Below, piece after piece: positions 1-64,000 of a DNA stretch of 64,000 bases. A program made the translations under genes and the position numbers. The DNA is from Hylemonella sp. (GTDB lineage Bacteria > Pseudomonadota > Gammaproteobacteria > Burkholderiales > Burkholderiaceae_C), in the NCBI GenBank assembly GCA_030680575.1, contig JAUXVI010000047.1, positions 1 through 64,000 on the forward strand, read 5' to 3'. Within the stretch, counting starts at the first letter, position 1. Each line of letters starts with the position of its first letter. Below the pieces are notes generated by a model that ran no database searches, was not told where the DNA came from, and saw only the letters and a program-made list of their open reading frames with translations.

Positions 1-1555
1 CGTCGGGCGGCGTCGCATTGCGCCAGCTGCTGATCAGGTCGGTGCGCAGCAGCACCAGCAGCATCAGCGCCAGCAGGCCGACCGCCAGCGCGCTGACCTG
101 GACCACCGCGTAAGCCGGGCGCGCCGAGAGCTGGCGCGTGGCCAGCACCAGCCAGCGCGGCGCCATGGCTTCATTGACACTGGCGCGCAGCAGTCTGACG
201 GCCAGGTAACTGCTGACCGCAAACACCGCCACCGCAGCGGCAAACCCGCCGACGGCGATCAGGCCGAGCTTGAGGTCGCTGCTGGCCGCCACCAGCAAGG
301 CGGCAAAACCCAGCACACCGACCAGCAGCACCGCCAGCGAGGCCGGGCGCAGGTTGCCCACATCGCGGCGGATCACGCGCAGCGGCGGCACAGAGGCCAA
401 TTGCAGCACCGGCGGCAGGCCGAAGGCCAGCAGCAGGGTCAACCCCATGCCCATGCCGAAAGCCACCGGCCAGAGGGTGGCCGCCGGCAGCACGGTTTCG
501 ACCAGGCCGGCCAGTAGCAGCACAAAGCCGTAATGCACACCATAGCCAATCAACACGCCGAGCGCGCTGGCCAGCATGCCCGCCAGCACAAACTCGAAGG
601 TGTAGGCCAGGGCAATCGTGCGCTGCGGCTGTCCCAGAACGCGCAGCATGGCGCAGTCGTCCAGATGTTTGGCGGCAAAGCCGCGGGCCACGATGGCGAC
701 GGCCACGGCGCTCAGCAGCGCCGCCAGCAAGGCCACCAGATTCAGGAATTTTTCAGCGCGGTCCAGCGTCTGGCGCATCTCGGGGCTGCCGCTTTCCAGC
801 GACTCGAGGCGCACACCGCGCAATGCGGGATCGGTCGCGGCCTTTTTGATCTCCTGCGTGGCCCACTGCACATAGGTTTTGACTGCCGCCGGACTACCGG
901 CAACTGCAAAGCGGTAATTGGTGCGGCTGGCGGGCTGGATCAGTTGGGTGGCAGCGAGGTCGGCGCTGTTGATCATCACGCGCGGTGAGAAGTTGATGAA
1001 ACCTGCACCGCGGTCCGGCTCCTGCACGATCACGCGCGTGATCTTGAAGCTGGCGTCACCCATCAGCAGGGTCTGGCCGACCTCGAGGCCCAGCGCGTCG
1101 AGCAGTGAAGCATCGGCCCAGGCGGTGCCCGACGCGGGAATCTCGCGCGTGGCGGCGCCCGTGCCGTCAACGCTGTCGGCCACCGTCACGCTACCCCGCA
1201 GCGGGTAGCCCCGGGGAACCGCCTTGAAGGCCACCAGCTTGCTGGCGCCGCCGTCGGCTTCCAGGGCGCGGCCCATGGTCGGGAAGGTCACGGTGGATAT
1301 CGCCTGCAGGCCCAGACTGCGCGCTTTTGCGACAAACACATCGGGCGTCACGTTGTCGCTGCGCAGCACCGCGTCGCCGCCCAGCAACTGCAGCGCGTCG
1401 CGCTGAAGCCCCCCCTTGAGACGGTCGGCAAAAAAACCGACGGCGGTCAGCGCCGCCACCGCCAGCGTCACCGCCACGATCAGCAGGCGCAGTTCACCGG
1501 CGCGCAGGTCGCGCAGCAGGGTGCGCCAGCCGAGTTTGAGGAAAAGGGGGTTCAT
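1..1555 (-). CDS. FtsX-like ABC transporter permease (partial, 3' end off the window)
   Basis: An open frame starts with ATG at 1555 and runs off the left edge after 518 codons without a stop. The N terminus (MNPLFLKLGWRTLLRDLRAG) is followed by a hydrophobic helix, a large extracytoplasmic domain of roughly 200 residues, then several helices (about residues 250-400) separated by short loops. This is the layout of the YbbP/FtsX-type MacB-like permeases, which work with an ATPase in lipid or lipoprotein handling or in release of exported compounds. The ATPase partner is not visible and may lie beyond the edge. The gene follows fdhD in the same direction after 74 bp but has no obvious link to formate metabolism. 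The family call is firm; the substrate is unknown. Confidence 0.8.
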   Translation of the reverse strand, partial: MNPLFLKLGWRTLLRDLRAGELRLLIVAVTLAVAALTAVGFFADRLKGGLQRDALQLLGGDAVLRSDNVTPDVFVAKARSLGLQAISTVTFPTMGRALEADGGASKLVAFKAVPRGYPLRGSVTVADSVDGTGAATREIPASGTAWADASLLDALGLEVGQTLLMGDASFKITRVIVQEPDRGAGFINFSPRVMINSADLAATQLIQPASRTNYRFAVAGSPAAVKTYVQWATQEIKKAATDPALRGVRLESLESGSPEMRQTLDRAEKFLNLVALLAALLSAVAVAIVARGFAAKHLDDCAMLRVLGQPQRTIALAYTFEFVLAGMLASALGVLIGYGVHYGFVLLLAGLVETVLPAATLWPVAFGMGMGLTLLLAFGLPPVLQLASVPPLRVIRRDVGNLRPASLAVLLVGVLGFAALLVAASSDLKLGLIAVGGFAAAVAVFAVSSYLAVRLLRASVNEAMAPRWLVLATRQLSARPAYAVVQVSALAVGLLALMLLVLLRTDLISSWRNATPPD

Positions 1556-1629
1556 CAGCCAGACCTTAACCCAAAGCGCCTGCCCCTGGCCAAGGGGCGG
1601 GTTTTGGCGGCATCCTGGTTCAGTCTGGC

Positions 1630-2496
1630 TCAGCCCGGCTCGGTAGCCGGGCGCACTTTCGGGCCAGCGAGTTCCGGCTGCAGGTGCAGCCGCTGCGGCG
1701 AGGAATAACAGACGAAACGCTTGTTGGTCGCGCGGCCGATGGCGCACAGACCGACCGCCTGCGCCACCTGGTGGCCCATCTGTGTGATGCCGCTGCGCGA
1801 AACCACAATCGGCACACCCATCTGAGCCGACTTGATGACCATCTCGCTGGTCAGGCGACCGGTGGTGTAGAACACCTTGTCCGCCCCGCCCATCACCTCA
1901 GAGTCCTGCAGCCACATCCAGCCGGCAATGGTGTCTATGGCGTTGTGACGCCCGACGTCTTCGACGAACAACAGCATCTCCTCGCTACGGAACAGCGCGC
2001 AGCCATGGACCGAGCCGGCCGACTTGTAGGTGCTCTCCTGCAGGCGGATGGCGTTGACGATGCCATAGAGTTGCGCCTGTGTCAGGCGCGCCTCGGGCAG
2101 CACGATGCTGTCGACCTCGTCCATCAGGTCGCCGAACACGCTGCCCTGGCCACAACCGGTGGTGACGACCCGCTTGGACGTGCGTTCCTCCACGTTGGCT
2201 ATGCCCTCACGCGTCTTGACGGCTGCGGCACCGACCTCCCAGTCCACCGTGATGGATTCGATCTCCTGCACCGAGCGCACCAGGCGCTGGTTGCGCAGGA
2301 AGCCGAGCACCAGCAGTTCGGGGTTGGCGCCCAGAGTCATGAGCGTGACCAGCTCGCGCTTGTCCACATAGACGGTGAGCGCACGCTCCGCCGGGATGGA
2401 CACGGTGGTGGTCTCGCCGAACTCATTGACGGCCGAAACCTCGCGCGTCAACGGTGCGCTGGCCCGGGTCAACTGGGGCAGGGGAAATGAAGACAT
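1630..2496 (-). CDS. fdhD: Formate dehydrogenase accessory sulfurtransferase FdhD
   Basis: The 288-residue product matches FdhD, which passes sulfur from IscS to the molybdenum cofactor and is needed for active formate dehydrogenase. Recognisable blocks are the loop TTGCGQGSVFG (about residues 113-123), SVHGCALF, and the C-terminal FVEDVGRHNAIDTIAG and TSEMVIKSAQMGVPIVVSRS segments. E. coli FdhD has Cys-x-x-Cys in the flexible loop (GCGVCG); here only the first cysteine is kept (GCGQGS). The ATG at 2496 is the natural start. It lies downstream of the membrane-bound formate dehydrogenase genes in the same direction and probably serves both enzymes in this island. Confidence 0.93.
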   Translation of the reverse strand: MSSFPLPQLTRASAPLTREVSAVNEFGETTTVSIPAERALTVYVDKRELVTLMTLGANPELLVLGFLRNQRLVRSVQEIESITVDWEVGAAAVKTREGIANVEERTSKRVVTTGCGQGSVFGDLMDEVDSIVLPEARLTQAQLYGIVNAIRLQESTYKSAGSVHGCALFRSEEMLLFVEDVGRHNAIDTIAGWMWLQDSEVMGGADKVFYTTGRLTSEMVIKSAQMGVPIVVSRSGITQMGHQVAQAVGLCAIGRATNKRFVCYSSPQRLHLQPELAGPKVRPATEPG

Positions 2497-2566
2497 GGCA
2501 GCAGACTACAACAAAAAGGGCCCGGGCTGCACAGCCCCGGCCCATGACCACGACGCCTGACGGGCG

Positions 2567-2902
2567 TCAGGATTTCTTTTTCTTCTTGTCCACGGCCGGG
2601 GCAGCGGGAGCCGGCGCGGCTGCCGTCGGCGCAGCGCCGGCGGGGGTGTAGACAAAAGGACCGGGATCCGCGCACGGCGCTGTTGTCGCTGCGGCTTTGG
2701 CTTCCTTGTTGCCTTTGCGGTAATGGGCGGCCACCTTGTCCTGCGACTTGCACAACAGGTAGCCTTCCACCTTGCCGCCATGCGCCGCTTTGGCTGCGGC
2801 CTCGGCCGCCTTGGCCTTGGCTTCGTCACTCGGAGGGGGCAGCTTGGCCAGCGCCGACAGCGAAAGCGCAGCACCCAGAACAAAAACAGCAATCGATTTC
2901 AT
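2567..2902 (-). CDS. Small exported lysine/alanine-rich protein of the formate dehydrogenase operon
   Basis: This 111-residue protein begins with a clear signal peptide (MKSIAVFVLGAALSLSALA, cleavage after ALA). The mature part has an Ala/Lys/Glu-rich helix, two cysteines that could form a disulfide, and an Ala/Pro-rich tail ending KKKKKS. The ATG at 2902 is chosen because it gives the signal peptide and has the purine-rich sequence AAAGAGG upstream; a longer frame to 3010 overlaps the gamma subunit gene. It lies 19 bp downstream of the formate dehydrogenase gamma subunit and before fdhD. No known domain was recognised. A periplasmic role near the membrane-bound enzyme is inference from position only. 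Confidence 0.7.
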   Translation of the reverse strand: MKSIAVFVLGAALSLSALAKLPPPSDEAKAKAAEAAAKAAHGGKVEGYLLCKSQDKVAAHYRKGNKEAKAAATTAPCADPGPFVYTPAGAAPTAAAPAPAAPAVDKKKKKS

Positions 2903-2921
2903 GTGAGCCTCTTTCTCGTGC

Positions 2922-4076
2922 TTAGGCTTGAACGGAAGGAGCAGGCGCCGCCTCGGCGCTGCGCTGGGCCGGGATCTTGCCGGCCTGGATGTCGTCGTAC
3001 CAGAGCTCATGGTGCTCCTTGGCCCAGGTCTCGTCGACGTAGCCGGTCTTCATGGCGTTGTAGGCGCCCGCCATGCCGATGGTGCCCATGTAGATGTGGC
3101 CCATGAACATGGCCATCATCAGCACAGTGGCCACAGCGTGGATCATGTGGGCGACCTGCATGTCGCCGCGCAGGTAGTCCAGCCCGGGGATCAGCTTGTC
3201 GAGCACCAGACCCGAGCCGACCACGATCAGGCCCAGCAGGAACACACCGCCCCAGAACAGCACCTTCTCGCCGGCATTGAAGCGGTGCGAGGGGATCTCG
3301 TGCTCACCCAGCAGGCCACCACCCTTGACCAGCCAGGTGATGTCTTCCTTGCGCGGCAGGTTGTCACGCACGAAGGTGATGATCACGATCACCAGCGAAA
3401 CGGCAAACACCGGGCCGGCAAAGTTGTGCGCGTTCTTCAGCACATAGGTCAGCCAGCCGAACAGCGTGCCGCCGATGATGGGATGCAGGAAGAACTTGCC
3501 GAAGGCCATCACGATGCCGGAGACCGCCAGGATGGTGAAGGCAATCGCGTTGGCCCAGTGCGCCGAGCGCTCGAAGGGCGTGAAGCGCTCGATCTTGCGG
3601 CCCGTGTCGGCACCGTGCAGCTGCAAGGTACCTTTGCGCCAGTAGAACACGCCAATGGCGCCCAGCACGATCAGCAGCAAAGCACCACCGTAGGGAATGA
3701 GCCAGTTGTTGCGCACCTGGCGCCAGGCTTCGCCGGCGTTGGTGAACAATGAACCCGGATACTGCACAAAAGGCTGGATCAGGTTGCCGGCCTCGGGGGC
3801 CTGGTCTTTGGGCAGACTGCTGTAGCCCGTCACACCCGAGCCCACCTGGCGCCACATGGGCGCGTTGTTGCCGGGCTGGACCTTGGCCCGCTCGGCATTG
3901 GTCTGCTTGGCGTAGTCCGGGTCCGAGCTGGCATCCGGCCGCACATCCATGATGTTCTGGCTCTTGACGCCACCGGTCTCAGCGGGCGCCGTGGGTTTGT
4001 CCTGCGCCAGGACCAGGTTGCCCCAGCCCAAAGCCAGCAGCAGGACAGCAGCAAGCGCTTTTTTCATGAGGGCCAT
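2922..4076 (-). CDS. fdhC: Formate dehydrogenase gamma subunit, cytochrome b556 type
   Basis: The 384-residue membrane subunit would anchor the periplasmic formate dehydrogenase and pass electrons from FdhB to quinone through heme b. It has a signal-like N terminus (KKALAAVLLLALGWGNLVLA), about 90 periplasmic residues, an extra helix near residues 125-145, and then a four-helix cytochrome core. Candidate heme-ligand histidines are in ERSAHWANA, KNAHNFAG and QVAHMIHAVA. It is longer than E. coli FdnI (about 217 residues) because of the N-terminal extension, a form common in proteobacterial Fdo/Fdh types. ATG at 4076 or the in-frame ATG at 4067 could both start it. It follows the small lipoprotein gene after 6 bp. 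Confidence 0.92.
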   Translation of the reverse strand: MALMKKALAAVLLLALGWGNLVLAQDKPTAPAETGGVKSQNIMDVRPDASSDPDYAKQTNAERAKVQPGNNAPMWRQVGSGVTGYSSLPKDQAPEAGNLIQPFVQYPGSLFTNAGEAWRQVRNNWLIPYGGALLLIVLGAIGVFYWRKGTLQLHGADTGRKIERFTPFERSAHWANAIAFTILAVSGIVMAFGKFFLHPIIGGTLFGWLTYVLKNAHNFAGPVFAVSLVIVIITFVRDNLPRKEDITWLVKGGGLLGEHEIPSHRFNAGEKVLFWGGVFLLGLIVVGSGLVLDKLIPGLDYLRGDMQVAHMIHAVATVLMMAMFMGHIYMGTIGMAGAYNAMKTGYVDETWAKEHHELWYDDIQAGKIPAQRSAEAAPAPSVQA

Positions 4077-4082
4077 CCCGTC

Positions 4083-4304
4083 TCAGTTGGTCTTGGTGTA
4101 TTCGTTCTGGCTGTTCTGTCCGCGCGCCTTCAGGTGGGACTCCCAGCTCGCCTTGTCGCCGGGCTTCCAGCCGGCATCGACATACGGCTTGCCGGTGCCG
4201 CTGTAGGGCGCGGCATCCTGCTTGGCGCCGCCGAGGGTCTGCGGCTTGTCGCCACAGGCAGCCAGCAAGACTGCCGCTGCAATCAACATCGGCGTTGTTT
4301 TCAT
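4083..4304 (-). CDS. Small lipoprotein encoded between formate dehydrogenase beta and gamma subunits
   Basis: The 73-residue product has a lipoprotein signal with lipobox LLAAC (Cys17), followed by a short hydrophilic region with GKPYVDAGWKPGDKASW. Its ATG overlaps the stop of the beta-subunit gene (ATGA), so the two are translationally coupled, and the gamma-subunit gene starts 6 bp after its stop. It is therefore made in step with the enzyme complex. Function is unknown. It could be a small periplasmic or membrane-anchored accessory subunit, but nothing beyond location and coupling shows this. Confidence 0.75.
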   Translation of the reverse strand: MKTTPMLIAAAVLLAACGDKPQTLGGAKQDAAPYSGTGKPYVDAGWKPGDKASWESHLKARGQNSQNEYTKTN

Positions 4305-4936
4305 GACTTCGCTCCTTTGGCAGGTGCTGCGGCTTCCGGCTGGCCGGCCTGGCGCGAACCGTAGGCGGTCCCCCAGCCCCAGACTTCAGCCCCCTTGCCA
4401 CGCTGCAGCACACGGTTGCGGAAGATGTCGGCCACCATGTCGCCGTCACCGGCGAGCAGGGCCTTGGTCGAGCACATCTCGGCGCAGGCCGGCAGCTTGC
4501 CTTCGGCCAGGCGGTTGCGGCCGTATTTCTCGAACTCGGCCTCACTGCCATTGGCTTCCGGGCCACCGGCGCAGAAGGTGCACTTGTCCATCTTGCCGCG
4601 CACACCGAAGGTACCTTGCGACGGGAACTGCGGCGCGCCGAACGGGCAGGCGTAGGAGCAGTAGCCGCAGCCGATGCAGATGTCCTTGTCGTGCAGCACC
4701 ACGCCTTCGTCGGTGCGGTAGAAGCAGTTGACGGGGCAGACCGCCATGCAGGGTGCGTCGCTGCAATGCATGCAGGCCACCGAGATGGATTTTTCGCCGG
4801 GAACACCGTCGTTCAACGTGACCACGCGGCGGCGGTTCACGCCCCACGGCACCTCGTGCTCGTTCTTGCAGGCTGTGACGCAGCCGTTGCACTCGATACA
4901 GCGCTCGGAGTCACAAACAAATTTCATACGTGCCAT
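4301..4936 (-). CDS. fdhB: Formate dehydrogenase beta subunit, four [4Fe-4S] ferredoxin
   Basis: This 211-residue electron-transfer subunit carries four cysteine groups typical of FdnH/FdhB: CIECNGCVTACKNEHEVP, CMHCSDAPCMAVCPVNCF, CIGCGYCSYACPFGAPQF, and CTFC with the distant CAEMC. It would pass electrons from the molybdenum subunit to cytochrome b. It lacks the C-terminal membrane helix of E. coli FdnH (294 residues), so anchoring depends on the gamma subunit. The ATG at 4936 follows the alpha-subunit stop by 12 bp with an AAGGAG ribosome site. Its stop overlaps the next gene's ATG. Confidence 0.94.
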   Translation of the reverse strand: MARMKFVCDSERCIECNGCVTACKNEHEVPWGVNRRRVVTLNDGVPGEKSISVACMHCSDAPCMAVCPVNCFYRTDEGVVLHDKDICIGCGYCSYACPFGAPQFPSQGTFGVRGKMDKCTFCAGGPEANGSEAEFEKYGRNRLAEGKLPACAEMCSTKALLAGDGDMVADIFRNRVLQRGKGAEVWGWGTAYGSRQAGQPEAAAPAKGAKS

Positions 4937-4948
4937 TTGTGTTTCTCC

Positions 4949-7906
4949 TTAGGCTTTCTCGATATTGCAGATCGTGGTCTTCGTTTCTTGCATCATGGTC
5001 ACGCTGTCGTAGCCATAGGTGGTGGCCGTGTTGACGGCCTCGCCACGCACCACCGGTGCCGCGCCCTTCGGGTAGTAGGCCAGCATGTCGGCACCTTGCC
5101 AGCGACCGGAGAAGTGGAACGGCATCCAGCAGGTGTCTGGGCCGACACGCTCGGTCACCATGGCCTGCACATTCAGGCGCGCGCCCGTCGGGCTGAGCAG
5201 CCAGACACGGTCGCCGTTGCGAATGCCGCGGTCGGCGGCCGCCTTCGGGTTGATCTCGACAAAGGCTTCCTGCTGCAACTCGGCCAGCCAGGGGTTGGAA
5301 CGGGTTTCCTCGCCGCCGCCTTCGTACTCGACCAGACGGCCGGAAGACAGGATGAGCGGGAACTTCTCATGCAGCTTGTCGGCGATGTTCTTCTGCTGCA
5401 CCGTCTTGTACAGCGTCGGCAGGCGCCAGAAGGCCTTCTTGTCGTCGTGCGTCGGGTACTTGGCCATGAGCTCGGGCTTGGTCCCGTAAAGCGGTTCACG
5501 GTGCTGCGGCACCGGATCGGGGAAGTTCCACACCACCGCACGCGCCTTGGCATTGCCGAAGGGGTGGCAGCCATGGTTCTTCATGGTCACGCGGATGATG
5601 CCGCCCGACGAGTCGGTCTTCCAGTTCTTGCCCTCGGCCGCGGTTTTTTCGGCATCGGTCAGTTCGTCCCACCAGCCCAGCTTCTTCAGCAACACGTGGT
5701 CGAACTCCGGATAACCGGTGGTGATGTCGGCACCCAGCGAGTGCGAGCCGTCCTCGGCCAGCAGGCTCTTGCCTTCGCGCTCGACGCCGAAGTTGGCGCG
5801 GAAGTTGCCGCCGCCGTCCATGACGTGCTTGGAGGTGTCGTACAGGTTGGGCGAACCCGGGTGCTTGAGCTCGGGTGTGCCGTAGCAGGGCCAGGGCAGA
5901 CCGAAGTAGTCGCCGGTGAAGTCGTAGCCGGTTTCCTTGTCCTTGCCGCCCTTGGCCTTGAGGGTCTTCACGTCGAACAGGTGCATGTTCTTCATGTGCG
6001 CCTTCAAACGCTCCGGGCTCTGCCCGGTGTAGCCAATGGTCCAGACCGACTTGTTGATTTCGCGCAGGATGTCTTCCGGCATGGGTTCGTCCATGCCCTT
6101 GACCTTCTGCATCTTGTAGTTCTTGGACAGCTCCTTGGCAAAGCCGAGTTTTTCGGCCAGCTGGTGCATGATCATGTGGTCGCTGCGGCTTTCCCACAGC
6201 GGCTCGATCACTTTCTCACGCCACTGGAGCGAGCGGTTGGAGGCGGTGCAGGAACCGCTGGTCTCGAACTGGGTGGCCGCCGGCAGCAGGTAGACCGCAC
6301 GGTTCGGATTCAGATCTTCCGGCTTGCCCGGCATGGCGGCCATGGCAGCGGTGGCCGACGGGTAGGGGTCCACCACCACCAGCAGGTCCAGCTTGTCCAT
6401 GGCGCGCTTCATCTCCAGACCGCGGGTCTGCGAGTTCGGCGCATGGCCCCAGTAGAAGACGCCGCGCAGGTTGGAATCCTGGTCGATCAGCTCGTTCTTC
6501 TCCAGCACGCCGTCGATCCAGCGCGAGACGGTGATGCCGTTCTTGCCCATCATCGCCGGCGTTGCGTAACGGCCCTTGATCCAGTCGAAGTCGACACCCC
6601 AGACTTTGGCGAAATGCTTCCAGGAACCTTCAGCCAGGCCGTAGTAACCGGGCAGCGAGTCAGGGTTGGGGCCGACGTCGGTCGCACCCTGCACATTGTC
6701 GTGACCACGGAAGATGTTGGTGCCACCGCCGGTCTTGCCGACGTTGCCCAGGGCCAACTGCAAAATGCAGGAGGCACGCACCATGGCATTGCCGATGGTG
6801 TGCTGGGTCTGGCCCATGCACCAGACGATGGTGCCAGGGCGGCTGTCGTTCAACATCTTGGCGACCTTGAACATCTGCTCTTCCTTGACGCCGCAGGCCT
6901 CTTCCACCTTCTCGGGCGTCCACTTGGCGAGCACGTCTTCCTTGACCTTGTCCATGCCGTAGACACGGTCGTTGATGTAATTCTTGTCTTCCCAGCCGTT
7001 CTTGAAGATGTGGTACAGCAGGCCGAACAGGAAAGGAATGTCGGTGCCGGAGCGGATGCGGACGTACTCGTCGGCCTTGGCCGCGGTGCGGGTGAAACGC
7101 GGATCGACCACGATCATCTTGCAGCCGGTTTCCTTGGCATGCAGCATGTGCAGCAGGCTCACCGGGTGCGCTTCGGCCGCGTTGGAGCCGATGTACAGGG
7201 CGACCTTGCTGTTCTGCATGTCGTTGTACGAGTTGGTCATGGCGCCATAACCCCAGGTATTGGCCACACCGGCCACCGTGGTGGAGTGGCAAATACGGGC
7301 CTGGTGGTCGCAGTTGTTGGAGCCCCAGAAGCTGACGAACTTGCGCAGCAGGTACGCCTGCTCGTTGTTGTGTTTGGACGAGCCGATGAAGTACACGCTG
7401 TCCGGGCCACTGGCCTTGCGCAGCTCCATCATCTTGGCGCTGATCTCATTGAGCGCCTGGTCCCAGCCGATGCGCTCGTACTTGCCGTTGACCAGCTTCA
7501 TCGGGTAACGCAGACGGAACTCGCCGTGACCGTGCTCACGCAAGGCCGCACCCTTGGCGCAGTGAGCGCCGAGGTTGATCGGGGAGTCGAACACCGCCTC
7601 CTGGCGCACCCAGACACCGTTTTCCACCACGGCATCCACCGCGCAACCCACCGAGCAGTGCGTGCAGACAGTGCGTTTGACTTCGATTTTGCCGTCGCCG
7701 ATGGCCACACCTTGGGCGGCATGCGCCTTCTTCACCAGCGTGAGTTGCGAAGCCGCCATACCGACGCCCAGGCCGAGGCCCGAACGACGCAGGAAAGCAC
7801 GACGGTCCATGGTCGGCAGGGCCTGGGCCAGGCCGCGACGCAGGCTGTGAACGAAGGGCGACCGGGCGGCCGTGTCGGCGGCCGTGGATTTTTTGGTCAA
7901 TAGCAT
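4949..7906 (-). CDS. fdhA: Formate dehydrogenase alpha subunit, Tat-exported molybdo/tungstopterin enzyme (Cys type)
   Basis: This 985-residue catalytic subunit oxidises formate to CO2 at a bis-pterin Mo or W centre. A twin-arginine signal lies at about residues 33-62 (DRRAFLRRSGLG then a hydrophobic stretch), so the protein is exported folded. A [4Fe-4S] site is formed by Cys81, 84, 88 and 116 (CTHCSVGC and AHCAKG). The metal ligand is Cys206 (ARICHST), where E. coli FdnG has selenocysteine, so no selenium machinery is needed. The C terminus has the molybdopterin dinucleotide-binding fold. ATG at 7906 is preferred over the upstream in-frame TTG at 7918 because GGAG lies 6 bp before it. It follows the small Tat protein gene in the same operon. 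Confidence 0.95.
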   Translation of the reverse strand: MLLTKKSTAADTAARSPFVHSLRRGLAQALPTMDRRAFLRRSGLGLGVGMAASQLTLVKKAHAAQGVAIGDGKIEVKRTVCTHCSVGCAVDAVVENGVWVRQEAVFDSPINLGAHCAKGAALREHGHGEFRLRYPMKLVNGKYERIGWDQALNEISAKMMELRKASGPDSVYFIGSSKHNNEQAYLLRKFVSFWGSNNCDHQARICHSTTVAGVANTWGYGAMTNSYNDMQNSKVALYIGSNAAEAHPVSLLHMLHAKETGCKMIVVDPRFTRTAAKADEYVRIRSGTDIPFLFGLLYHIFKNGWEDKNYINDRVYGMDKVKEDVLAKWTPEKVEEACGVKEEQMFKVAKMLNDSRPGTIVWCMGQTQHTIGNAMVRASCILQLALGNVGKTGGGTNIFRGHDNVQGATDVGPNPDSLPGYYGLAEGSWKHFAKVWGVDFDWIKGRYATPAMMGKNGITVSRWIDGVLEKNELIDQDSNLRGVFYWGHAPNSQTRGLEMKRAMDKLDLLVVVDPYPSATAAMAAMPGKPEDLNPNRAVYLLPAATQFETSGSCTASNRSLQWREKVIEPLWESRSDHMIMHQLAEKLGFAKELSKNYKMQKVKGMDEPMPEDILREINKSVWTIGYTGQSPERLKAHMKNMHLFDVKTLKAKGGKDKETGYDFTGDYFGLPWPCYGTPELKHPGSPNLYDTSKHVMDGGGNFRANFGVEREGKSLLAEDGSHSLGADITTGYPEFDHVLLKKLGWWDELTDAEKTAAEGKNWKTDSSGGIIRVTMKNHGCHPFGNAKARAVVWNFPDPVPQHREPLYGTKPELMAKYPTHDDKKAFWRLPTLYKTVQQKNIADKLHEKFPLILSSGRLVEYEGGGEETRSNPWLAELQQEAFVEINPKAAADRGIRNGDRVWLLSPTGARLNVQAMVTERVGPDTCWMPFHFSGRWQGADMLAYYPKGAAPVVRGEAVNTATTYGYDSVTMMQETKTTICNIEKA

Positions 7907-7927
7907 GGAACTCTCCAACGATCGGCG

Positions 7928-8134
7928 TTAAATGAGGGTCGTCTTGTAATAGCGCTTGACGTGCTCGGTCAGGCTGTAGCCGCCACCTCTGGTCGGGGCG
8001 ACCTTGGGTTCTTGCGCGGCCGGCATGACCGGCTGGACGGCCGGCAACAGACTGGCGACCGTGGCCACTGCACCAACGGTGCCGGCGCCCGCAAACAGCG
8101 TACGCCGCGACAATTTGCCCGGGGATTGACTCAT
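7928..8134 (-). CDS. Small Tat-signal protein of formate dehydrogenase clusters
   Basis: The 68-residue product has a twin-arginine signal (KLSRRTLFAGAGTVGAVATV) and a short mature tail ending GGGYSLTEHVKRYYKTTLI. It matches the known small family of Tat-targeted proteins encoded just upstream of formate dehydrogenase alpha subunits (formate dehydrogenase region TAT target). The GGYxLTEHVxxYYxTT tail is the recognisable family block. It is the first gene of the membrane-bound enzyme operon, with AGGAG upstream of the ATG at 8134. Its role is not established; it may be an extra small subunit or help export. Confidence 0.85.
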   Translation of the reverse strand: MSQSPGKLSRRTLFAGAGTVGAVATVASLLPAVQPVMPAAQEPKVAPTRGGGYSLTEHVKRYYKTTLI

Positions 8135-8554
8135 GTTGTGTCTCCTGAAAATCTCTGCCTAGGAACAGAAATGCATATCAAAGCTCGTGCGACTGTATCA
8201 ACCACAGACTGATTCAGCAAGTCAGGACAACCTTCAGGACAAGAAGCCCTCGGAAAGTCAGAACGTGCTGTGACAAGTTTCGAAAAATTTCTGTGAATCA
8301 CTCAAAACCATCGCGCCATGGAACCCGCTAGAGAAATCAATGACTTGCATCAATGCTGCAACGCAACACACGACAGGATGGCGTCAATCTGACGCACACT
8401 TCATGACAAGTTGTCGCAAACAACCCTGTTTGTCGTGTCGTTCGCAAGCCAACCGCGCTTAGGAATGATGTTGCATAGGTGCGAAAAAACCCATTACCCG
8501 ACTAAATGAGTCAGGTGCATCGATAGAATTCATCATCAGCCCACATCGCCTACC
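8135..8554. promoter_or_regulatory. Divergent regulatory region between the fdh operon and the two-component system
   Basis: This 420-bp gap is the longest non-coding stretch in the window and must hold the promoters of the fdh operon (leftward) and the regulator gene (rightward). It is more AT-rich than its surroundings. It contains a 9-nt direct repeat TCAGGACAA at 8222-8230 and 8234-8242, and three dyads: GCGTCA-ATC-TGACGC (8381-8395), GACAA-G-TTGTC (8405-8415), and CAAACA-ACCC-TGTTTG (8417-8432). By eye no canonical sigma54 element (TGGCACG-N4-TTGCA) was found in either direction, although the regulator next door is of the sigma54-activating type. No gene or RNA was recognised here. Confidence 0.6.
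8381..8432. promoter_or_regulatory. Cluster of three adjacent inverted repeats, candidate activator sites
   Basis: Within 52 bp there are three inverted repeats: arms 8381-8386 / 8390-8395 (GCGTCA/TGACGC, 3-nt spacer), 8405-8409 / 8411-8415 (GACAA/TTGTC, 1-nt spacer), and 8417-8422 / 8427-8432 (CAAACA/TGTTTG, 4-nt spacer). NtrC-family regulators bind dyads of this size well upstream of their promoters, and the set lies about 250 bp from the fdh operon start and 120 bp from the regulator gene. Binding by that regulator is inference. Confidence 0.4.
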
Positions 8555-9952
8555 GTGACTCACGCATCCACTTTTCCTGCACATGGCAAGACCACCGAGG
8601 GCTGGCCGTTCTGGTCCGTTCTGGTGGTCGACGACGAACCCGGCATGCGCAATTTCCTGGTCAAGACACTGACGCCGCGTTGCCAGTCCGTCCTGGAAGC
8701 CAGCAGTGCCGAAGATGGCGCCACGCTGCTGCGCAACCACCATGTCGACCTCATCATCCTGGACATTGCCCTGCCCGGCCTGAACGGCGTGGCCTGGCTC
8801 AAGGAATTGCGCGACCAGGGTTTCTCGGGCCAGGTGATCCTGATCACCGCCTTTGCCGACCTGGACACCGCCATCGAGGCCCTGCGCGCCGGCGCCTCCG
8901 ACTTCATCCTCAAGCCCTTTCGCGTCCCGCAAATCCTCAATGCGGTCCAGCACTGCCATGAGTCTGCCCGGCTGGCACGTGAGAACTTCGTGCTGCGTCA
9001 TACCCTCTCCAGCAGCCAGTGCGCCAGCAACGGGCTGGTGGGACACTCCCCTGCCATCACCCAGCTGGCGCAAACCCTGCGACGCGTGGCCGCCGTCAAC
9101 AGCACCGTGCTGCTGCAAGGCGAATCGGGCACCGGCAAGGAACTGGTGGCGCGTGCGCTGCACGCACAGAGCCCGCGTGCACAAGGCCCGTTCGTGCCGG
9201 TCAATTGCGCCTCCATGTCGCCTGAGCTGATCGAGCGCGAACTCTTCGGCCATGCCAAGGGCGCCTTCACCGGCGCCACCAAGGCCCGCGACGGGCTGTT
9301 CTACTACGCCCAGGGCGGTACCTTGTTTCTGGATGAAGTGGCCGAATTGCCATTGGCACTGCAGGCCACGCTGCTGCGCGCGCTCGAAGACCTGAAGATC
9401 CGTCCACTGGGCAGCGAGCAGTTGCTGCCAGTGGATGTCCGCATCATTGCTGCCACCAATCGCTCTCTGCAGGAAGAAGTGGCCGCCGGGCGTTTCCGCA
9501 AAGACTTGTATTACCGGCTGCAGGTGGTGGAGATCACGCTGCCGCCGCTGCGCGAACACAAGGAAGATATTCCGGAGCTGGTGCAGCACTTCATGACCCA
9601 GCTCGCCCCCGCCCTGGGTGCGAGCCCGCTGGAGATCACCCCCGCCGAGATGGCCTACCTGCTGCAGTACGACTGGCCTGGCAATGCGCGCGAGCTGCGC
9701 AACCTGATCGAGCGCTCCCTCATTCTGGGCTCGCTCAACGTCTCGGCGCTCTACTCGATGGACAAGCCCGGGGCCGCAACGGCTGGCCGTCACGCCACGT
9801 CACCTGCCACCACCGACCTGCATTCCCTGGAGAAGCAGCACATCCGCACCATCCTCGACTCGGTGCAGGGGGACAAGACCCAGGCGGCCCAGTTGCTGGG
9901 CATCTCGCGTCGCACGCTGGAGCGCCGCTGCGCCGAGTGGGCCTTGTCGTGA
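8555..9952 (+). CDS. Sigma54-dependent response regulator (NtrC family)
   Basis: The 465-residue product has three domains. The receiver domain (about 20-135) has acidic pocket Asp26-Asp27 and likely phospho-acceptor Asp70 (DLIILDIALPG). The AAA+ domain (about 160-390) has Walker A GESGTGKE (189-196), the GAFTGA loop (236-241) that contacts sigma54, and Walker B GTLFLDEV. The C-terminal Fis-type helix-turn-helix includes KTQAAQLLGISRRTLERR. Intact GAFTGA means it should open sigma54 promoters. GTG at 8555 is the start. It is translationally coupled to the kinase gene downstream and divergent from the fdh operon, which is its most likely target. The signal is unknown. Confidence 0.92.
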   Translation: MTHASTFPAHGKTTEGWPFWSVLVVDDEPGMRNFLVKTLTPRCQSVLEASSAEDGATLLRNHHVDLIILDIALPGLNGVAWLKELRDQGFSGQVILITAFADLDTAIEALRAGASDFILKPFRVPQILNAVQHCHESARLARENFVLRHTLSSSQCASNGLVGHSPAITQLAQTLRRVAAVNSTVLLQGESGTGKELVARALHAQSPRAQGPFVPVNCASMSPELIERELFGHAKGAFTGATKARDGLFYYAQGGTLFLDEVAELPLALQATLLRALEDLKIRPLGSEQLLPVDVRIIAATNRSLQEEVAAGRFRKDLYYRLQVVEITLPPLREHKEDIPELVQHFMTQLAPALGASPLEITPAEMAYLLQYDWPGNARELRNLIERSLILGSLNVSALYSMDKPGAATAGRHATSPATTDLHSLEKQHIRTILDSVQGDKTQAAQLLGISRRTLERRCAEWALS

Positions 9953-12066
9953 GGCCTGCCGCCGCGTTGCTGGCCTGGCGAACACCGCACTGGATCAGCA
10001 GCTCGATCCGCAACAAACTGCTGGCCATGGCACTGCTGCCGCTGCTGGTGGTGCTGCCGCTGCTGGTCGGCGCACTGGTCATCTGGGGCAATGCGGCCTA
10101 CGACCGCCTGCTCATCACCAAGGTGCGCAGCGACTTGGCGGTGGCCCATGGCTACTTCGAGCAGGTGTTGGCCGAGGTCGGTAACGGCACGCGCGCCGTG
10201 GCGGCCTCACAGGCGCTGTACCACGCCCTGCACCAGCAGGACCGGGGCACGATGCAATCGCTGCTGGCACGTGAACGCCAGCGCCTGGGTTTCGACTTCT
10301 TCAACCTCTACCGGCTCGATGGACGCCTCATCACCGCGGGCTGGCAAGGGCAGGATGTTCCTGCAGCGCCGGTCTATGCGCCGGCCAGCGGGCCGGCCGC
10401 CATCGATGCGAACGTCAGCACCGGGCACGCCACCGTGACGCGACTGGAGGCGTCCGATCTGCTGGCGCTGGCGCCGCACATGGCAACGCGCCTGCACATC
10501 CCGCTGATCCAGACGCGCGGCGCCACGCCTTCCGAGCGCAGCGTGGAAGACCGTGCGCTCGTGATGCTGTCCACCACCCCGGTACGCAACGCAGACGGCA
10601 GCATCGTCGCGCTGCTGCGCGGCGGCGTGGTGCTGAACCAGAACCTGCCCTTCATCGATCACATCAACCGCATCGTCTACCCGGACGGCTCGTTGCCTTT
10701 CGACAGTCACGGCACGGCGACGCTGTTCCTGGACGACGTGCGCATCACCACCAACGTGCGCCTGTTCCAGGACCAGCGCGCCATCGGCACGCGTGTGTCG
10801 CAGGCGGTACGCAATGCCGTGCTGGGCAACGGCGAGACCTGGCTCGACCGCGCCTTCGTGGTCAACGACTGGTATGTCTCGGCCTATGAGCCGCTGGCCG
10901 ACGCGCAGGGCGAGCGTGTCGGCATGCTGTACGTCGGCTATCTGGAGCAGCCGTTTCGTTACGTCAAGTACGGCATGCTGGCGCTGATCGTCGGCATCTT
11001 CCTGGTCGTCATGGTGCTGGCGGCGCTGTTCTCGGTGCGTTGGGCGCGCAGCATCTTCCGGCCGCTGGAACGGATGAACCAGACCATGCAGCGCGTCGAA
11101 GACGGTGACGTCAGCGCGCGCGTCGGCCCGGTGACGGCACGCGATGAAATCGGCGCCCTGGCCAGCCACTTCGACCAGTTGCTCGATGTCATTGACGACA
11201 AGACACGTGCCTTGCAACGCTGGGCCGACGAACTCGACGCCAAGGTGATCGAGCGCACACGCGAACTGGCACAGAGCAACGCGTCGCTGCAGCAGGCGCA
11301 GAAGCAGCTCGTCAAGTCGGAAAAACTGGCGGCCATCGGTCAGCTCACTGCCAGCGTGGCGCACGAGATCAACAACCCGATCGCCGTGATCCAGGGCAAT
11401 CTCGACCTGATGCGCGAAACCTTGGGCCCGCAAGCCGCCCCGGTGAAGTCCGAGCTGCAGTTGCTGGACCAGCAGATTGACCGCATGCGGCTGATCGTCA
11501 CCCAACTGCTGCAGTACGCACGCCCGACCGAATATGCCGGCTACGTCGAAGCCGTGGACGTGAACCGCGCATTGGAGGATTCGCTGGTGCTGGTAGCCCA
11601 CCTGCTGGCACACACCCACATCGACGTCGAGCGCGATCTGCAAGCCACGGCGTTGGCTGGCATCAACCGTCAGGAACTGCAGCAGGTCATGATCAACCTG
11701 CTGATCAATGCCATTCAGGCCATGCCTGGGGGCGGCCGGCTGCGGCTGCGCACACGCAATCGCAGCGAGCTCGTCACGGACGGCCGCACCGGCGTGCTGA
11801 TCGAGATCAGCGATACCGGACCGGGCCTGAGCCCGAAGGTGCGCGAACGCCTGTTCCGCCCTTTCTTCACTACCAAGAACGATGGCAACGGCCTGGGGCT
11901 GTGGATCAGCGTGGGGCTGGTGGAGCGCTATGGCGGCAGCATTGAAGGCCTGAGCCGCCGCGAACTGGGCGAAGACATGACGGGCGCCACCTTCCGCATC
12001 TGGCTGCTGAGCGAGCCGGTGTCACCCGAAACGCCTGCGGCCAGCATGGAACCTCGTCGCGCCTGA
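9949..12066 (+). CDS. Membrane sensor histidine kinase
   Basis: The protein of about 705 residues is the partner of the regulator before it; the GTG at 9949 overlaps that gene's stop (GTGA), and an in-frame GTG at 9937 is an alternative. It has a first transmembrane helix (about 25-46), a large periplasmic sensor region of about 290 residues that looks like a double-Cache fold, a second helix (about 340-362), a HAMP linker, a coiled coil, and a kinase core. His472 in SVAHEINNPIAVIQ is the phosphorylated histidine. The ATPase has the N box (MINLLINAIQAMPGGG), G1 (DTGPGL) and G2 (GNGLGLWIS). A periplasmic ligand such as formate or another small acid would suit the location but is inference. Confidence 0.9.
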   Translation: MRPAAALLAWRTPHWISSSIRNKLLAMALLPLLVVLPLLVGALVIWGNAAYDRLLITKVRSDLAVAHGYFEQVLAEVGNGTRAVAASQALYHALHQQDRGTMQSLLARERQRLGFDFFNLYRLDGRLITAGWQGQDVPAAPVYAPASGPAAIDANVSTGHATVTRLEASDLLALAPHMATRLHIPLIQTRGATPSERSVEDRALVMLSTTPVRNADGSIVALLRGGVVLNQNLPFIDHINRIVYPDGSLPFDSHGTATLFLDDVRITTNVRLFQDQRAIGTRVSQAVRNAVLGNGETWLDRAFVVNDWYVSAYEPLADAQGERVGMLYVGYLEQPFRYVKYGMLALIVGIFLVVMVLAALFSVRWARSIFRPLERMNQTMQRVEDGDVSARVGPVTARDEIGALASHFDQLLDVIDDKTRALQRWADELDAKVIERTRELAQSNASLQQAQKQLVKSEKLAAIGQLTASVAHEINNPIAVIQGNLDLMRETLGPQAAPVKSELQLLDQQIDRMRLIVTQLLQYARPTEYAGYVEAVDVNRALEDSLVLVAHLLAHTHIDVERDLQATALAGINRQELQQVMINLLINAIQAMPGGGRLRLRTRNRSELVTDGRTGVLIEISDTGPGLSPKVRERLFRPFFTTKNDGNGLGLWISVGLVERYGGSIEGLSRRELGEDMTGATFRIWLLSEPVSPETPAASMEPRRA

Positions 12067-12080
12067 ACGCTTTCTGCGGC

Positions 12081-12719
12081 TCAAGCCAGCATGTCGAAGC
12101 CCTGCATCTCCACGCTAAAGAACGCACGCGTGAATTCGGCCAGGGCAGCATAAAAACGCGCCTTGGGGTGCTGGGCGAGGGCATCACACAGCTGGTTGAT
12201 CCACGGTTGCAGGTGGTCGGCAAAGAACTCGCGCTGCCGCGTGAGATTCGCCACCGCCACGTCATCGCCTGCGATCAGGTAGCGCATCACCTCGCACAGG
12301 TAGGCGATGTGGTCCTCGGTTTCCGGCATCGTCTCATCGCGCGCCAGGCCGAGTGCCGTCAAGGCATCACGCAGCTTGGCCAAGGGCTTTTCATTCAGGA
12401 AGCCACTCAGGTAGTGAGAACCAAACAGGTAGACCTCGGGTTTGCCAACGCCACCGAACAGGGCGTCGTACTCCTGGTGGATGGCGACGTCATCGAGCGC
12501 GCGGGCAGCCGCTACCAGACCACGCCAGGGCTCTTCCAGAAAACCGCCGGCGGCCGGCGCTTCCGTTGCCGCCACGCGCAATTGGGCCAGCAGCTCCGGC
12601 GCCGCTGGCGCGTAGTACAGCATGGCCAGCAGGCCATAGAGCTCGGCGCGCGCCGTTTCCTCGTCAAGCGTCGAGCTCGACGCAAGCACAGCAGGGTTGG
12701 AATCAGAGGGAATAGTCAT
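12081..12719 (-). CDS. TorD/DmsD-like molybdoenzyme chaperone
   Basis: This 212-residue, largely helical protein matches the TorD/DmsD family that binds Tat signals and guards molybdoenzymes until cofactor is inserted. The typical segments are ELYGLLAMLYYAPAAPELL near the N terminus, the central YDALFGGVGKPEVYLFGSHY, and ETEDHIAYLCEVMRYLI. ATG at 12719 is used; the in-frame TTG six bases upstream is less likely. It follows the multi-cluster Fe-S protein gene by 34 bp, and its end faces the end of the kinase gene. The expected client is the Tat-exported FdhA of this island. Confidence 0.88.
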   Translation of the reverse strand: MTIPSDSNPAVLASSSTLDEETARAELYGLLAMLYYAPAAPELLAQLRVAATEAPAAGGFLEEPWRGLVAAARALDDVAIHQEYDALFGGVGKPEVYLFGSHYLSGFLNEKPLAKLRDALTALGLARDETMPETEDHIAYLCEVMRYLIAGDDVAVANLTRQREFFADHLQPWINQLCDALAQHPKARFYAALAEFTRAFFSVEMQGFDMLA

Positions 12720-12753
12720 GGGCAAATTTCGTCGGGATGCAAGTGCACGGCAA

Positions 12754-14850
12754 TCAGAGATCGGTGATGCGGGCTTCGTTCGGGTCGGTGTAGAGGTCGA
12801 TCACGCGGCAATCGCCGCACATCTTGAGCCGCTCCAGTGCCGCGCCCTGGAACATGGCATGGCCGGCCAACTTGCCGAGCATGGCTTCAATGGCCTTGAG
12901 CGTGCCAAAGGGTTTGCCACAGCGCACGCAGGCGTAGGGCTGCATTTCATTTAGCACCACGGCTTCCTTGCGCTGCGGCGTGAGACGCAACTGAGGAATG
13001 AGCGAGAGTGCCTTTTCCGGACAGGTCTTGACGCATAAGCCGCACTGCACACAGTTCTTCTCGATGAACTTGAGCTGTGGCGACTGCGGGTTGTCCTGCA
13101 GCGCACTGGCCGGGCAGGCGTTGACGCAACTCAGGCACAGCGTGCAAGCGTCCTTGTTGATGGCCAAAGCCCCCAGGGGCGAGCCCTGCGCCGGTAGCGC
13201 GATGACCTCGGGCTGCTGTGTCGCCTGCTCCAGCAGATGATCGAGCGCCAGCTCCAGCGTGGCGCGTTTGTCGGCCTGCACCGCAAAACCCGCCACCTTG
13301 GCCACGCCTGGCGCAGCCGGTGCCTGCAAGTCGGCATCGAGCGCGGCCAGGTCGCGTGCATCGCGCGCGTGCAGAATGCGGAAGTGCTCCCCCTGATAAC
13401 CCAGCCCGTTCAGGATGGCCTGCGCCACATTCATCTGCGCACGCACCGCTTCCAGGTACTGCGGCGCTTCCTCGCCGGTCATCAGCACCCAGACATTGGT
13501 GGCACCGTACGCCACAGCCGACAGCCAGACATCAAGACCAAGCGAGGCGGTATGCCACAGCGCCATCGGCAGCACGCGCGCCGGCACACCGCGGACGGCT
13601 GGGTCGATGCGGGCAGCACGCCCCAGGTCGCCGATCAGGCGCGCGCCGGCGTCCTGGCTGTGCAGCAGCAGGGCCGGCTGCTTGCCGCCGGCGCGGGTGT
13701 AGGTGGACAGCAGCGTCTTGATCTTGCTGCCCTGGTCGCTGGCACGCGGATAGGCAAAACTCAGGGCGCCGCTGGGGCAGACCGTGGTGCAGGCGCCGCA
13801 ACCGACGCACAGGTTGGGGTTGACCTTGATCTGCTGGCGCTCGCGCTCGGAACTGATGGCCGAGGCGGAGCAGACGTCAACGCAGGCATTGCAGCCGGTC
13901 TTTTCGTTACGGCTGTGGGCGCAGAGCTTTTGCTTGTAGACAAAAAACTTGGGCTTTTCGAATTCGCCCACCAGCCCCCGCAACGCGATCAGCGTGCGGT
14001 GGTCCGGCCCCTCGGCACGGACGACATGGAAATAACCTTGAGGCAGTGCATGCTGGGTGAAGGCCGGCGTGGCGCGCAGGTCCAGCACCAGGTCAAAGCT
14101 TTCGCTCTCGGCCTGCGGCTCACGCGTGAAGTCGATGGCGCCGGCCACGCCGCACACCTTGACGCAAGCCCGGTGGGATTTGCACAGGGCGCTGTCGATT
14201 TGATAGTCGAAGCTGATCGCCCCTTCCGGACAGGCTGCAATGCAGGCATTGCAGCGCGTGCAGAGGTCGAGGTCGATCGGGTTGTTGCGTTGCCACTTCA
14301 ACTCGAAGGCGCCGAGCCAACCCGTCAAGACACCGATCTTTCCGGTCAGCACCGGATAGCGCCGCTCCTGCATGCCGCCATCCTGGCCAACGCCGAGGCT
14401 GAAGATCGTCACATCCAGGGTATCACCCAGCAGCTCGGCTGCGCGCTCGGCTGCATCGAGTGCGCCAATGATGAGCAAGCGGCCTGCGCTCTTGTAGGTT
14501 ACCGTGGGCACCGGCTCCGGGTCGGGCAAGTGCGCTGCCGCCAACAAGGCCGCCATTTTCGGCGTGGCCTTGGCCGCGTCCTTGCTCCAGCCGCCGGTTT
14601 CGCGGATATTGACGAAGCGGATCGGCACACCGGCAGCGCCGGGTGTCTGCGCCGCGATTTCGCCGAACAGACGGCTTTCCTGGGTGCAAGCCACCACGAC
14701 TTGATCGCCCTGGGCCAAGGCCTGCTCGAAGGCCCCAGCCTCCCGGCGGCACAGGGTGGAGTGCAGCGTCAGCGTTTCATTCAGTACAGCGCCCAGAGCC
14801 CTGGGCTCCAGCGGCATGGTCTTATTGCAGTCGCAAATCAGTGTCGGCAT
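12754..14850 (-). CDS. Large multi-cluster 4Fe-4S ferredoxin-type protein of the formate dehydrogenase cluster
   Basis: The 698-residue soluble protein has many cysteine motifs: CTRCNACIAACPEGA (about 196-210), CKSHRACVKVC, CNACVDVC, CVGCGACTTVCPSGA, CTLCLSCVNACPASA and CVQCGLCVKTCPEKA, plus a C-terminal pair CVRCG and CGDC resembling a zinc ribbon. The N terminus starts MPTLICDCNKTM. It should hold about five or six [4Fe-4S] clusters, enough for a long electron wire. The stretch between the fourth and fifth motifs resembles the beta-alpha fold of HdrA-linked or MvhD-like electron-transfer proteins, but this is only an impression. It overlaps the DUF3306 gene by 29 bp and lies in the shared accessory set. 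A role in electron transfer to or from formate dehydrogenase, or in its maturation, is inference. Confidence 0.8.
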   Translation of the reverse strand: MPTLICDCNKTMPLEPRALGAVLNETLTLHSTLCRREAGAFEQALAQGDQVVVACTQESRLFGEIAAQTPGAAGVPIRFVNIRETGGWSKDAAKATPKMAALLAAAHLPDPEPVPTVTYKSAGRLLIIGALDAAERAAELLGDTLDVTIFSLGVGQDGGMQERRYPVLTGKIGVLTGWLGAFELKWQRNNPIDLDLCTRCNACIAACPEGAISFDYQIDSALCKSHRACVKVCGVAGAIDFTREPQAESESFDLVLDLRATPAFTQHALPQGYFHVVRAEGPDHRTLIALRGLVGEFEKPKFFVYKQKLCAHSRNEKTGCNACVDVCSASAISSERERQQIKVNPNLCVGCGACTTVCPSGALSFAYPRASDQGSKIKTLLSTYTRAGGKQPALLLHSQDAGARLIGDLGRAARIDPAVRGVPARVLPMALWHTASLGLDVWLSAVAYGATNVWVLMTGEEAPQYLEAVRAQMNVAQAILNGLGYQGEHFRILHARDARDLAALDADLQAPAAPGVAKVAGFAVQADKRATLELALDHLLEQATQQPEVIALPAQGSPLGALAINKDACTLCLSCVNACPASALQDNPQSPQLKFIEKNCVQCGLCVKTCPEKALSLIPQLRLTPQRKEAVVLNEMQPYACVRCGKPFGTLKAIEAMLGKLAGHAMFQGAALERLKMCGDCRVIDLYTDPNEARITDL

Positions 14851-15466
14851 GATCTTTTGTGGTTGGCTGGGAACCCGTGGTCTGCCCGGCAGTGGACAAC
14901 GGGACCTGGCTGGTATCGTGCAGACCAGTTGGCTGGTCTGTGGGGTGTTGTGGTGGTGTGCTTTCGGCGTCTTCTGCCACCGCAGCAGGCGCCCGCACCG
15001 CAGAGCCAGAAGGTGCTGGCGGTGGCGATGTCTTTTCTTCCGGCTCTACCAGATTGAGAAACTGGGCACTGGCCATCTTGCGCAACATGGACAGCGGCAG
15101 CGGGTCCGGCTTGGAATAATCGTCGATGTAGATGTCCAGCCCGTCCATCACATTGAAGTGCGGGTCGGCGAACAACTTTTTCATTGCGGCATTGCGCACC
15201 TGCGGATCGACATCGGTGGCCACAAAGCGCTTGAAGTCGGACTGCGGATGAAGTGCCTGCACGTCTTCCAGCGTCGGTGGCGGCGCGGCCGCTTCTGCCG
15301 CTGGGGGCATCTGTGGCAACGCACCGGCAGGCACCTCCGCGTCGGTCGGCACCGCGGCAGTAGGTGCAACCGGCTCTGTCGCTACCTGGCGCTGTTCCTC
15401 CAGGGGCCGACCTTCGCGCACCTCCTGCTTGCGGCGCGACCAGCGACCGAGAAAACCATCAGTCAT
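14822..15466 (-). CDS. DUF3306 family protein
   Basis: This 214-residue protein begins MTDGFLGRWSRRKQEVREG and has a conserved core, DFKRFVATDVDPQVRNAAMKKLF followed by DPHFNVMDGLDIYIDDYSKPDPL, which defines DUF3306. The rest is Pro/Ala-rich and probably disordered. It has no signal peptide or membrane helix. Its ATG overlaps the end of the DUF3305 gene by 8 bp and its 3' end overlaps the Fe-S protein gene by 29 bp, so the three are tightly coupled. The pair occurs next to formate dehydrogenase genes in many proteobacteria. Molecular function is unknown; cytoplasmic maturation is a reasonable guess. Confidence 0.85.
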   Translation of the reverse strand: MTDGFLGRWSRRKQEVREGRPLEEQRQVATEPVAPTAAVPTDAEVPAGALPQMPPAAEAAAPPPTLEDVQALHPQSDFKRFVATDVDPQVRNAAMKKLFADPHFNVMDGLDIYIDDYSKPDPLPLSMLRKMASAQFLNLVEPEEKTSPPPAPSGSAVRAPAAVAEDAESTPPQHPTDQPTGLHDTSQVPLSTAGQTTGSQPTTKDHADTDLRLQ

Positions 15467-16016
15467 GTCCGCCTCTGAATTTCTTTTCGGCGCTCACCGA
15501 AGCCGGGTTGCCGAACCGGTCCGTCAACGGTTTGAAGCTCTCGGGCCGTTTGCGCCGCTTCGGTTCCTCCACGTAGTGCTCGCGTGCGAATGCGAGCATC
15601 CACGCCACGATGTCGGGGGCAACAGGAACCTGTTCCACCATTTCCTGCGCATCGAGCCAGCGGCCAGCGTCGTGGTAACTCAGGGACACCTCCAGAGGGC
15701 GGGCCATCGGCTCGTCGGCCACAGAGGCTTCCTCTTCCATGCGCCAATGCACAAACCAGCCAGGGGCTGGCGTGGTGGCGTTGAGGTAGTAACCCTCGGC
15801 ATCGTCCTTGAACAGCGCCACGGTGAAGCCGGGGTGCAACCAGCGCTCCTCACCATCGGTCTTGTGCAACAGCGTAGGTTGGTCGCCGAAGCTGGCTTGG
15901 TTGGCGATCACTTCGTCCAGGACCCAGCGCCAGGGCTGCCAGCGGCTCATGGCGCCTTCGACACGCTCCTTGCGCATCACCACGGCAACATCAAGGGCGG
16001 GGTTGTGTGTATTCAT
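15459..16016 (-). CDS. DUF3305 family protein
   Basis: The 185-residue cytoplasmic protein starts MNTHNPALDVAVVMRKERV, followed by the block RWQPWRWVLDEVI, both typical of DUF3305. Other conserved pieces are WLHPGFTVALFKDDAEGYYLN and PGWFVHWRMEEE. The ATG at 16016 is used; an in-frame GTG four codons upstream is weaker. It is the first gene of the DUF3305-DUF3306-FeS-TorD set and lies 104 bp after the end of fdsA in the same direction, so it may be read through from the fds operon or have its own promoter. Function is unknown beyond association with formate dehydrogenase loci. Confidence 0.85.
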   Translation of the reverse strand: MNTHNPALDVAVVMRKERVEGAMSRWQPWRWVLDEVIANQASFGDQPTLLHKTDGEERWLHPGFTVALFKDDAEGYYLNATTPAPGWFVHWRMEEEASVADEPMARPLEVSLSYHDAGRWLDAQEMVEQVPVAPDIVAWMLAFAREHYVEEPKRRKRPESFKPLTDRFGNPASVSAEKKFRGGHD

Positions 16017-16120
16017 GACAGGCGCCACTGTACAGGATAGGAAAAGCCCTGCATAACCATCCTGTTTCGCCAGCCTGATGGTGCGCGGCTGCCTCCCTGG
16101 GATCAGCCGCGCGGACGCGC

Positions 16121-18985
16121 TCAGGCAGCCTTGCCGTACCCCGGCGCCACGGCCGGCTTGCCACCGCGGCGGATGGCCACAGCGCAGTACTTGAACTCCG
16201 GGATCTTGCCGAAGGGATCGAGCGCTGCGTTGGTCATCAGGTTGGCTGCCGCCTCGTAATAGGCGAACGGAATGAAGATCGCGCCATGCGGCGTGCCGTC
16301 GTCGCGCCGCACATGGATGGCCACGGCACCGCGGCGCGAGGCCACGGTGATCACATCACCAGGCTGCAGGCCCAGGTCGGCCATGTCGCTGCCGCACATG
16401 GAGGCCGTTGCCATGGGTTCGATGGCGTCGAGCACTTCCGAGCGGCGCGTCATGCTGCCGGTGTGCCAGTGCTCCAGCTGGCGGCCGGTGATGAGCACAA
16501 AGGGGTACTGCGCATCGGGCCGTTCGGCCGCCGGAATGATGTCGGCCGGCACCAGCGTCACGCGCCCGTCCGGCGTCGGGAAGTTGTCAATGAAGACCGT
16601 CGGCTGGCCCGGATCGTCGGCACTCAGACAGGGGTAGGTCACGCTCGACTCGCGCTGCAGGCGCTCCCAGGTGATGCCGGCGATGGCGGCGTGCATGGCT
16701 TGACGCATCTCTTCGTACACCGCCGCCACGCCCTCGTGTTCGCCGGCATAGTTCCAGGACAGGCCCATGCGCCGGGCGATCTGCTGGATGATCCACAGAT
16801 CCGGCTTGGCCTGGCCGGGCGGGTTGATCGCCTGCTGGCCGAGCTGCACCATGCGGTCGGTGTTGCTCACGGTCCCGGTCTTCTCCGGCCAGGCCGTGGC
16901 CGGCAGCACCACATCGGCCAGCCAGGCGGTCTCGGTCATGAAGATGTCCTGCACCACCAGATGCTCCAGCGAAGCCAGCGCATGGCGCGCGTGATTCAGG
17001 TCAGGGTCGCTCATGGCCGGGTTCTCGCCCATGATGTACATGCCGCGCACCTTGTGCGGGTCGCTGTCGTCAGCCAGCGCCTTGTGCATGATCTCCACCA
17101 CGGTGTAGCCGGGCTGGTCATCCAGCTTCATGCCCCAGAAGTCCTCGAACCACTGGTGCGCCTCCTTGTTGGTGACGCGCTGGTAGTTGGGGTACATCAT
17201 GGGAATGAGGCCGGCATCGCTGGCCCCCTGCACATTGTTCTGGCCCCGCAACGGGTGCAAGCCGGAGCCGGGCTTGCCGATCTGGCCGGTCACCGTGCAC
17301 AGCGCGATCAGGCAACGCACGTTGTCGGTGCCGTGGATGTGCTGGCTCACCCCCATGCCCCACAGGATCATGGCGCCCTTCGCTTTGGCGAATTCGCGCG
17401 TGACCTCGCGCAACGTCTGTGCCGGTACGCCACAGATCGGCTCCATGGCCTCGGGGCTGTAGCCCTTGACGTTGGCCTTCAAAGCCTCGAAGTTGTTGGC
17501 GCGCTTCTTGATGAAGTCCTGGTCCACCAGTCCCTCCTCGATCACCGTGTAGATCATGGCGTTGAGCATGGCCACGTCGGTGTCGGGCTTGAACTGCATG
17601 GTGCGCCAGGCATGTTTGCCAATGTCGGTGACACGCGGGTCGGCCAGCACGATCCTGGCGCCACGCTTGGCGGCGTTCTTCATCCAGGTGGCAGCCACCG
17701 GGTGGTTGGCGGTCGGGTTGGAGCCGATCACCAGGATGAGGTCGGCATGCTCGACGTCGTTGACCTGATTGCTCACCGCCCCCGAGCCCACACCTTCGAG
17801 CAGCGCCGCCACACTGGAGGCATGGCACAGGCGCGTGCAATGGTCCACGTTGTTGGAGCCGAAGCCGGTGCGCACCAGTTTCTGGAACAGGTAGGCTTCC
17901 TCATTGCTGCCCTTGGCCGAGCCGAAACCGGCCAGCGCCTTCTTGCCATGGGTGTCACGCAAGCCCTTCAGCTTGCCGGCCGCCAACGCCAATGCCTCGT
18001 CCCAGGTGGCTTCACGGAACACGGCCGACCAGTCGGCGGTATCCCGGTTCAGTTGTTCCAGTGCTTCGGGGTCCTTGGGAATCCCCGCCTTGCGGATCAG
18101 CGGCACCGTGAGGCGCTGATCGTTGTGCGCGTAATCGAAACCGAAGCGGCCCTTGACGCATAAGCGGCTGTGATTGGCCGGACCATCACGACCATCCACG
18201 CTGACGATTTTGTTGTCCTTGACGTTGTAGGTCAGCAGGCAGCCGACACCGCAGAAGGGACACACGGAGTCAACTTTTTTGTCCACCACCTGGGAGCCGA
18301 TGCGGGTCTTCGGCATCAGCGCGCCGGTCGGGCAGGCCTGCACACATTCGCCGCAGGCCACACAGGTGCTGTCGCCCATCGGGTCGTTCAGGTCGAACAC
18401 GATCTCGCTGTGGCTGCCGCGCATCGCGTAGCCGATCACGTCGTTCACCTGCTCTTCGCGGCAGGCGCGCACGCAGCGGTTGCACTGGATGCAGGCATCC
18501 AGGTTCACGGCCATGGCCGGGTGCGAGACGTCGGCAACGGGCTGTTCACGGCGCAAGGCCTTGAGTTCCGGCCGCACCTTGACCCGCATGTGATCGGCCC
18601 ACTGCGACAGTTCGCCGTGTTGCAGCGACTCGTTCTCTTCATCCCATTTGTAGCCCTGGTCCGGCATGTCGGACAACAGCATCTCCAGCACCATCTTCTG
18701 ACTCTTGACGGCGCGCTCGCTGGTGGCCTGCACTTCCATGCCGGCGGTGGCGCTCCGGCAGCAGCTGGGGGCCAGCGTGCGCTCGCCCTTGATCTCGACC
18801 ACACAGGCGCGGCAGTTGCCGTCCGGCCGCATGCCTTCCTTGTAGCAAAGGTGCGGAATCTCGAGGCCGACTCGCTTGGCAACGCTCAGGATGGTTTCAC
18901 CGCTGTAGGCGTTGACCTTCTGTCCATCGAGCGTGAACTCGATGGTTTGCGGCGTGACTTCGTTGAGTTTGGCGGGTGCGTTCAT
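16121..18985 (-). CDS. fdsA: NAD-dependent formate dehydrogenase alpha subunit
   Basis: This 954-residue cytoplasmic catalytic subunit is like FdsA of Cupriavidus and Rhodobacter. Its domains in order are an N-terminal [2Fe-2S] ferredoxin (HLCYKEGMRPDGNCRACVVE with CC further on), a His/Cys cluster region, a double [4Fe-4S] module (CIQCNRCVRAC and CVACGECVQACPTGA), a third [4Fe-4S] site (CPFCGVGC), and the molybdopterin domains. The likely Mo ligand is the cysteine in TRLCHASSVAA. There is no Tat or Sec signal. ATG at 18985 overlaps the stop of the beta/gamma fusion gene (ATGA). An open frame extends upstream to 19396 but lies inside that gene and is not used. It oxidises formate and sends electrons to NAD through FdsGB. 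Confidence 0.95.
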   Translation of the reverse strand: MNAPAKLNEVTPQTIEFTLDGQKVNAYSGETILSVAKRVGLEIPHLCYKEGMRPDGNCRACVVEIKGERTLAPSCCRSATAGMEVQATSERAVKSQKMVLEMLLSDMPDQGYKWDEENESLQHGELSQWADHMRVKVRPELKALRREQPVADVSHPAMAVNLDACIQCNRCVRACREEQVNDVIGYAMRGSHSEIVFDLNDPMGDSTCVACGECVQACPTGALMPKTRIGSQVVDKKVDSVCPFCGVGCLLTYNVKDNKIVSVDGRDGPANHSRLCVKGRFGFDYAHNDQRLTVPLIRKAGIPKDPEALEQLNRDTADWSAVFREATWDEALALAAGKLKGLRDTHGKKALAGFGSAKGSNEEAYLFQKLVRTGFGSNNVDHCTRLCHASSVAALLEGVGSGAVSNQVNDVEHADLILVIGSNPTANHPVAATWMKNAAKRGARIVLADPRVTDIGKHAWRTMQFKPDTDVAMLNAMIYTVIEEGLVDQDFIKKRANNFEALKANVKGYSPEAMEPICGVPAQTLREVTREFAKAKGAMILWGMGVSQHIHGTDNVRCLIALCTVTGQIGKPGSGLHPLRGQNNVQGASDAGLIPMMYPNYQRVTNKEAHQWFEDFWGMKLDDQPGYTVVEIMHKALADDSDPHKVRGMYIMGENPAMSDPDLNHARHALASLEHLVVQDIFMTETAWLADVVLPATAWPEKTGTVSNTDRMVQLGQQAINPPGQAKPDLWIIQQIARRMGLSWNYAGEHEGVAAVYEEMRQAMHAAIAGITWERLQRESSVTYPCLSADDPGQPTVFIDNFPTPDGRVTLVPADIIPAAERPDAQYPFVLITGRQLEHWHTGSMTRRSEVLDAIEPMATASMCGSDMADLGLQPGDVITVASRRGAVAIHVRRDDGTPHGAIFIPFAYYEAAANLMTNAALDPFGKIPEFKYCAVAIRRGGKPAVAPGYGKAA

Positions 18986-20790
18986 TGGGCCAACTCCTGA
19001 GGAAAGTATTTCTGGACACAGCGGATCGGGTTCGGTGCGGCCTGACCCAGGCCACAAATGGAGGCATCGCCCATGACCTGGCACAGGTCTTCGAGCGTTT
19101 CGTTGTCCCACTTCGGCGCTTCCATCAACTTGGCCGCCTTGGCGGTACCGACGCGGCAGGGCGTGCACTGGCCGCAGCTCTCGTGCGCGAAGAAACGCAT
19201 CATGTTCACGGCGGCCTCGCGCGCGGTGTCGTGCTGGCTCAGCACGATGACCGCGGCCGAGCCGATGAAACAGCCATAGGGTTGCAGGGTGTCGAAGTCC
19301 AGTGGAATGTTGTCCATGCTGGCCGGCAAAATGCCGCCCGAGGCGCCGCCCGGCAGGTAGGCGTAGAGCTCGTGGCCCTCTGTCATGCCGCCGCAATACT
19401 GGTCGATGAGTTCGCGCAAGGTGATGCCCGCTGGCGCCAGCTTGACGCCGGGCTGCTTCACGCGGCCGCTGACGCTGAAACTACGCAAGCCCTTGCGGCC
19501 ATTGGCACCAAAACTGGAAAACCAGTTGGCACCCTTTTGCACAATGTCACGCACCCAGTACAGCGTCTCGAAGTTGTGTTCCAGCGTCGGCCGGCCAAAC
19601 AGGCCCACCTGCGCGATGTAGGGCGGACGCATGCGCGGCTCACCGCGTTTGCCCTCGATGCTCTCGATCATGGCGGACTCTTCGCCGCAGATGTAAGCCC
19701 CGGCGCCGCGGCGCAATTCGATTTTCGGCAAGGGACATGGCGGGTTGGCCTGCAATGCAGCCAGTTCGCTCTCCAGCAGCGCACGGGCGCCGTGGTATTC
19801 GTCACGCAGGTAGATGTAGCAGGCGTCGATGCCCACCACCTTGGCAGCAATCAGCAGGCCTTCCAGGAAGCGGTGCGGGTCGCGCTCCAGGTAGGTTCGG
19901 TCCTTGAAGGTACCGGGTTCGCCCTCGTCGATGTTCACGGCCATCAGCTTGGGCGCAGGCTGGTCACGCACGATGCGCCACTTGCGGCCGGCCGGGAAAC
20001 CGGCGCCACCCAGGCCGCGCAGGCCCGAGTCCTCCATCGCCTTGATGAGGCTCTCCATGTCTTGCTGGCCGCTGCTGACGGCGGCAGCCAGCGCATAACC
20101 ACCCTGCGCCTGGTAGGCCGCGTAACCAACAAAATCGGGCGAGACCTGCTGCTGTGTCGGCGAGACGGCCTTGAGCGCATGCGCGGCCGGCTCGAAGCTG
20201 GCTTTGCCGGACGACTTCGGGTGCGTCGTGGCCTCAGCCTTGACCGCCGTGGCCACGGTCTCGGGTGTGGCACGCAACACCGGGTTCTGGTGCACCACCG
20301 CCACCGGCGCCTGCTCGCAGCGGCCGACGCAGGGGGCTGCCACCACGCGCACGCCGTTGCCCGTGAGCGTGGCCTGCAGCTTGCTCATCAGGCTCTTGGC
20401 GCCGCCGAGTTCACAGCTCAGGCCGTCGCAGACGCGTACCGTCAGGCCGGGGTTCTGCTCATCGCCCTTCACCACCTCAAAGTGGTGATAGAAGGTGGCG
20501 ACCTCGTAGACCTCGGCCATCGGAAGATTCATTTCCTTGGCCAGCGCCACCAGATGGCGGTCGTGCAGGCAGCGGTAGGCGTCGTTGAGCTGGTGCAGGT
20601 GCTCGATCAGCAGGTCGCGCCGGTGGCCGCCCTCCGGCCGTTCGCCAATCAGGGCCACCACCTCGCTCAGGGACTGGGCATCGGGCTGACGCCCCTTGAG
20701 CTTGCTCTTGCGCCGGATGCGTTCCCGCAGATCATCGACAGTGGCAACTGCCACCGCCTGCACTTCGCCCTTGCGGCCCGGATGGTTCAT
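18982..20790 (-). CDS. fdsB: NAD-dependent formate dehydrogenase diaphorase subunit, FdsG-FdsB fusion
   Basis: The 602-residue protein joins two subunits that are separate in Cupriavidus. Residues about 20-165 are NuoE/FdsG-like: a helical part, then a thioredoxin-like [2Fe-2S] fold with C-x4-C (VCDGLSCELGG) and C-x3-C (PCVGRCEQAP). After a linker (about 170-215), residues about 215-602 are NuoF/FdsB-like with the FMN/NADH motifs GLRGLGGAGFPAGRKW and GAGAYICGEESAMIESIEGK, and a [4Fe-4S] site SCGQCTPCRVGT plus a later cysteine. It passes electrons from FdsA to NAD. Length and layout resemble HoxF of NAD-hydrogenases. ATG at 20790 has GAGGGA upstream. No separate fdsG gene is present. Confidence 0.92.
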   Translation of the reverse strand: MNHPGRKGEVQAVAVATVDDLRERIRRKSKLKGRQPDAQSLSEVVALIGERPEGGHRRDLLIEHLHQLNDAYRCLHDRHLVALAKEMNLPMAEVYEVATFYHHFEVVKGDEQNPGLTVRVCDGLSCELGGAKSLMSKLQATLTGNGVRVVAAPCVGRCEQAPVAVVHQNPVLRATPETVATAVKAEATTHPKSSGKASFEPAAHALKAVSPTQQQVSPDFVGYAAYQAQGGYALAAAVSSGQQDMESLIKAMEDSGLRGLGGAGFPAGRKWRIVRDQPAPKLMAVNIDEGEPGTFKDRTYLERDPHRFLEGLLIAAKVVGIDACYIYLRDEYHGARALLESELAALQANPPCPLPKIELRRGAGAYICGEESAMIESIEGKRGEPRMRPPYIAQVGLFGRPTLEHNFETLYWVRDIVQKGANWFSSFGANGRKGLRSFSVSGRVKQPGVKLAPAGITLRELIDQYCGGMTEGHELYAYLPGGASGGILPASMDNIPLDFDTLQPYGCFIGSAAVIVLSQHDTAREAAVNMMRFFAHESCGQCTPCRVGTAKAAKLMEAPKWDNETLEDLCQVMGDASICGLGQAAPNPIRCVQKYFPQELAQ

Positions 20791-20921
20791 CTTATGTCCC
20801 TCAATTCATACCAATGGGCGCAGTGTCAGCCTCTGCCACCCATGGGTCAAATTGAATCAGAACATGCAGAGATTCAAAAAGTAAATGATGCAGTGCAATA
20901 AATCGATTGCGACCGAATGGC
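20791..20921 (-). promoter_or_regulatory. fds operon upstream region with a candidate FdsR operator
   Basis: The 131-bp gap between the LysR gene and fdsB is AT-rich and holds a perfect dyad, TTGAATC (20852-20858) and GATTCAA (20871-20877), separated by 12 bp. Its length of 26 bp and position about 60-80 bp upstream of the fdsB start suit a LysR-type activator site. A weak promoter pair on the minus strand (TTGCAC, 17 bp, GAATCT) overlaps the dyad edge. Binding by the adjacent regulator is inference. Confidence 0.45.
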
Positions 20922-21866
20922 TCAGGCGTGCAACAGGCCGCTGTGGGCCGCTGCGTGGCGCAGCCAGGCCGCATCCTGCGCCAGCGTCAGGGCGGCATCC
21001 AGCGTGCGCGACATGCGCTCGGATGCCAACACCATGAAGCCGATCGGCGTATGCACTTCGGGGCCGGTCAGCGGGTGCACCTCCAGATCGCCATAGGCGC
21101 GCACGGCCCCCACCAACGCCCCCGGCATGACGCTGCACACTGCACCGCTGAGGGCGCTCAGAGCCAGGGTCAGCAGGGAATTGGTTTCCAGCACCGGGCG
21201 CACCGCCACACCCGCCTTGGCAAAGGCGGCATCGACGATGTGGCGGTTGTGCATTTCAGACGTCATCAGGCACAGCGGCAAGGTGGCCGCTTCCTGCCAC
21301 GTGATGGGGCCACCGAACTGGATACCCTGCGTACCCGGGCTGGCAGCCTTGCGCACCAGGAAATAGTGTTCGGAGTACTGCGCCTGCGTCCGCAATGAAC
21401 CGACGCCGGGCCGCACACGCTCGATGAAGCCTAGCCCCATGTCGAGCGAAAGCTCCTCCAGACCGGTTTCAATACCCTGCGAACTCATGGAGCGCACCAC
21501 CGGAGTGATGCCCGGGAACTTGGCATGCAGCATGGCGGCAAAGCGGGCGGCGATCGGCTCCGCCGAAGGCACCACGCCGATGCTCAGGCGCCCCTGCGGC
21601 TGGCCGCTGACGCTGCTCATGTCCTGCTTGAGCAACTGCTCCTCGTGCAGCATGCGCCGGGCACTGGCCAGCAGGCGCTGCCCCTCATCGGTGAAGCCGA
21701 CAAAGGTGCGACCGCGCTTGACGATGGCAACACCGAACTCCTCCTCCAGCGCCCGCAGTGCATTGGATAGCGCTGGCTGCGTGACGAAGCAGGCCTGAGC
21801 CGCGCGCGCAAAGTGCTTGTGCTCGTCCAGAGCAACCAGGTAGCGCATCGAGACCAGCAGGTTCAC
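20922..21866 (-). CDS. LysR-family transcriptional regulator, likely regulator of the fds operon
   Basis: The 314-residue protein has an N-terminal winged helix-turn-helix (MRYLVALDEHKHFARAAQAC and TQPALSNALRALEEEFG) and a periplasmic-binding-protein-like effector domain from about residue 92. A GTG at 21866 gives the usual LysR N terminus; the ATG of MRYLVAL is six codons in. It lies just upstream of fdsB-fdsA in the same direction. Cupriavidus has a LysR-type regulator (FdsR) in the same place, so control by formate or a related metabolite is likely. The effector-domain ligand cannot be read from sequence. Confidence 0.88.
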   Translation of the reverse strand: MNLLVSMRYLVALDEHKHFARAAQACFVTQPALSNALRALEEEFGVAIVKRGRTFVGFTDEGQRLLASARRMLHEEQLLKQDMSSVSGQPQGRLSIGVVPSAEPIAARFAAMLHAKFPGITPVVRSMSSQGIETGLEELSLDMGLGFIERVRPGVGSLRTQAQYSEHYFLVRKAASPGTQGIQFGGPITWQEAATLPLCLMTSEMHNRHIVDAAFAKAGVAVRPVLETNSLLTLALSALSGAVCSVMPGALVGAVRAYGDLEVHPLTGPEVHTPIGFMVLASERMSRTLDAALTLAQDAAWLRHAAAHSGLLHA

Positions 21867-21888
21867 GGCTCAGCCCTCGATCACGGTT

Positions 21889-22980
21889 TCAGGTCTCTTT
21901 CGAGATCTTGATGCTGGGGAACTTGCTGGAGAAGTCCTTGTTCTTGGCGGCAATCGCCACCGCCACCTGGCGCGCCAGCGTCTTGTAGATGCCGGCCACT
22001 TCGCCGTCCGGATCGGCCACCACCGTCGGTTTGCCGGTATCGGCCTGCAGGCGGATCTGCATGTTCAGCGGCAGGGCGCCCAGGTAGGGCATACCGTACT
22101 CGGCCGCCATCTTCTTGCCGCCATCGACACCGAAGATGTGCTCGATGTGGCCGCAGTTGCTGCACACGTGCACCGCCATGTTCTCCACGATGCCAAGGAT
22201 CGGCACACCGACCTTCTCGAACATCTTGATGCCTTTCTTGGCGTCCAGCAGGGCAATGTCCTGCGGCGTGGTCACGATCACCGCGCCGGTCATGGGCACG
22301 CGCTGGGAGAGCGTGAGCTGGATGTCGCCGGTGCCGGGTGGCATGTCGACAATCAGGTAATCGAGGTCTTTCCAGTTGGTCTGGCGCAGCAACTGCTCCA
22401 GCGCCTGGGTGGCCATGGGACCGCGCCAGATCATGGCCTCGTCCTGCCCGACCAGGAAACCGATCGACATGACCTGCACGCCGTAGTTCTCCAGCGGCTC
22501 CATGGTCTGGCCGTCCTCGCTCTCGGGGCGGGCGTCGATGCCCATCATCATGGGCTGGCTCGGGCCATAGATGTCGGCATCCAGAATACCGACGCTGGCG
22601 CCTTCGGCCGCCAGGGCCAGCGCCAGGTTGACGGCCGTGGTGCTCTTGCCCACGCCGCCCTTGCCGGAGGCCACCGCCACGATGTTCTTCACGCGCGGCA
22701 GCAGCTGCACGCCGCGCTGCACCGCATGGGCCACGATGTGGGTGGTGACGTTGACCGACACATTGGCCACACCGGCCACGCCTTTGGCAGCGGCAATCAA
22801 CGCCTTGCGAAAACCAGCCACCTGACTCTTGGCCGGATAACCCAGTTCGACATCGAACGAGACATCACCGTCCTGGATGCTGAGGTTCTTGATGGCCTTG
22901 GCGGACACAAAGTCCCGTCCGGTATTGGGGTCGACCACCGCCTTGAGGGCGTCCATCAGCGCTTGTTCTGTCACCGTCAT
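21889..22980 (-). CDS. apbC: Fe-S cluster carrier ATPase ApbC/Mrp
   Basis: The 363-residue protein combines an N-terminal MIP18/DUF59 domain (about 1-85, ALKAVVDPNTGRDFV) with a P-loop ATPase domain. It has the deviant Walker A GKGGVGKSTTAVNLA, the switch DADIYGPSQPMMMG, and the C-terminal CSNCGHIEHIFG, whose CxxC binds a bridging Fe-S cluster. It delivers clusters to apo-enzymes, a fitting neighbour for cluster-rich formate dehydrogenases, although apbC next to metG is a common arrangement in this order. ATG at 22980 has AGGAG upstream. A longer frame to 23124 has no coding support. It ends 22 bp before the LysR gene. Confidence 0.93.
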   Translation of the reverse strand: MTVTEQALMDALKAVVDPNTGRDFVSAKAIKNLSIQDGDVSFDVELGYPAKSQVAGFRKALIAAAKGVAGVANVSVNVTTHIVAHAVQRGVQLLPRVKNIVAVASGKGGVGKSTTAVNLALALAAEGASVGILDADIYGPSQPMMMGIDARPESEDGQTMEPLENYGVQVMSIGFLVGQDEAMIWRGPMATQALEQLLRQTNWKDLDYLIVDMPPGTGDIQLTLSQRVPMTGAVIVTTPQDIALLDAKKGIKMFEKVGVPILGIVENMAVHVCSNCGHIEHIFGVDGGKKMAAEYGMPYLGALPLNMQIRLQADTGKPTVVADPDGEVAGIYKTLARQVAVAIAAKNKDFSSKFPSIKISKET

Positions 22981-23137
22981 CAAATACTCCTGAAGAGTTG
23001 CGTAGTCTAGCGAAGGCCGCCTTAACCTTGCCGAGCCGGGCAAATTGGTAGAAACCAGCACCTGAACCTCCAGAACGGGGTAAATCCGGTGCTTTTCGGC
23101 GCATGGGGGCCCGATGCCGCCCACTCATAATCGACGC

Positions 23138-24403
23138 ATGGATGCCTCGACCCGACCACCGACCACCGGCCTGCTGCTGACCGGCGGCGGTGCGCGCGCC
23201 GCCTACCAGGTCGGCGTGCTGGAAGCACTGGCCGACCTGCGGCTGGCCAGCGGCGCCCACCATGAGCGCAACCCCTTTGCCATCATCACCGGCACCTCGG
23301 CCGGTGCCATCAATGCCGCCGCCCTGGCCTGCGGTGCCGATGACTTTGACCTGGCGGTGCGGCGCATCGTGGGCGTCTGGCAGGATTTCGAGGCGCATCA
23401 GGTCTACCAGTCGGATGTGCTGAGCGTGATGCGCAGCGGCGCCAAATGGCTGAGCCTGCTGTCGCTCGGCTGGCTGATTGCCAAATGGCGCCGCCTCAAG
23501 CCGCGCTCGCTGCTGGACAACTCGCCGCTCGAAGAACTGCTGCGCACCTTGGTGCCGCTGGAGCGCCTCCCCGGGCTGGTGGCGCAAGGCCATCTGCACG
23601 CGCTTGCTGTCACGGCCTCCAGCTACAGCTCGGGCCACCATGTCACCTTCTTCGAAGGCGCCGAGCAGTTACAGCCCTGGGTGCGCTCGCAGCGTCTGTC
23701 GGTACGCCACCGCATCACCCACGAGCACCTGCTGGCCTCTTCGGCGATTCCCTTCATGTTCCCGGCCATGCCGCTGGACATCCACGGCCGCACGGAATTC
23801 TTTGGCGACGGCTCGATGCGTCAGACGGCACCGGTGGCCCCCGCCATCCACCTGGGGGCCGAGCGCATTCTCGTCATCGGTGCCGGTCGCATGCACGAGC
23901 CGCGCAGCGAAACCCTCAGCGTCACCAACCACAGCTACCCCTCGCTGGCGCAGATTGCCGGCCACGCCATGTCCAGCATCTTCCTCGACGCGCTGTCGGT
24001 GGACATCGAGCGCATGCGGCGCATCAACCAGACGCTCTCGCTGGTGCCCCCCGAGGCGCGACAAGCCAGCGCCCTGCGCCCGGTCGAACTGCTGGTGATC
24101 TCGCCCTCCGAGCGGCTGGACCAACTGGCGGCCCGGCACATTGATGCCCTGCCCGCGGCAGTGCGCACCCTGCTCGGCGGCATCGGCGTGTCGTCGAGTG
24201 CGGCCGACGTCAAGGGCGGCGCACTGGCCAGCTACCTGCTGTTCGAATCGGTCTACACGCGCGAGCTCATGAAGCTAGGCTACGCCGATGCGCTCCGGCA
24301 GCAAGAGGCCATCCTGCAGTTTTTCGGCTGGCCCGCTCCGGCGCCAGGGGCTGACGCCGCCCCCGGTCGTATCGAGCGGCGGCGCGACCCCTTGCGCCTT
24401 TGA
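23138..24403 (+). CDS. Patatin-like phospholipase
   Basis: The 421-residue product is a patatin-family serine hydrolase. The oxyanion loop is [20 protein letters not shown], the nucleophile lies in GTSAGAINA, and the catalytic Asp is in [12 protein letters not shown] (DGS instead of the usual DGG/A). It likely releases fatty acids from phospholipids. There is no signal peptide or clear membrane segment, so it is probably cytoplasmic or peripheral. ATG at 23138 is chosen; an in-frame ATG at 23114 is possible. It is divergent from apbC and ends 56 bp before metG. Substrate is not known. Confidence 0.88.
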
Positions 24404-24427
24404 ACCAACGTTTCGGCGGAGGCCGAC

Positions 24428-24433
24428 TAAAAT
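24428..24433 (+). promoter_or_regulatory. Possible -10 element for metG
   Basis: TAAAAT lies 26 bp upstream of the metG ATG, just after the end of the patatin gene. It fits a sigma70 -10 box, but no good -35 box sits 16-18 bp before it. Confidence 0.3.
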
Positions 24434-24459
24434 CTCGGGTTCCCTTTCGGAAGAACCCC

Positions 24460-26538
24460 ATGTCACGCAAGCTCTTCGTCACCACCGCCCTGCCCTACGC
24501 CAACGGCAACTTCCATATCGGCCACATCATGGAGTACATCCAGGCCGACATCTGGGTGCGGTTGCAGCGCATGCTGGGCCATGAGGTGAACTTCGTCGGT
24601 GCCGACGACACCCACGGCGCGCCCATCATGATTGCGGCCGAGAAAGCCGGCAAGACGCCACAGCAGTTCGTGGCTGACATCGCCGCCGGCCGCAAGCCCT
24701 ACCTGGACGGCTTCCACATCGCGTTCGACAACTGGAGTTCGACCGACAGCCCGGAAAACCACCAGCTCGCCAAGGCAATCTACCTCGATCTGAAGGCCGC
24801 CGGACTGATCTCCAGCAAGGTGATCGAGCAGTTTTTCGATCCCGAAAAGGCCATGTTCCTGCCGGACCGTTTCATCAAGGGTGAGTGCCCGAAGTGCGGC
24901 ACAAAAGACCAGTACGGCGACAACTGCGAATCGTGCGGCGCCGTCTATGCGCCCACTGACCTGCGCAACCCCTACTCCACCCTGTCGGGTGCCAAGCCGG
25001 TGCTCAAAAGCTCCGAACACTTCTTCTTCAAGCTGTCCGACCCGCGTTGCGTGGCCTTCCTCGAAGAGTGGACACAGGACGGCCGCCTGCAGCCCGAGGT
25101 GGCCAACAAGGTGAAGGAATGGTTCACCGTGCGCACCAACCCGGACGGCAGTACCAGCGAAGGTCTGGGCGACTGGGACATCTCGCGCGATGCCCCCTAT
25201 TTCGGCATCGAAATCCCCGATGCGCCCGGCAAGTACTTCTATGTCTGGCTCGATGCCCCGGTCGGCTACCTGGCCTCGCTCAAGAACCTGCTCGACCAGC
25301 GCGGCCAGAGTTATGAGACCTACATGGCCGACCCGCAGCTGGAGCAGTACCACTTCATCGGCAAGGACATCGTGACCTTCCACACCCTGTTCTGGCCCGC
25401 CATGCTGAAGTTCAGCGGCCGCAAGACGCCGGACAAGGTCTTCGTGCACGGTTTCCTGACCGTGAACAACGGAGAGAAGATGAGCAAGAGCCGTGGCACC
25501 GGCCTGGACCCGCTGAAGTACCTGGGCCTGGGCATGAACCCGGAGTGGCTGCGTTATTACCTGGCAGCCAAGCTGAGTGGCCGCAACGAGGACATTGACT
25601 TCAACGCCGACGATTTCATGGCCCGCGTCAACAGCGATCTGGTCGGCAAATACGTCAACATTGCCTCGCGCGCGGCCGGCTTCCTGGCCAAGCGCTTCGG
25701 CGGCAAGCTGGCCGACGTCTCGGGTGACGGCGATGCGCTGCTGGAACACCTGCGCGATGCCTCCGCCAACCTGGCCGAGCTGCTGGCCGAACGCGAGTAC
25801 GGCAAGGCGCTGCGCGAAATCATGCTGCTGGCCGACCGCGTCAACGAGTACGTGGACCAGAACAAGCCCTGGGAGCTGGCCAAGCAGGAGGGCATGGACA
25901 GCCACCTGCACGATGTCTGCACCGTCTGCATCGAAGCCTTCCGCCTGTTGACCATCTACCTGAAGCCGGTGCTGCCGGCGCTGGCAGCGCAGGTCGAAGC
26001 GTTCCTGCGAGTCGGCCCGCTGCAATGGTCTGACGCGGCCAAGGCACTGGGTGCCGGCCACGTCATCGGCGAGTACAAACACCTGATGCAGCGCGTCGAC
26101 GTCAAGCAGCTTGAGGCATTGTTTGAGCCTCCAGCCCGCGCAGAATCTGCGCCAACCGCTATGGAATCAGTAGCACCCGGCGGCGAGGAACTGGCCCCCA
26201 CCATCAGCATCGATGACTTCGTCAAGATCGATCTGCGCATCGCCCAGATCGTCAACTGCGAAGCGGTCGAAGGCTCGACCAAGCTGCTGCGCCTGACGCT
26301 GGATGTGGGTGAAGGCCGGACACGCAATGTGTTCTCCGGCATTGCCAGCGCCTACCAGCCCGCGGACTTGATCGGCAAGCTCACCGTGATGGTGGCCAAC
26401 CTGGCACCGCGCAAGATGAAGTTCGGCGTGTCGGAAGGTATGGTGCTGGCCGCCAGCCACGGTGACGAAAAGGCACAGCCCGGCATCTACGTGCTCAACC
26501 CCTGGCCGGGTGCCCAACCGGGCATGCGGGTGCGTTAA
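24460..26538 (+). CDS. metG: Methionyl-tRNA synthetase
   Basis: The 692-residue enzyme charges tRNA-Met. It has the class I HIGH motif (FHIGHIMEY), a zinc knuckle ([18 protein letters not shown]), KMSKS ([11 protein letters not shown]), the anticodon-binding helical domain, and a C-terminal tRNA-binding OB fold (from about residue 590, [19 protein letters not shown]). ATG at 24460 gives the standard N terminus [16 protein letters not shown]. The linker before the OB domain (about residues 560-580) contains a 17-nt copy of a dispersed palindromic repeat (26158-26174), read as part of the protein. Confidence 0.97.
26158..26174. repeat. 17-nt dispersed palindromic repeat inside metG
   Basis: GCTATGGAATCAGTAGC is one of three 17-nt elements in the window that begin GCTAT and end TAGC; the others are at 31231-31247 and 58567-58583. 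This copy is translated within the MetG linker, which tolerates insertions. Confidence 0.55.
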
Positions 26539-26587
26539 ACCAGCGCCCTCACAGCCGATCCAGGCCGGTGTGCCGGCCTCCTGGACA

Positions 26588-28132
26588 TCAGGTCGAGACC
26601 ACCTCAAAGCGGGCCCGGCCTGAGCCCTTGGTACGGTACAGCGCCGCATCGGCGCACGCCACCAGGCTCTCCGGCAGCAGGTTCTGGTCGGCCACCGCGG
26701 TGGCCACCCCGATGCTGATGGTGAGCCAGGGCGCCACCGGTGAGTTGGCGTGCGGGATCGCGGCCTGGCTCAACTCGTCCATGCAGCGCTGTGCCACCAC
26801 CCTCGCCGCTTCGATGTCGGCCCCGGGCAAGAGCATGGCGAACTCCTCGCCGCCGTAGCGGGCCACCACCTCGCCCGAGCGCTGGGCGCAGTCGAACAGG
26901 ATGCCGGCAATCTGGCGCAGGCAGGCGTCTCCGGTCAGGTGGCCGTAGTGGTCGTTGTAGCGCTTGAAGAAGTCGACGTCGATCATCAGGAGCGAGATCG
27001 GCTGCTGATTGCGCGCGCTGCGCATCCATTCGGTCTGCAGGCTCTGGTCGAACTGGCGCCGGTTAGCCAGTCCGGTCAGGCTGTCGGTGGTGGACAGGCG
27101 CGACAGCAGTTCGTTGGCACGCTCCAGCTCCAGGCTCTTCTCCACCAGGTCCGTCACATCCAGCCGCACCATGATCAGGCTGCCGGACGGCGCACGGGTT
27201 TCGTAGTAATGCATCCAGCGGCCATCCGTGGCGCGGCGCAGCACCGGCACCTTGAGCAGGCCGCGTGCGGCCAGCCGTTGGCGCAGCCACTCTTCCTCGC
27301 GCCCGAGCGCCTCGGCAATTTCGCCTTGGGCCAGACTGCGGCGGACCAAAGCTTCGTAGGTTTGCCCAAGCAACTCCCCGCCCACGCCATAGGGCGGCAT
27401 GTCCACCGCCTCACGGTTGTACATCACCAGCCGGTCGGCTTCGTCATAAATGGCGACGCCGGCCGGCATGGCGTCAATGGCTTCCCGCAAGCGCACATGC
27501 GCCGCATGCGCCTCGGCCCGCGCGGCACTCAGCACATCGCGCTGATGCACCGATTCGGTCACATCCACCCGCACCGCCACAATGCAGCCGGACGTCGTGC
27601 GGGCCTCATAAAGATGGGCCCAGCCGCCGTCGGGCAGGCGGCGCAGCTGCGGCGCGTTGCCGCGGCCCCGCCCCGCCAGTCGCAACGCAATCCATTCTTC
27701 TTCCTGGCCCACCGGCGCATCGATCAGCATGCCTTGCTGCTGGGCACGGCGCAGCAACTCTTCATAACGCAGACCAACCCCTTGCGTGCGTGCGCTGTCC
27801 GGATACAACTGCTCCATGCGCCGGTTGCAGATGACCAGCCGGTCCTGCGTGTCATACAGTTCGATGGCGGCGGGCATTTCGTCAATGGCCTCGCGCAGGC
27901 AGGCATAGGCGGCTTGCGCTTGCTGCTGTTCAGCTTGCTGCAGCGACGTCCGGCGCCAGAGGACAAAACCCAGCGCCAACACCAGAAGGAGTCCGACCAG
28001 CGCCAGCCCGAGAGCGACCGGCGCCATGGCGTTCAGATCGGCTTGCAGCGCGACGACGAACTGGGCCAGCTGGATCAGCAGCACCAGCCCAAAAACAAGA
28101 AGCCACCCAGAGGCAGCGCGGAGGTATTTCAC
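26588..28132 (-). CDS. Membrane diguanylate cyclase with two PAS-like domains
   Basis: The protein of about 514 residues has two hydrophobic helices near its N terminus, two PAS-like sensory domains in tandem, and a C-terminal GGDEF domain with the intact motif RYGGEEFAMLLPG and substrate-binding residues DVDFFKRYNDHYGHLTGD. It should make cyclic di-GMP. The PAS-like domains are related to each other: both start LREAID-MPA, have DRLV-YNR/CNR, then EEEW-LRLA, then end VRVDVT/VRLDVT. This indicates an internal duplication. The GTG at 28132 places the first helix near the N terminus; upstream in-frame ATGs at 28231 and 28249 would add 33-39 residues. It is divergent from the DUF1275 gene. The signal sensed is unknown. 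Confidence 0.85.
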   Translation of the reverse strand: MKYLRAASGWLLVFGLVLLIQLAQFVVALQADLNAMAPVALGLALVGLLLVLALGFVLWRRTSLQQAEQQQAQAAYACLREAIDEMPAAIELYDTQDRLVICNRRMEQLYPDSARTQGVGLRYEELLRRAQQQGMLIDAPVGQEEEWIALRLAGRGRGNAPQLRRLPDGGWAHLYEARTTSGCIVAVRVDVTESVHQRDVLSAARAEAHAAHVRLREAIDAMPAGVAIYDEADRLVMYNREAVDMPPYGVGGELLGQTYEALVRRSLAQGEIAEALGREEEWLRQRLAARGLLKVPVLRRATDGRWMHYYETRAPSGSLIMVRLDVTDLVEKSLELERANELLSRLSTTDSLTGLANRRQFDQSLQTEWMRSARNQQPISLLMIDVDFFKRYNDHYGHLTGDACLRQIAGILFDCAQRSGEVVARYGGEEFAMLLPGADIEAARVVAQRCMDELSQAAIPHANSPVAPWLTISIGVATAVADQNLLPESLVACADAALYRTKGSGRARFEVVST

Positions 28133-28275
28133 GGACGATTTCCCGATGGCGGCGACATTCGCGGAATCCCAACACCCTGCAAGACGCCTCAGCCTGTGGC
28201 CGGCTGATGGCGCCTGTGTCTCCGATGGCATGTGACAGCATGTGAACATGCTAATGTAAGCTTGGCGTCCGTTTT

Positions 28276-28301
28276 GGGGATATCCCCCATTTGGGGGATA
28301 T
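28276..28301. promoter_or_regulatory. Nested perfect dyads in a divergent promoter region, candidate operator
   Basis: ATATCCCCC (28280-28288) and GGGGGATAT (28293-28301) form perfect 9-bp arms around ATTT. The left arm also belongs to a second perfect palindrome, GGGGATATCCCC (28276-28287). There are thus three half-sites of the type GGGGATAT in 26 bp, between the GGDEF gene and the DUF1275 gene. This looks like a repressor or activator binding site; the protein is unknown. Confidence 0.5.
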
Positions 28302-28374
28302 GACCCTGCGGAGTAAACTTTCTGCTTTTCGCCCTCACCGGCTGCATCTGCACCGCAGGCTCACGCCACACCCC

Positions 28375-29166
28375 ATGTCCGGATCCAAACCGCCGACGCA
28401 TCCGCCCCATCACCCGCAATGGTGGACCGACATCCACCGCTCGTCGGCGGTCAACCTCCGGCTGGGTATTTCCCTGTGTTTCATCGCCGGAGCCACCAAT
28501 GCCGGCGGCTTTCTTGCCGTGGGCCAATACACCTCCCACATGACGGGGCTGCTGTCCTCGATTGCCGACAACCTGGTGCTGGGCCAATTCGGCCTGATCA
28601 TGGCCAGTCTGGCCGCCATTGCCGCATTTCTGGGCGGCGCCATGACAACGGCCTGGATGGTGAACTGGAGCCTGCGCCGGCATTTGCGCAGCGCCTTTGC
28701 CCGCCCGCTCGTGGTCGAGGCCGGGCTGCTGCTGGTGTTCGGCATGTTCGGCGCGGCCATCAATCTGTTCGCCGATTTTTTTGCGCCGCTGACCGTGCTG
28801 ATCCTGTGCTTCATCATGGGCCTGCAAAACGCCGTCATCACCAAGATCTCCAACGCCGAGATCCGCACCACCCACGTCACCGGCCTGATCACCGACATCG
28901 GCATCGAGCTTGGCAAGCTGCTGTATTTCCACCGCTCCGAGTCACCGATCAAGGTCGTCGCCAACCGTCGCAAGCTGAGAATCCACCTGTCGCTGACAGC
29001 GGCTTTTCTGCTGGGCGGTCTGGCAGGCGCTTTCGGCTTCAAGTTCTGGGGCTACATCACCAGTGTGCCGCTGGCCCTGTTGCTGGTCCTGCTGGTCTGG
29101 GGCCCGATCTCGCACGACCTGCGCCGCGGCATGATCGCGCCCGAGCCGCCCAAACATCAGGGCTGA
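28375..29166 (+). CDS. DUF1275 (YoaK-like) integral membrane protein
   Basis: The 263-residue protein has six or so membrane helices and matches the DUF1275/YoaK family: GATNAGGFLAVGQYTSHMTG near the N terminus, FIMGLQNAVITKISNAEIRTTHVTGLITDIG in pieces, and a C-terminal pair of helices. The family is of unknown function, possibly transport. ATG at 28375 is chosen because an earlier ATG (28300) lies inside the palindromic element. Its last 10 bp overlap the end of the SulP gene on the other strand. Confidence 0.85.
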   Translation: MSGSKPPTHPPHHPQWWTDIHRSSAVNLRLGISLCFIAGATNAGGFLAVGQYTSHMTGLLSSIADNLVLGQFGLIMASLAAIAAFLGGAMTTAWMVNWSLRRHLRSAFARPLVVEAGLLLVFGMFGAAINLFADFFAPLTVLILCFIMGLQNAVITKISNAEIRTTHVTGLITDIGIELGKLLYFHRSESPIKVVANRRKLRIHLSLTAAFLLGGLAGAFGFKFWGYITSVPLALLLVLLVWGPISHDLRRGMIAPEPPKHQG

Positions 29167-30845
29167 GCGGGTTGCTCTGCACCGCCGGCCATGGCTTGCG
29201 TGGCCGCCGGTTTGACGGCCTTGGCCAGTTGCTCTGACAGTCGCTCGGCGTAATCTCCTGCCAACAGCCGGTCCAGCACACCATATTTCCAGAGTTTGGC
29301 CCGCACCCGCTCGTTGGCCTCGCACAGCATGACGCGAACACCGCGCTTTTGCAGCGTCTGGACCACGACATCCATCGCCTGCAGGCCGCTCGAATCGATG
29401 AAGGGCACGCGGTGCAAACGCACGATCAGAACCCGCGGGTCTGAATGCGTCTGCTTGAGCGCGCTCTCGAAATTTTCGACGGCACCAAAAAAGAAGGGGC
29501 CGTCGATTTCGTAGACCAGCACATCGCGCGGCAAGCGGGTCAGTCCCAGATCCTTCAGCTCATGCTTCAGCTCCTCGGCATCCAGGGATTGCACGTCCAC
29601 CGTATCGGCCATGCGGCGCAAGAACTGCATGAAAGCCAGGATCACGCCAATGCTCACTGCCGCCACCAGGTCCACCAGCACCGTGAGAGCAAACGTCACC
29701 AGCAGAATGGCCACATCCGCCCGCGGCGCACGCGCCACGATGTGGAAGAAATGCTTGAGTTCGCTCATGTTGTAGGCCACCACAAACAGGATGGCCGCCA
29801 GGCTGGCCAGTGGAATGTTGGAGGCCAATGGCGCGAGAAACAGCAGCACCGCCACCAGGGTCAGCGTGTGCGTCACGCCCGCCAGCGGACTGGTGCCGCC
29901 ATTGCGGATATTGGTGGCGGTGCGCGCAATGGCGCCGGTGGCCGCAAACCCGCCAAACAAGGGCGTGGCGATATTGGCCAAGCCCTGGCCCACCAGTTCC
30001 TGGTTGGGGTCGTGTTTGGTACCGGCCATGCCATCGGCCACCGTCGCCGACAGCAGGGACTCGATCGCGCCCAGCATGGCAATCGTGAACGCCGGCCCCA
30101 TGAGCTGCACGATCTGCGTCAGGGTGAAGGTCGGCATGGTGAACGCCGGCAAGCCCTGCGGTATGCCGCCAAAGGCGCTGCCAATGGTCGCCACGCCCTC
30201 GAACTGGAAGCTGGCCTGCAGAACGGTCACGGCCACCATCGCCGTCAGCGGCCCCGGCACACGACTCAAACCCCGGATCCGGGATGAGAAGAGCACCAGC
30301 AGCAGGCTCAGCACCGCCAGCGCCGTGGTGGTCGGATGGAGTTGCGGCAAGGCCTCGATCAGCTGCAGCAGCTTCTCGTGGAAATGGTCACCACCGATGG
30401 CCGGCAGCCCGAGAAAGTCCTTCCATTGGCCGACAAAGATGATGACGGCAATGCCGGTCGTGAACCCCACCACCACGGGAGCGGGAATGAACTTGATCAC
30501 CGCCCCCATCTTGGCCAGCCCCATGGCGGCCAGCATCAGGCCAGCCATCAAGGTGGCCAGTTGCAGGCCGGCAATGCCGTACTTGGCCGTCACCCCGGAC
30601 AGGATGGCGATGAAAGCGCCCGTCGGCCCGGCGATCTGCACCCGGCTGCCGCCCAGCACCGACACCATGAAGCCACCGATGATGGCCGTGTAGATCCCCT
30701 GCTCCGGCTTGGCCCCAGAAGCAATGGCAAAGGCCATCGCCAGCGGCAGGGCGACAACGCCGACGATGACACCGGCGACGATGTTGGGGATCAGCCGGCC
30801 TTTGCCGAACAGGCCGGCCCGCTTGGCTTCCAGAATCGTGATCAT
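29157..30845 (-). CDS. SulP-family anion transporter with STAS domain
   Basis: The 562-residue protein is a SulP (SLC26-type) transporter with 10-14 membrane helices (residues about 15-420) and a C-terminal STAS domain (about 440-545, with FIDSSGLQAMD). Conserved pieces include PNIVAGVIVGVVALPLAMAF, GPTGAFIAI, and GAIESLLSATVADGM. Members carry sulfate, bicarbonate, C4-dicarboxylates or other anions; sequence alone does not choose between them. ATG at 30845 has GGAGG upstream. Its divergent neighbour is the DUF3460 gene. Confidence 0.9.
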   Translation of the reverse strand: MITILEAKRAGLFGKGRLIPNIVAGVIVGVVALPLAMAFAIASGAKPEQGIYTAIIGGFMVSVLGGSRVQIAGPTGAFIAILSGVTAKYGIAGLQLATLMAGLMLAAMGLAKMGAVIKFIPAPVVVGFTTGIAVIIFVGQWKDFLGLPAIGGDHFHEKLLQLIEALPQLHPTTTALAVLSLLLVLFSSRIRGLSRVPGPLTAMVAVTVLQASFQFEGVATIGSAFGGIPQGLPAFTMPTFTLTQIVQLMGPAFTIAMLGAIESLLSATVADGMAGTKHDPNQELVGQGLANIATPLFGGFAATGAIARTATNIRNGGTSPLAGVTHTLTLVAVLLFLAPLASNIPLASLAAILFVVAYNMSELKHFFHIVARAPRADVAILLVTFALTVLVDLVAAVSIGVILAFMQFLRRMADTVDVQSLDAEELKHELKDLGLTRLPRDVLVYEIDGPFFFGAVENFESALKQTHSDPRVLIVRLHRVPFIDSSGLQAMDVVVQTLQKRGVRVMLCEANERVRAKLWKYGVLDRLLAGDYAERLSEQLAKAVKPAATQAMAGGAEQPAQP

Positions 30846-30905
30846 CGAAACGCCCCTCCAGTCCTGCGCACACGCCAAGCATCCAGTATCCACCCATTCC
30901 GCCGG

Positions 30906-30919
30906 CCCCGGGCCCGGGG
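30906..30919. repeat. 14-bp perfect GC palindrome in the SulP/DUF3460 divergent gap
   Basis: CCCCGGGCCCGGGG is its own reverse complement. It lies 61 bp upstream of the SulP ATG and 62 bp upstream of the DUF3460 ATG, almost exactly midway, so it could serve both promoters. In such GC-rich DNA chance cannot be excluded. Confidence 0.35.
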
Positions 30920-30932
30920 TGGCTGGCACCGC

Positions 30933-30938
30933 TAAAAT
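30933..30938 (+). promoter_or_regulatory. Possible -10 element for the DUF3460-scpA run
   Basis: TAAAAT occurs 42 bp upstream of the DUF3460 ATG. No convincing -35 box precedes it; the call rests on the hexamer and its position. Confidence 0.3.
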
Positions 30939-30980
30939 GGCTGATGCCTGTCCCGTACAGGCCCCTCAAGAGGTCTGCCC

Positions 30981-31187
30981 ATGCATATTTTCCGTCGCCC
31001 CGATTACCAATCCGACGCCACCCAGTTCATTGAGCAACTCAAGGCCCGTCAGCCGCAACTCGAAGCCCAGCAACGCCAGGGGCGTGATCTGCTGTGGGAC
31101 AAGTCGGTCGACCGCGATGCCTGGTCCGGTTATGTACAAGCCCGCGTGGCGCAAAAGCCCTACGTTTACCAGACCGAAGGCAAATAA
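30981..31187 (+). CDS. DUF3460 family small protein
   Basis: The 68-residue product (MHIFRRPDYQSDATQFIEQL then KSVDRDAWSGYVQARVAQKPYVYQ) matches DUF3460, a short family found in Burkholderiales, commonly just upstream of scpA. It is hydrophilic, with no signal or membrane segment. Function is unknown. It begins the plus-strand cofactor block. Confidence 0.85.
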   Translation: MHIFRRPDYQSDATQFIEQLKARQPQLEAQQRQGRDLLWDKSVDRDAWSGYVQARVAQKPYVYQTEGK

Positions 31188-31230
31188 CCCATCAAATCAT
31201 GCCTTAGCCCTTGATAAAAGGGCGCCAAAA

Positions 31231-31247
31231 GCTATAGATTTGATAGC
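31231..31247. repeat. 17-nt dispersed palindromic repeat upstream of scpA
   Basis: GCTATAGATTTGATAGC has arms GCTAT (31231-31235) and ATAGC (31243-31247) and ends 6 bp before the scpA ATG, so it would lie at the ribosome-binding region. It is related to copies at 26158-26174 and 58567-58583. Confidence 0.6.
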
Positions 31248-31253
31248 AAATTC

Positions 31254-32111
31254 ATGAAGACCCCGCACGACACCACCGGCCTGGAAACTGCCGAGGTAAC
31301 GCTCACCCCGGACATGCCGGAGGTCGTCGACCACGTAGCCGTGGCGCGGCTCTATGGCGAGCCGCTGTTTGCGATGCCGCAGGATCTGTACATTCCGCCG
31401 GAAGCGCTGGAGGTGTTCCTGGAGGCGTTCGAAGGCCCCCTCGACCTGCTGCTGTACCTGATCCGCAAGCAGAACTTCAACATCCTCGACATCCCGATGG
31501 CGGCCGTCACGCGCCAGTACCTGGTTTATGTCGACGACATCCGCAACCGCAATCTGGAGCTGGCCGCCGAGTACCTGCTGATGGCGGCCATGCTGATCGA
31601 GATCAAGTCGCGCATGCTGCTGCCGCCCAAGAAGACGGCAGAGGGCGAAGAGGCAGAGGACCCGCGCGCCGAGCTGGTACGCCGCCTGCTGGAGTACGAG
31701 CAGATCAAGCTGGCCGCCGCGCAACTGGGCAACCTGCCGCAATATGGGCGCGACTTCCTCAAGGCGCAGGTCTACATCGAACAGGCCCTGCAGCCGCGCT
31801 TTCCTGACGTGCATGTGGTCGAACTGCAGGAGGCCTGGGCCGACATCCTCAAGCGTGCCAAGCTGGTGCAGCACCACAAGATCACGCGCGAGGAACTCTC
31901 GGTGCGCGAGCACATGAGCATCGTGCTGCGTCAGCTGCAAGGCCAGAAATTCGTCGAGTTCGAGCACCTGTTCGCCCCTGAGCAGGGCACGCCGGTGCTG
32001 GTGGTGACCTTCATCGCCCTGCTGGAGCTGGCCAAGGAATGCCTGATTGAAATCACCCAGGCCGAGGCTTTTGCCCCGATCTATGTCCGGCTGGCGTACT
32101 CCCCCGTCTGA
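31254..32111 (+). CDS. scpA: Segregation and condensation protein A
   Basis: The 285-residue kleisin subunit of the SMC-ScpAB condensin complex. The N-terminal SMC-binding region is clear (FEGPLDLLLYLIRKQNFNI, LDIPMAAVTRQYL, AAEYLLMAAMLIEIKSRMLLP) and the C-terminal winged helix ends FAPIYVRL. It bridges SMC heads in chromosome organisation. ScpB is not in the window. ATG at 31254 follows a dispersed repeat and no strong ribosome site is visible. Confidence 0.93.
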   Translation: MKTPHDTTGLETAEVTLTPDMPEVVDHVAVARLYGEPLFAMPQDLYIPPEALEVFLEAFEGPLDLLLYLIRKQNFNILDIPMAAVTRQYLVYVDDIRNRNLELAAEYLLMAAMLIEIKSRMLLPPKKTAEGEEAEDPRAELVRRLLEYEQIKLAAAQLGNLPQYGRDFLKAQVYIEQALQPRFPDVHVVELQEAWADILKRAKLVQHHKITREELSVREHMSIVLRQLQGQKFVEFEHLFAPEQGTPVLVVTFIALLELAKECLIEITQAEAFAPIYVRLAYSPV

Positions 32112-32147
32112 GCCGGCCTGCCTGATCCCTGTTCTGAGACTCTGTCC

Positions 32148-33737
32148 GTGACCACTTCCCATCATTTCGACGTCCTCATCGTCGGCAGCGGCCTGGCAGG
32201 CCTGAGTGCAGCGCTGCATCTGGCCCCCACCCATCGCGTGGCGATCCTGACCAAGCGCGAGCTCAACGACGGCTCCAGCCGCTGGGCCCAGGGCGGCATT
32301 GCCGCCGTCATGGGCGAGGGCGACACGCTCGAAGCCCACGTGCAGGACACGTTGGTGGCCGGCGCCGGCCTGTGCGACCTGGACGCGACGCGCTTCGTGG
32401 TCGAGCACGCACCTGAAAACATCCGCTGGCTGCAGCAGCTCGGCGTGCCGTTCTCGCAGGAAGAGGGGCATCTGCACCTGACACGCGAAGGCGGCCACAG
32501 CGAACGGCGCGTGGTGCACGTGACCGATGCCACCGGCGCGGCAGTGCAGGACACGCTGATGGCGCGCGTGCGCGCCACGCCCAACATCACGCTGTTCGAA
32601 CACCATATGCTGGTGGACCTGATCACCGGCCACAAGCTTGGCCTGCCCGACCAGCGGTGCTACGGCCTGTATGCGCTGGACGAGATCTCCGACCAGGTGC
32701 TCACCTTCCACGCTCCGCACACCATCCTGGCCACCGGTGGCGCCGGCAAGGTCTACCTCTACACCACCAACCCCGACACCGCCACCGGCGACGGCATTGC
32801 CGCGGCCTGGCGCGCCGGCTGCCGGGTCGGCAACATGGAGTTCATCCAGTTCCACCCGACCTGCCTGTACCACCCGCACGCCAAGTCCTTCCTCATCAGC
32901 GAAGCGGTGCGCGGCGAAGGTGGCAAACTGATCCTGCCTGAATCGGCTGGGGGCACGCGCTTCATGCCGCAGCACGACCCGCGTGCCGAACTGGCGCCGC
33001 GAGACGTGGTGGCGCGCGCCATCGACTTCGAGATGAAGAAGCACGGACTGGACTGCGTGTACCTGGACATCTCGCACCAGCCGCTGAGCTTCCTCCAGGA
33101 ACACTTCCCCAACATCTATGCGCGGTGCCTGGAGCTCGGCATCGACATCGCGAAGCAACCCATTCCCGTGGTGCCGGCTGCGCACTACACCTGTGGCGGC
33201 GTCGTCACCGACCTGACCGGCCGCAGCGACCTGCCCGGTCTCTATGCGATTGGCGAAACCTCCTGCACCGGCCTGCACGGTGCCAATCGGCTGGCCAGCA
33301 ACTCGCTGGTGGAATGCATGGTGTTTGCCCGCGCGGCGGCCCAGGCCATCACACAGGAAAGCGCACCGCCCTGCCCGCCGCTGCCGGCTTGGGACGACAG
33401 CCGCGTGACCGACGCCGACGAGGAAGTCGTCATTTCGCACAACTGGGACGAACTGCGTCGTTTCATGTGGGACTACGTTGGCATCGTGCGCACCAACAAG
33501 CGTCTGGAGCGCGCGGCCCACCGCATTGCACTGCTGCAAGGTGAAATCCAGGAGTTCTACGCCCAGTTCCACGTGACGCGCGACCTGCTGGAGCTGCGCA
33601 ATCTGGTGCAGGTGGCAGACCTCATCGTGCGCAGCGCGCAAGGCCGGCATGAAAGCCGTGGCCTGCATTTCAGCCGCGATTACCCTCAAACCGATGCGGT
33701 GGCCAAACCCACCCTGCTGACCCCCACAACCCACTGA
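32148..33737 (+). CDS. nadB: L-aspartate oxidase
   Basis: The 529-residue flavoenzyme oxidises L-aspartate to iminoaspartate, the first step of de novo NAD synthesis. It has the FAD-binding fold ([19 protein letters not shown]), the substrate loop [31 protein letters not shown], and the C-terminal cap with [13 protein letters not shown] and [19 protein letters not shown]. The start is GTG at 32148. The partner genes nadA and nadC are about 5 kb downstream on the other strand. Confidence 0.96.
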
Positions 33738-33758
33738 ACCTCCCACAAGGAGCCGACC

Positions 33759-34184
33759 ATGCACCGTACCCTGCTCAAGTCCAAGATTCACCGCGCCACC
33801 GTCACCGATTGCGAACTGCACTACGAAGGCTCGTGCGCCATCGACGAAGATCTGCTCGATGCTGCCAACATGATGGAGAACGAACAGGTTCACATCTGGA
33901 ACATCAACAACGGCGAGCGCTTCGTCACCTACGCCATCCGCGGCGAACGCGGCACTGGCATCATCTCGGTCAACGGCTCGGCCGCGCGCCGCGCCGCCGT
34001 GGGCGACCTGATCATCATTGCCGCCTTCGCCCAGGTGCCAGAAGCACAATGCAAGGGTTTCGAACCCAAGCTGGTCTTTGTCGATGACAACAACCGCATC
34101 AAGGAACAGCGCAGCCACATTCCGGTGCAGGAAGCCTCCCATGTGCCGGCGCACGCCGATCACCACGGCGGCGACAGCGCCTGA
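33759..34184 (+). CDS. panD: Aspartate 1-decarboxylase
   Basis: This 141-residue proenzyme makes beta-alanine from aspartate for pantothenate. Self-cleavage at Gly24-Ser25 (YEGSCAID) creates the pyruvoyl group. Catalytic Lys9 ([11 protein letters not shown]) and Tyr58 ([13 protein letters not shown]) are present. A good AAGGAG lies upstream of ATG 33759, 21 bp after nadB. With panB and panC nearby, all three dedicated steps to pantothenate except ketopantoate reduction are in the window. Confidence 0.96.
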
Positions 34185-34235
34185 ATCACGCCCGAGCCTC
34201 CATCGCCCGACTGAACAGACCGCAAGGAAATTGAC

Positions 34236-35249
34236 ATGAGCACCGTCCAGGAACAAACCGTCACGCTGCACCGCCCCCGCGCTGCCAATGCAGCAACGCC
34301 AAAGGCCGAGCGCTGGAGCGTCGAAGCCATCGAGGCCTTGTTCAAGCTACCCTTCCCCGAACTGCTGTTCCGTGCGCAGACGGTGCACCGCGAACACTTC
34401 GACCCGACGCAGGTCGAGTTCGCCACCCTGCTGTCGGTCAAGACCGGCGGCTGCTCGGAGGACTGCGGCTATTGCCCGCAATCGGCTTCGTTCGACACCG
34501 GCGTGAAGGCCTCCAAGCTGATGGAGCTGGAAGAAGTGCTGTTCGCCGCCAACCGCGCCAAGGATGCTGGCGCCACCCGCTTTTGCATGGGTGCCGCCTG
34601 GCGTGAGCCGAAAGACCGCGACATCGAGAAAGTGGCTGAACTGGTCAGCGCTGTCAAAGGTCTGGGGCTGGAAACCTGCGCCACGCTCGGCATGCTCAAG
34701 GAAGGCCACGCTGAACAACTGCGCGACGCCGGCCTCGACTACTACAACCACAACCTCGACACCTCGCCCGACTTCTATGGCGACATCATCAGCACCCGCG
34801 TCTACCAGGACCGCCTGGACACGCTGGCGCGCGTGCGCGGCGCTGGCGTCAAGGTCTGCAGCGGCGGCATCGTCGGCATGGGCGAGAGCCACCGCCAGCG
34901 CGCTGGCCTGATTGCCGAACTGGCCAACCTCGACCCCTATCCGGAATCGGTACCGATCAACAACCTGGTGCGCGTCGAAGGCACGCCGCTGGCCGATCAG
35001 GCGCCGCTGGACCCGTTCGAGTTCGTGCGCACCATCGCGGTGGCCCGCATCACCATGCCGAAGGCACGCGTACGCCTGTCGGCCGGCCGCCAGCAGATGG
35101 GCGACGCGGTACAGGCGCTGTGCTTCCTGGCCGGTGCCAACTCCATCTTCTACGGCGACAAGCTGCTCACGACCGGCAACCCCGACACGGACGCCGACAT
35201 CGACCTGCTCAACCGTCTGGGCATGACCCCCGGCGCACCCGAAGCTTGA
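34236..35249 (+). CDS. bioB: Biotin synthase
   Basis: The 337-residue radical SAM enzyme inserts sulfur into dethiobiotin. The radical SAM cluster motif is C-x3-C-x2-C in [13 protein letters not shown]; other family blocks are [36 protein letters not shown] and the second-cluster region around [17 protein letters not shown] precedes the ATG at 34236. It sits between panD and panB and no other bio gene is in the window. Confidence 0.96.
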
Positions 35250-35292
35250 CCTGCCAGCCGAACTACACTCGCGAAAACCTCTGGAGCTCGCC

Positions 35293-36180
35293 GTGACCCC
35301 AACCTCAGCCCCGCAAAACAGCGCCTCTCCTTACGGCACGCTGCCGCCGGCCTCGGCGCCGGCCACACGCAAGCCCATCAGCCTGCCGCGCCTGATTGAA
35401 ATGCATGCACGCGGCGAAAAGATCACCATGCTCACCGCCTACGACGCCACCTTCGCCGCCGTGGCCGATGCGGCCGGCGTGGAGACCATCCTGGTTGGTG
35501 ACTCACTGGGCATGGTGTGCCAGGGCCTCTCCAGCACCGTGGGCGTCACGCTGGAGACCATGCGCTACCACGTGGAAAGCGTGACGCGCGGCGTGCGCCG
35601 CGTGCAGGGCACGGCCTGGATCATCGGTGACCTGCCCTACGGCACCTACCATGAATCAAAAGAACAGGCCTTTCGCAGCGCCGCCGTGCTGATGCAGGCC
35701 GGCGCCCACCTGGTCAAGCTCGAAGGTGGCGGCTGGACCGCTGACACTGTGCGTTTCCTGGTCGAGCGCGGCATCCCGGTCTGCGCCCACCTCGGCCTGA
35801 CACCGCAAACGGTGCATGCGCTGGGCGGCTACCGGGTCCAAGGCAAGACCGAAGAGTCGGCGGCCACGCTCAAGCGCCATGCGCTTGAACTGCAAGACGC
35901 AGGCGCTACCCTGCTGGTGCTGGAAATGGTGCCGGCCGCCCTGTCCGCCGAACTCACCAAGGCACTGCCGCATTGCGCGACGATTGGCATCGGCGCCGGC
36001 GTAGACACCGCCGGCCAGGTGCTGGTGCTGCACGACATGCTGGGTATGAACCTGGGCAAGATGCCGAAGTTCGTGCACAACTTCATGGCAGACGCCGGCA
36101 GCGTGCGCGGTGCCATGGAGGCCTACGTCAAGGCCGTGAAAGAAGGCCGTTTCCCGATTGATTCGGTTCACGCCTGGTGA
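35293..36180 (+). CDS. panB: 3-methyl-2-oxobutanoate hydroxymethyltransferase
   Basis: The 295-residue enzyme makes ketopantoate from alpha-ketoisovalerate and methylene-tetrahydrofolate. Family motifs include [30 protein letters not shown], the metal and substrate region [26 protein letters not shown], and VLHDMLGM. The start is GTG at 35293; the first 30 residues are a low-complexity extension. It is followed by an inverted copy of the GC-rich intergenic repeat and then panC. Confidence 0.95.
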
Positions 36181-36185
36181 CCAGG

Positions 36186-36271
36186 CGTCCCCCTGAGCCG
36201 CCTGCGGCGTCATCCCCCACAGGGGGACGACACCAGCGGCCCGGCGAAGCCGGTTCCGCGGTGTCCCCCGG
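36186..36271 (-). repeat. GC-rich intergenic repeat, copy 1 (between panB and panC)
   Basis: Reading the minus strand, this stretch has CGCGGAACCGGCTTCGCCGG, a G/C-rich middle, and a CCCCC...GGGGG hairpin followed by a second pair of arms. The same arrangement occurs at 38427-38508, 48292-48387 and 53279-53350. It separates two genes of one pathway. Confidence 0.75.
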
Positions 36272-36275
36272 TTGA

Positions 36276-37118
<843 letters not shown>

Positions 37119-37144
37119 ACCTCAGTGCTGCGTCGCAGGCCAGC

Positions 37145-37167
37145 CATTACCTACAGGGTAGGTAATG
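37145..37167 (+). promoter_or_regulatory. Perfect 10-bp-stem hairpin upstream of ald
   Basis: CATTACCTAC (37145-37154) and GTAGGTAATG (37158-37167) pair perfectly around a 3-nt AGG loop, in the 135-bp gap between panC and ald. It lacks a following T-run, so a terminator is less likely than an operator or an mRNA structure. Confidence 0.45.
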
Positions 37168-37253
37168 CCGGAGCCACCAGCTGGAAGCCTGAACTTCGTC
37201 CGCGCCGTATGGGTTAATCTTGATGCCGATGACTTTGCTTTCGGAGTACTTCC

Positions 37254-38369
37254 ATGCAAATCGGCGTCCCCCAGGAAATCAAGAACCACGAATACCGCGT
37301 CGGCCTGACGCCGGCCAGTGTGCGCGAGCTCACGGCGCATGGTCACGGCGTACTGGTGCAAAGTGGCGCCGGCGCGGCCATCGGCCTGCGTGACGAAGAC
37401 TACCGCGCTGCCGGTGCCACGCTGGCATTGGATGCCGCCAGCGTCTTTGCACAAGCCGAGCTGATCATCAAGGTCAAGGAGCCGCAGCCTTCCGAACTGT
37501 CGATGTTGCGGCCCGGGCAGATGCTCTACACCTACCTGCATCTGGCGCCGGACCCGGCACTTACCGCAGCCCTCGTCAATTCCGGTGCGGTCTGCATCGC
37601 CTACGAGACCATCACCGGCCCGAATCACACCCTGCCGTTGCTGGCACCGATGAGCGAAGTGGCTGGCCGCATGACGGTGCAGGTGGGTGCGCATCATCTG
37701 GAAAAATCACAAGGCGGCATGGGCGTGCTGCTCGGTGGTGTACCCGGCGTACCGGCCGCGCATGTGGTGATTCTGGGCGCCGGCACGGTCGGCGCCCATG
37801 CGGCAGAAATCGCGATCGGCATGGGCGCGCGCGTCACCGTGCTCAACCGCGGTGTGGAACGGCTGCGCGCGCTCGATGCCCGGTATGGCAACCGCATCAG
37901 CACGTTGCAGGCGAGCGCGCAGGCCATCGAAGACGCAGTGCTGGACGCCGAACTGGTGATCGGCAGTGCGCTGGTGGCCGGTGCCGCGGCGCCCAAGCTG
38001 GTCAGCCGCGCCCTGGTGTCGCGCATGAAAAAGGGTGCCGTGGTGGTGGACGTGGCGATCGACCAGGGCGGCTGCTTCGAGACCTCGCACCCCACCACCC
38101 ATGCCGACCCCACCTTTGTAGTGGATGGCGTGGTGCACTACTGCGTCGCCAACATGCCGGGCAACGTGGCGCGCACCTCGACCTTCGCCCTCAACAACGC
38201 CACGCTACCGCACGCGCTGGCACTGGCCAACAAAGGCTGGCAGCAGGCCGTGCGCGACGACGCCCATCTGAGAAACGGGTTGAACGTGGCCCTGGGCCAC
38301 GTGACACACGAAGCGGTGGCCCGGCAACTGGGCTACACGTACTTACCGGCCGAGCAGTTGCTTAACTAA
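37254..38369 (+). CDS. ald: Alanine dehydrogenase
   Basis: The 371-residue NAD-dependent enzyme interconverts alanine with pyruvate and ammonia. It begins [20 protein letters not shown]. Expected catalytic residues are the Lys in [11 protein letters not shown] and the His in YTYLHLAPD, and the NAD-binding fold is [22 protein letters not shown]. The block [18 protein letters not shown] is typical of the family. A 135-bp gap before it suggests its own promoter. Confidence 0.95.
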
Positions 38370-38426
38370 GCCCCTTCGCATTCCGCCTGCGATCACAAGC
38401 CAAGTTCGAGAGCCCACCCCAAAACC

Positions 38427-38508
38427 GGGAAACGCCGTGGAACCGGCTCCGCCGGGCCACTGGCGTTGCCCCCTTGAGGGGGAGGCGGCGACAGCCGCCT
38501 CGGGGGTG
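38427..38508 (+). repeat. GC-rich intergenic repeat, copy 2 (between ald and nadA)
   Basis: It begins CGGGAAACGCCGTGGAACCG and shares 43 identical bases with the copy at 48292. It continues into the hairpin CCCCCTTGAGGGGG, then GGCGGC...GCCGCC arms. It lies between two convergent genes, where it may act as a two-way terminator. Confidence 0.8.
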
Positions 38509-38515
38509 TTCGTTC

Positions 38516-39622
38516 TTACGCCGCCCCGATATTCGGCACCAGCCCGCCGATCGGCTGACCAGCCTTGAGAGCGGCGGTGAACGCCAGCATGCGGTCGATC
38601 GGCACGCGCGCACGCGGGATCAGCGCCGGATCGACGTGGATTTCATTGGCGCCGCTCTGCAGCACCTGCGCCACGCCGGCCAGGCTGTTCATGGCCATCC
38701 AGGGGCAGTGCGCACAGCTCTTGCAGGTGGCGCTATTACCGGCAGTCGGGGCCTCGATGAAGGTCTTGCCGGGGTTGAGCGTGCGCAGCTTGTGCATCAT
38801 GCCCTTGTCGGTGGCAACGATGAACTCAGGGGCGTCCATGTCGTGCGCGGCCTTGAGGATGCCGGAAGTGGAGCCCACGGCATCCGCCAGCGCAATGACC
38901 TCGGCCGGCGACTCCGGGTGCACCAGCACCTTGGCCTTCGGATGCTCCTTCATCAGCTCTTCCAGCTCGAAGGACTTGAACTCATCGTGCACGATGCATG
39001 AGCCGTTCCACATCACCATGTCGGCGCCGGTCTCGCGCTGGATGTAACCACCCAGGTGCTTGTCGGGGGCCCACAGGATTTTCTGGCCTTTCTCTTTGAG
39101 CGCCCGCACGATGTCGAGCGCGCAGCTGGAGGTCACCAGCCAGTCAGAACGCGCCTTCACCGCGGCACTGGTGTTGGCATAGACCACCACAGTGCGGTCA
39201 GGATGGGCGTCGCAGAAGGCACTGAACTCATCAATCGGGCAACCGAGGTCGAGTGAACAGGTGGCATCCAGATCGGGCATGAGAATGCGCTTCTCTGGCG
39301 ACAGGATCTTGGCCGTCTCGCCCATGAAACGCACGCCCGACACCACCAGCGTCTGCGCGGCGTGGTCACGGCCGAAACGGGCCATCTCCAGCGAGTCACT
39401 GACGATGCCGCCGGTTTCCTCGGCCAGATCCTGCAAGTCGGGGTGCACGTAGTAGTGCGACACCATGACGGCGTTTTTCTCTTTCAACAGGCGGCGGATC
39501 TGGTCTTTCAGCGCGGCACGCTCGGCCGGCCCCGGCTCCACCGGCACACGCGCCCAGGCGTGGCGCGTGGTGCAGGCCGGTTGCTCGTATTCGACATCAA
39601 TCACCGTGGCGGGGGCTGTCAT
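38516..39622 (-). CDS. nadA: Quinolinate synthase
   Basis: The 368-residue [4Fe-4S] enzyme condenses iminoaspartate (from NadB) with dihydroxyacetone phosphate to quinolinate. Cluster cysteines are expected in [18 protein letters not shown] and [10 protein letters not shown]. Other blocks are [17 protein letters not shown] and [14 protein letters not shown] at 39622 overlaps the nadC stop (TGATG); a GTG at 39625 is an alternative. It is coupled to nadC. Confidence 0.95.
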
Positions 39623-40494
39623 CACAATTCCTCGAAGCGCATGGAAAAATCAATCGCCTTGACATCCTTGGTCAGGGCGCCAATCGAGATGCGGTCAACA
39701 CCGGTGGCGGCGATGTCGCGCACGGTGGACAAATTCACGCCACCCGACACCTCCAGAATCGCCCGGCCGGCGTTGAGACGCACGGCCTCACGCAGCATGT
39801 CCAGGCTCATGTTGTCGAGCAGCACCATGGTGGCACCGGCAGCGAGGGCCTCCTCCAGCTGCGCCAGGGTTTCGACCTCGATCTCGACAAACTTGGCGCT
39901 CTGCGCCACGGCCGCGGCGCGCTGCAACACAGCACTGACACCACCCGCCGCCGCGATGTGGTTTTCCTTGATCAGCACCGCGTCATACAGGCCGATGCGG
40001 TGGTTCGTCCCGCCGCCGGCACGCACCGCGTATTTCTGCGCCAGGCGCAGCCCCGGCAGTGTCTTGCGCGTGTCGACGATCTGCGCCCGGTTGCCGGGCA
40101 CACTCTGCACGGCCTGTACATAGGTGGCGGTGTAGGTAGCAACCGCGCTGAGCAGTTGCAGGAAGTTGAGCAGGGTGCGTTCGGCCGTGAGCAGACCGCG
40201 CGCCGGACCGGCAATTTCCAGCACCACCTGATCCGGTACACAGCGCTGGCTGTCACGCACATGCCAGGTCAGTTTGGCCTCGGGCACGACCTGCTGCAAT
40301 GTAGCCTCGACCCAAGGTGCGCCACAGATCACGGCAGCTTCGCGCGCCAGGACGCGGGCGCGCACCTGGCGCGTTGGATCGACCAGAGCGGCAGTGAGGT
40401 CACCCTGACCGACGTCCTCCTGCAAGGCACGGGCCACATCGGACTGAGCCAGCTCATGCAGCATGGACTCGGAATATTCAAGCACTGGATTCAT
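39622..40494 (-). CDS. nadC: Nicotinate-nucleotide pyrophosphorylase (quinolinate phosphoribosyltransferase)
   Basis: The 290-residue enzyme turns quinolinate and PRPP into nicotinate mononucleotide. Motifs include [70 protein letters not shown], and the phosphate-binding [23 protein letters not shown] at 40494. It follows the DUF1854 gene by 26 bp in the same direction. Confidence 0.96.
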
Positions 40495-40520
40495 ACGTCA
40501 GAACAGAAGAACAGGGCCTC

Positions 40521-40991
40521 TTACATGAAGCGGTCGAGAATCTTGCGACTGTCGCGACTCAGCGTCGTCAGATCTCGGATCAGAAAATGAATGCCATGCG
40601 AATCGGTCACCAGCAAGGTGTTGCCGGCCAGCCGGCGGATGTCTTCGTCACCGCGCAGCACAAAACGTGTTTCACCGCGATCGGTCAGTACCTGCCAGGT
40701 ACAGGGTGTGGCAAAGCTGGTGACACTGAGAATGGCCTGGATCTCCGGCATGAACTCCCAGCCGCCGAGCGCCTCGCGAATCAGGCCTTGCGCCGGCTGC
40801 GGCACATCGGTCAGGGCATCGACCCAGGCCACCTCGTGTCCATCGCTGCTCATCAGCGAGATGCCGCGCTCGGGTGACTGGATGGGGAAGGCGCGCACAG
40901 GCATCACCCCCTCATGGGTCTGACCGTCCGGCGTGGTCAGCACCAGCTTGCCAAACGCATTACGCTGCAGTTCAAAGGGGCTGGCGTTCAT
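40521..40991 (-). CDS. DUF1854 protein coupled to the cyanophycin-associated ABC transporter
   Basis: The 156-residue soluble protein has the DUF1854 pattern: an N-terminal FELQRNAFGKLVLTTPDG, GVMPVRAFPIQSPERGISLMS, GHEVAWVDAL, RGDEDIRRL, and DSHGIHFLIRD near the end. It has no signal or membrane helix. Its ATG overlaps the stop of the ABC transporter gene (ATGA), so the two products probably work together. Proteins of this family are reported beside cyanophycin genes. Function is unknown; a cytoplasmic partner or regulator of the transporter is inference. Confidence 0.85.
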   Translation of the reverse strand: MNASPFELQRNAFGKLVLTTPDGQTHEGVMPVRAFPIQSPERGISLMSSDGHEVAWVDALTDVPQPAQGLIREALGGWEFMPEIQAILSVTSFATPCTWQVLTDRGETRFVLRGDEDIRRLAGNTLLVTDSHGIHFLIRDLTTLSRDSRKILDRFM

Positions 40992-43291
40992 TTGGCATCG
41001 TCCTTCTTGTCGCCGACGGCCGCTTCCACGGCGTCGTCCATGTCCACATCCATGTTGCGCGCCTGGGCCTGGTACAGACCATAGTAGGCGCCCTCTTTGG
41101 CCATCAGTTCATCGTGCGTGCCTTCTTCCACCACCTGGCCTCGGTCCAGCACCACCAGCCGGTCGGCGCGCTGCAGGGTGGAGAGACGGTGCGCGATGGC
41201 GATGGTGGTGCGGCCCTGCACCAGGTTTTCCAGCGCTTTCTGGATTTCCTTCTCGGTTTCGGAATCGACCGAGGCGGTGGCCTCGTCGAGAATCAGGATG
41301 CGCGGGTCGATCAGCAGGGCACGTGCGATCGAGATACGCTGACGCTCGCCGCCGGACAGGCCCTGGCCGCGCTCACCCACCATGGAGTCATAGCCCTGCG
41401 CCAGGCGCAGGATGAACTCGTGGGCATGGGCGGCACGCGCGGCGGCAATGATTTCCTCGCGCGTGGCATCGGGCCGGCCATAGGCAATGTTGTCGGCAAT
41501 GGTGCCAAAGAAGAGGAAGGGCTCCTGCAGCACCAGACCGATGTTGCGGCGGTATTCGGCCACCGGCAGGGAGCGGATGTCCACGCCATCGACGCGGATG
41601 CTGCCCTCCGACACATCGTAGAAGCGACAGATCAGGTTGACCAGTGTGCTCTTGCCCGAACCACTGTGACCAACCAGCCCGACCATCTGGCCGGGCTCGA
41701 TGGTCAGGTTGATGCCGCGGTTGACTTCGCGGTTGCCATAGCGGAAACCGACGTCACGCACCTCGATGCGACCTTCCACATGCGCCAAGTGCACTGGCTG
41801 CGTCGGCTCCGGCACACTGGAAACATGGTCGAGAATGTCAAAGATGCGCTTGGCAGCGGAAGCGGATTTTTCGGTCCACGACACGATGCGGCTCATGGAG
41901 TCGAGCCGGCCGTAGAAGCGGCTGATGTAGGCGATGAAGGCCGTCAGCACACCTACCGTGATCTGCTCGTGCGCCACCAGCCAGACGCCGAAGGCCCAGA
42001 CCACCAGCAGGCCGACTTCCGTCAGGAAGGACACACTGGGCGTAAACAGCGACCAGACGCGGTTGAGCTTGTCGTTGACCACCAAGTTGTGGCGGTTGGC
42101 ATCATGGAAACGCTTGGACTCGCGCTTTTCCTGGGCGAAGGCCTTGACCACGCGGATGCCGGGAATGGTGTCGGCCAGCACGCTGGTAACCTCGGACCAG
42201 ACGCGATCGATCTTCTCGAAACCGGTCTTGAGCCGATCGCGCACGGCGTGGATCATCCAGATGATGATGGGCAGCGGCAGCAAGGTCACCAAAGCCAGCC
42301 AGGGGTTGATGGAAAACAGGATGGCCGCCGTCATCGCCAGCATCAGTACGTCGGTGGCGAAGTCCAGCAGGTGCAGAGAGAGGAAGACACAGATGCGGTC
42401 GGTCTCGCTGCCGATGCGGGCCATCAGATCACCGGTCCGTTTGCCGCCGAAGTATTCGAGCGAAAGATGCAGCAGGTGGTCGTAGGTGGTGGTGCGCAGG
42501 TCGGCACCGATGCGCTCGGACACCAGCGCCAGGATATAGGTGCGCGCCCAGGTCAACACCCAGGCCAGCAAGGCCGAGCCGAACAGACCGCTCAGGTAAA
42601 GCGTCACCAGCATGGGGTCGATCTTCTGCCCGTTCTGGAACGGGATCAGCACATCGTCCATCAGTGGCATGGTCAGGTAGGGTGGCACCAGACTGGCGGC
42701 CGTTCCCAGCAAAGTGAGCACAAACCCCCAAAACAACTGAACCCGGTAGGGCCGGGCAAACCGCCAGAGCCGGAACAGGGTCCAGGTGGACGGTGGGGTA
42801 TGGATGACCTTGGTGCAAATCGGGCACTCATCCTGGTCCGGATCAAGCGGCGCCTTGCAGTTGGGGCAAAAAAGCCCCTGCGGCTGGACCACGGGCTTGC
42901 CGCTGAGATGGCCTTCCAATTGCAGACGGAACTGCTCATGGACCCGGATGGCCTGCAAGTTCTGGCCCAGCGTGAAACACCAGCTGGCCAGCCGGCCGGA
43001 AGGGTCCACCAGGTCCAGATGCCCCACGCCCGCATGGTCATGGTGATGCAAGGCCAAACCGGACCGATAATCCCATGTCTGCCAGCCGGCGTCCCCGTGG
43101 GAGCGACTGAGCAGGCGACGGTCGGTCACGGCCAGCAGCCCGCGGACAAAACGAAGTTGGGTGTCGAGGTCAACCTCCAGCACGGCCAGAACGTTTTCTT
43201 CAGGCTGAAGCAGTGAACGTGCCTCCTGACGCCAATCAGCCGGGATTTCGTTGATTGATAATTCGCTTGCGGCTGGAGAGTGGTTTGTCAT
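40988..43291 (-). CDS. ABC transporter (fused permease-ATPase) with N-terminal accessory domain and zinc ribbon, cyanophycin-associated
   Basis: The 767-residue half-transporter has an unusual front end. Residues about 25-125 form a beta-rich domain resembling bacterial PH/GRAM-like folds (VLAVLEVDLDTQLRFVRG, LLAVTDRRLL). It is followed by a zinc ribbon with Cys142, 145, 156 and 159 (FCPNCKAPLD and ECPIC). The exporter-type six-helix domain spans about 180-480. The ATPase has Walker A GHSGSGKST, Q-loop LVLQEPFLFF, signature LSGGERQR and Walker B ILILDEATAS, all intact. It is coupled to the DUF1854 gene and divergent from two cyanophycin synthetase genes 200 bp away. Related proteins carry the family name cyanophycin metabolism-associated ABC transporter. 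What it moves is not known. Confidence 0.88.
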   Translation of the reverse strand: MTNHSPAASELSINEIPADWRQEARSLLQPEENVLAVLEVDLDTQLRFVRGLLAVTDRRLLSRSHGDAGWQTWDYRSGLALHHHDHAGVGHLDLVDPSGRLASWCFTLGQNLQAIRVHEQFRLQLEGHLSGKPVVQPQGLFCPNCKAPLDPDQDECPICTKVIHTPPSTWTLFRLWRFARPYRVQLFWGFVLTLLGTAASLVPPYLTMPLMDDVLIPFQNGQKIDPMLVTLYLSGLFGSALLAWVLTWARTYILALVSERIGADLRTTTYDHLLHLSLEYFGGKRTGDLMARIGSETDRICVFLSLHLLDFATDVLMLAMTAAILFSINPWLALVTLLPLPIIIWMIHAVRDRLKTGFEKIDRVWSEVTSVLADTIPGIRVVKAFAQEKRESKRFHDANRHNLVVNDKLNRVWSLFTPSVSFLTEVGLLVVWAFGVWLVAHEQITVGVLTAFIAYISRFYGRLDSMSRIVSWTEKSASAAKRIFDILDHVSSVPEPTQPVHLAHVEGRIEVRDVGFRYGNREVNRGINLTIEPGQMVGLVGHSGSGKSTLVNLICRFYDVSEGSIRVDGVDIRSLPVAEYRRNIGLVLQEPFLFFGTIADNIAYGRPDATREEIIAAARAAHAHEFILRLAQGYDSMVGERGQGLSGGERQRISIARALLIDPRILILDEATASVDSETEKEIQKALENLVQGRTTIAIAHRLSTLQRADRLVVLDRGQVVEEGTHDELMAKEGAYYGLYQAQARNMDVDMDDAVEAAVGDKKDDAK

Positions 43292-43491
43292 GGGGTCCAG
43301 AGTGGGTTGTACAGGTGCTGGCTTGCCGCCTGACCTGTGTCTCTTGCGTTAGGCAAAGACTTGACGATATACGATGGGCACCGTTTTTTGAAGTGATAGT
43401 GTGTTGGGATACGACTGTGCCAGTACCAAGGTCAGTTCACGCAAACCAGAAAACCGCGCGTGGTACTTGATTGCCAGACCTGCTTAGATTC
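43292..43491. promoter_or_regulatory. Divergent control region of the cyanophycin locus
   Basis: These 200 bp separate the ABC transporter gene (leftward) from the first cyanophycin synthetase gene (rightward) and must hold both promoters. A dyad ACAGGT (43311-43316) / ACCTGT (43333-43338) is present near the transporter start, and the middle is AT-richer (around 43360-43410). No standard promoter pair is convincing by eye. Confidence 0.45.
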
Positions 43492-45657
43492 ATGACAACG
43501 AAAAATATTCAATTCCTGCGGGTCACCCATCTGCGTGGCCCCAACATCTGGACCTACCGTCCGGTGATCGAAGCCTGGGTCGATATCGGCGAACTGGAAC
43601 ACCACCCTTCCAACACCATCCCCGGATTCTACGAGCGTTTGACCGCCATGCTGCCCTCTTTGGCAGAACACCGCTGTGGCGTCGGGGAGCCAGGCGGCTT
43701 CCTGCTGCGCCTGCGCGAAGGCACCTGGGCCGCACACATTCTTGAGCACGTGGTGTTGGAGTTGCAGAACCTGGCCGGCATGCAGACTGGTTTTGGCAAG
43801 GCGCGCATGACCTCGGCCCACGGCATCTACAAGCTGGCTTTCCGCACCCGCCATGAAGACGTGGGGCGCGCTGCCCTGGAAGCCGGCCGCGATCTGGTCA
43901 TGGCCGCCATCGAGGACCGGCCTTATGACGTAGCGAGCGCCGTGGCCCAATTGCGCGAACTGGTTGACAGGGTCTGCCTGGGTCCGAGCACGGCCAACAT
44001 CGTCGATGCCGCCAGCGAACGTCGTATTCCGCACATCCGGCTGACCAACGGCAATCTGGTCCAACTGGGCTACGGTGCACGCCAGCACCGCATCTGGACC
44101 GCCGAAACCGACCAGACCAGCGCCATTGCCGAGAGCATTGCCAGCGACAAGCACATGACCAAGGGCCTGCTGCAGTCCTGTGGCGTGCCGGTGCCTGAAG
44201 GCCAGGAAGTCGACAGTGCCGAGGCCGCCTGGGAAGCCGCGCAGGACATCGGCTTGCCCGTGGTGGTCAAACCGACCGATGCCAACCATGGCCGCGGCGT
44301 CTTCACCGACCTCAACACCCGTGCGGAAATTGAAAAAGCCTACGTGGCCGCCGATGCCGAAGGCAGCGGCGTGCTGGTGGAAAAATTCATCCGTGGCGAT
44401 GCCCATCGCCTGCTGGTGGTCGGCAAACGCGTGGTCGCCGCCACCCGCGGCAAGATGCAGACCGTCACCGGCGATGGCCGCGCCACGGTGCGCCAGCTGA
44501 TCGAGAGCCAGATCAACAGCGACCCGCGCTGCGGCGTCGAGGAAGAGTTCCCGCTCGAACCGCTGATTCTGGACAAGGAGCCGATTGCCCAACTCGAGCT
44601 GGAGCGCCAGGGCCTGACCGGCGAATCGGTTCCCGAAGCCGGCCGAACCATTCTGGTCAAGCGCCAGGGCGATCTGGCCTACGACGTCACCGATCAGGTA
44701 CACCCCCAGGTGGCCTCGGCTGCCGCACTGGCCGCTCGCGTGATTGGACTGGACATCGCCGGCATTGACTTGGTGGCCGAAGACATCGGCCGCCCACTCC
44801 ATGAACAGGGCGGTGCCATCATCGAAGTCAATGCCGGCCCGGGTCTGCTCATGCACATCAAACCGGCCGAAGGCCAGCCACGCCCGGTGGGCCAGGCCAT
44901 CGTCGATCACCTGTTCCCGGGTGACGCACAGGGCCGCATCCCGATCGTCGGCATCACCGGTACCCAGCACACCACGCGCATTGCGCGGCTGGTGGCCTGG
45001 CTGCTGCACATCAATGGCACACAAGTCGGCCTGGCCTGCCAGGACGGTTTTTTCCTCGGCGCACGTCAGGTCGATGGCGTCAACAGCGTCAACTGGGAAG
45101 CCGGTCAGCGCCTGCTGATCAACCGCTCGATCGAAGCCGCCGTGCTGGAACACAGCACCCGAGCCATCCTCTCCGAAGGTCTGGCCTATGACCGCTGTAC
45201 CGTGGGCGTGATCACCGACATCGGCAACCTGGAAGAGCTGGCCGACTTCTACATCGACGATGCTGACCGTCTTTACAACGTCGTGCGCACACAGGTCGAC
45301 GTCGTGTTGCCGCATGGCACTGCCGTGCTCAATGCCGCCAATCCGCAGGTGGTGGAAATGGCCTCGCTGTGCGATGGCAAGGTCATCTTCTATGGCCTCG
45401 ATCCGGAACTCGAAGCGATTGCTTCGCACCGCGCCAGCGGTGAACGCGCCGTCTTCCTGCGCGAACGACAGATCATCCTGGCCCAGGGCATGGACGAAGT
45501 GAGCCAGATCCCGCTGGCGTCGCTGAACCCGACCAAAGCTGAAAAGCCCGAAATGGTCATGGCCGCTGTGGCGGCCGCCTGGGCCCTGGGCATCACGCCT
45601 GAGCTGATTGGCGCTGGCCTGCGTACCTTCAACCCGACTCCCAAGAAAAACTTCTGA
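43492..45657 (+). CDS. Cyanophycin synthetase paralogue with degenerate Mur-ligase P-loop (CphA2/CphA'-like)
   Basis: The 721-residue protein has the CphA N-terminal domain (1-160), an ATP-grasp domain (about 200-450, with VVKPTDANHGRGV and EVNAGPGLLMHIKPA) and a shortened Mur-ligase-like domain. In the last, the ATP-binding P-loop reads GITGTQHTT (487-495), with Gln-His where CphA has Asn-Gly-Lys, so that site should not bind ATP. The C terminus stops about 140 residues short of full CphA. ATP-grasp remains intact, so it may still join Asp or dipeptide units. Known truncated CphA2 enzymes use beta-Asp-Arg dipeptides. ATG at 43492. It precedes the full cphA by 4 bp. Confidence 0.87.
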   Translation: MTTKNIQFLRVTHLRGPNIWTYRPVIEAWVDIGELEHHPSNTIPGFYERLTAMLPSLAEHRCGVGEPGGFLLRLREGTWAAHILEHVVLELQNLAGMQTGFGKARMTSAHGIYKLAFRTRHEDVGRAALEAGRDLVMAAIEDRPYDVASAVAQLRELVDRVCLGPSTANIVDAASERRIPHIRLTNGNLVQLGYGARQHRIWTAETDQTSAIAESIASDKHMTKGLLQSCGVPVPEGQEVDSAEAAWEAAQDIGLPVVVKPTDANHGRGVFTDLNTRAEIEKAYVAADAEGSGVLVEKFIRGDAHRLLVVGKRVVAATRGKMQTVTGDGRATVRQLIESQINSDPRCGVEEEFPLEPLILDKEPIAQLELERQGLTGESVPEAGRTILVKRQGDLAYDVTDQVHPQVASAAALAARVIGLDIAGIDLVAEDIGRPLHEQGGAIIEVNAGPGLLMHIKPAEGQPRPVGQAIVDHLFPGDAQGRIPIVGITGTQHTTRIARLVAWLLHINGTQVGLACQDGFFLGARQVDGVNSVNWEAGQRLLINRSIEAAVLEHSTRAILSEGLAYDRCTVGVITDIGNLEELADFYIDDADRLYNVVRTQVDVVLPHGTAVLNAANPQVVEMASLCDGKVIFYGLDPELEAIASHRASGERAVFLRERQIILAQGMDEVSQIPLASLNPTKAEKPEMVMAAVAAAWALGITPELIGAGLRTFNPTPKKNF

Positions 45658-45661
45658 ACCT

Positions 45662-48244
45662 ATGGACGTTTCCCGCATCCGCGCCCTGCGCGGGCCCAAT
45701 CTGTGGAGTCATCACACAGCCATCGAAGCGGTTGTGACCTGCACCACGGCTGAATGCGCCATCAGCACACGCAACGGTTTCGAAGCCCGGCTGCGCGCCC
45801 GCTTCCCCCAGATCCGTGCGCTGCGCCCCAGCGGTCACGACGACACCGTGCCCATGGCCCATGTGCTGGAACTGGTGGCACTCGACCTGCAGGCCCAGGC
45901 GGGCTGTCCAGTCACCTTCAGCCGCACCACTGCAACCCCCGAGGCCGGCGTCTATCAGGTGGTGGTCGAGTACTCCGAGGAAGAAGTCGGCCGCCTCGCC
46001 TTGACGCTGGCCGAAGCCCTGTGTTTTTCAGCCCAGAACGACACACCGTTCGACCTGGAGCAGGCACTCGACCAGTTGCGGGAACTCGATGAGGACGTAC
46101 GGCTGGGGCCGAGTACCGGTTCGATTGCCACCGCCGCTGCCGCACGCCAGATCCCCTACCGCCGCATGACGCAAGGCAGCATGATCCAGTTCGGCTGGGG
46201 AGCTAAGCAGCGCCGCATCCAGGCCGCAGAGATGGACGTCACCAGCGCGATTGCCGAATCCATCGCGCAGGACAAGCAGTTGACCAAAAAACTACTGGCC
46301 GCTGCCGGCGTGCCGGTGCCGCTCGGTTTCGAGGTCGCCTCGCCCGAAGAAGCCTGGAAAGCCGCGCTTGAGATCGGCCTGCCGGTCGTGATCAAGCCCA
46401 AAAACGGCAACCAGGGCAAGGGCGTGACGGTCAACATCACTTCGCGTGAGCAGCTCATGGCGGCCTATGCCGCAGCCGCCGAATTTGACGACGAGATCCT
46501 GGTCGAACGCTTCATGCCCGGTAACGACTTCCGCCTGTTGGTGGTGGGTGACAAGCTGGTGGCCGCGGCACGCCGCGACCCGCCCAGCGTGGTGGGTGAC
46601 GGCCTGCACAGCGTGCGCGAGCTGGTGGACGAGGTCAACAAGGACCCGCGCCGCGGCTCCGGCCACGCCACTTCGTTGACCAAGATCCGCTTTGACGATA
46701 TCGCCCTGTCCTGCCTGACCGCTCAGGGCCTGAACGCCGACTCGGTTCCCCCCAAGGGCAAGCGCGTCTCGCTGCGCCACAACGCCAACCTTTCCACCGG
46801 CGGCTCCGCCACCGACGTCACCGACGATGTGCATCCCGAGGTGGCGCAACGCGCCGTCGCGGCCGCCCAGATGGTGGGGCTGGAGATCTGTGGCGTGGAC
46901 GTGGTGTGCGACAGCGTCCATCACCCGCTTGAAGACCAGGGGGGTGGCGTGGTCGAGGTCAATGCCGCACCGGGCCTGCGCATGCATATCTCGCCGTCCT
47001 ACGGCAAAGGCCGTCCGGTGGGTGAGGCCATCATCTCGGCCATGTTCCCCGAAGGTGAGAACGGTCGCATCCCCTTGGTGGCGGTGACCGGCACCAACGG
47101 CAAGACCACCACCGTACGCCTGATCGCCCATCTGCTGGCCCAGAAAGGCCTGTGTGTGGGCATGACCAGCACCGACGGCGTCTATGTGGGTGGCGAGCGG
47201 ATTGATACCGGCGATTGCAGCGGCCCCAAGAGCGCACGCAATGTGCTGCAGCACCCCGACGTCGATGCCGCGGTGCTGGAGACGGCGCGCGGCGGCATGC
47301 TGCGCGAAGGTCTGGCTTTCGATCGCTGCGATGTGGCCGTCGTCACCAATGTCGGCAGCGGCGACCACCTGGGACTGAACTACATCACCACGGTCGAGGA
47401 CCTGGCGGTGCTCAAGCGCGTGATCGTGCAGAACATCGCCGACAAGGGCATGGCTGTGCTCAACGCCACCGACCCGATTGTGGCTGGCATGGCGGCCCAT
47501 TGCCGCGGTGCCGTCACCTTCTTCGCCATGGACCGCAACCATGCCGTGATGGCCACGCATCTGGCCCAGGGGCGCCGGGCAATCTATGTCGAAGACGGCC
47601 AGTTGGTCGCCGCCGAAGGCACGGTGCAGCACAAGATCGCGCTGGCCGATGTGCCGCTCACTCTGCAGGGCACCATTGGCTTCCAGGTTGAAAACGTGAT
47701 GGCCGCCGTCGGCGCCGCCTGGGGTCTGGGACTGGACTGGGCTCTGGTGCGCCAGGGGCTGGCCAGCTTCGTCAACGACAGTGACAACGCACAAGGCCGC
47801 TTCAACCTGTTCCACTACCGCGGCGCCACGGTGATTGCCGATTACGGCCACAACCCGGATGCCATGCTGGCCTTGGTGCGCGCGGTGGAAGCGATGCCGG
47901 CCAAGCGCCGCTCGGTCGTCATCAGCGGCGCCGGCGACCGGCGCGATGAGGACATCCGCGAGCAGACCCGCATCCTAGGCAACGCTTTCGATGAGGTGGT
48001 GCTGTACCAGGATGCCTGCCAGCGTGGCCGCGCCGATGGCGAGGTGCTGGCCCTGCTGCGCGAGGGCCTGCAAGGTGCCCAACGCACACGCGACATGCAC
48101 GAAGTCCACGGCGAGTTCCTCGCGATTGATCTGGCCATGGACAAGCTGTGCGAGGGTGACCTGTGCCTGATCCTGGTCGATCAGGTGGAAGAGGCCCTGG
48201 CCCACATCACCGCACGCATTGAGCAAGAAAAGACCTCGAACTAG
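45662..48244 (+). CDS. cphA: Cyanophycin synthetase, full length
   Basis: The 860-residue enzyme polymerises aspartate and arginine into the nitrogen store cyanophycin. The N domain (1-160) is followed by the ATP-grasp domain, which adds Asp (LPVVIKPKNGNQGKGVTV, EVNAAPGLRMHISPS), and the Mur-ligase-like domain, which adds Arg. The latter has an intact P-loop, VTGTNGKTTTVR (Lys481), and DYGHNPDAM near the C terminus. Length is normal for CphA. It starts 4 bp after the truncated paralogue, so the two are one transcription unit. No cyanophycinase gene is in the window. Confidence 0.95.
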   Translation: MDVSRIRALRGPNLWSHHTAIEAVVTCTTAECAISTRNGFEARLRARFPQIRALRPSGHDDTVPMAHVLELVALDLQAQAGCPVTFSRTTATPEAGVYQVVVEYSEEEVGRLALTLAEALCFSAQNDTPFDLEQALDQLRELDEDVRLGPSTGSIATAAAARQIPYRRMTQGSMIQFGWGAKQRRIQAAEMDVTSAIAESIAQDKQLTKKLLAAAGVPVPLGFEVASPEEAWKAALEIGLPVVIKPKNGNQGKGVTVNITSREQLMAAYAAAAEFDDEILVERFMPGNDFRLLVVGDKLVAAARRDPPSVVGDGLHSVRELVDEVNKDPRRGSGHATSLTKIRFDDIALSCLTAQGLNADSVPPKGKRVSLRHNANLSTGGSATDVTDDVHPEVAQRAVAAAQMVGLEICGVDVVCDSVHHPLEDQGGGVVEVNAAPGLRMHISPSYGKGRPVGEAIISAMFPEGENGRIPLVAVTGTNGKTTTVRLIAHLLAQKGLCVGMTSTDGVYVGGERIDTGDCSGPKSARNVLQHPDVDAAVLETARGGMLREGLAFDRCDVAVVTNVGSGDHLGLNYITTVEDLAVLKRVIVQNIADKGMAVLNATDPIVAGMAAHCRGAVTFFAMDRNHAVMATHLAQGRRAIYVEDGQLVAAEGTVQHKIALADVPLTLQGTIGFQVENVMAAVGAAWGLGLDWALVRQGLASFVNDSDNAQGRFNLFHYRGATVIADYGHNPDAMLALVRAVEAMPAKRRSVVISGAGDRRDEDIREQTRILGNAFDEVVLYQDACQRGRADGEVLALLREGLQGAQRTRDMHEVHGEFLAIDLAMDKLCEGDLCLILVDQVEEALAHITARIEQEKTSN

Positions 48245-48291
48245 AACACGTTGCGATGCACCGCTGCCTGCAGCGAGTGTCTAGGGGTTAG

Positions 48292-48387
48292 CGGGAAACG
48301 CCGTGGAACCGGCTCCGCCGGGCCACTGGCGTTGTCCCCCTCAGGGGGAGAGGGCAGCTACACGCAGTGAGCTGCCAACAGGGGGAG
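48292..48387 (+). repeat. GC-rich intergenic repeat, copy 3 (between cphA and gpsA)
   Basis: The first 43 bases, beginning CGGGAAACGCCGTGGAACCG, are identical to the copy at 38427. Then come TCCCCCTCAGGGGGA and a second pair of arms, GGCAGCT...AGCTGCC. The element ends at the gpsA stop codon, between convergent genes. Confidence 0.8.
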
Positions 48388-49401
48388 TCAAACCTCTTGC
48401 GCGGGGTCGCGCCCCATCAAGGCGGCCACAGCCTGCGCCGGTTGCATCTGGCCGTCCAGCAGGGCCACCACGGCTTGCGCAATCGGCATGTCCACGCCCA
48501 GGCTCTGCGCCCGCTGCACCACGGTACGGGCGCAATAGACACCTTCGGCCACATGACCGAGCGAGGCCACGGCCTGCTGCAGGGTCTGGCCCTGTGCCAG
48601 CAGCAAGCCGACCTTGCGGTTGCGGCTGAGGTCACCAGTGGCCGTGAGCACCAGATCACCCAGGCCGGACAGGCCCATGAAGGTTTCGGCACGCGCCCCC
48701 AGCGCCAGCCCCAAGCGCGTCATTTCAGCCAGCCCGCGCGTGATGAGCGCGGCACGGGCATTGAGCCCCAGGTTCAGGCCATCGCACAGACCGGTGGCAA
48801 TCGCCAGCACGTTCTTGACTGCACCGCCGACCTCGACGCCAACGATGTCCTCATTGGCATAGACCCGCAGCGTCGGACTGTGAAAGGCCTGCACCAGCAG
48901 CTCACGCACGCCGGCATGGCGGCTGGCCGCCACCAGCGCGGTCGGCTGGCCGCGTGCCACCTCCTGCGCAAAACTCGGGCCACTGAGCACCCCGGCCATC
49001 AAATCGGGCGCCACCTGCGCTTGAATTTCATGCGCCAGCAACCCCGAGGGGCCTGCAGCGACGGACTCGAAACCCTTGCACAGCCAGGCCACCGGCTGCC
49101 GGCAAGCCTGAATTTGCTGCAGCACACCGCGCAGGCCGGCCATGGGCGTCGCCACGATGACGAGGTCTTGTCCGGCCACCACCGCAGCCAGATCATGGGC
49201 CGGACCGTTGATCACACGCAAGGGCTCGGGCAAAGGCAGCCCCGGCAGGTAACGCGCGTTGACCCGCTCGGCCTGCATGGCGGCCGCCTGCACCGGATCG
49301 CGCGCCCACAGCGTCACCGCATGTTGCGCCAACGGGTTCTGGCTGGCGCTCATGGCCAGCGCGGAGCCCCAGGCACCAGCACCGATAACTATGATTTTCA
49401 T
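48388..49401 (-). CDS. gpsA: Glycerol-3-phosphate dehydrogenase [NAD(P)+]
   Basis: The 337-residue enzyme supplies sn-glycerol-3-phosphate for phospholipids. It has the nucleotide-binding [14 protein letters not shown], the WLCKGFE and [19 protein letters not shown] blocks, the catalytic Lys in [13 protein letters not shown], and the substrate region [18 protein letters not shown]. It ends a minus-strand run rhodanese-grxC-secB-gpsA. Confidence 0.96.
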
Positions 49402-49442
49402 AGCACCTCGCGCTTACTCAACAAGGGCAGAAGGCCAATTTC

Positions 49443-49892
49443 TTATTGAACCTGGATTTCGCTGGCTTGCGCCTGCTGTTGCTGCTCGTACATCGACTGG
49501 AAGTTGATTTCCGCCAGGTGCACCGGCGGAAAGCCGGCGCGCTGCACGAGGTCGGCCACATTGCCGCGCAGGTAGGGGTAGACGATCTGCGGGCAGGCGA
49601 TGCCCATGATCGGGCCCATCTGGTCGTCCGGCAGGTTGCGGATCTCGAAAATGCCGGCCTGCTTGGCTTCGACCAGGAATACCGTCTTGTCCAGCACCTT
49701 GGTGTGCACGGTCGCCGTCACCACCACCTCGTACACGCCGTCGGCCACGAGGGCCGTTTCAACGCCGAGCTGAATGTCGACAGCCGGCTGTTCCTGCTGC
49801 AACAGGATGGCGGGGGAATTGGGCTGCTCCAGCGAAGCTTCCTTGAGGTAAACGCGCTGGATCTGGAAAACGGGTTCTTGCATGTCAGCCAT
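49443..49892 (-). CDS. secB: Protein-export chaperone SecB
   Basis: The 149-residue chaperone keeps preproteins unfolded and hands them to SecA. Family blocks are [42 protein letters not shown] and [32 protein letters not shown]. It follows grxC after a hairpin with a T-run, so it may have its own promoter. Confidence 0.97.
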
Positions 49893-49933
49893 GGCTTGCT
49901 TTCAGAGGTCAAAAATTCGGATCAAAACAACAA

Positions 49934-49963
49934 AGCCCGCCCAGAATCACACCGGAGCGGGCT
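49934..49963 (-). terminator. Rho-independent terminator after grxC
   Basis: On the minus strand AGCCCGC (49963-49957) pairs with GCGGGCT (49940-49934) around a 16-nt loop and is followed by TTGTTGTTTT. It lies between grxC and secB. Confidence 0.6.
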
Positions 49964-50057
49964 CACGATCGGGATGGCAGGATTATGTCAGGCGCCGCGC
50001 ATGAAACCGCCGGCCCCAGTCGCCTTGGGACGGGGCCCGGCGGCAACTCCCCCGGCA

Positions 50058-50318
50058 TCAACCGGCGTTGAGCAACGGCATCAAGCCGCCCTGCGCATCA
50101 AGCGCCACCAAGTCGTCGCACCCACCGACATGCGTGCTGCCGATGAAGATCTGCGGCACGGTGCGGCGCCCGGTGATTTCCATCATGGTGTTGCGGGCAT
50201 CCGGATCGGTGTCGATGCGGACTTCCTCGATCTGCTCGACGCCCTTGGACTTGAGGATCTGCTTGGCACGGACGCAATAGGGGCAGACCGCGGTGGTGTA
50301 CATCTTCACTGCTTGCAT
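50058..50318 (-). CDS. grxC: Glutaredoxin 3
   Basis: The 86-residue thiol-disulfide protein has the CPYC active site (TTAVCPYCVRAK), the cis-proline TVPQIFIG and the glutathione-binding GGCDDLVAL. It reduces disulfides with glutathione in the cytoplasm. ATG at 50318; 49 bp downstream of the rhodanese gene. Confidence 0.96.
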   Translation of the reverse strand: MQAVKMYTTAVCPYCVRAKQILKSKGVEQIEEVRIDTDPDARNTMMEITGRRTVPQIFIGSTHVGGCDDLVALDAQGGLMPLLNAG

Positions 50319-50367
50319 GACTTGTTCCCATCAAATTTGAATAACCTGGGGGCAGAACCGCCCCACA

Positions 50368-50775
50368 TCAAGCTTTTTCCACCGGCAGGTTGGCGGCGCG
50401 CCAGCTGGACAGACCGCCGCCCAACGACTGCGCCTTCTGGTAGCCCAGGCCCTTGGCAATGCGCGCAGCGCTGTTGGAACGCATGCCGCTCTGGCAAACG
50501 AAAATCACCGGCAGCTCCTTGTTCTTCACCACACCGGGCAGCTGGTTCGCCAACTGGCCTAGCGGAATGTGCTTGGCACCGGTGACGTGGCCGGCGGCGA
50601 ACTCAGCCGCCTCGCAGACATCGATCACCACCGCCTTTTCCTGGTTGATGAGTTGCACAGCGCCAGTGGCCGTCAGAGAACCGCCCGCCGCACCGCGCAC
50701 GGCCGGCCACAGCAGCAGGGCACCCGAGCTCAGCGCCACGGTGATCAGCATCCAGTTGTCGAGAATGAATTTCAC
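50368..50775 (-). CDS. Membrane-anchored rhodanese-like protein
   Basis: The 135-residue protein has an N-terminal membrane helix (LITVALSSGALLLWPAV) and a rhodanese domain with VVIDVCEAAEFAAGHVTGAKH and the active-site loop VCQSGMRSN, whose cysteine would carry a persulfide. It resembles YibN, which is encoded next to grxC and secB in other proteobacteria. The sulfur acceptor is unknown. Confidence 0.88.
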   Translation of the reverse strand: MKFILDNWMLITVALSSGALLLWPAVRGAAGGSLTATGAVQLINQEKAVVIDVCEAAEFAAGHVTGAKHIPLGQLANQLPGVVKNKELPVIFVCQSGMRSNSAARIAKGLGYQKAQSLGGGLSSWRAANLPVEKA

Positions 50776-50813
50776 TTTGTTCCTTGTTTTGGCATCGTCT
50801 AAAGCAGTGATTT

Positions 50814-50819
50814 TAGAAT
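50814..50819 (+). promoter_or_regulatory. Possible -10 element for gpmA
   Basis: TAGAAT lies 80 bp upstream of the gpmA start in the gap divergent from the rhodanese gene. A matching -35 at normal spacing is not clear. Confidence 0.3.
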
Positions 50820-50899
50820 GGAGGGTTATTTGCTGCAGGGCAGGGAAATTTTGACCCCGGCCTGCACCCCGTCAACCGCCCCTGGAATCTGCCCACACC

Positions 50900-51643
50900 A
50901 TGTACAAACTCGTGCTCATCCGCCACGGCGAATCGACCTGGAACCTGGAAAACCGCTTTACCGGCTGGACCGATGTCGACCTCACGCCCACCGGCGTCTC
51001 CCAGGCCATGTCGGCCGGCAAGCTGCTCAAGGCCGAAGGCTATGACTTCGACCTGGCCTACACCAGTGTGCTCAAGCGTGCCATCCACACCCTGTGGTAC
51101 TGCCTGGACGAGATGGACCGCACCTGGCTGCCGGTGGTGAAAAGCTGGCGCCTCAACGAACGCCACTACGGCGCGCTGCAGGGTCTGAACAAGGCCGACA
51201 TGGCCAAGCAGTACGGTGACGATCAGGTGCTGGTCTGGCGTCGCAGCTACGACACCCCGCCGCCGGCGCTGGAGCCGACCGACCCGCGCAGTGAGCGCAG
51301 CGATCCGCGCTACGCCGGCCTGCCGCCGTCGAACGTGCCGCTGACCGAGTGCCTGAAGGACACGGTGGCGCGTGTGCTGCCATTCTGGAACGAGACCATG
51401 GCACCGGCCATCAAATCGGGCAAGCGCATCGTGGTGGCGGCGCATGGCAACTCGATCCGTGCCCTGGTCAAGTACCTGGACGGCATCTCCGACCAGGACA
51501 TCGTCGGCCTGAACATCCCCAACGGCATTCCGCTGGTCTACGAACTCGACGCCAACCTCAAGCCGATTCGCCACTACTACCTGGGTGACGCCGAGGCTGC
51601 CGCCCGGGCCGCAGCCGCCGTGGCGTCCCAGGGCAAGGCCTGA
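50900..51643 (+). CDS. gpmA: 2,3-bisphosphoglycerate-dependent phosphoglycerate mutase
   Basis: The 247-residue glycolytic enzyme interconverts 3- and 2-phosphoglycerate. The phosphohistidine motif is [10 protein letters not shown], followed by [40 protein letters not shown], and the second histidine in [11 protein letters not shown]. The C terminus is slightly longer and Ala-rich. Confidence 0.97.
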
Positions 51644-51793
51644 CCCGCCTCGCCCTTTTCTCTGCGCTTGATCCGGGGCACAGCGATCCCAGGTAAAGCG
51701 CCGGTAAAAGCCAGGTTTTTGCGCTCTGGCTGCCGGGAACCCCGGCGGCCAAGTCGCGTCCAACCGTGTATATTGACCAGTGAAGGAATATTT

Positions 51794-53230
51794 ATGGGTC
51801 AGAAACTCAAAATCGCAGGTTGGATTTCGCTGGGCGTGGTTGCCGGCGCCTTGACCACGGTCTCATTGCAGACCGTGGCGCGCAGTGCCTTGACGCCGCT
51901 GCCGCTGGAGGAGTTGCAGCAGTTGGCCGCCGTCTTCGGCATGGTCAAGACCGACTACGTCGAACCGGTGGACGAAAAAAAGCTCATCACCGATGCCATC
52001 TCCGGCATGGTGTCCAGCCTGGACCCGCATTCCCAGTATTTCGACAAGAAGTCGTTCAAGGAATTCCGTGAAGGCACGACGGGCCGCTTCGTCGGCGTCG
52101 GCATCGAGATCACGCAGGAAGATGGTTTGGTCAAGGTGGTCTCGCCGATCGAAGGCTCACCTGCCTACCGTGCCGGTCTCAAGACCAATGACCTGATCAC
52201 CAAGGTGGACGACACCGCCGTCAAGGGCCTGTCGCTGAACGAAGCCGTCAAGCGCATGCGCGGCGAGCCCAACACCAAGGTCATCCTCACCATCTTCCGC
52301 AAGGATGAGAACCGCACCTTTGCCGTCACCATCACGCGCGAAGAAATCAAGACGCAATCGGTCAAGGCCAAGCTGATCGAGCCGGGTTATGCCTGGATCC
52401 GCCTGAGCCAGTTCCAGGAACGCACGGTGGACGACTTCGTGCGCAAGACCGACGAGCTTTTCAAGCAGGACCCCGGCCTCAAGGGCTTGGTGCTTGACCT
52501 GCGCAACGACCCCGGTGGCCTGCTGGATGCCGCGGTGGCCATCTCCGCCGCCTTCCTGCCGGAAAACGTGACCGTGGTCTCGACCAACGGCCAGCTGGCC
52601 GAAAGCAAGTTCACTTACCGGGCAGCACCCGAGTTCTACCAACGCCGCAGCAACAACGATCCGCTCAAACGCCTGCCCGCTGCGCTCAAGAGCGTGCCGC
52701 TGGTGGTACTGGTCAACGAAGGCTCGGCCTCGGCCAGCGAGATCGTGGCCGGCGCCCTGCAGGACCACAAGCGCGCCGTGGTCATGGGCAGCCAGACCTT
52801 TGGCAAGGGTTCGGTGCAGACCGTGCGCCCGCTCGGCCCCGACACTGCACTCAAGAGCACCCCCGCGCGGTACTACACCCCCCGCGGCAAGGCGATCCAG
52901 GCGCGCGGCATCGTGCCCGACGTCATGATCGACGAAACCGCGGAAGGCAATGTATTTGCCGCCCTGCGCACGCGGGAAGCCGATCTGGAGAAACACCTGT
53001 CGAACGGCCAGAGCGCCGAGCCGAAAGACCCCGCGCGCGAAAAAGCGCGCGATGAGGCCATGAAGAAGCTGGAGGAAGAGGCGAAAAAGCCACCGCAGGA
53101 TCGCAAGCTGCCCGAGTTCGGCAGCGAGAAGGACTTTCAGCTGACCCAGGCCCTGAACAAGCTCAAGGGCTTGCCGGTGCTGGTCAGCAAGACCCAGACC
53201 GAGCGCAAGGAAGAAAGCAAGGAAAACTGA
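51794..53230 (+). CDS. C-terminal processing peptidase, S41 family
   Basis: The 478-residue protease starts MGQKLKIAGWISLGVVAGAL, a signal anchor that places it in the periplasm. A PDZ domain (about 95-175, GRFVGVGIEITQEDG) precedes the peptidase domain, with the catalytic Ser in NEGSASASEI and Lys in QTFGKGSVQT. A charged region near residues 415-440 ends in Lys/Glu-rich sequence. It degrades or trims periplasmic proteins from the C terminus, like CtpA/Prc. ATG at 51794 has GAAGGAAT upstream. It precedes a MoeB-type gene, separated by a repeat. Confidence 0.93.
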   Translation: MGQKLKIAGWISLGVVAGALTTVSLQTVARSALTPLPLEELQQLAAVFGMVKTDYVEPVDEKKLITDAISGMVSSLDPHSQYFDKKSFKEFREGTTGRFVGVGIEITQEDGLVKVVSPIEGSPAYRAGLKTNDLITKVDDTAVKGLSLNEAVKRMRGEPNTKVILTIFRKDENRTFAVTITREEIKTQSVKAKLIEPGYAWIRLSQFQERTVDDFVRKTDELFKQDPGLKGLVLDLRNDPGGLLDAAVAISAAFLPENVTVVSTNGQLAESKFTYRAAPEFYQRRSNNDPLKRLPAALKSVPLVVLVNEGSASASEIVAGALQDHKRAVVMGSQTFGKGSVQTVRPLGPDTALKSTPARYYTPRGKAIQARGIVPDVMIDETAEGNVFAALRTREADLEKHLSNGQSAEPKDPAREKARDEAMKKLEEEAKKPPQDRKLPEFGSEKDFQLTQALNKLKGLPVLVSKTQTERKEESKEN

Positions 53231-53278
53231 GCGCGAGCCAGCGACCCATGACACGGCCAAGGTCTCAAGCGCAAGCTC

Positions 53279-53350
53279 CCGTGGAACCGGCTTGGCCGGG
53301 CCACTGGGAGCGTCCCCTAGAGGGGAAGGCGCGCAGCGCCTCAGGGGTGC
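53279..53350 (+). repeat. GC-rich intergenic repeat, copy 4 (upstream of the MoeB-type gene)
   Basis: CCGTGGAACCGGCTTGGCCG is followed by GTCCCCTAGAGGGGA and the arms GGCGCGC/GCGCC, a shorter variant of the repeat at 38427 and 48292. It ends 7 bp before the next start codon, so an in-frame upstream start at 53292 inside it is unlikely to be used. Confidence 0.7.
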
Positions 53351-53357
53351 ATCCTCT

Positions 53358-54113
53358 ATGAACGACGACCAGTTGCTGCGCTATTCGCGCCACATCCTGC
53401 TTGAAGAAATCGGCATCGACGGTCAGCAGCGCATCCTCGACGGACATGCACTGGTCATCGGCGCCGGTGGTCTGGGCTCGCCGGTGGCGCTTTACCTCGG
53501 CTCGGCCGGCGTCGGCCACATCACGGTAGTCGACCACGACACGGTGGATGTCACCAACCTGCAGCGTCAGGTCGCGCATACCCTGGCTCGCGTCGGCCTG
53601 CCCAAGGTGGACTCCATCGTGCAGGCGGTGGCCGCCATCAACCCCGAAGTGCATGTCACACCGGTGATGGAACGCGCCGATGCCGCGCTGCTCGACACGC
53701 TGGTGGCACAAGCCGACGTGGTGCTGGACTGCTGCGACAACTTCACCACCCGCCATCTCATCAACGCTGCCTGCGTCAAGCATCGCAAACCACTGGTGTC
53801 GGGCGCCGCCATCCGCTTTGACGGCCAGATCACGGTCTACGACCCGCGTGCCGCCGCCTCGCCCTGTTATGCCTGCGTCTTTCCGCCGGATGACGCCTTC
53901 GAGGAAACCCGCTGCGCCACCATGGGCGTGTTCGCCCCCCTGGTCGGCATCGTCGGCGCCGTACAGGCGGCTGAAGCCCTCAAACTGCTCAGCCATGCTG
54001 GCAGCTCGCTGGCTGGCCGACTGCTGATGCTGGATGGCCGCCACATGGAGTGGACCGAAATGCGGCTGCCGCGTGCCCCAGCCTGCCCGGTGTGCGGCAG
54101 CGTGCCGGCCTGA
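53358..54113 (+). CDS. MoeB/ThiF-type adenylyltransferase (HesA family)
   Basis: The 251-residue E1-like enzyme adenylates the C terminus of a small sulfur carrier. It has LLRYSRHILLEEIGIDGQQR, the ATP fold ALVIGAGGLGSPVALYLGSAGVG, VDVTNLQRQVAHT, the catalytic DVVLDCCDNFTTRHLIN, and a zinc pair CYACVF with CPVCGSVP. In a molybdoenzyme-rich genome MoeB is the natural choice, but ThiF cannot be excluded. It could activate MoaD for molybdopterin synthesis. ATG at 53358 gives the usual MNDDQLLRYSRH start. Confidence 0.88.
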   Translation: MNDDQLLRYSRHILLEEIGIDGQQRILDGHALVIGAGGLGSPVALYLGSAGVGHITVVDHDTVDVTNLQRQVAHTLARVGLPKVDSIVQAVAAINPEVHVTPVMERADAALLDTLVAQADVVLDCCDNFTTRHLINAACVKHRKPLVSGAAIRFDGQITVYDPRAAASPCYACVFPPDDAFEETRCATMGVFAPLVGIVGAVQAAEALKLLSHAGSSLAGRLLMLDGRHMEWTEMRLPRAPACPVCGSVPA

Positions 54114-54146
54114 CACGCGTCCAGCACCCCGGACTGATCAACCACC

Positions 54147-54650
54147 TCAGTGACAGGGCCCATGCCGCAGACGAAACTGGCGCGGCATCTCGGCTGACGA
54201 CTGCCACAGCCCAAGGTGCTGCACCCGTGCCCGGGCTTCCAGCGCGGCATAGGGCCCCGGCTGACCATGGTAGCGATGCGACCAGGCATGCCCGTTCCGC
54301 ACCATCCAGCGGCTCATGTCTTGCCCCTGCACAGAAACGCGTGCCAGCAAGCGTCCGTAGTCGTCATGCCGACGCGGCGTGACCTGCACCCACCGCCCCG
54401 CCACCTGCTGCGCCAGCCGGTCACGCGCCACCACACCGTAGACCTGGCAGATTTCAGGCGCATCCACACCGTCGAGGCGGATCTTGTGCGGCTTGCCGCC
54501 ACGCGAGGGTTGCACCCACAGGGTGTCGCCATCAGACACATAGGTCACCCGCCCAGACCACGGCTGTGGCTGCTCAGCGGCCAGCGCCGCTCCGCAGGTG
54601 CCCCAACAAACCAGAGCCAGCCAGAGCAGCCGCGTTTTCCACCAGTTCAT
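54147..54650 (-). CDS. Secreted thermonuclease-like (SNase) protein
   Basis: The 167-residue protein has a signal peptide (MNWWKTRLLWLALVCWGTCG then AALA) and a staphylococcal-nuclease fold: VTYVSDGDTLWV, IRLDGVDAPEICQVYG, YGRLLARVSVQGQDMSRWMV and the C-terminal helix region ARVQHLGLW. The metal-binding and arginine positions appear kept. It probably cuts extracytoplasmic nucleic acids. ATG at 54650 has GGAGGGGG upstream. It is convergent with the MoeB-type gene. Confidence 0.85.
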   Translation of the reverse strand: MNWWKTRLLWLALVCWGTCGAALAAEQPQPWSGRVTYVSDGDTLWVQPSRGGKPHKIRLDGVDAPEICQVYGVVARDRLAQQVAGRWVQVTPRRHDDYGRLLARVSVQGQDMSRWMVRNGHAWSHRYHGQPGPYAALEARARVQHLGLWQSSAEMPRQFRLRHGPCH

Positions 54651-54787
54651 TCCCCCTCCATCACGATTCCGCGCATCGTCCACCCCCGTCAAAACCACGC
54701 AAAGACAAGCGTTTCGGCCGATTTTCCCGCGTTTCCATGAGGCAAACCTGTTAGACTTTTCTAGGTACATTACCGTCGACTCTCTTC

Positions 54788-55570
54788 GTGACACCATCCA
54801 GCCTCAACCCGATTGACCTGCGCGACCTGCGTTTGGACGACGCACGCGCGTTGCTGGAACACGGGGGTGCCATCGATCTGCCGGCACCGGACGCGGCACC
54901 AGCAGCCTTTCTGCAAGGCGTCATCGACGGACTGTGCGAGCTTTCGCTGCGCGATCCGTTGACCGGCCTGGCCAACCGCCGCCATTTCCGCGCCGTGCTG
55001 GCACGCGAAATCGATGTGGTCGTGCGTTCGGGCAATCCGGCCTTGCTGCTGATGCTCGACATCGACCATTTCAAATCAATCAACGATGCCCATGGTCATC
55101 TCGCAGGCGATCGGGTGCTGCAAGCCGTGGCGCGCTGCTTGGCGGGTTGCGTCCGCCCGCAGGACACGGTGGCCCGTTATGGCGGCGAAGAATTTGCTAT
55201 CGTGCTGCCGGACTGCCAGCTCAACTACGGCGAGGCCGTCGCCGAACGCATCCGCCAGACCGTGGCCAACCTCTCGATTGCCGTTTCCCCCGAGGTCTCG
55301 TTGCAAATCACCCTCAGTGTCGGTGGCGCTTTTGCTCCGACACAGTCCCGCTGCACGCCGGACGTGTGGGTCGAGCGAGCCGACAATCAACTCTACCAAG
55401 CCAAAGCGCAAGGGCGCAATCGCGTGTACATCGATCATCAACAAGTCATCTCTGTCAGCGCAGAAGAGAAAAGTCTCCTGTTCGGTGCGCTCTCCGCGGG
55501 CGAACCGGCATGGGGTGAGAGTGCTCCCAGCACCAATGAAGACAGTGCCATGCAGAAGGTCAATCCATGA
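54788..55570 (+). CDS. Diguanylate cyclase (GGDEF), soluble
   Basis: The 260-residue protein has a short helical N-terminal part (1-45, including RDLRLDDARALLEHG) and one GGDEF domain with DPLTGLANRRHF, MLDIDHFKSINDAHGHLAGD and the intact active site RYGGEEFAIVLPD. The C terminus carries about 40 extra residues. No membrane helix or sensory domain is seen. The start is GTG at 54788. Its stop overlaps the ATG of the MinD/FlhG-like gene (ATGA), so output and ATPase are made together. Confidence 0.9.
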   Translation: MTPSSLNPIDLRDLRLDDARALLEHGGAIDLPAPDAAPAAFLQGVIDGLCELSLRDPLTGLANRRHFRAVLAREIDVVVRSGNPALLLMLDIDHFKSINDAHGHLAGDRVLQAVARCLAGCVRPQDTVARYGGEEFAIVLPDCQLNYGEAVAERIRQTVANLSIAVSPEVSLQITLSVGGAFAPTQSRCTPDVWVERADNQLYQAKAQGRNRVYIDHQQVISVSAEEKSLLFGALSAGEPAWGESAPSTNEDSAMQKVNP

Positions 55571-56403
55571 GTGATGTGCTGAATCCACCGCAGGACAAAC
55601 CTGCCTCCCCGCAGCAGCCAGGCAAACCGCAAGGCAAGGTGCTGGCCGTGACCAGCGGCAAAGGCGGCGTGGGCAAGACCTTTGTCTCGGCCAACCTCGC
55701 TGCCGCACTGGCCAAGCGCGGTCACCGCGTGCTGGTGATCGACGCCGACCTCGGCCTGGCCAATCTTGACGTGGTGCTGAACCTTTATTCCAAGGTCACG
55801 CTGCATGACGTGTTCACCGGCAAGGCCAAACTGGAAGAGGCCATCATCAAGGCCCCAGGTGGTTTTTCCGTGCTGCTGGCCGGCTCCGGCATGGTCGAGT
55901 ACTCGCGCCTGACGGCCGAAGTGCGCGACGATTTCCTGCATGTGATCGAGACGCTGGCCTCCAAGTTCGACGTGCTGCTGCTCGACACCGGCGCCGGGAT
56001 TTCCGATATGGTGCTGTTCGCCGTCTCCCAGGCGGCCGAAGTGCTGCTGGTGGCCACCCCTGAGCCGACCTCGCTGACCGACGCCTACGCCACCATCAAG
56101 GTGCTGGTGGGCCAGCAAAAACGCCAGAACATCCGCATGATCATCAACCAGACGGCCCGTCTGGGCGACGGCCGTGCCATCACGGTGCAGTTGCAGCAGG
56201 TGCTGGACCGTTTCGTCACCGCCGAGCCGGGTCGTCCGGTGCGCCTGATCCACATGGGCGACATCCCGGAAGATCCCACGGTGCGTCAGGCCATCATGCG
56301 ACGCCAGTTGCTGATGCAGAACACGCCGGGCTGCCCAGCGGGCATGGCGATTTCCCAGCTGGCCCTGAAGATCGAAGAAACGATCCTGAACAAAGACGCC
56401 TGA
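55567..56403 (+). CDS. MinD/FlhG-like P-loop ATPase
   Basis: The 278-residue protein has a deviant Walker A (TSGKGGVGKTFVSANLAAA), DADLGLANLDVVLN, and LLDTGAGISDMVLF, all typical of MinD/FlhG ATPases that set cell-pole or flagellar placement. The first 25 residues are Pro/Gln-rich and lack the DQAxxLR motif of classical FlhG. No C-terminal amphipathic helix as in MinD is clear. No flagellar or min genes are nearby. Coupling to a GGDEF gene suggests a link between cyclic di-GMP and motility or polarity, which is inference. Confidence 0.85.
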   Translation: MSDVLNPPQDKPASPQQPGKPQGKVLAVTSGKGGVGKTFVSANLAAALAKRGHRVLVIDADLGLANLDVVLNLYSKVTLHDVFTGKAKLEEAIIKAPGGFSVLLAGSGMVEYSRLTAEVRDDFLHVIETLASKFDVLLLDTGAGISDMVLFAVSQAAEVLLVATPEPTSLTDAYATIKVLVGQQKRQNIRMIINQTARLGDGRAITVQLQQVLDRFVTAEPGRPVRLIHMGDIPEDPTVRQAIMRRQLLMQNTPGCPAGMAISQLALKIEETILNKDA

Positions 56404-56408
56404 ACGGC

Positions 56409-57245
56409 TCAGGCCGTGACGATCCAGCCTTCGAGCGGGTCCACCGTGGCCGGCAAGCCGTAATGCGGCGCGCCCTGCTGCCAGGCCCAAGCGGCCTGCA
56501 TCAGGCACAGCACGGCATCGAGCGCATCCCCCCGACCATCATCCACCAACGCGTCGCGCTGCGCGTGCGTGAGCTTCAGGCGCAAGCCCAGGCGCGTCTG
56601 GCCATGCTCCAGCGCTGTGAGCAAATCCTTGCGCGCGATCAGGCGCTCCGGTGTCTGTCGCGCCCGCTCATCACTCTTGTAGCTGCGCGCACCCAGCACT
56701 TCACGCGCCAGCAAACCGGGGTAGCCTTCCAAGGCCACACGCGTCCGCTCACCCGCATGCAGGCCCGGCAGATGCACCCCCGCCGCCAGCAGGCGGGGCA
56801 CACCGGCATGCAGCATGAAAGCCACCGGCGGATTGACCCACTTCATCGACGGGCTGGAGCCGGCCGGGACATCGGTGGCACGGTGGGCGAACTTGCCACC
56901 CACCGGCCGGGCCGCGCAGAAGGCGGCAAAACGTGCACGAATGTCGTCCCGGCTCAAGCTGGCGTAGTGACGGATGCAAGCTTCCCAGTCCAAGGGCCAG
57001 CTCAAGGCTTGCACCAGTTCACGCGGCAATCCGAAAGGGAAGTCGAACGCACCCAGCCAGTCACCGGGCTGACTCAGCCAGTCGGCAAAGGCATCGAGGG
57101 AAGTCAAGCGCTCCAGTTTTGATAGCTGGACACGCCCGTTCTGCAAGGCCCCAAAGGCCAAAACAATCGGTTTTTGCCGGGTCGGACTGCTGGAAAAGTC
57201 GCAACCCAGCAGCAGGGACAGGCCACCAGCTGCCGACGCAGTCAC
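56409..57245 (-). CDS. DUF429 family protein
   Basis: The 278-residue protein has the DUF429 pattern: an N-terminal GCDFSSSPTRQKPIVLA, GAFDFPFGLPRELV, and a later EGYPGLLAREVLG with DGRGDALDAVLCLMQAA near the C terminus. Acidic residues at these points resemble an RNase H-like nuclease core. Function is unproven. The start is GTG at 57245, 16 bp after the BLUF gene. A half copy of the 17-nt repeat family (GATAGC) lies at 57121-57126 within it. Confidence 0.8.
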   Translation of the reverse strand: MTASAAGGLSLLLGCDFSSSPTRQKPIVLAFGALQNGRVQLSKLERLTSLDAFADWLSQPGDWLGAFDFPFGLPRELVQALSWPLDWEACIRHYASLSRDDIRARFAAFCAARPVGGKFAHRATDVPAGSSPSMKWVNPPVAFMLHAGVPRLLAAGVHLPGLHAGERTRVALEGYPGLLAREVLGARSYKSDERARQTPERLIARKDLLTALEHGQTRLGLRLKLTHAQRDALVDDGRGDALDAVLCLMQAAWAWQQGAPHYGLPATVDPLEGWIVTA

Positions 57246-57261
57246 GGTGAAGCCGGCCGCT

Positions 57262-57684
57262 TCAGGAGCGGCCGATGATGGAGGCGGTGGCCATCAGCTC
57301 TTCCAGCAATGCCAGCGAGACACGACCCGACACCGCATAGGGATCGAGTTCGGGTTTCTCGGAGTACTTGAGCAGGATGGAGGTGTTGATGCGCGACAGG
57401 TTGACCTGGCCCATGGTCCAGCCGCCGAAACGGCGCTCGCTGATTTCCTCGTAGTGCAGCAGCACCACGTCCTTGTGACGGGCATCGCGCTGGATGTGGC
57501 CGTAGAGCTCGCTCACGGCGTTGCGACCGCCCTCAATGGCCTGCAGGAAGATGCCGCCGCCGTAGCACAGGATGCCTGTGATACCGCAGGTCGGATTGAA
57601 CTGGCGCGACTGCGTCAGGATGGTCTCGATGGCGTCGGGACTCGCGTCGACGACACGGCTGGCGTAAAGCAGGCGGACCAACAT
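57262..57684 (-). CDS. BLUF-domain blue-light sensor
   Basis: The 140-residue protein is a stand-alone BLUF flavin photoreceptor (1-95) with a helical tail of about 45 residues. The residues needed for the light reaction are all present: Tyr7 (VRLLYASR), Asn30 (RQFNPTCGITG), Gln48 (FLQAIEG), and Trp89 with Met91 (GGWTMG). It has no fused output domain, so it probably acts by binding a partner. It lies downstream of folE in the same direction, after a repeat-like stretch, and upstream of the DUF429 gene. The partner is unknown. Confidence 0.92.
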   Translation of the reverse strand: MLVRLLYASRVVDASPDAIETILTQSRQFNPTCGITGILCYGGGIFLQAIEGGRNAVSELYGHIQRDARHKDVVLLHYEEISERRFGGWTMGQVNLSRINTSILLKYSEKPELDPYAVSGRVSLALLEELMATASIIGRS

Positions 57685-57690
57685 GGTCAG

Positions 57691-57768
57691 GCCTCCCGCC
57701 GGGCCGCCCCAAGGGAGACCTGCGCCCCCTGGGGGGCCAGTGAACGAAGTGAGCGTCGGGGGGATGTC
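57691..57768 (-). repeat. GC-rich repeat-like stretch between folE and the BLUF gene
   Basis: It has CCGCCGGGCCGCCCCAAGGG, then CGCCCCCTGGGGGGC and a GTGAACGAAGTGAGC segment. This is related in style to the other GC-rich intergenic elements here but is not a close match, and may belong to a second family. Confidence 0.5.
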
Positions 57769-57771
57769 ATA

Positions 57772-58497
57772 TCAGCTCCTCATGGGAATCAGGGACAGAA
57801 ATTCGCGGCGCAGGGTCGGGTCTTTCAGGAACACGCCGCGCATGACCGAGTTGATCATTTTGCTGTCCATGTCCTTCACGCCGCGCCAAGCCATGCAGTA
57901 GTGGCTGGCTTCCATGACGATGGCCAGGCCGTCGGGCTGGGTTTTCTGCTGGATCAGGTCGGCCAGTTGCACCACCGCCTCTTCCTGGATCTGCGGGCGG
58001 CCCATGATCCATTCGGCCAGACGCGCGTACTTGGACAGGCCGATCACGTTGGTGTGTTCGTTGGGCATGACGCCGATCCAGATCTTGCCGATCACCGGGC
58101 AGAAGTGGTGCGAGCAAGCGCTGCGCACAGTAATGGGGCCGACGATCATCAGCTCATTCAGGTGCTCGGCATTGGGAAATTCGGTGATGGTGGGACCCGG
58201 CACATAACGGCCGCGAAACACCTCATTCACGTACATCTTGGCCACACGACGCGCGGTCTTGTCGGTGTTGTGGTCGCGATCGGTGTCGATCACCAGGCTG
58301 TCGAGCACGGCCTGCATCTTGATCTCGACCTCGTCGAGCAGCTTCTCCAGCTCGCCGGGTTCGATGAACTCGGCAATGTTGTCGTTGGCATTGAAGCGCT
58401 TGCGCGCTGCCAGCAGGCGCTCCCGGATCTTGACGGAGACGGGCGTTCCCTCTTCGGTATCGTTTGGGTTCATGACGCTCTGGCTTTTCTTCAACAT
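57772..58497 (-). CDS. folE: GTP cyclohydrolase I
   Basis: The 241-residue enzyme converts GTP to dihydroneopterin triphosphate, first step of folate synthesis. Motifs: DKTARRVAKMYVNEVF, the zinc-site SACSHHFCPVIGKIWIGV, GLSKYARLAEW, and QPDGLAIVMEASHYCMAWRG. The next enzyme of the route, NudB, is encoded a few genes upstream. ATG at 58497; an internal ATG nine codons in is possible. Confidence 0.96.
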   Translation of the reverse strand: MLKKSQSVMNPNDTEEGTPVSVKIRERLLAARKRFNANDNIAEFIEPGELEKLLDEVEIKMQAVLDSLVIDTDRDHNTDKTARRVAKMYVNEVFRGRYVPGPTITEFPNAEHLNELMIVGPITVRSACSHHFCPVIGKIWIGVMPNEHTNVIGLSKYARLAEWIMGRPQIQEEAVVQLADLIQQKTQPDGLAIVMEASHYCMAWRGVKDMDSKMINSVMRGVFLKDPTLRREFLSLIPMRS

Positions 58498-58566
58498 GCT
58501 GCAATGTTACCAGCGATTGATGTTTGTGGTTATTAGCCACCAGGCCTTATGAAATATGCGTCAACA

Positions 58567-58583
58567 GCTATCAATTCAGTAGC
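58567..58583. repeat. 17-nt dispersed palindromic repeat spanning the clsB stop codon
   Basis: GCTATCAATTCAGTAGC resembles the elements at 26158-26174 and 31231-31247. Its right half supplies the last codons and the TGA stop (58576-58578) of clsB. Confidence 0.6.
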
Positions 58584-59811
58584 GCTTGCCATTCAGGAAG
58601 ATCATGGCACGCGTCAGGCCAAAGGCGATGCGGTCGAGCAGACGCTGCTGCCAGGGCCGGTTGGCATAGCTGGCCGGATCCACGCGTCGGCCGTCATGCT
58701 CCATGGCCTGCACCAGCCGCGTGCGCAACTCCTGGGCAAACCGCTCATCCACCACCACCACGTTGGCCTCGCGTGCCAGCAGCAGGCTCAGAGGGTCGAG
58801 ATTGGAGGAGCCAACTGTCGCCCAGCGCCGGTCGATCACCGCCACCTTGGCGTGCAGGAAGCTCGGCTCATACTCATGAATCTCCACCCCCGCCCTGAGC
58901 AACACGCCATACACCACCCGCACGGCGTGGTATTGCAGGAAATACTCGTAACGCCCCTGCAGCAGCAAACGCACCCGCACCCCGCGCTGTGCGGCGTGAA
59001 TGAGCGCCTGACGCAACTTGCGTCCGGGCAGGAAATAGGCATTGGCGATGATGATTTCCTCATGCGCTTCGCCAATGGCCTTGCGGTAGGCGCGCTCGAT
59101 GCGGCTGCGATGCCGCAGGTTGTCGCGCAGCAGCAAGGTGGCACGGGAGTGGCCATTGACCGCCAGCGTGCTGGCAAGACCGCCGCTGTCATCACGCGTC
59201 TGCAGCGCCAGTCGCACGGCCTGCTCGAGGTCATGCCAACTGGCGGCCAGATCGATGTTCTTCACGTCACGGACCGCTTGCAAGCGCCACCAGAACTGCG
59301 CCGTGACCTCATGGACCGAGCGCACCAGCGGGCCGGTCACGCGCACCGCGAAATCAAATCGAGGTGCGGGCAGGCGAGCATCATGATGGTCGCACCCATC
59401 GTCCAGCACGTTGATGCCGCCACAGAACGCCACCCGACCGTCGATCACGCACAGCTTGCGGTGCAGACGGCGCCAGCGGCTCGGAATGAACAAACCCAGC
59501 CGGCCCAAAGGCTGAAAAATCCGCCACTGCACGCCAGCTTCGTCAAAACGCGTCGCCCAAGCATCCGGCACGGAGGGCGTGCCCACGCCATCCATCACCA
59601 GATAGACGGCTACACCGCGTTGTGCGGCCCGCACCAGCGCCTCGGCCACCTGCTCGCCGGAGGGGTCGAAATGAAAAATATAGGTTTCCAGCCGGACCTC
59701 GTGCACGCTGTGCTCGATGTCGCGGACCAATTGGGGGAAGAAGGCCACCCCACCCTGCAGCAATTGCACCTGGTGCGCGGCGCGAAGCGGTGGCAGTTGC
59801 TTGTCCTTCAT
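58576..59811 (-). CDS. clsB: Cardiolipin synthase ClsB
   Basis: The 411-residue phospholipase-D-type enzyme makes cardiolipin. It has two HKD motifs, HRKLCVIDGRVAFCGG and HAKVAVIDRRWATVGSSNLD, and the typical ETYIFHFD segment. There is no clear membrane helix, as in E. coli ClsB (YbhO). ATG at 59811 overlaps the stop of the EEP-phosphatase gene (ATGA). In E. coli the neighbours ybhP-clsB have the same order. The stop codon lies inside a dispersed repeat, so the C terminus (NGKRY) has been set by it. Confidence 0.93.
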   Translation of the reverse strand: MKDKQLPPLRAAHQVQLLQGGVAFFPQLVRDIEHSVHEVRLETYIFHFDPSGEQVAEALVRAAQRGVAVYLVMDGVGTPSVPDAWATRFDEAGVQWRIFQPLGRLGLFIPSRWRRLHRKLCVIDGRVAFCGGINVLDDGCDHHDARLPAPRFDFAVRVTGPLVRSVHEVTAQFWWRLQAVRDVKNIDLAASWHDLEQAVRLALQTRDDSGGLASTLAVNGHSRATLLLRDNLRHRSRIERAYRKAIGEAHEEIIIANAYFLPGRKLRQALIHAAQRGVRVRLLLQGRYEYFLQYHAVRVVYGVLLRAGVEIHEYEPSFLHAKVAVIDRRWATVGSSNLDPLSLLLAREANVVVVDERFAQELRTRLVQAMEHDGRRVDPASYANRPWQQRLLDRIAFGLTRAMIFLNGKRY

Positions 59812-60542
59812 GCCGGCATGCCGAATTCCGCGATCAGCGGCAGGTGGTCGGACATGCGCCACCAGGCCCGTCCGCGCGGCACATCGACTCGCAGCGGCTG
59901 CAAACCACGGGTGTACACGTAGTCAAGCTGCACCAGCGGCAGGCGCGCCGGAAACGTCGGGTTCGCCCCGGGCTCGAAGGTTTTCAGTCCCATGCTCGCG
60001 AAGTGGCGATGCACGCGCTCGCCCCAGTCGTTGAAATCTCCCGCCACGACCAGGGGCGTCCCGGCCGGCACCTCGCGCTCGATGAATCGCTCCAGCTGTG
60101 CTGCCTGGCGCACGCGACTGGCACGGATCAGACCCAGATGCACCACCAACACATGGACGGGCTGCCCGTTGACCACGACCTCACTGTGCAGCAGGCCACG
60201 CTGCTCAAAGCGGTGGTCCGACATGTCTTCATGCTGATGCCCCAGCACCGGCCAGCGCGTCAGCATGGCATTGCCATGCTCGCCATGGCGTGTGTAGGCG
60301 TTCGTGCGGTAGACCGCTTCGTACCCCTCAGGCGCCAGGTAATCGGCCTGCGGCAGTTCGGGCCAGCGCGTGAAATACTGCGCCTCGCGCCGGTTCATCT
60401 TGCGCACTTCCTGCAGGCAGATGATGTCGGCATCAAGCTGCTCCACCGCCAGCCCCAGGTTGTGAATCTCCAGCCGGCGTTGCGGGCCCAGGCCCTGCAC
60501 GCCCTTGTGGATGTTGTAGGTGGCAACGCGCAAGGTTTTCAT
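59808..60542 (-). CDS. Endonuclease/exonuclease/phosphatase family protein (YbhP-like)
   Basis: The 244-residue protein has the EEP fold: RVATYNIHKGVQGLG, DIICLQEVRKMN, GNAMLTRWPV, LVVAGDFNDWGERV and the C-terminal WWRMSDHLPLIAEF. These give the catalytic Asn, Glu, Asp and His. The family member next to ClsB in E. coli is YbhP, of unproven substrate. Its ATG overlaps the nudB stop (ATGA) and its stop overlaps the clsB ATG. Confidence 0.88.
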   Translation of the reverse strand: MKTLRVATYNIHKGVQGLGPQRRLEIHNLGLAVEQLDADIICLQEVRKMNRREAQYFTRWPELPQADYLAPEGYEAVYRTNAYTRHGEHGNAMLTRWPVLGHQHEDMSDHRFEQRGLLHSEVVVNGQPVHVLVVHLGLIRASRVRQAAQLERFIEREVPAGTPLVVAGDFNDWGERVHRHFASMGLKTFEPGANPTFPARLPLVQLDYVYTRGLQPLRVDVPRGRAWWRMSDHLPLIAEFGMPA

Positions 60543-60994
60543 AAGGCGAATTTTGGCAGCATCAGGCAGGCTTCGGCATTGCTGGGCGAGTAGCAGCCCT
60601 CAGCCGCCTCGCGCCAGGGCAACCAGCGCCAAGCCGTGTGCTCGCGCGGATCAAGTCGCACCTTGGTTCCGGCCGGCACCTGCAGGCCGAACAAATGCTC
60701 GGTGTTGCGCGTCACGCCCGGCGCATAACGATGGCGCCAGCGCGGGTAGATGTCGTAGATGTTTTCCAGTCCCCAGTCGCGCAGCTGGTGGCCGGCAGCC
60801 CGGGCGTCAATACCGGTCTCCTCGGCCACCTCGCGTATGGCCGTGTCGGCAAAGCTCTCGCCCACATGGTCCTTGGCGCCGGTGACCGATTGCCAGAAAT
60901 CCTCGGCGTCGGCGCGCTTGATCAACAACACCTCCAGCGCCGGGGTGTGGATGACCACCAGCACGGATTGGGGGATCTTGTAGGGTTGGCGCAT
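60539..60994 (-). CDS. nudB: Dihydroneopterin triphosphate diphosphatase (Nudix)
   Basis: The 151-residue enzyme removes pyrophosphate from dihydroneopterin triphosphate in folate synthesis. The Nudix box is GAKDHVGESFADTAIREVAEETG. ATG at 60994 starts MRQPYKIPQSVLVVIHTP; an in-frame upstream ATG at 61036 would translate a terminator hairpin and is unlikely. It heads a coupled nudB-EEP-clsB run. Confidence 0.92.
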   Translation of the reverse strand: MRQPYKIPQSVLVVIHTPALEVLLIKRADAEDFWQSVTGAKDHVGESFADTAIREVAEETGIDARAAGHQLRDWGLENIYDIYPRWRHRYAPGVTRNTEHLFGLQVPAGTKVRLDPREHTAWRWLPWREAAEGCYSPSNAEACLMLPKFAL

Positions 60995-60997
60995 GAA

Positions 60998-61023
60998 AAA
61001 GGGCGCTGAAAACAGCGCCCTTT
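60998..61023 (-). terminator. Rho-independent terminator after aspS, directly before nudB
   Basis: Perfect 11-bp arms, AAAGGGCGCTG (60998-61008) and CAGCGCCCTTT (61013-61023), enclose an AAAA loop; on the minus strand the hairpin ends in CCCTTTTTC. It is 20 bp after the aspS stop and ends 4 bp before the nudB ATG. Confidence 0.8.
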
Positions 61024-61043
61024 CATTCTGCCTCAAACCCTAG

Positions 61044-62858
<1,815 letters not shown>

Positions 62859-62871
62859 AACAAGTTCTCTT

Positions 62872-63522
62872 TCAGCTGTGGGTGAGCGGGCCGCTGGCGG
62901 CCTGCTTCAGATTCGGGTTTTTGGGTCCGCCGGGCACGATCACGCCCATGGAAATGACATAGGTCAGCGCTTCGTCGACACTCATGTCAAGCTCGATGCA
63001 GTCGCTTTTCTTGAGCATGACGAAGTACCCCCCCGTCGGGTTGGGGGTGGTGGGTACGTACACACTCAGGTAGTCGTCACCGAGGTGGTTGAGCAGGTCG
63101 CCGCCGGGCGTGCCGGTGAGGAAACCGATGGTCCACATGCCCTCGCGCGGCCACTGCACCAGCAAAGCCTTGCGAAAAGCGTTGCCTTTCTCGGAAAACA
63201 GGGTGTCGGACACCTGCTTGACGCCCGAGTAGATCGAACGCACGACCGGGATGCGGTGCAGCAATGCATGCCACCAGGTCACCAGCTTGTTGCCGACGAA
63301 ATTGGACGCCATGGCGCCGATGGCCAGGACCACGGCCAGGGCAAAGATCACGCCCAGGCCTGGGATGTGCAGCCCCAGCAACTGGTCCGGCTGCCAAGCG
63401 CGCGGCAGGATCTGCAAGGTCTGGTCCAACGTGGACACGACCCACTCCAGCACCCAGACCGTGATGCCGAGCGGCGCCAGCACCAGCAGGCCCGAGAACA
63501 ACCATTTGCGGAACTTGCCCAT
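62872..63522 (-). CDS. DUF502 family membrane protein
   Basis: The 216-residue protein has two N-terminal membrane helices ([21 protein letters not shown] and [17 protein letters not shown] in part) and a soluble region with [25 protein letters not shown] and [15 protein letters not shown]. These are DUF502 signatures. The family is conserved in bacteria and plants but lacks a firm function. It is 13 bp upstream of aspS and 11 bp downstream of the FmdB-like gene. Confidence 0.9.
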
Positions 63523-63533
63523 GGGAATCCGCT

Positions 63534-63803
63534 TCAGCTGGCGTCAGCAGCACTGGCAGCGGCCGGGCAAGCCGCACAGGCTGCACCCTCGGACGCAGCC
63601 GACGGGGCGGCGCAGGTGCTGCCACCCTTGAAATCGGTCTCATACCAGCCCGAGCCCTTGAGCTGGAACCCCGCTGCCGTCAACTGCTTCTTGAAGGTGG
63701 CTTTGCCACAGGCCGGGCAATCGGTCAGGAGTGGATCGGAAATTTTTTGCAGGACATCCTTGGCGAGGCCGCAGGATTCACACTTGTAGGCGTAGATTGG
63801 CAT
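63534..63803 (-). CDS. FmdB-family zinc ribbon protein
   Basis: The 89-residue protein starts MPIYAYKCESCGLAKDVLQK and has CxxC pairs at CESC and CPAC, the FmdB zinc ribbon. The second half is Ala/Ser-rich with extra cysteines. The family was named for a regulator of formamidase but most members are uncharacterised. It begins the run FmdB-DUF502-aspS. Confidence 0.9.
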   Translation of the reverse strand: MPIYAYKCESCGLAKDVLQKISDPLLTDCPACGKATFKKQLTAAGFQLKGSGWYETDFKGGSTCAAPSAASEGAACAACPAAASAADAS

Positions 63804-63896
63804 GGCTCGAAGGGTTAAGGGTGGGTAGGTAATGCAAAACCCTCAATTATAGGCAGCCGGCCAGGTTTCAAGCCGTCGACCACCAACCCGGTGACT

Positions 63897-64000
63897 TCAG
63901 TCCGCCCCGACCAGCTTGTGGTGCCCGGCATGGCGGTTGGCAATCGCCTGCGGTCCGAGCGAACCAACCAGCATGCCCGTCAGCGAGGCCAGCACGCCGG
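63897..64000 (-). CDS. C-terminal end of an unrecognised protein (partial)
   Basis: A minus-strand frame enters from the right edge and ends with TGA at 63897. The visible 33 residues start hydrophobic (GVLASLTGMLVGSLGPQAIA) and end with a basic, His-rich tail (NRHAGHHKLVGAD). This suggests a membrane protein with a cytoplasmic end. It lies upstream of the FmdB-like gene. The family cannot be told from so little. Confidence 0.45.
   Translation of the reverse strand, partial: GVLASLTGMLVGSLGPQAIANRHAGHHKLVGAD

What the first reader, a model, noticed from the sequence alone, without database searches (positions are those of the whole stretch)
43492..45657. CphA paralogue with a destroyed Mur-ligase P-loop, 4 bp upstream of intact CphA
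Residues 487-495 read GITGTQHTT where the downstream CphA has VTGTNGKTT; the essential Lys is His. The C terminus is also about 140 residues short. The ATP-grasp half looks intact. This suggests a one-site enzyme that may join ready-made dipeptides, or a non-catalytic partner or primer-maker for CphA.
Basis: partly seen in the sequence, partly recalled or inferred. Interest (0 to 1): 0.55.

Follow-up and report, generated by a model that had tools for sequence, protein, structure and literature searches.

The report
Primer-making partner of cyanophycin synthetase
Next to the enzyme that builds the nitrogen-storage polymer cyanophycin sits a broken-looking copy that seems to have kept only the polymer-cutting site that makes starter pieces, so that many betaproteobacteria appear to have split one three-job enzyme into two proteins.

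Summary
The gene at 43492-45657 is CphA', upstream half of a conserved cphA'-cphA pair. The destroyed Mur-ligase P-loop is real. The sharper finding is complementary loss of the three active sites of CphA1. In 123 non-redundant CphA' all eight N-domain metallopeptidase residues (Cx19HxxEH and surroundings) are invariant (123/123), the aspartate-binding residues of the ATP-grasp domain are gone (R323G 121/123, S396 loop deleted 123/123, R458L 121/123), and the Mur site survives in 6/123. In 122 downstream CphAs the N site is lost in all; aspartate residues are kept 122/122 and the Mur lysine 121/122. Of 19 unpaired CphA1s, 17 keep the N motif plus both synthetic sites. One CphA' (L177) has also lost its ATP-grasp residues yet keeps all eight N-site residues. 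Best explanation: CphA' cuts primers in trans for a primer-dependent CphA, a natural counterpart of the published engineered N-G+M+/N+G-M- heterodimer. Joining ready-made dipeptides is disfavoured: solved CphA2 chains keep R323, N394, S396, CphA2 lacks the N motif, and the window genome shows no cyanophycinase. No biochemistry yet.

The parts
43492..45657 (+). cphA' (721 aa), upstream paralogue
43492..43980 (+). N domain of CphA' (residues 1-163), complete peptidase-like site
   Evidence: PF18921 126.9 bits; 8 of 8 site residues
43675..43749 (+). Cx19HxxEH motif: C62, H82, E85, H86 (SuCphA1 C59, H79, E82, H83)
43981..44934 (+). ATP-grasp G domain of CphA' (residues 164-481): ATP residues kept, aspartate site lost
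44284..44298 (+). G-domain P-loop NHGRG (His266 = SuCphA1 H267)
44449..44451 (+). Gly320 in place of aspartate-binding R323
44674..44679 (+). point (Leu395-Ala396) where the five-residue loop piece with S396 is missing
44848..44850 (+). Leu453 in place of aspartate-binding R458
44935..45654 (+). Mur-ligase core remnant, no lid
44959..44976 (+). destroyed Mur P-loop GTQHTT
45662..48244 (+). cphA (860 aa): N site lost, G site with Gln267, Mur site intact
40988..43291 (-). cyanophycin metabolism-associated ABC transporter (NF052233), divergent neighbour
   Evidence: present in 53 of 53 named loci with full flanks
40521..40991 (-). cyanophycin metabolism-associated DUF1854 protein (NF052234)

Best explanation
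CphA' is a dedicated primer-making subunit. Its N domain is an HxxEH zinc-peptidase-like endo-cyanophycinase that cuts newly made cyanophycin into short starters. These are elongated by CphA, whose own N site is destroyed but which keeps the Asp-adding G site and the Arg-adding M site. One ancestral duplication split the three sites of CphA1: CphA = N-G+M+; CphA' = N+ without an aspartate-adding site, and in most lineages also without a Mur site. Shown here: the site pattern, its conservation, the pairing and the tree. Inferred from published SuCphA1 biochemistry: cutting activity and priming role. Guessed: that the two proteins form a mixed oligomer and that the leftover ATP-grasp and Mur-core domains serve polymer binding and assembly.
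For: (1) Eight N-site residues invariant in 123/123 non-redundant CphA'; site intact in 0/122 CphA. The eight fall among 23 invariant of 153 columns (P about 8e-8, ignoring relatedness). (2) The M site is lost in 117/123 CphA' (5 parsimony changes; 14 losses if never regained) and H267 in 6/123; the N site in none of 123. In L177 the ATP-grasp site is dead too (K220R, H267A, D431A, E450D) with the N site complete. (3) 17 of 19 unpaired CphA1 keep Cx19HxxEH, H267, the aspartate residues and the Mur residues (16 keep all eight N residues; one has Leu67); the two exceptions are extra copies in a genome that also has a normal pair. (4) All 61 genomes with CphA' had CphA; all 50 genomes with this type of CphA had CphA' (both counted by hand). 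(5) CphA' and CphA are each one clade, 100/100 and 99/90. (6) Published: the isolated SuCphA1 N domain, or SuCphA1 dead in G and M, makes primer-dependent TmCphA1 primer-independent in trans; an N-G+M+/N+G-M- heterodimer works. (7) dN/dS below 0.25. (8) Predicted fold matches the SuCphA1 E82Q-cyanophycin complex 7txv, Z 42.8, rmsd 3.4, 703 residues.
Against: No activity, metal or complex was measured. K220, K261, R309 and D431 of CphA' are also invariant (123/123 each), so its ATP-grasp domain probably still does something this model does not explain. CphA has Gln for catalytic His267 in 120/122; H267A inactivates SuCphA1, Gln is untested. The E82Q change lowered SuCphA1 yield in E. coli only 2.3-fold and TmCphA1 without an N site still makes polymer; in the engineered heterodimer the split arrangement was somewhat worse without primer. 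A review says the Ralstonia eutropha H16 genes gave no detectable cyanophycin in their own host or in E. coli. 18 of 61 paired genomes have a cyanophycinase match over the cut-off (counted by hand), so another primer source is not generally missing.
Confidence: 0.72

Rival explanations
1. CphA' is a CphA2-like one-site enzyme that joins ready-made beta-Asp-Arg dipeptides through its ATP-grasp domain.
For: Mur P-loop and lid lost as in CphA2; ATP residues K220, K261, R309, D431 invariant; residue 458 is hydrophobic in both (Leu here, Phe/Tyr in CphA2); the window CphA' matches CphA2 7ta5 at Z 28.8 over 571 residues.
Against: CphA2 chains 7ta5 and 8fxh keep R323, N394 and S396 and have Lys at 267, while CphA' has Gly323, a deleted loop and His267. 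CphA2 lacks the N motif (legend), which is invariant here. No cyanophycinase or S51 peptidase found in the window genome to supply dipeptides. In L177 the ATP-grasp residues are gone.
Confidence: 0.1
2. CphA' is a structural or regulatory partner of CphA: it binds ATP and polymer and steadies a mixed oligomer, and its N site is only a polymer-binding patch.
For: ATP residues invariant and Mur core kept under selection after losing its catalytic residues; strict pairing; the N domain of CphA1 also binds cyanophycin loosely.
Against: Exactly the metal ligands and general base (H79, H83, C59, E82) are fixed in 123/123; binding alone would not need E82. Residue E90, which contacts the polymer in SuCphA1, is Asn in 54 of 60 CphA'.
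Confidence: 0.13
3. CphA' is a decaying duplicate without a lasting role.
For: Repeated loss of Mur site and lid; NCBIfam equivalog TIGR02068 not passed.
Against: Clade-wide retention, dN/dS below 0.25 in each domain, invariant N site, pairing kept in both genome samples.
Confidence: 0.03

Closest known systems
CphA1 (SuCphA1, TeCphA1: three-site cyanophycin synthetase)
   Same: Same fold from N domain to Mur core (Z 46.3 to 7wae, 705 residues; Z 42.8 to 7txv, 703 residues); N-domain peptidase motif complete.
   Different: Aspartate-binding residues of the G site, Mur-site residues and the lid are lost; it stands beside a second CphA with the opposite losses.
Engineered SuCphA1 heterodimer N-G+M+/N+G-M- (PMC9262961, part 3 read)
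   Same: Same division of sites between two protomers.
   Different: Man-made by point mutation; here natural, fixed in a clade, with loop deletion and domain loss.
CphA2 (Gloeothece 7ta5, Stanieria 8fxh)
   Same: Mur P-loop and lid lost.
   Different: CphA2 keeps R323, N394, S396 and lacks the N motif; CphA' is the reverse.
CphA' of Cupriavidus (C. necator UYPR2.512, L273)
   Same: Same clade, same N site and aspartate-site loss, cphA just downstream.
   Different: 882 aa with intact Mur residues (GTNGKT, DH); the window's CphA' has lost Mur site and lid.
TmCphA1 (primer-dependent, none of the four N-motif residues)
   Same: Like the window's CphA: N-G+M+.
   Different: No CphA' partner is mentioned in the parts of the paper read.

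Membership tests
CphA1 cyanophycin synthetase (Asp and Arg polymerase) | aspartate-binding G site (R323, N394/S396 loop, R458) | tested here: not met
   R323G, loop piece with S396 deleted, R458L
CphA1 cyanophycin synthetase (Asp and Arg polymerase) | Mur P-loop Lys, D585/H586, lid | tested here: not met
   GTQHTT; Glu-Glu at 585/586; no Mur_ligase_C
CphA1 cyanophycin synthetase (Asp and Arg polymerase) | equivalog model TIGR02068, cut-off 850 bits | tested here: not met
   709.8 bits; the broader subfamily model NF010623 is passed, 1034.4 over 877
CphA1 N-domain primer-making peptidase | Cx19HxxEH with H57, F67, R70, E87 | tested here: met
   8 of 8 residues; invariant in 123/123 CphA'
CphA1 N-domain primer-making peptidase | metal binding and cyanophycin cleavage | not testable with these tools
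   needs protein
CphA2 dipeptide polymerase | Mur P-loop and lid absent | tested here: met
CphA2 dipeptide polymerase | N-domain motif absent (as the paper states) | tested here: not met
   motif complete
CphA2 dipeptide polymerase | G site as in solved CphA2 (R323 and S396 kept, Lys at 267) | tested here: not met
   7ta5 and 8fxh
CphA2 dipeptide polymerase | ATP-dependent joining of beta-Asp-Arg | not testable with these tools
   needs protein
CphA' clade (upstream paralogue of paired betaproteobacterial CphA) | groups with the Cupriavidus upstream copy and lies just upstream of cphA | tested here: met
   G-domain tree 100/100; cphA 4 bases downstream

The most novel reading that the evidence does not exclude
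CphA' is not only the primer-maker but also the missing polymer-mobilising enzyme of many betaproteobacteria: a free endo-cyanophycinase, perhaps ATP-gated through its retained ATP-grasp domain, that both starts synthesis and begins breakdown of the reserve in genomes without a recognisable cyanophycinase. 43 of 61 paired genomes, the window's included, have no TIGR02069 match over its cut-off (counted by hand; a few of the 43 have weaker matches).
Probability: 0.12. Interest if true: 0.78.

Novelty: new variant of a known kind. Interest (0 to 1): 0.62.

Why it matters
If right, many genes named 'cyanophycin synthetase' (CphA' passes the NF010623 cut-off) are not synthetases but primer-cutting subunits, and betaproteobacterial cyanophycin systems of this kind are two-protein systems that should be expressed together. 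That may bear on why the Ralstonia eutropha genes gave no detectable cyanophycin, and gives a natural test of why synthesis and cutting are joined in CphA1. It is also a clear case of a three-site enzyme divided by duplication, with intermediates alive: Cupriavidus and Bordetella copies that keep the Mur residues, and L177 with only the N site left.

Tried and rejected
Rejected: pseudogene (dN/dS below 0.25 in each domain against five relatives, some dS values high). Rejected: gene conversion of the Mur domain from CphA in the full-length CphA' copies; their Mur cores group with CphA' and are 49-58% identical to the window's CphA' (8 rows) against 41-50% to their own CphA (7 rows). Not resolved: whether L198 (genome G602, 8% contamination), a single protein with N, aspartate and Mur residues plus Gln267, is a pre-duplication form; it falls in one clade with CphA' and CphA, its order against them is open, and its frame runs into the contig end, so a following gene cannot be excluded. 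Position W672 varies in CphA', CphA and unpaired CphA1 alike and told nothing about oligomers. tblastn of CphA' against plasmids gave 109 records, all under 60% identity. The second structure job and one paper search were not used.

Rows left out of counts: one search dropped 17 short matches (aligned span under 450): the split CphA frames of L045 and one piece of L129, truncated CphA' frames of L180, L181, L189 (later refetched as L213-L215), ten Mur-like neighbours of unpaired CphA1, and L177's CphA' (examined alone). One search dropped two cut CphA pieces (L237, L285). In some searches three CphA' rows lack the N region because the locus was cut. G083 holds a CphA fragment that was not fetched or classified. 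N394 of CphA' cannot be placed because the loop beside it is deleted. The support of the tree behind the loss counts was not printed.

Literature: the searches showed no description of this division of sites; the library holds only openly licensed papers. Adames 2013 is not held and is known to me from recall and from one review passage.

Full report
What is there. Window 43492-45657 (+) encodes 721 aa and 45662-48244 (+) encodes 860 aa, four bases further on. Upstream and divergent lie genes matching NF052233 (cyanophycin metabolism-associated ABC transporter, 40988-43291) and NF052234 (DUF1854 protein, 40521-40991). The window lies in a 58-contig genome that holds a second, diverged pair on contig C26 (56% identity between the two CphA'; 68% between the two CphA). 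Its CphA' is 94-95% identical to proteins of two Curvibacter MAGs.

The reported P-loop. CphA' reads GTQHTT where CphA reads GTNGKTT. Without gaps the Lys position (SuCphA1 K499) is Thr494 and the Gly before it is His493. Pfam Mur_ligase_M and Mur_ligase_C match CphA only.

Three sites, two proteins. Published work gives the residues of each CphA1 site: N-domain endo-cyanophycinase H57, C59, F67, R70, H79, E82, H83, E87 (PMC9262961; parts 1-3 of 7 read); G-domain ATP and acyl-phosphate K220, K261, H267, R309, D431, E450 and aspartate R323, N394, S396, R458; Mur K499, T500, E558 (PMC9427784; sections 7, 8, 10 and 11 read); D585/H586 from PMC9262961. CphA', CphA and unpaired CphA1 of sampled genomes were aligned to SuCphA1, whose numbering was checked at 26 residues. 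After removing rows 85% or more identical: CphA' n=123: each of the eight N-site residues 123/123; K220, K261, R309, D431 123/123; E450 122/123; H267 117/123 (5 Arg, 1 Asp); R323 to Gly 121 and Ser 2; S396 deleted 123; R458 to Leu 121; K499 kept in 17. CphA n=122: R70 deleted in 122 and C59 kept in none; H267 to Gln in 120; R323, S396, R458 122/122; K499 121 (one row cut). Unpaired CphA1 n=19: 17 keep Cx19HxxEH, H267, aspartate and Mur residues (16 of them all eight N residues; one has Leu67); the two others are extra copies (L172) in genome G338, which also has a normal pair.

Which site matters. Within CphA' the Mur core is least conserved (mean pairwise identity 0.490, against N 0.631 and G 0.659); in CphA the order is N 0.594, Mur core 0.696, G 0.721. 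A full set of Mur residues remains in 6 of 123 CphA', 817-882 aa long. On a G-domain tree the Mur state needs 5 changes, or 14 losses if it cannot be regained. The Mur cores of those copies group with CphA', so this is retention, not conversion from CphA. Cupriavidus necator UYPR2.512 (L273) and Bordetella sp. LUAb4 (L301) are of this full-length kind. In L177, from another family of the class, the ATP-grasp site is also gone (K220R, H267A, D431A, E450D) but all eight N residues stay. In the 123 rows, H267 is replaced in 6, each with the N site complete. Among the sequences seen, the N site outlives both synthetic sites.

History. The G-domain tree (72 rows) gives CphA' 100/100, CphA 99/90, and the two together with the single L198 protein 100/99; the order of the three is open. 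This fits one duplication. L198 carries N, aspartate and Mur residues plus Gln267, but its frame runs off its contig. The ABC transporter and DUF1854 genes flank 53 of 53 named loci with full flanks, and also L177 and L212 (the L198 region); they were seen in none of 18 loci of unpaired CphA1, whose flanks are short.

Pairing. 61 of 100 family genomes had CphA' and all 61 had CphA. In the order sample all 50 genomes with this type of CphA had CphA', and the one further CphA' (G313) lies near a contig end. Both were counted by hand. Of 87 further loci, 83 hold both genes, about -4 to 302 bases apart; in the other four the contig ends within about 510 bases of the CphA' frame. The 80 named loci are the best 80 of 573 relatives, so they are not an even sample.

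Mechanism. In PMC9262961 the isolated N domain of SuCphA1, or SuCphA1 dead in G and M, made primer-dependent TmCphA1 primer-independent in trans. The N-G+M+/N+G-M- heterodimer was as active as the all-in-one form with primer and somewhat less so without. The natural pair has that arrangement. CphA' therefore most likely cuts nascent cyanophycin into primers for CphA. Shown: residues, pairing, tree, constraint. Inferred: cleavage, priming, physical partnership. Unexplained: the conserved ATP residues of CphA' and Gln267 of CphA.

The dipeptide idea. The two solved CphA2 chains keep R323, N394 and S396, have Lys at 267 and Phe/Tyr at 458; the paper says CphA2 lacks the N motif. CphA' has Gly323, a deleted loop, His267 and Leu458; only the hydrophobic 458 is alike. 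The window genome (93% complete) has no TIGR02069 and no S51 peptidase match; 18 of 61 paired genomes do pass the TIGR02069 cut-off (counted by hand). A paper on Sideroxydans (passages seen) calls an adjacent pair CphA1 and CphA2; that label may be wrong, but those sequences were not checked.

Structure. AlphaFold2 on 50 CphA' sequences gave pLDDT 90.3 and pTM 0.86. Best solved matches are CphA1 chains: 7wae Z 46.3, rmsd 3.4, 705 aligned; 7txv Z 42.8, rmsd 3.4, 703 aligned; CphA2 7ta5 Z 28.8, rmsd 3.6, 571 aligned; Foldseek ranks CphA1 above CphA2 as well.

Against the reading. There is no biochemistry. Loss of the N site in SuCphA1 lowers the E. coli yield 2.3-fold, and TmCphA1 without an N site still makes polymer. 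A review reports that the R. eutropha genes gave no detectable cyanophycin (passage seen). Confidence is 0.72 for the primer-making role and lower for a physical complex.

Noticed in passing
L008 (genome G000, contig C26:52000-62228; CphA' about 58797-60914, CphA about 56162-58735): The window's genome carries a second cphA'-cphA pair, 56% and 68% identical to the window's, with the same division of sites.
   Followed up: yes
L097, L168, L170, L171, L175, L176, L203-L206: Beside ten unpaired CphA1 genes lies a second frame (420-720 aa) matching only the Mur-ligase domain, perhaps a different kind of cyanophycin partner.
   Followed up: no
L172 (genome G338): Two further CphA-type genes on opposite strands with degenerate N sites and Gln267, in a genome that also has a normal pair.
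   Followed up: partly
L208-L211, L220: Frames of about 640-775 aa with a CphA-like ATP-grasp domain and, by eye, no Mur P-loop; a stretch of L210 matches both CphA1 and CphA2 chains.
   Followed up: partly
L045 (G003), L129 (G294): CphA is split between two frames, by frameshift or sequencing error, while CphA' is whole.
   Followed up: no
window:43492-45657: NCBIfam NF010623 names CphA' 'cyanophycin synthetase' above its cut-off although aspartate and Mur residues are lost; TIGR02068 is not passed.
   Followed up: yes
L285: A cphA' of betaproteobacterial type on a contig binned as Akkermansia muciniphila, probably a binning error.
   Followed up: no
window:45662-48244: CphA has Gln at the G-domain P-loop His267 position (NQGKG), as do 120 of 122 paired CphA, although H267A inactivates SuCphA1.
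   Followed up: partly
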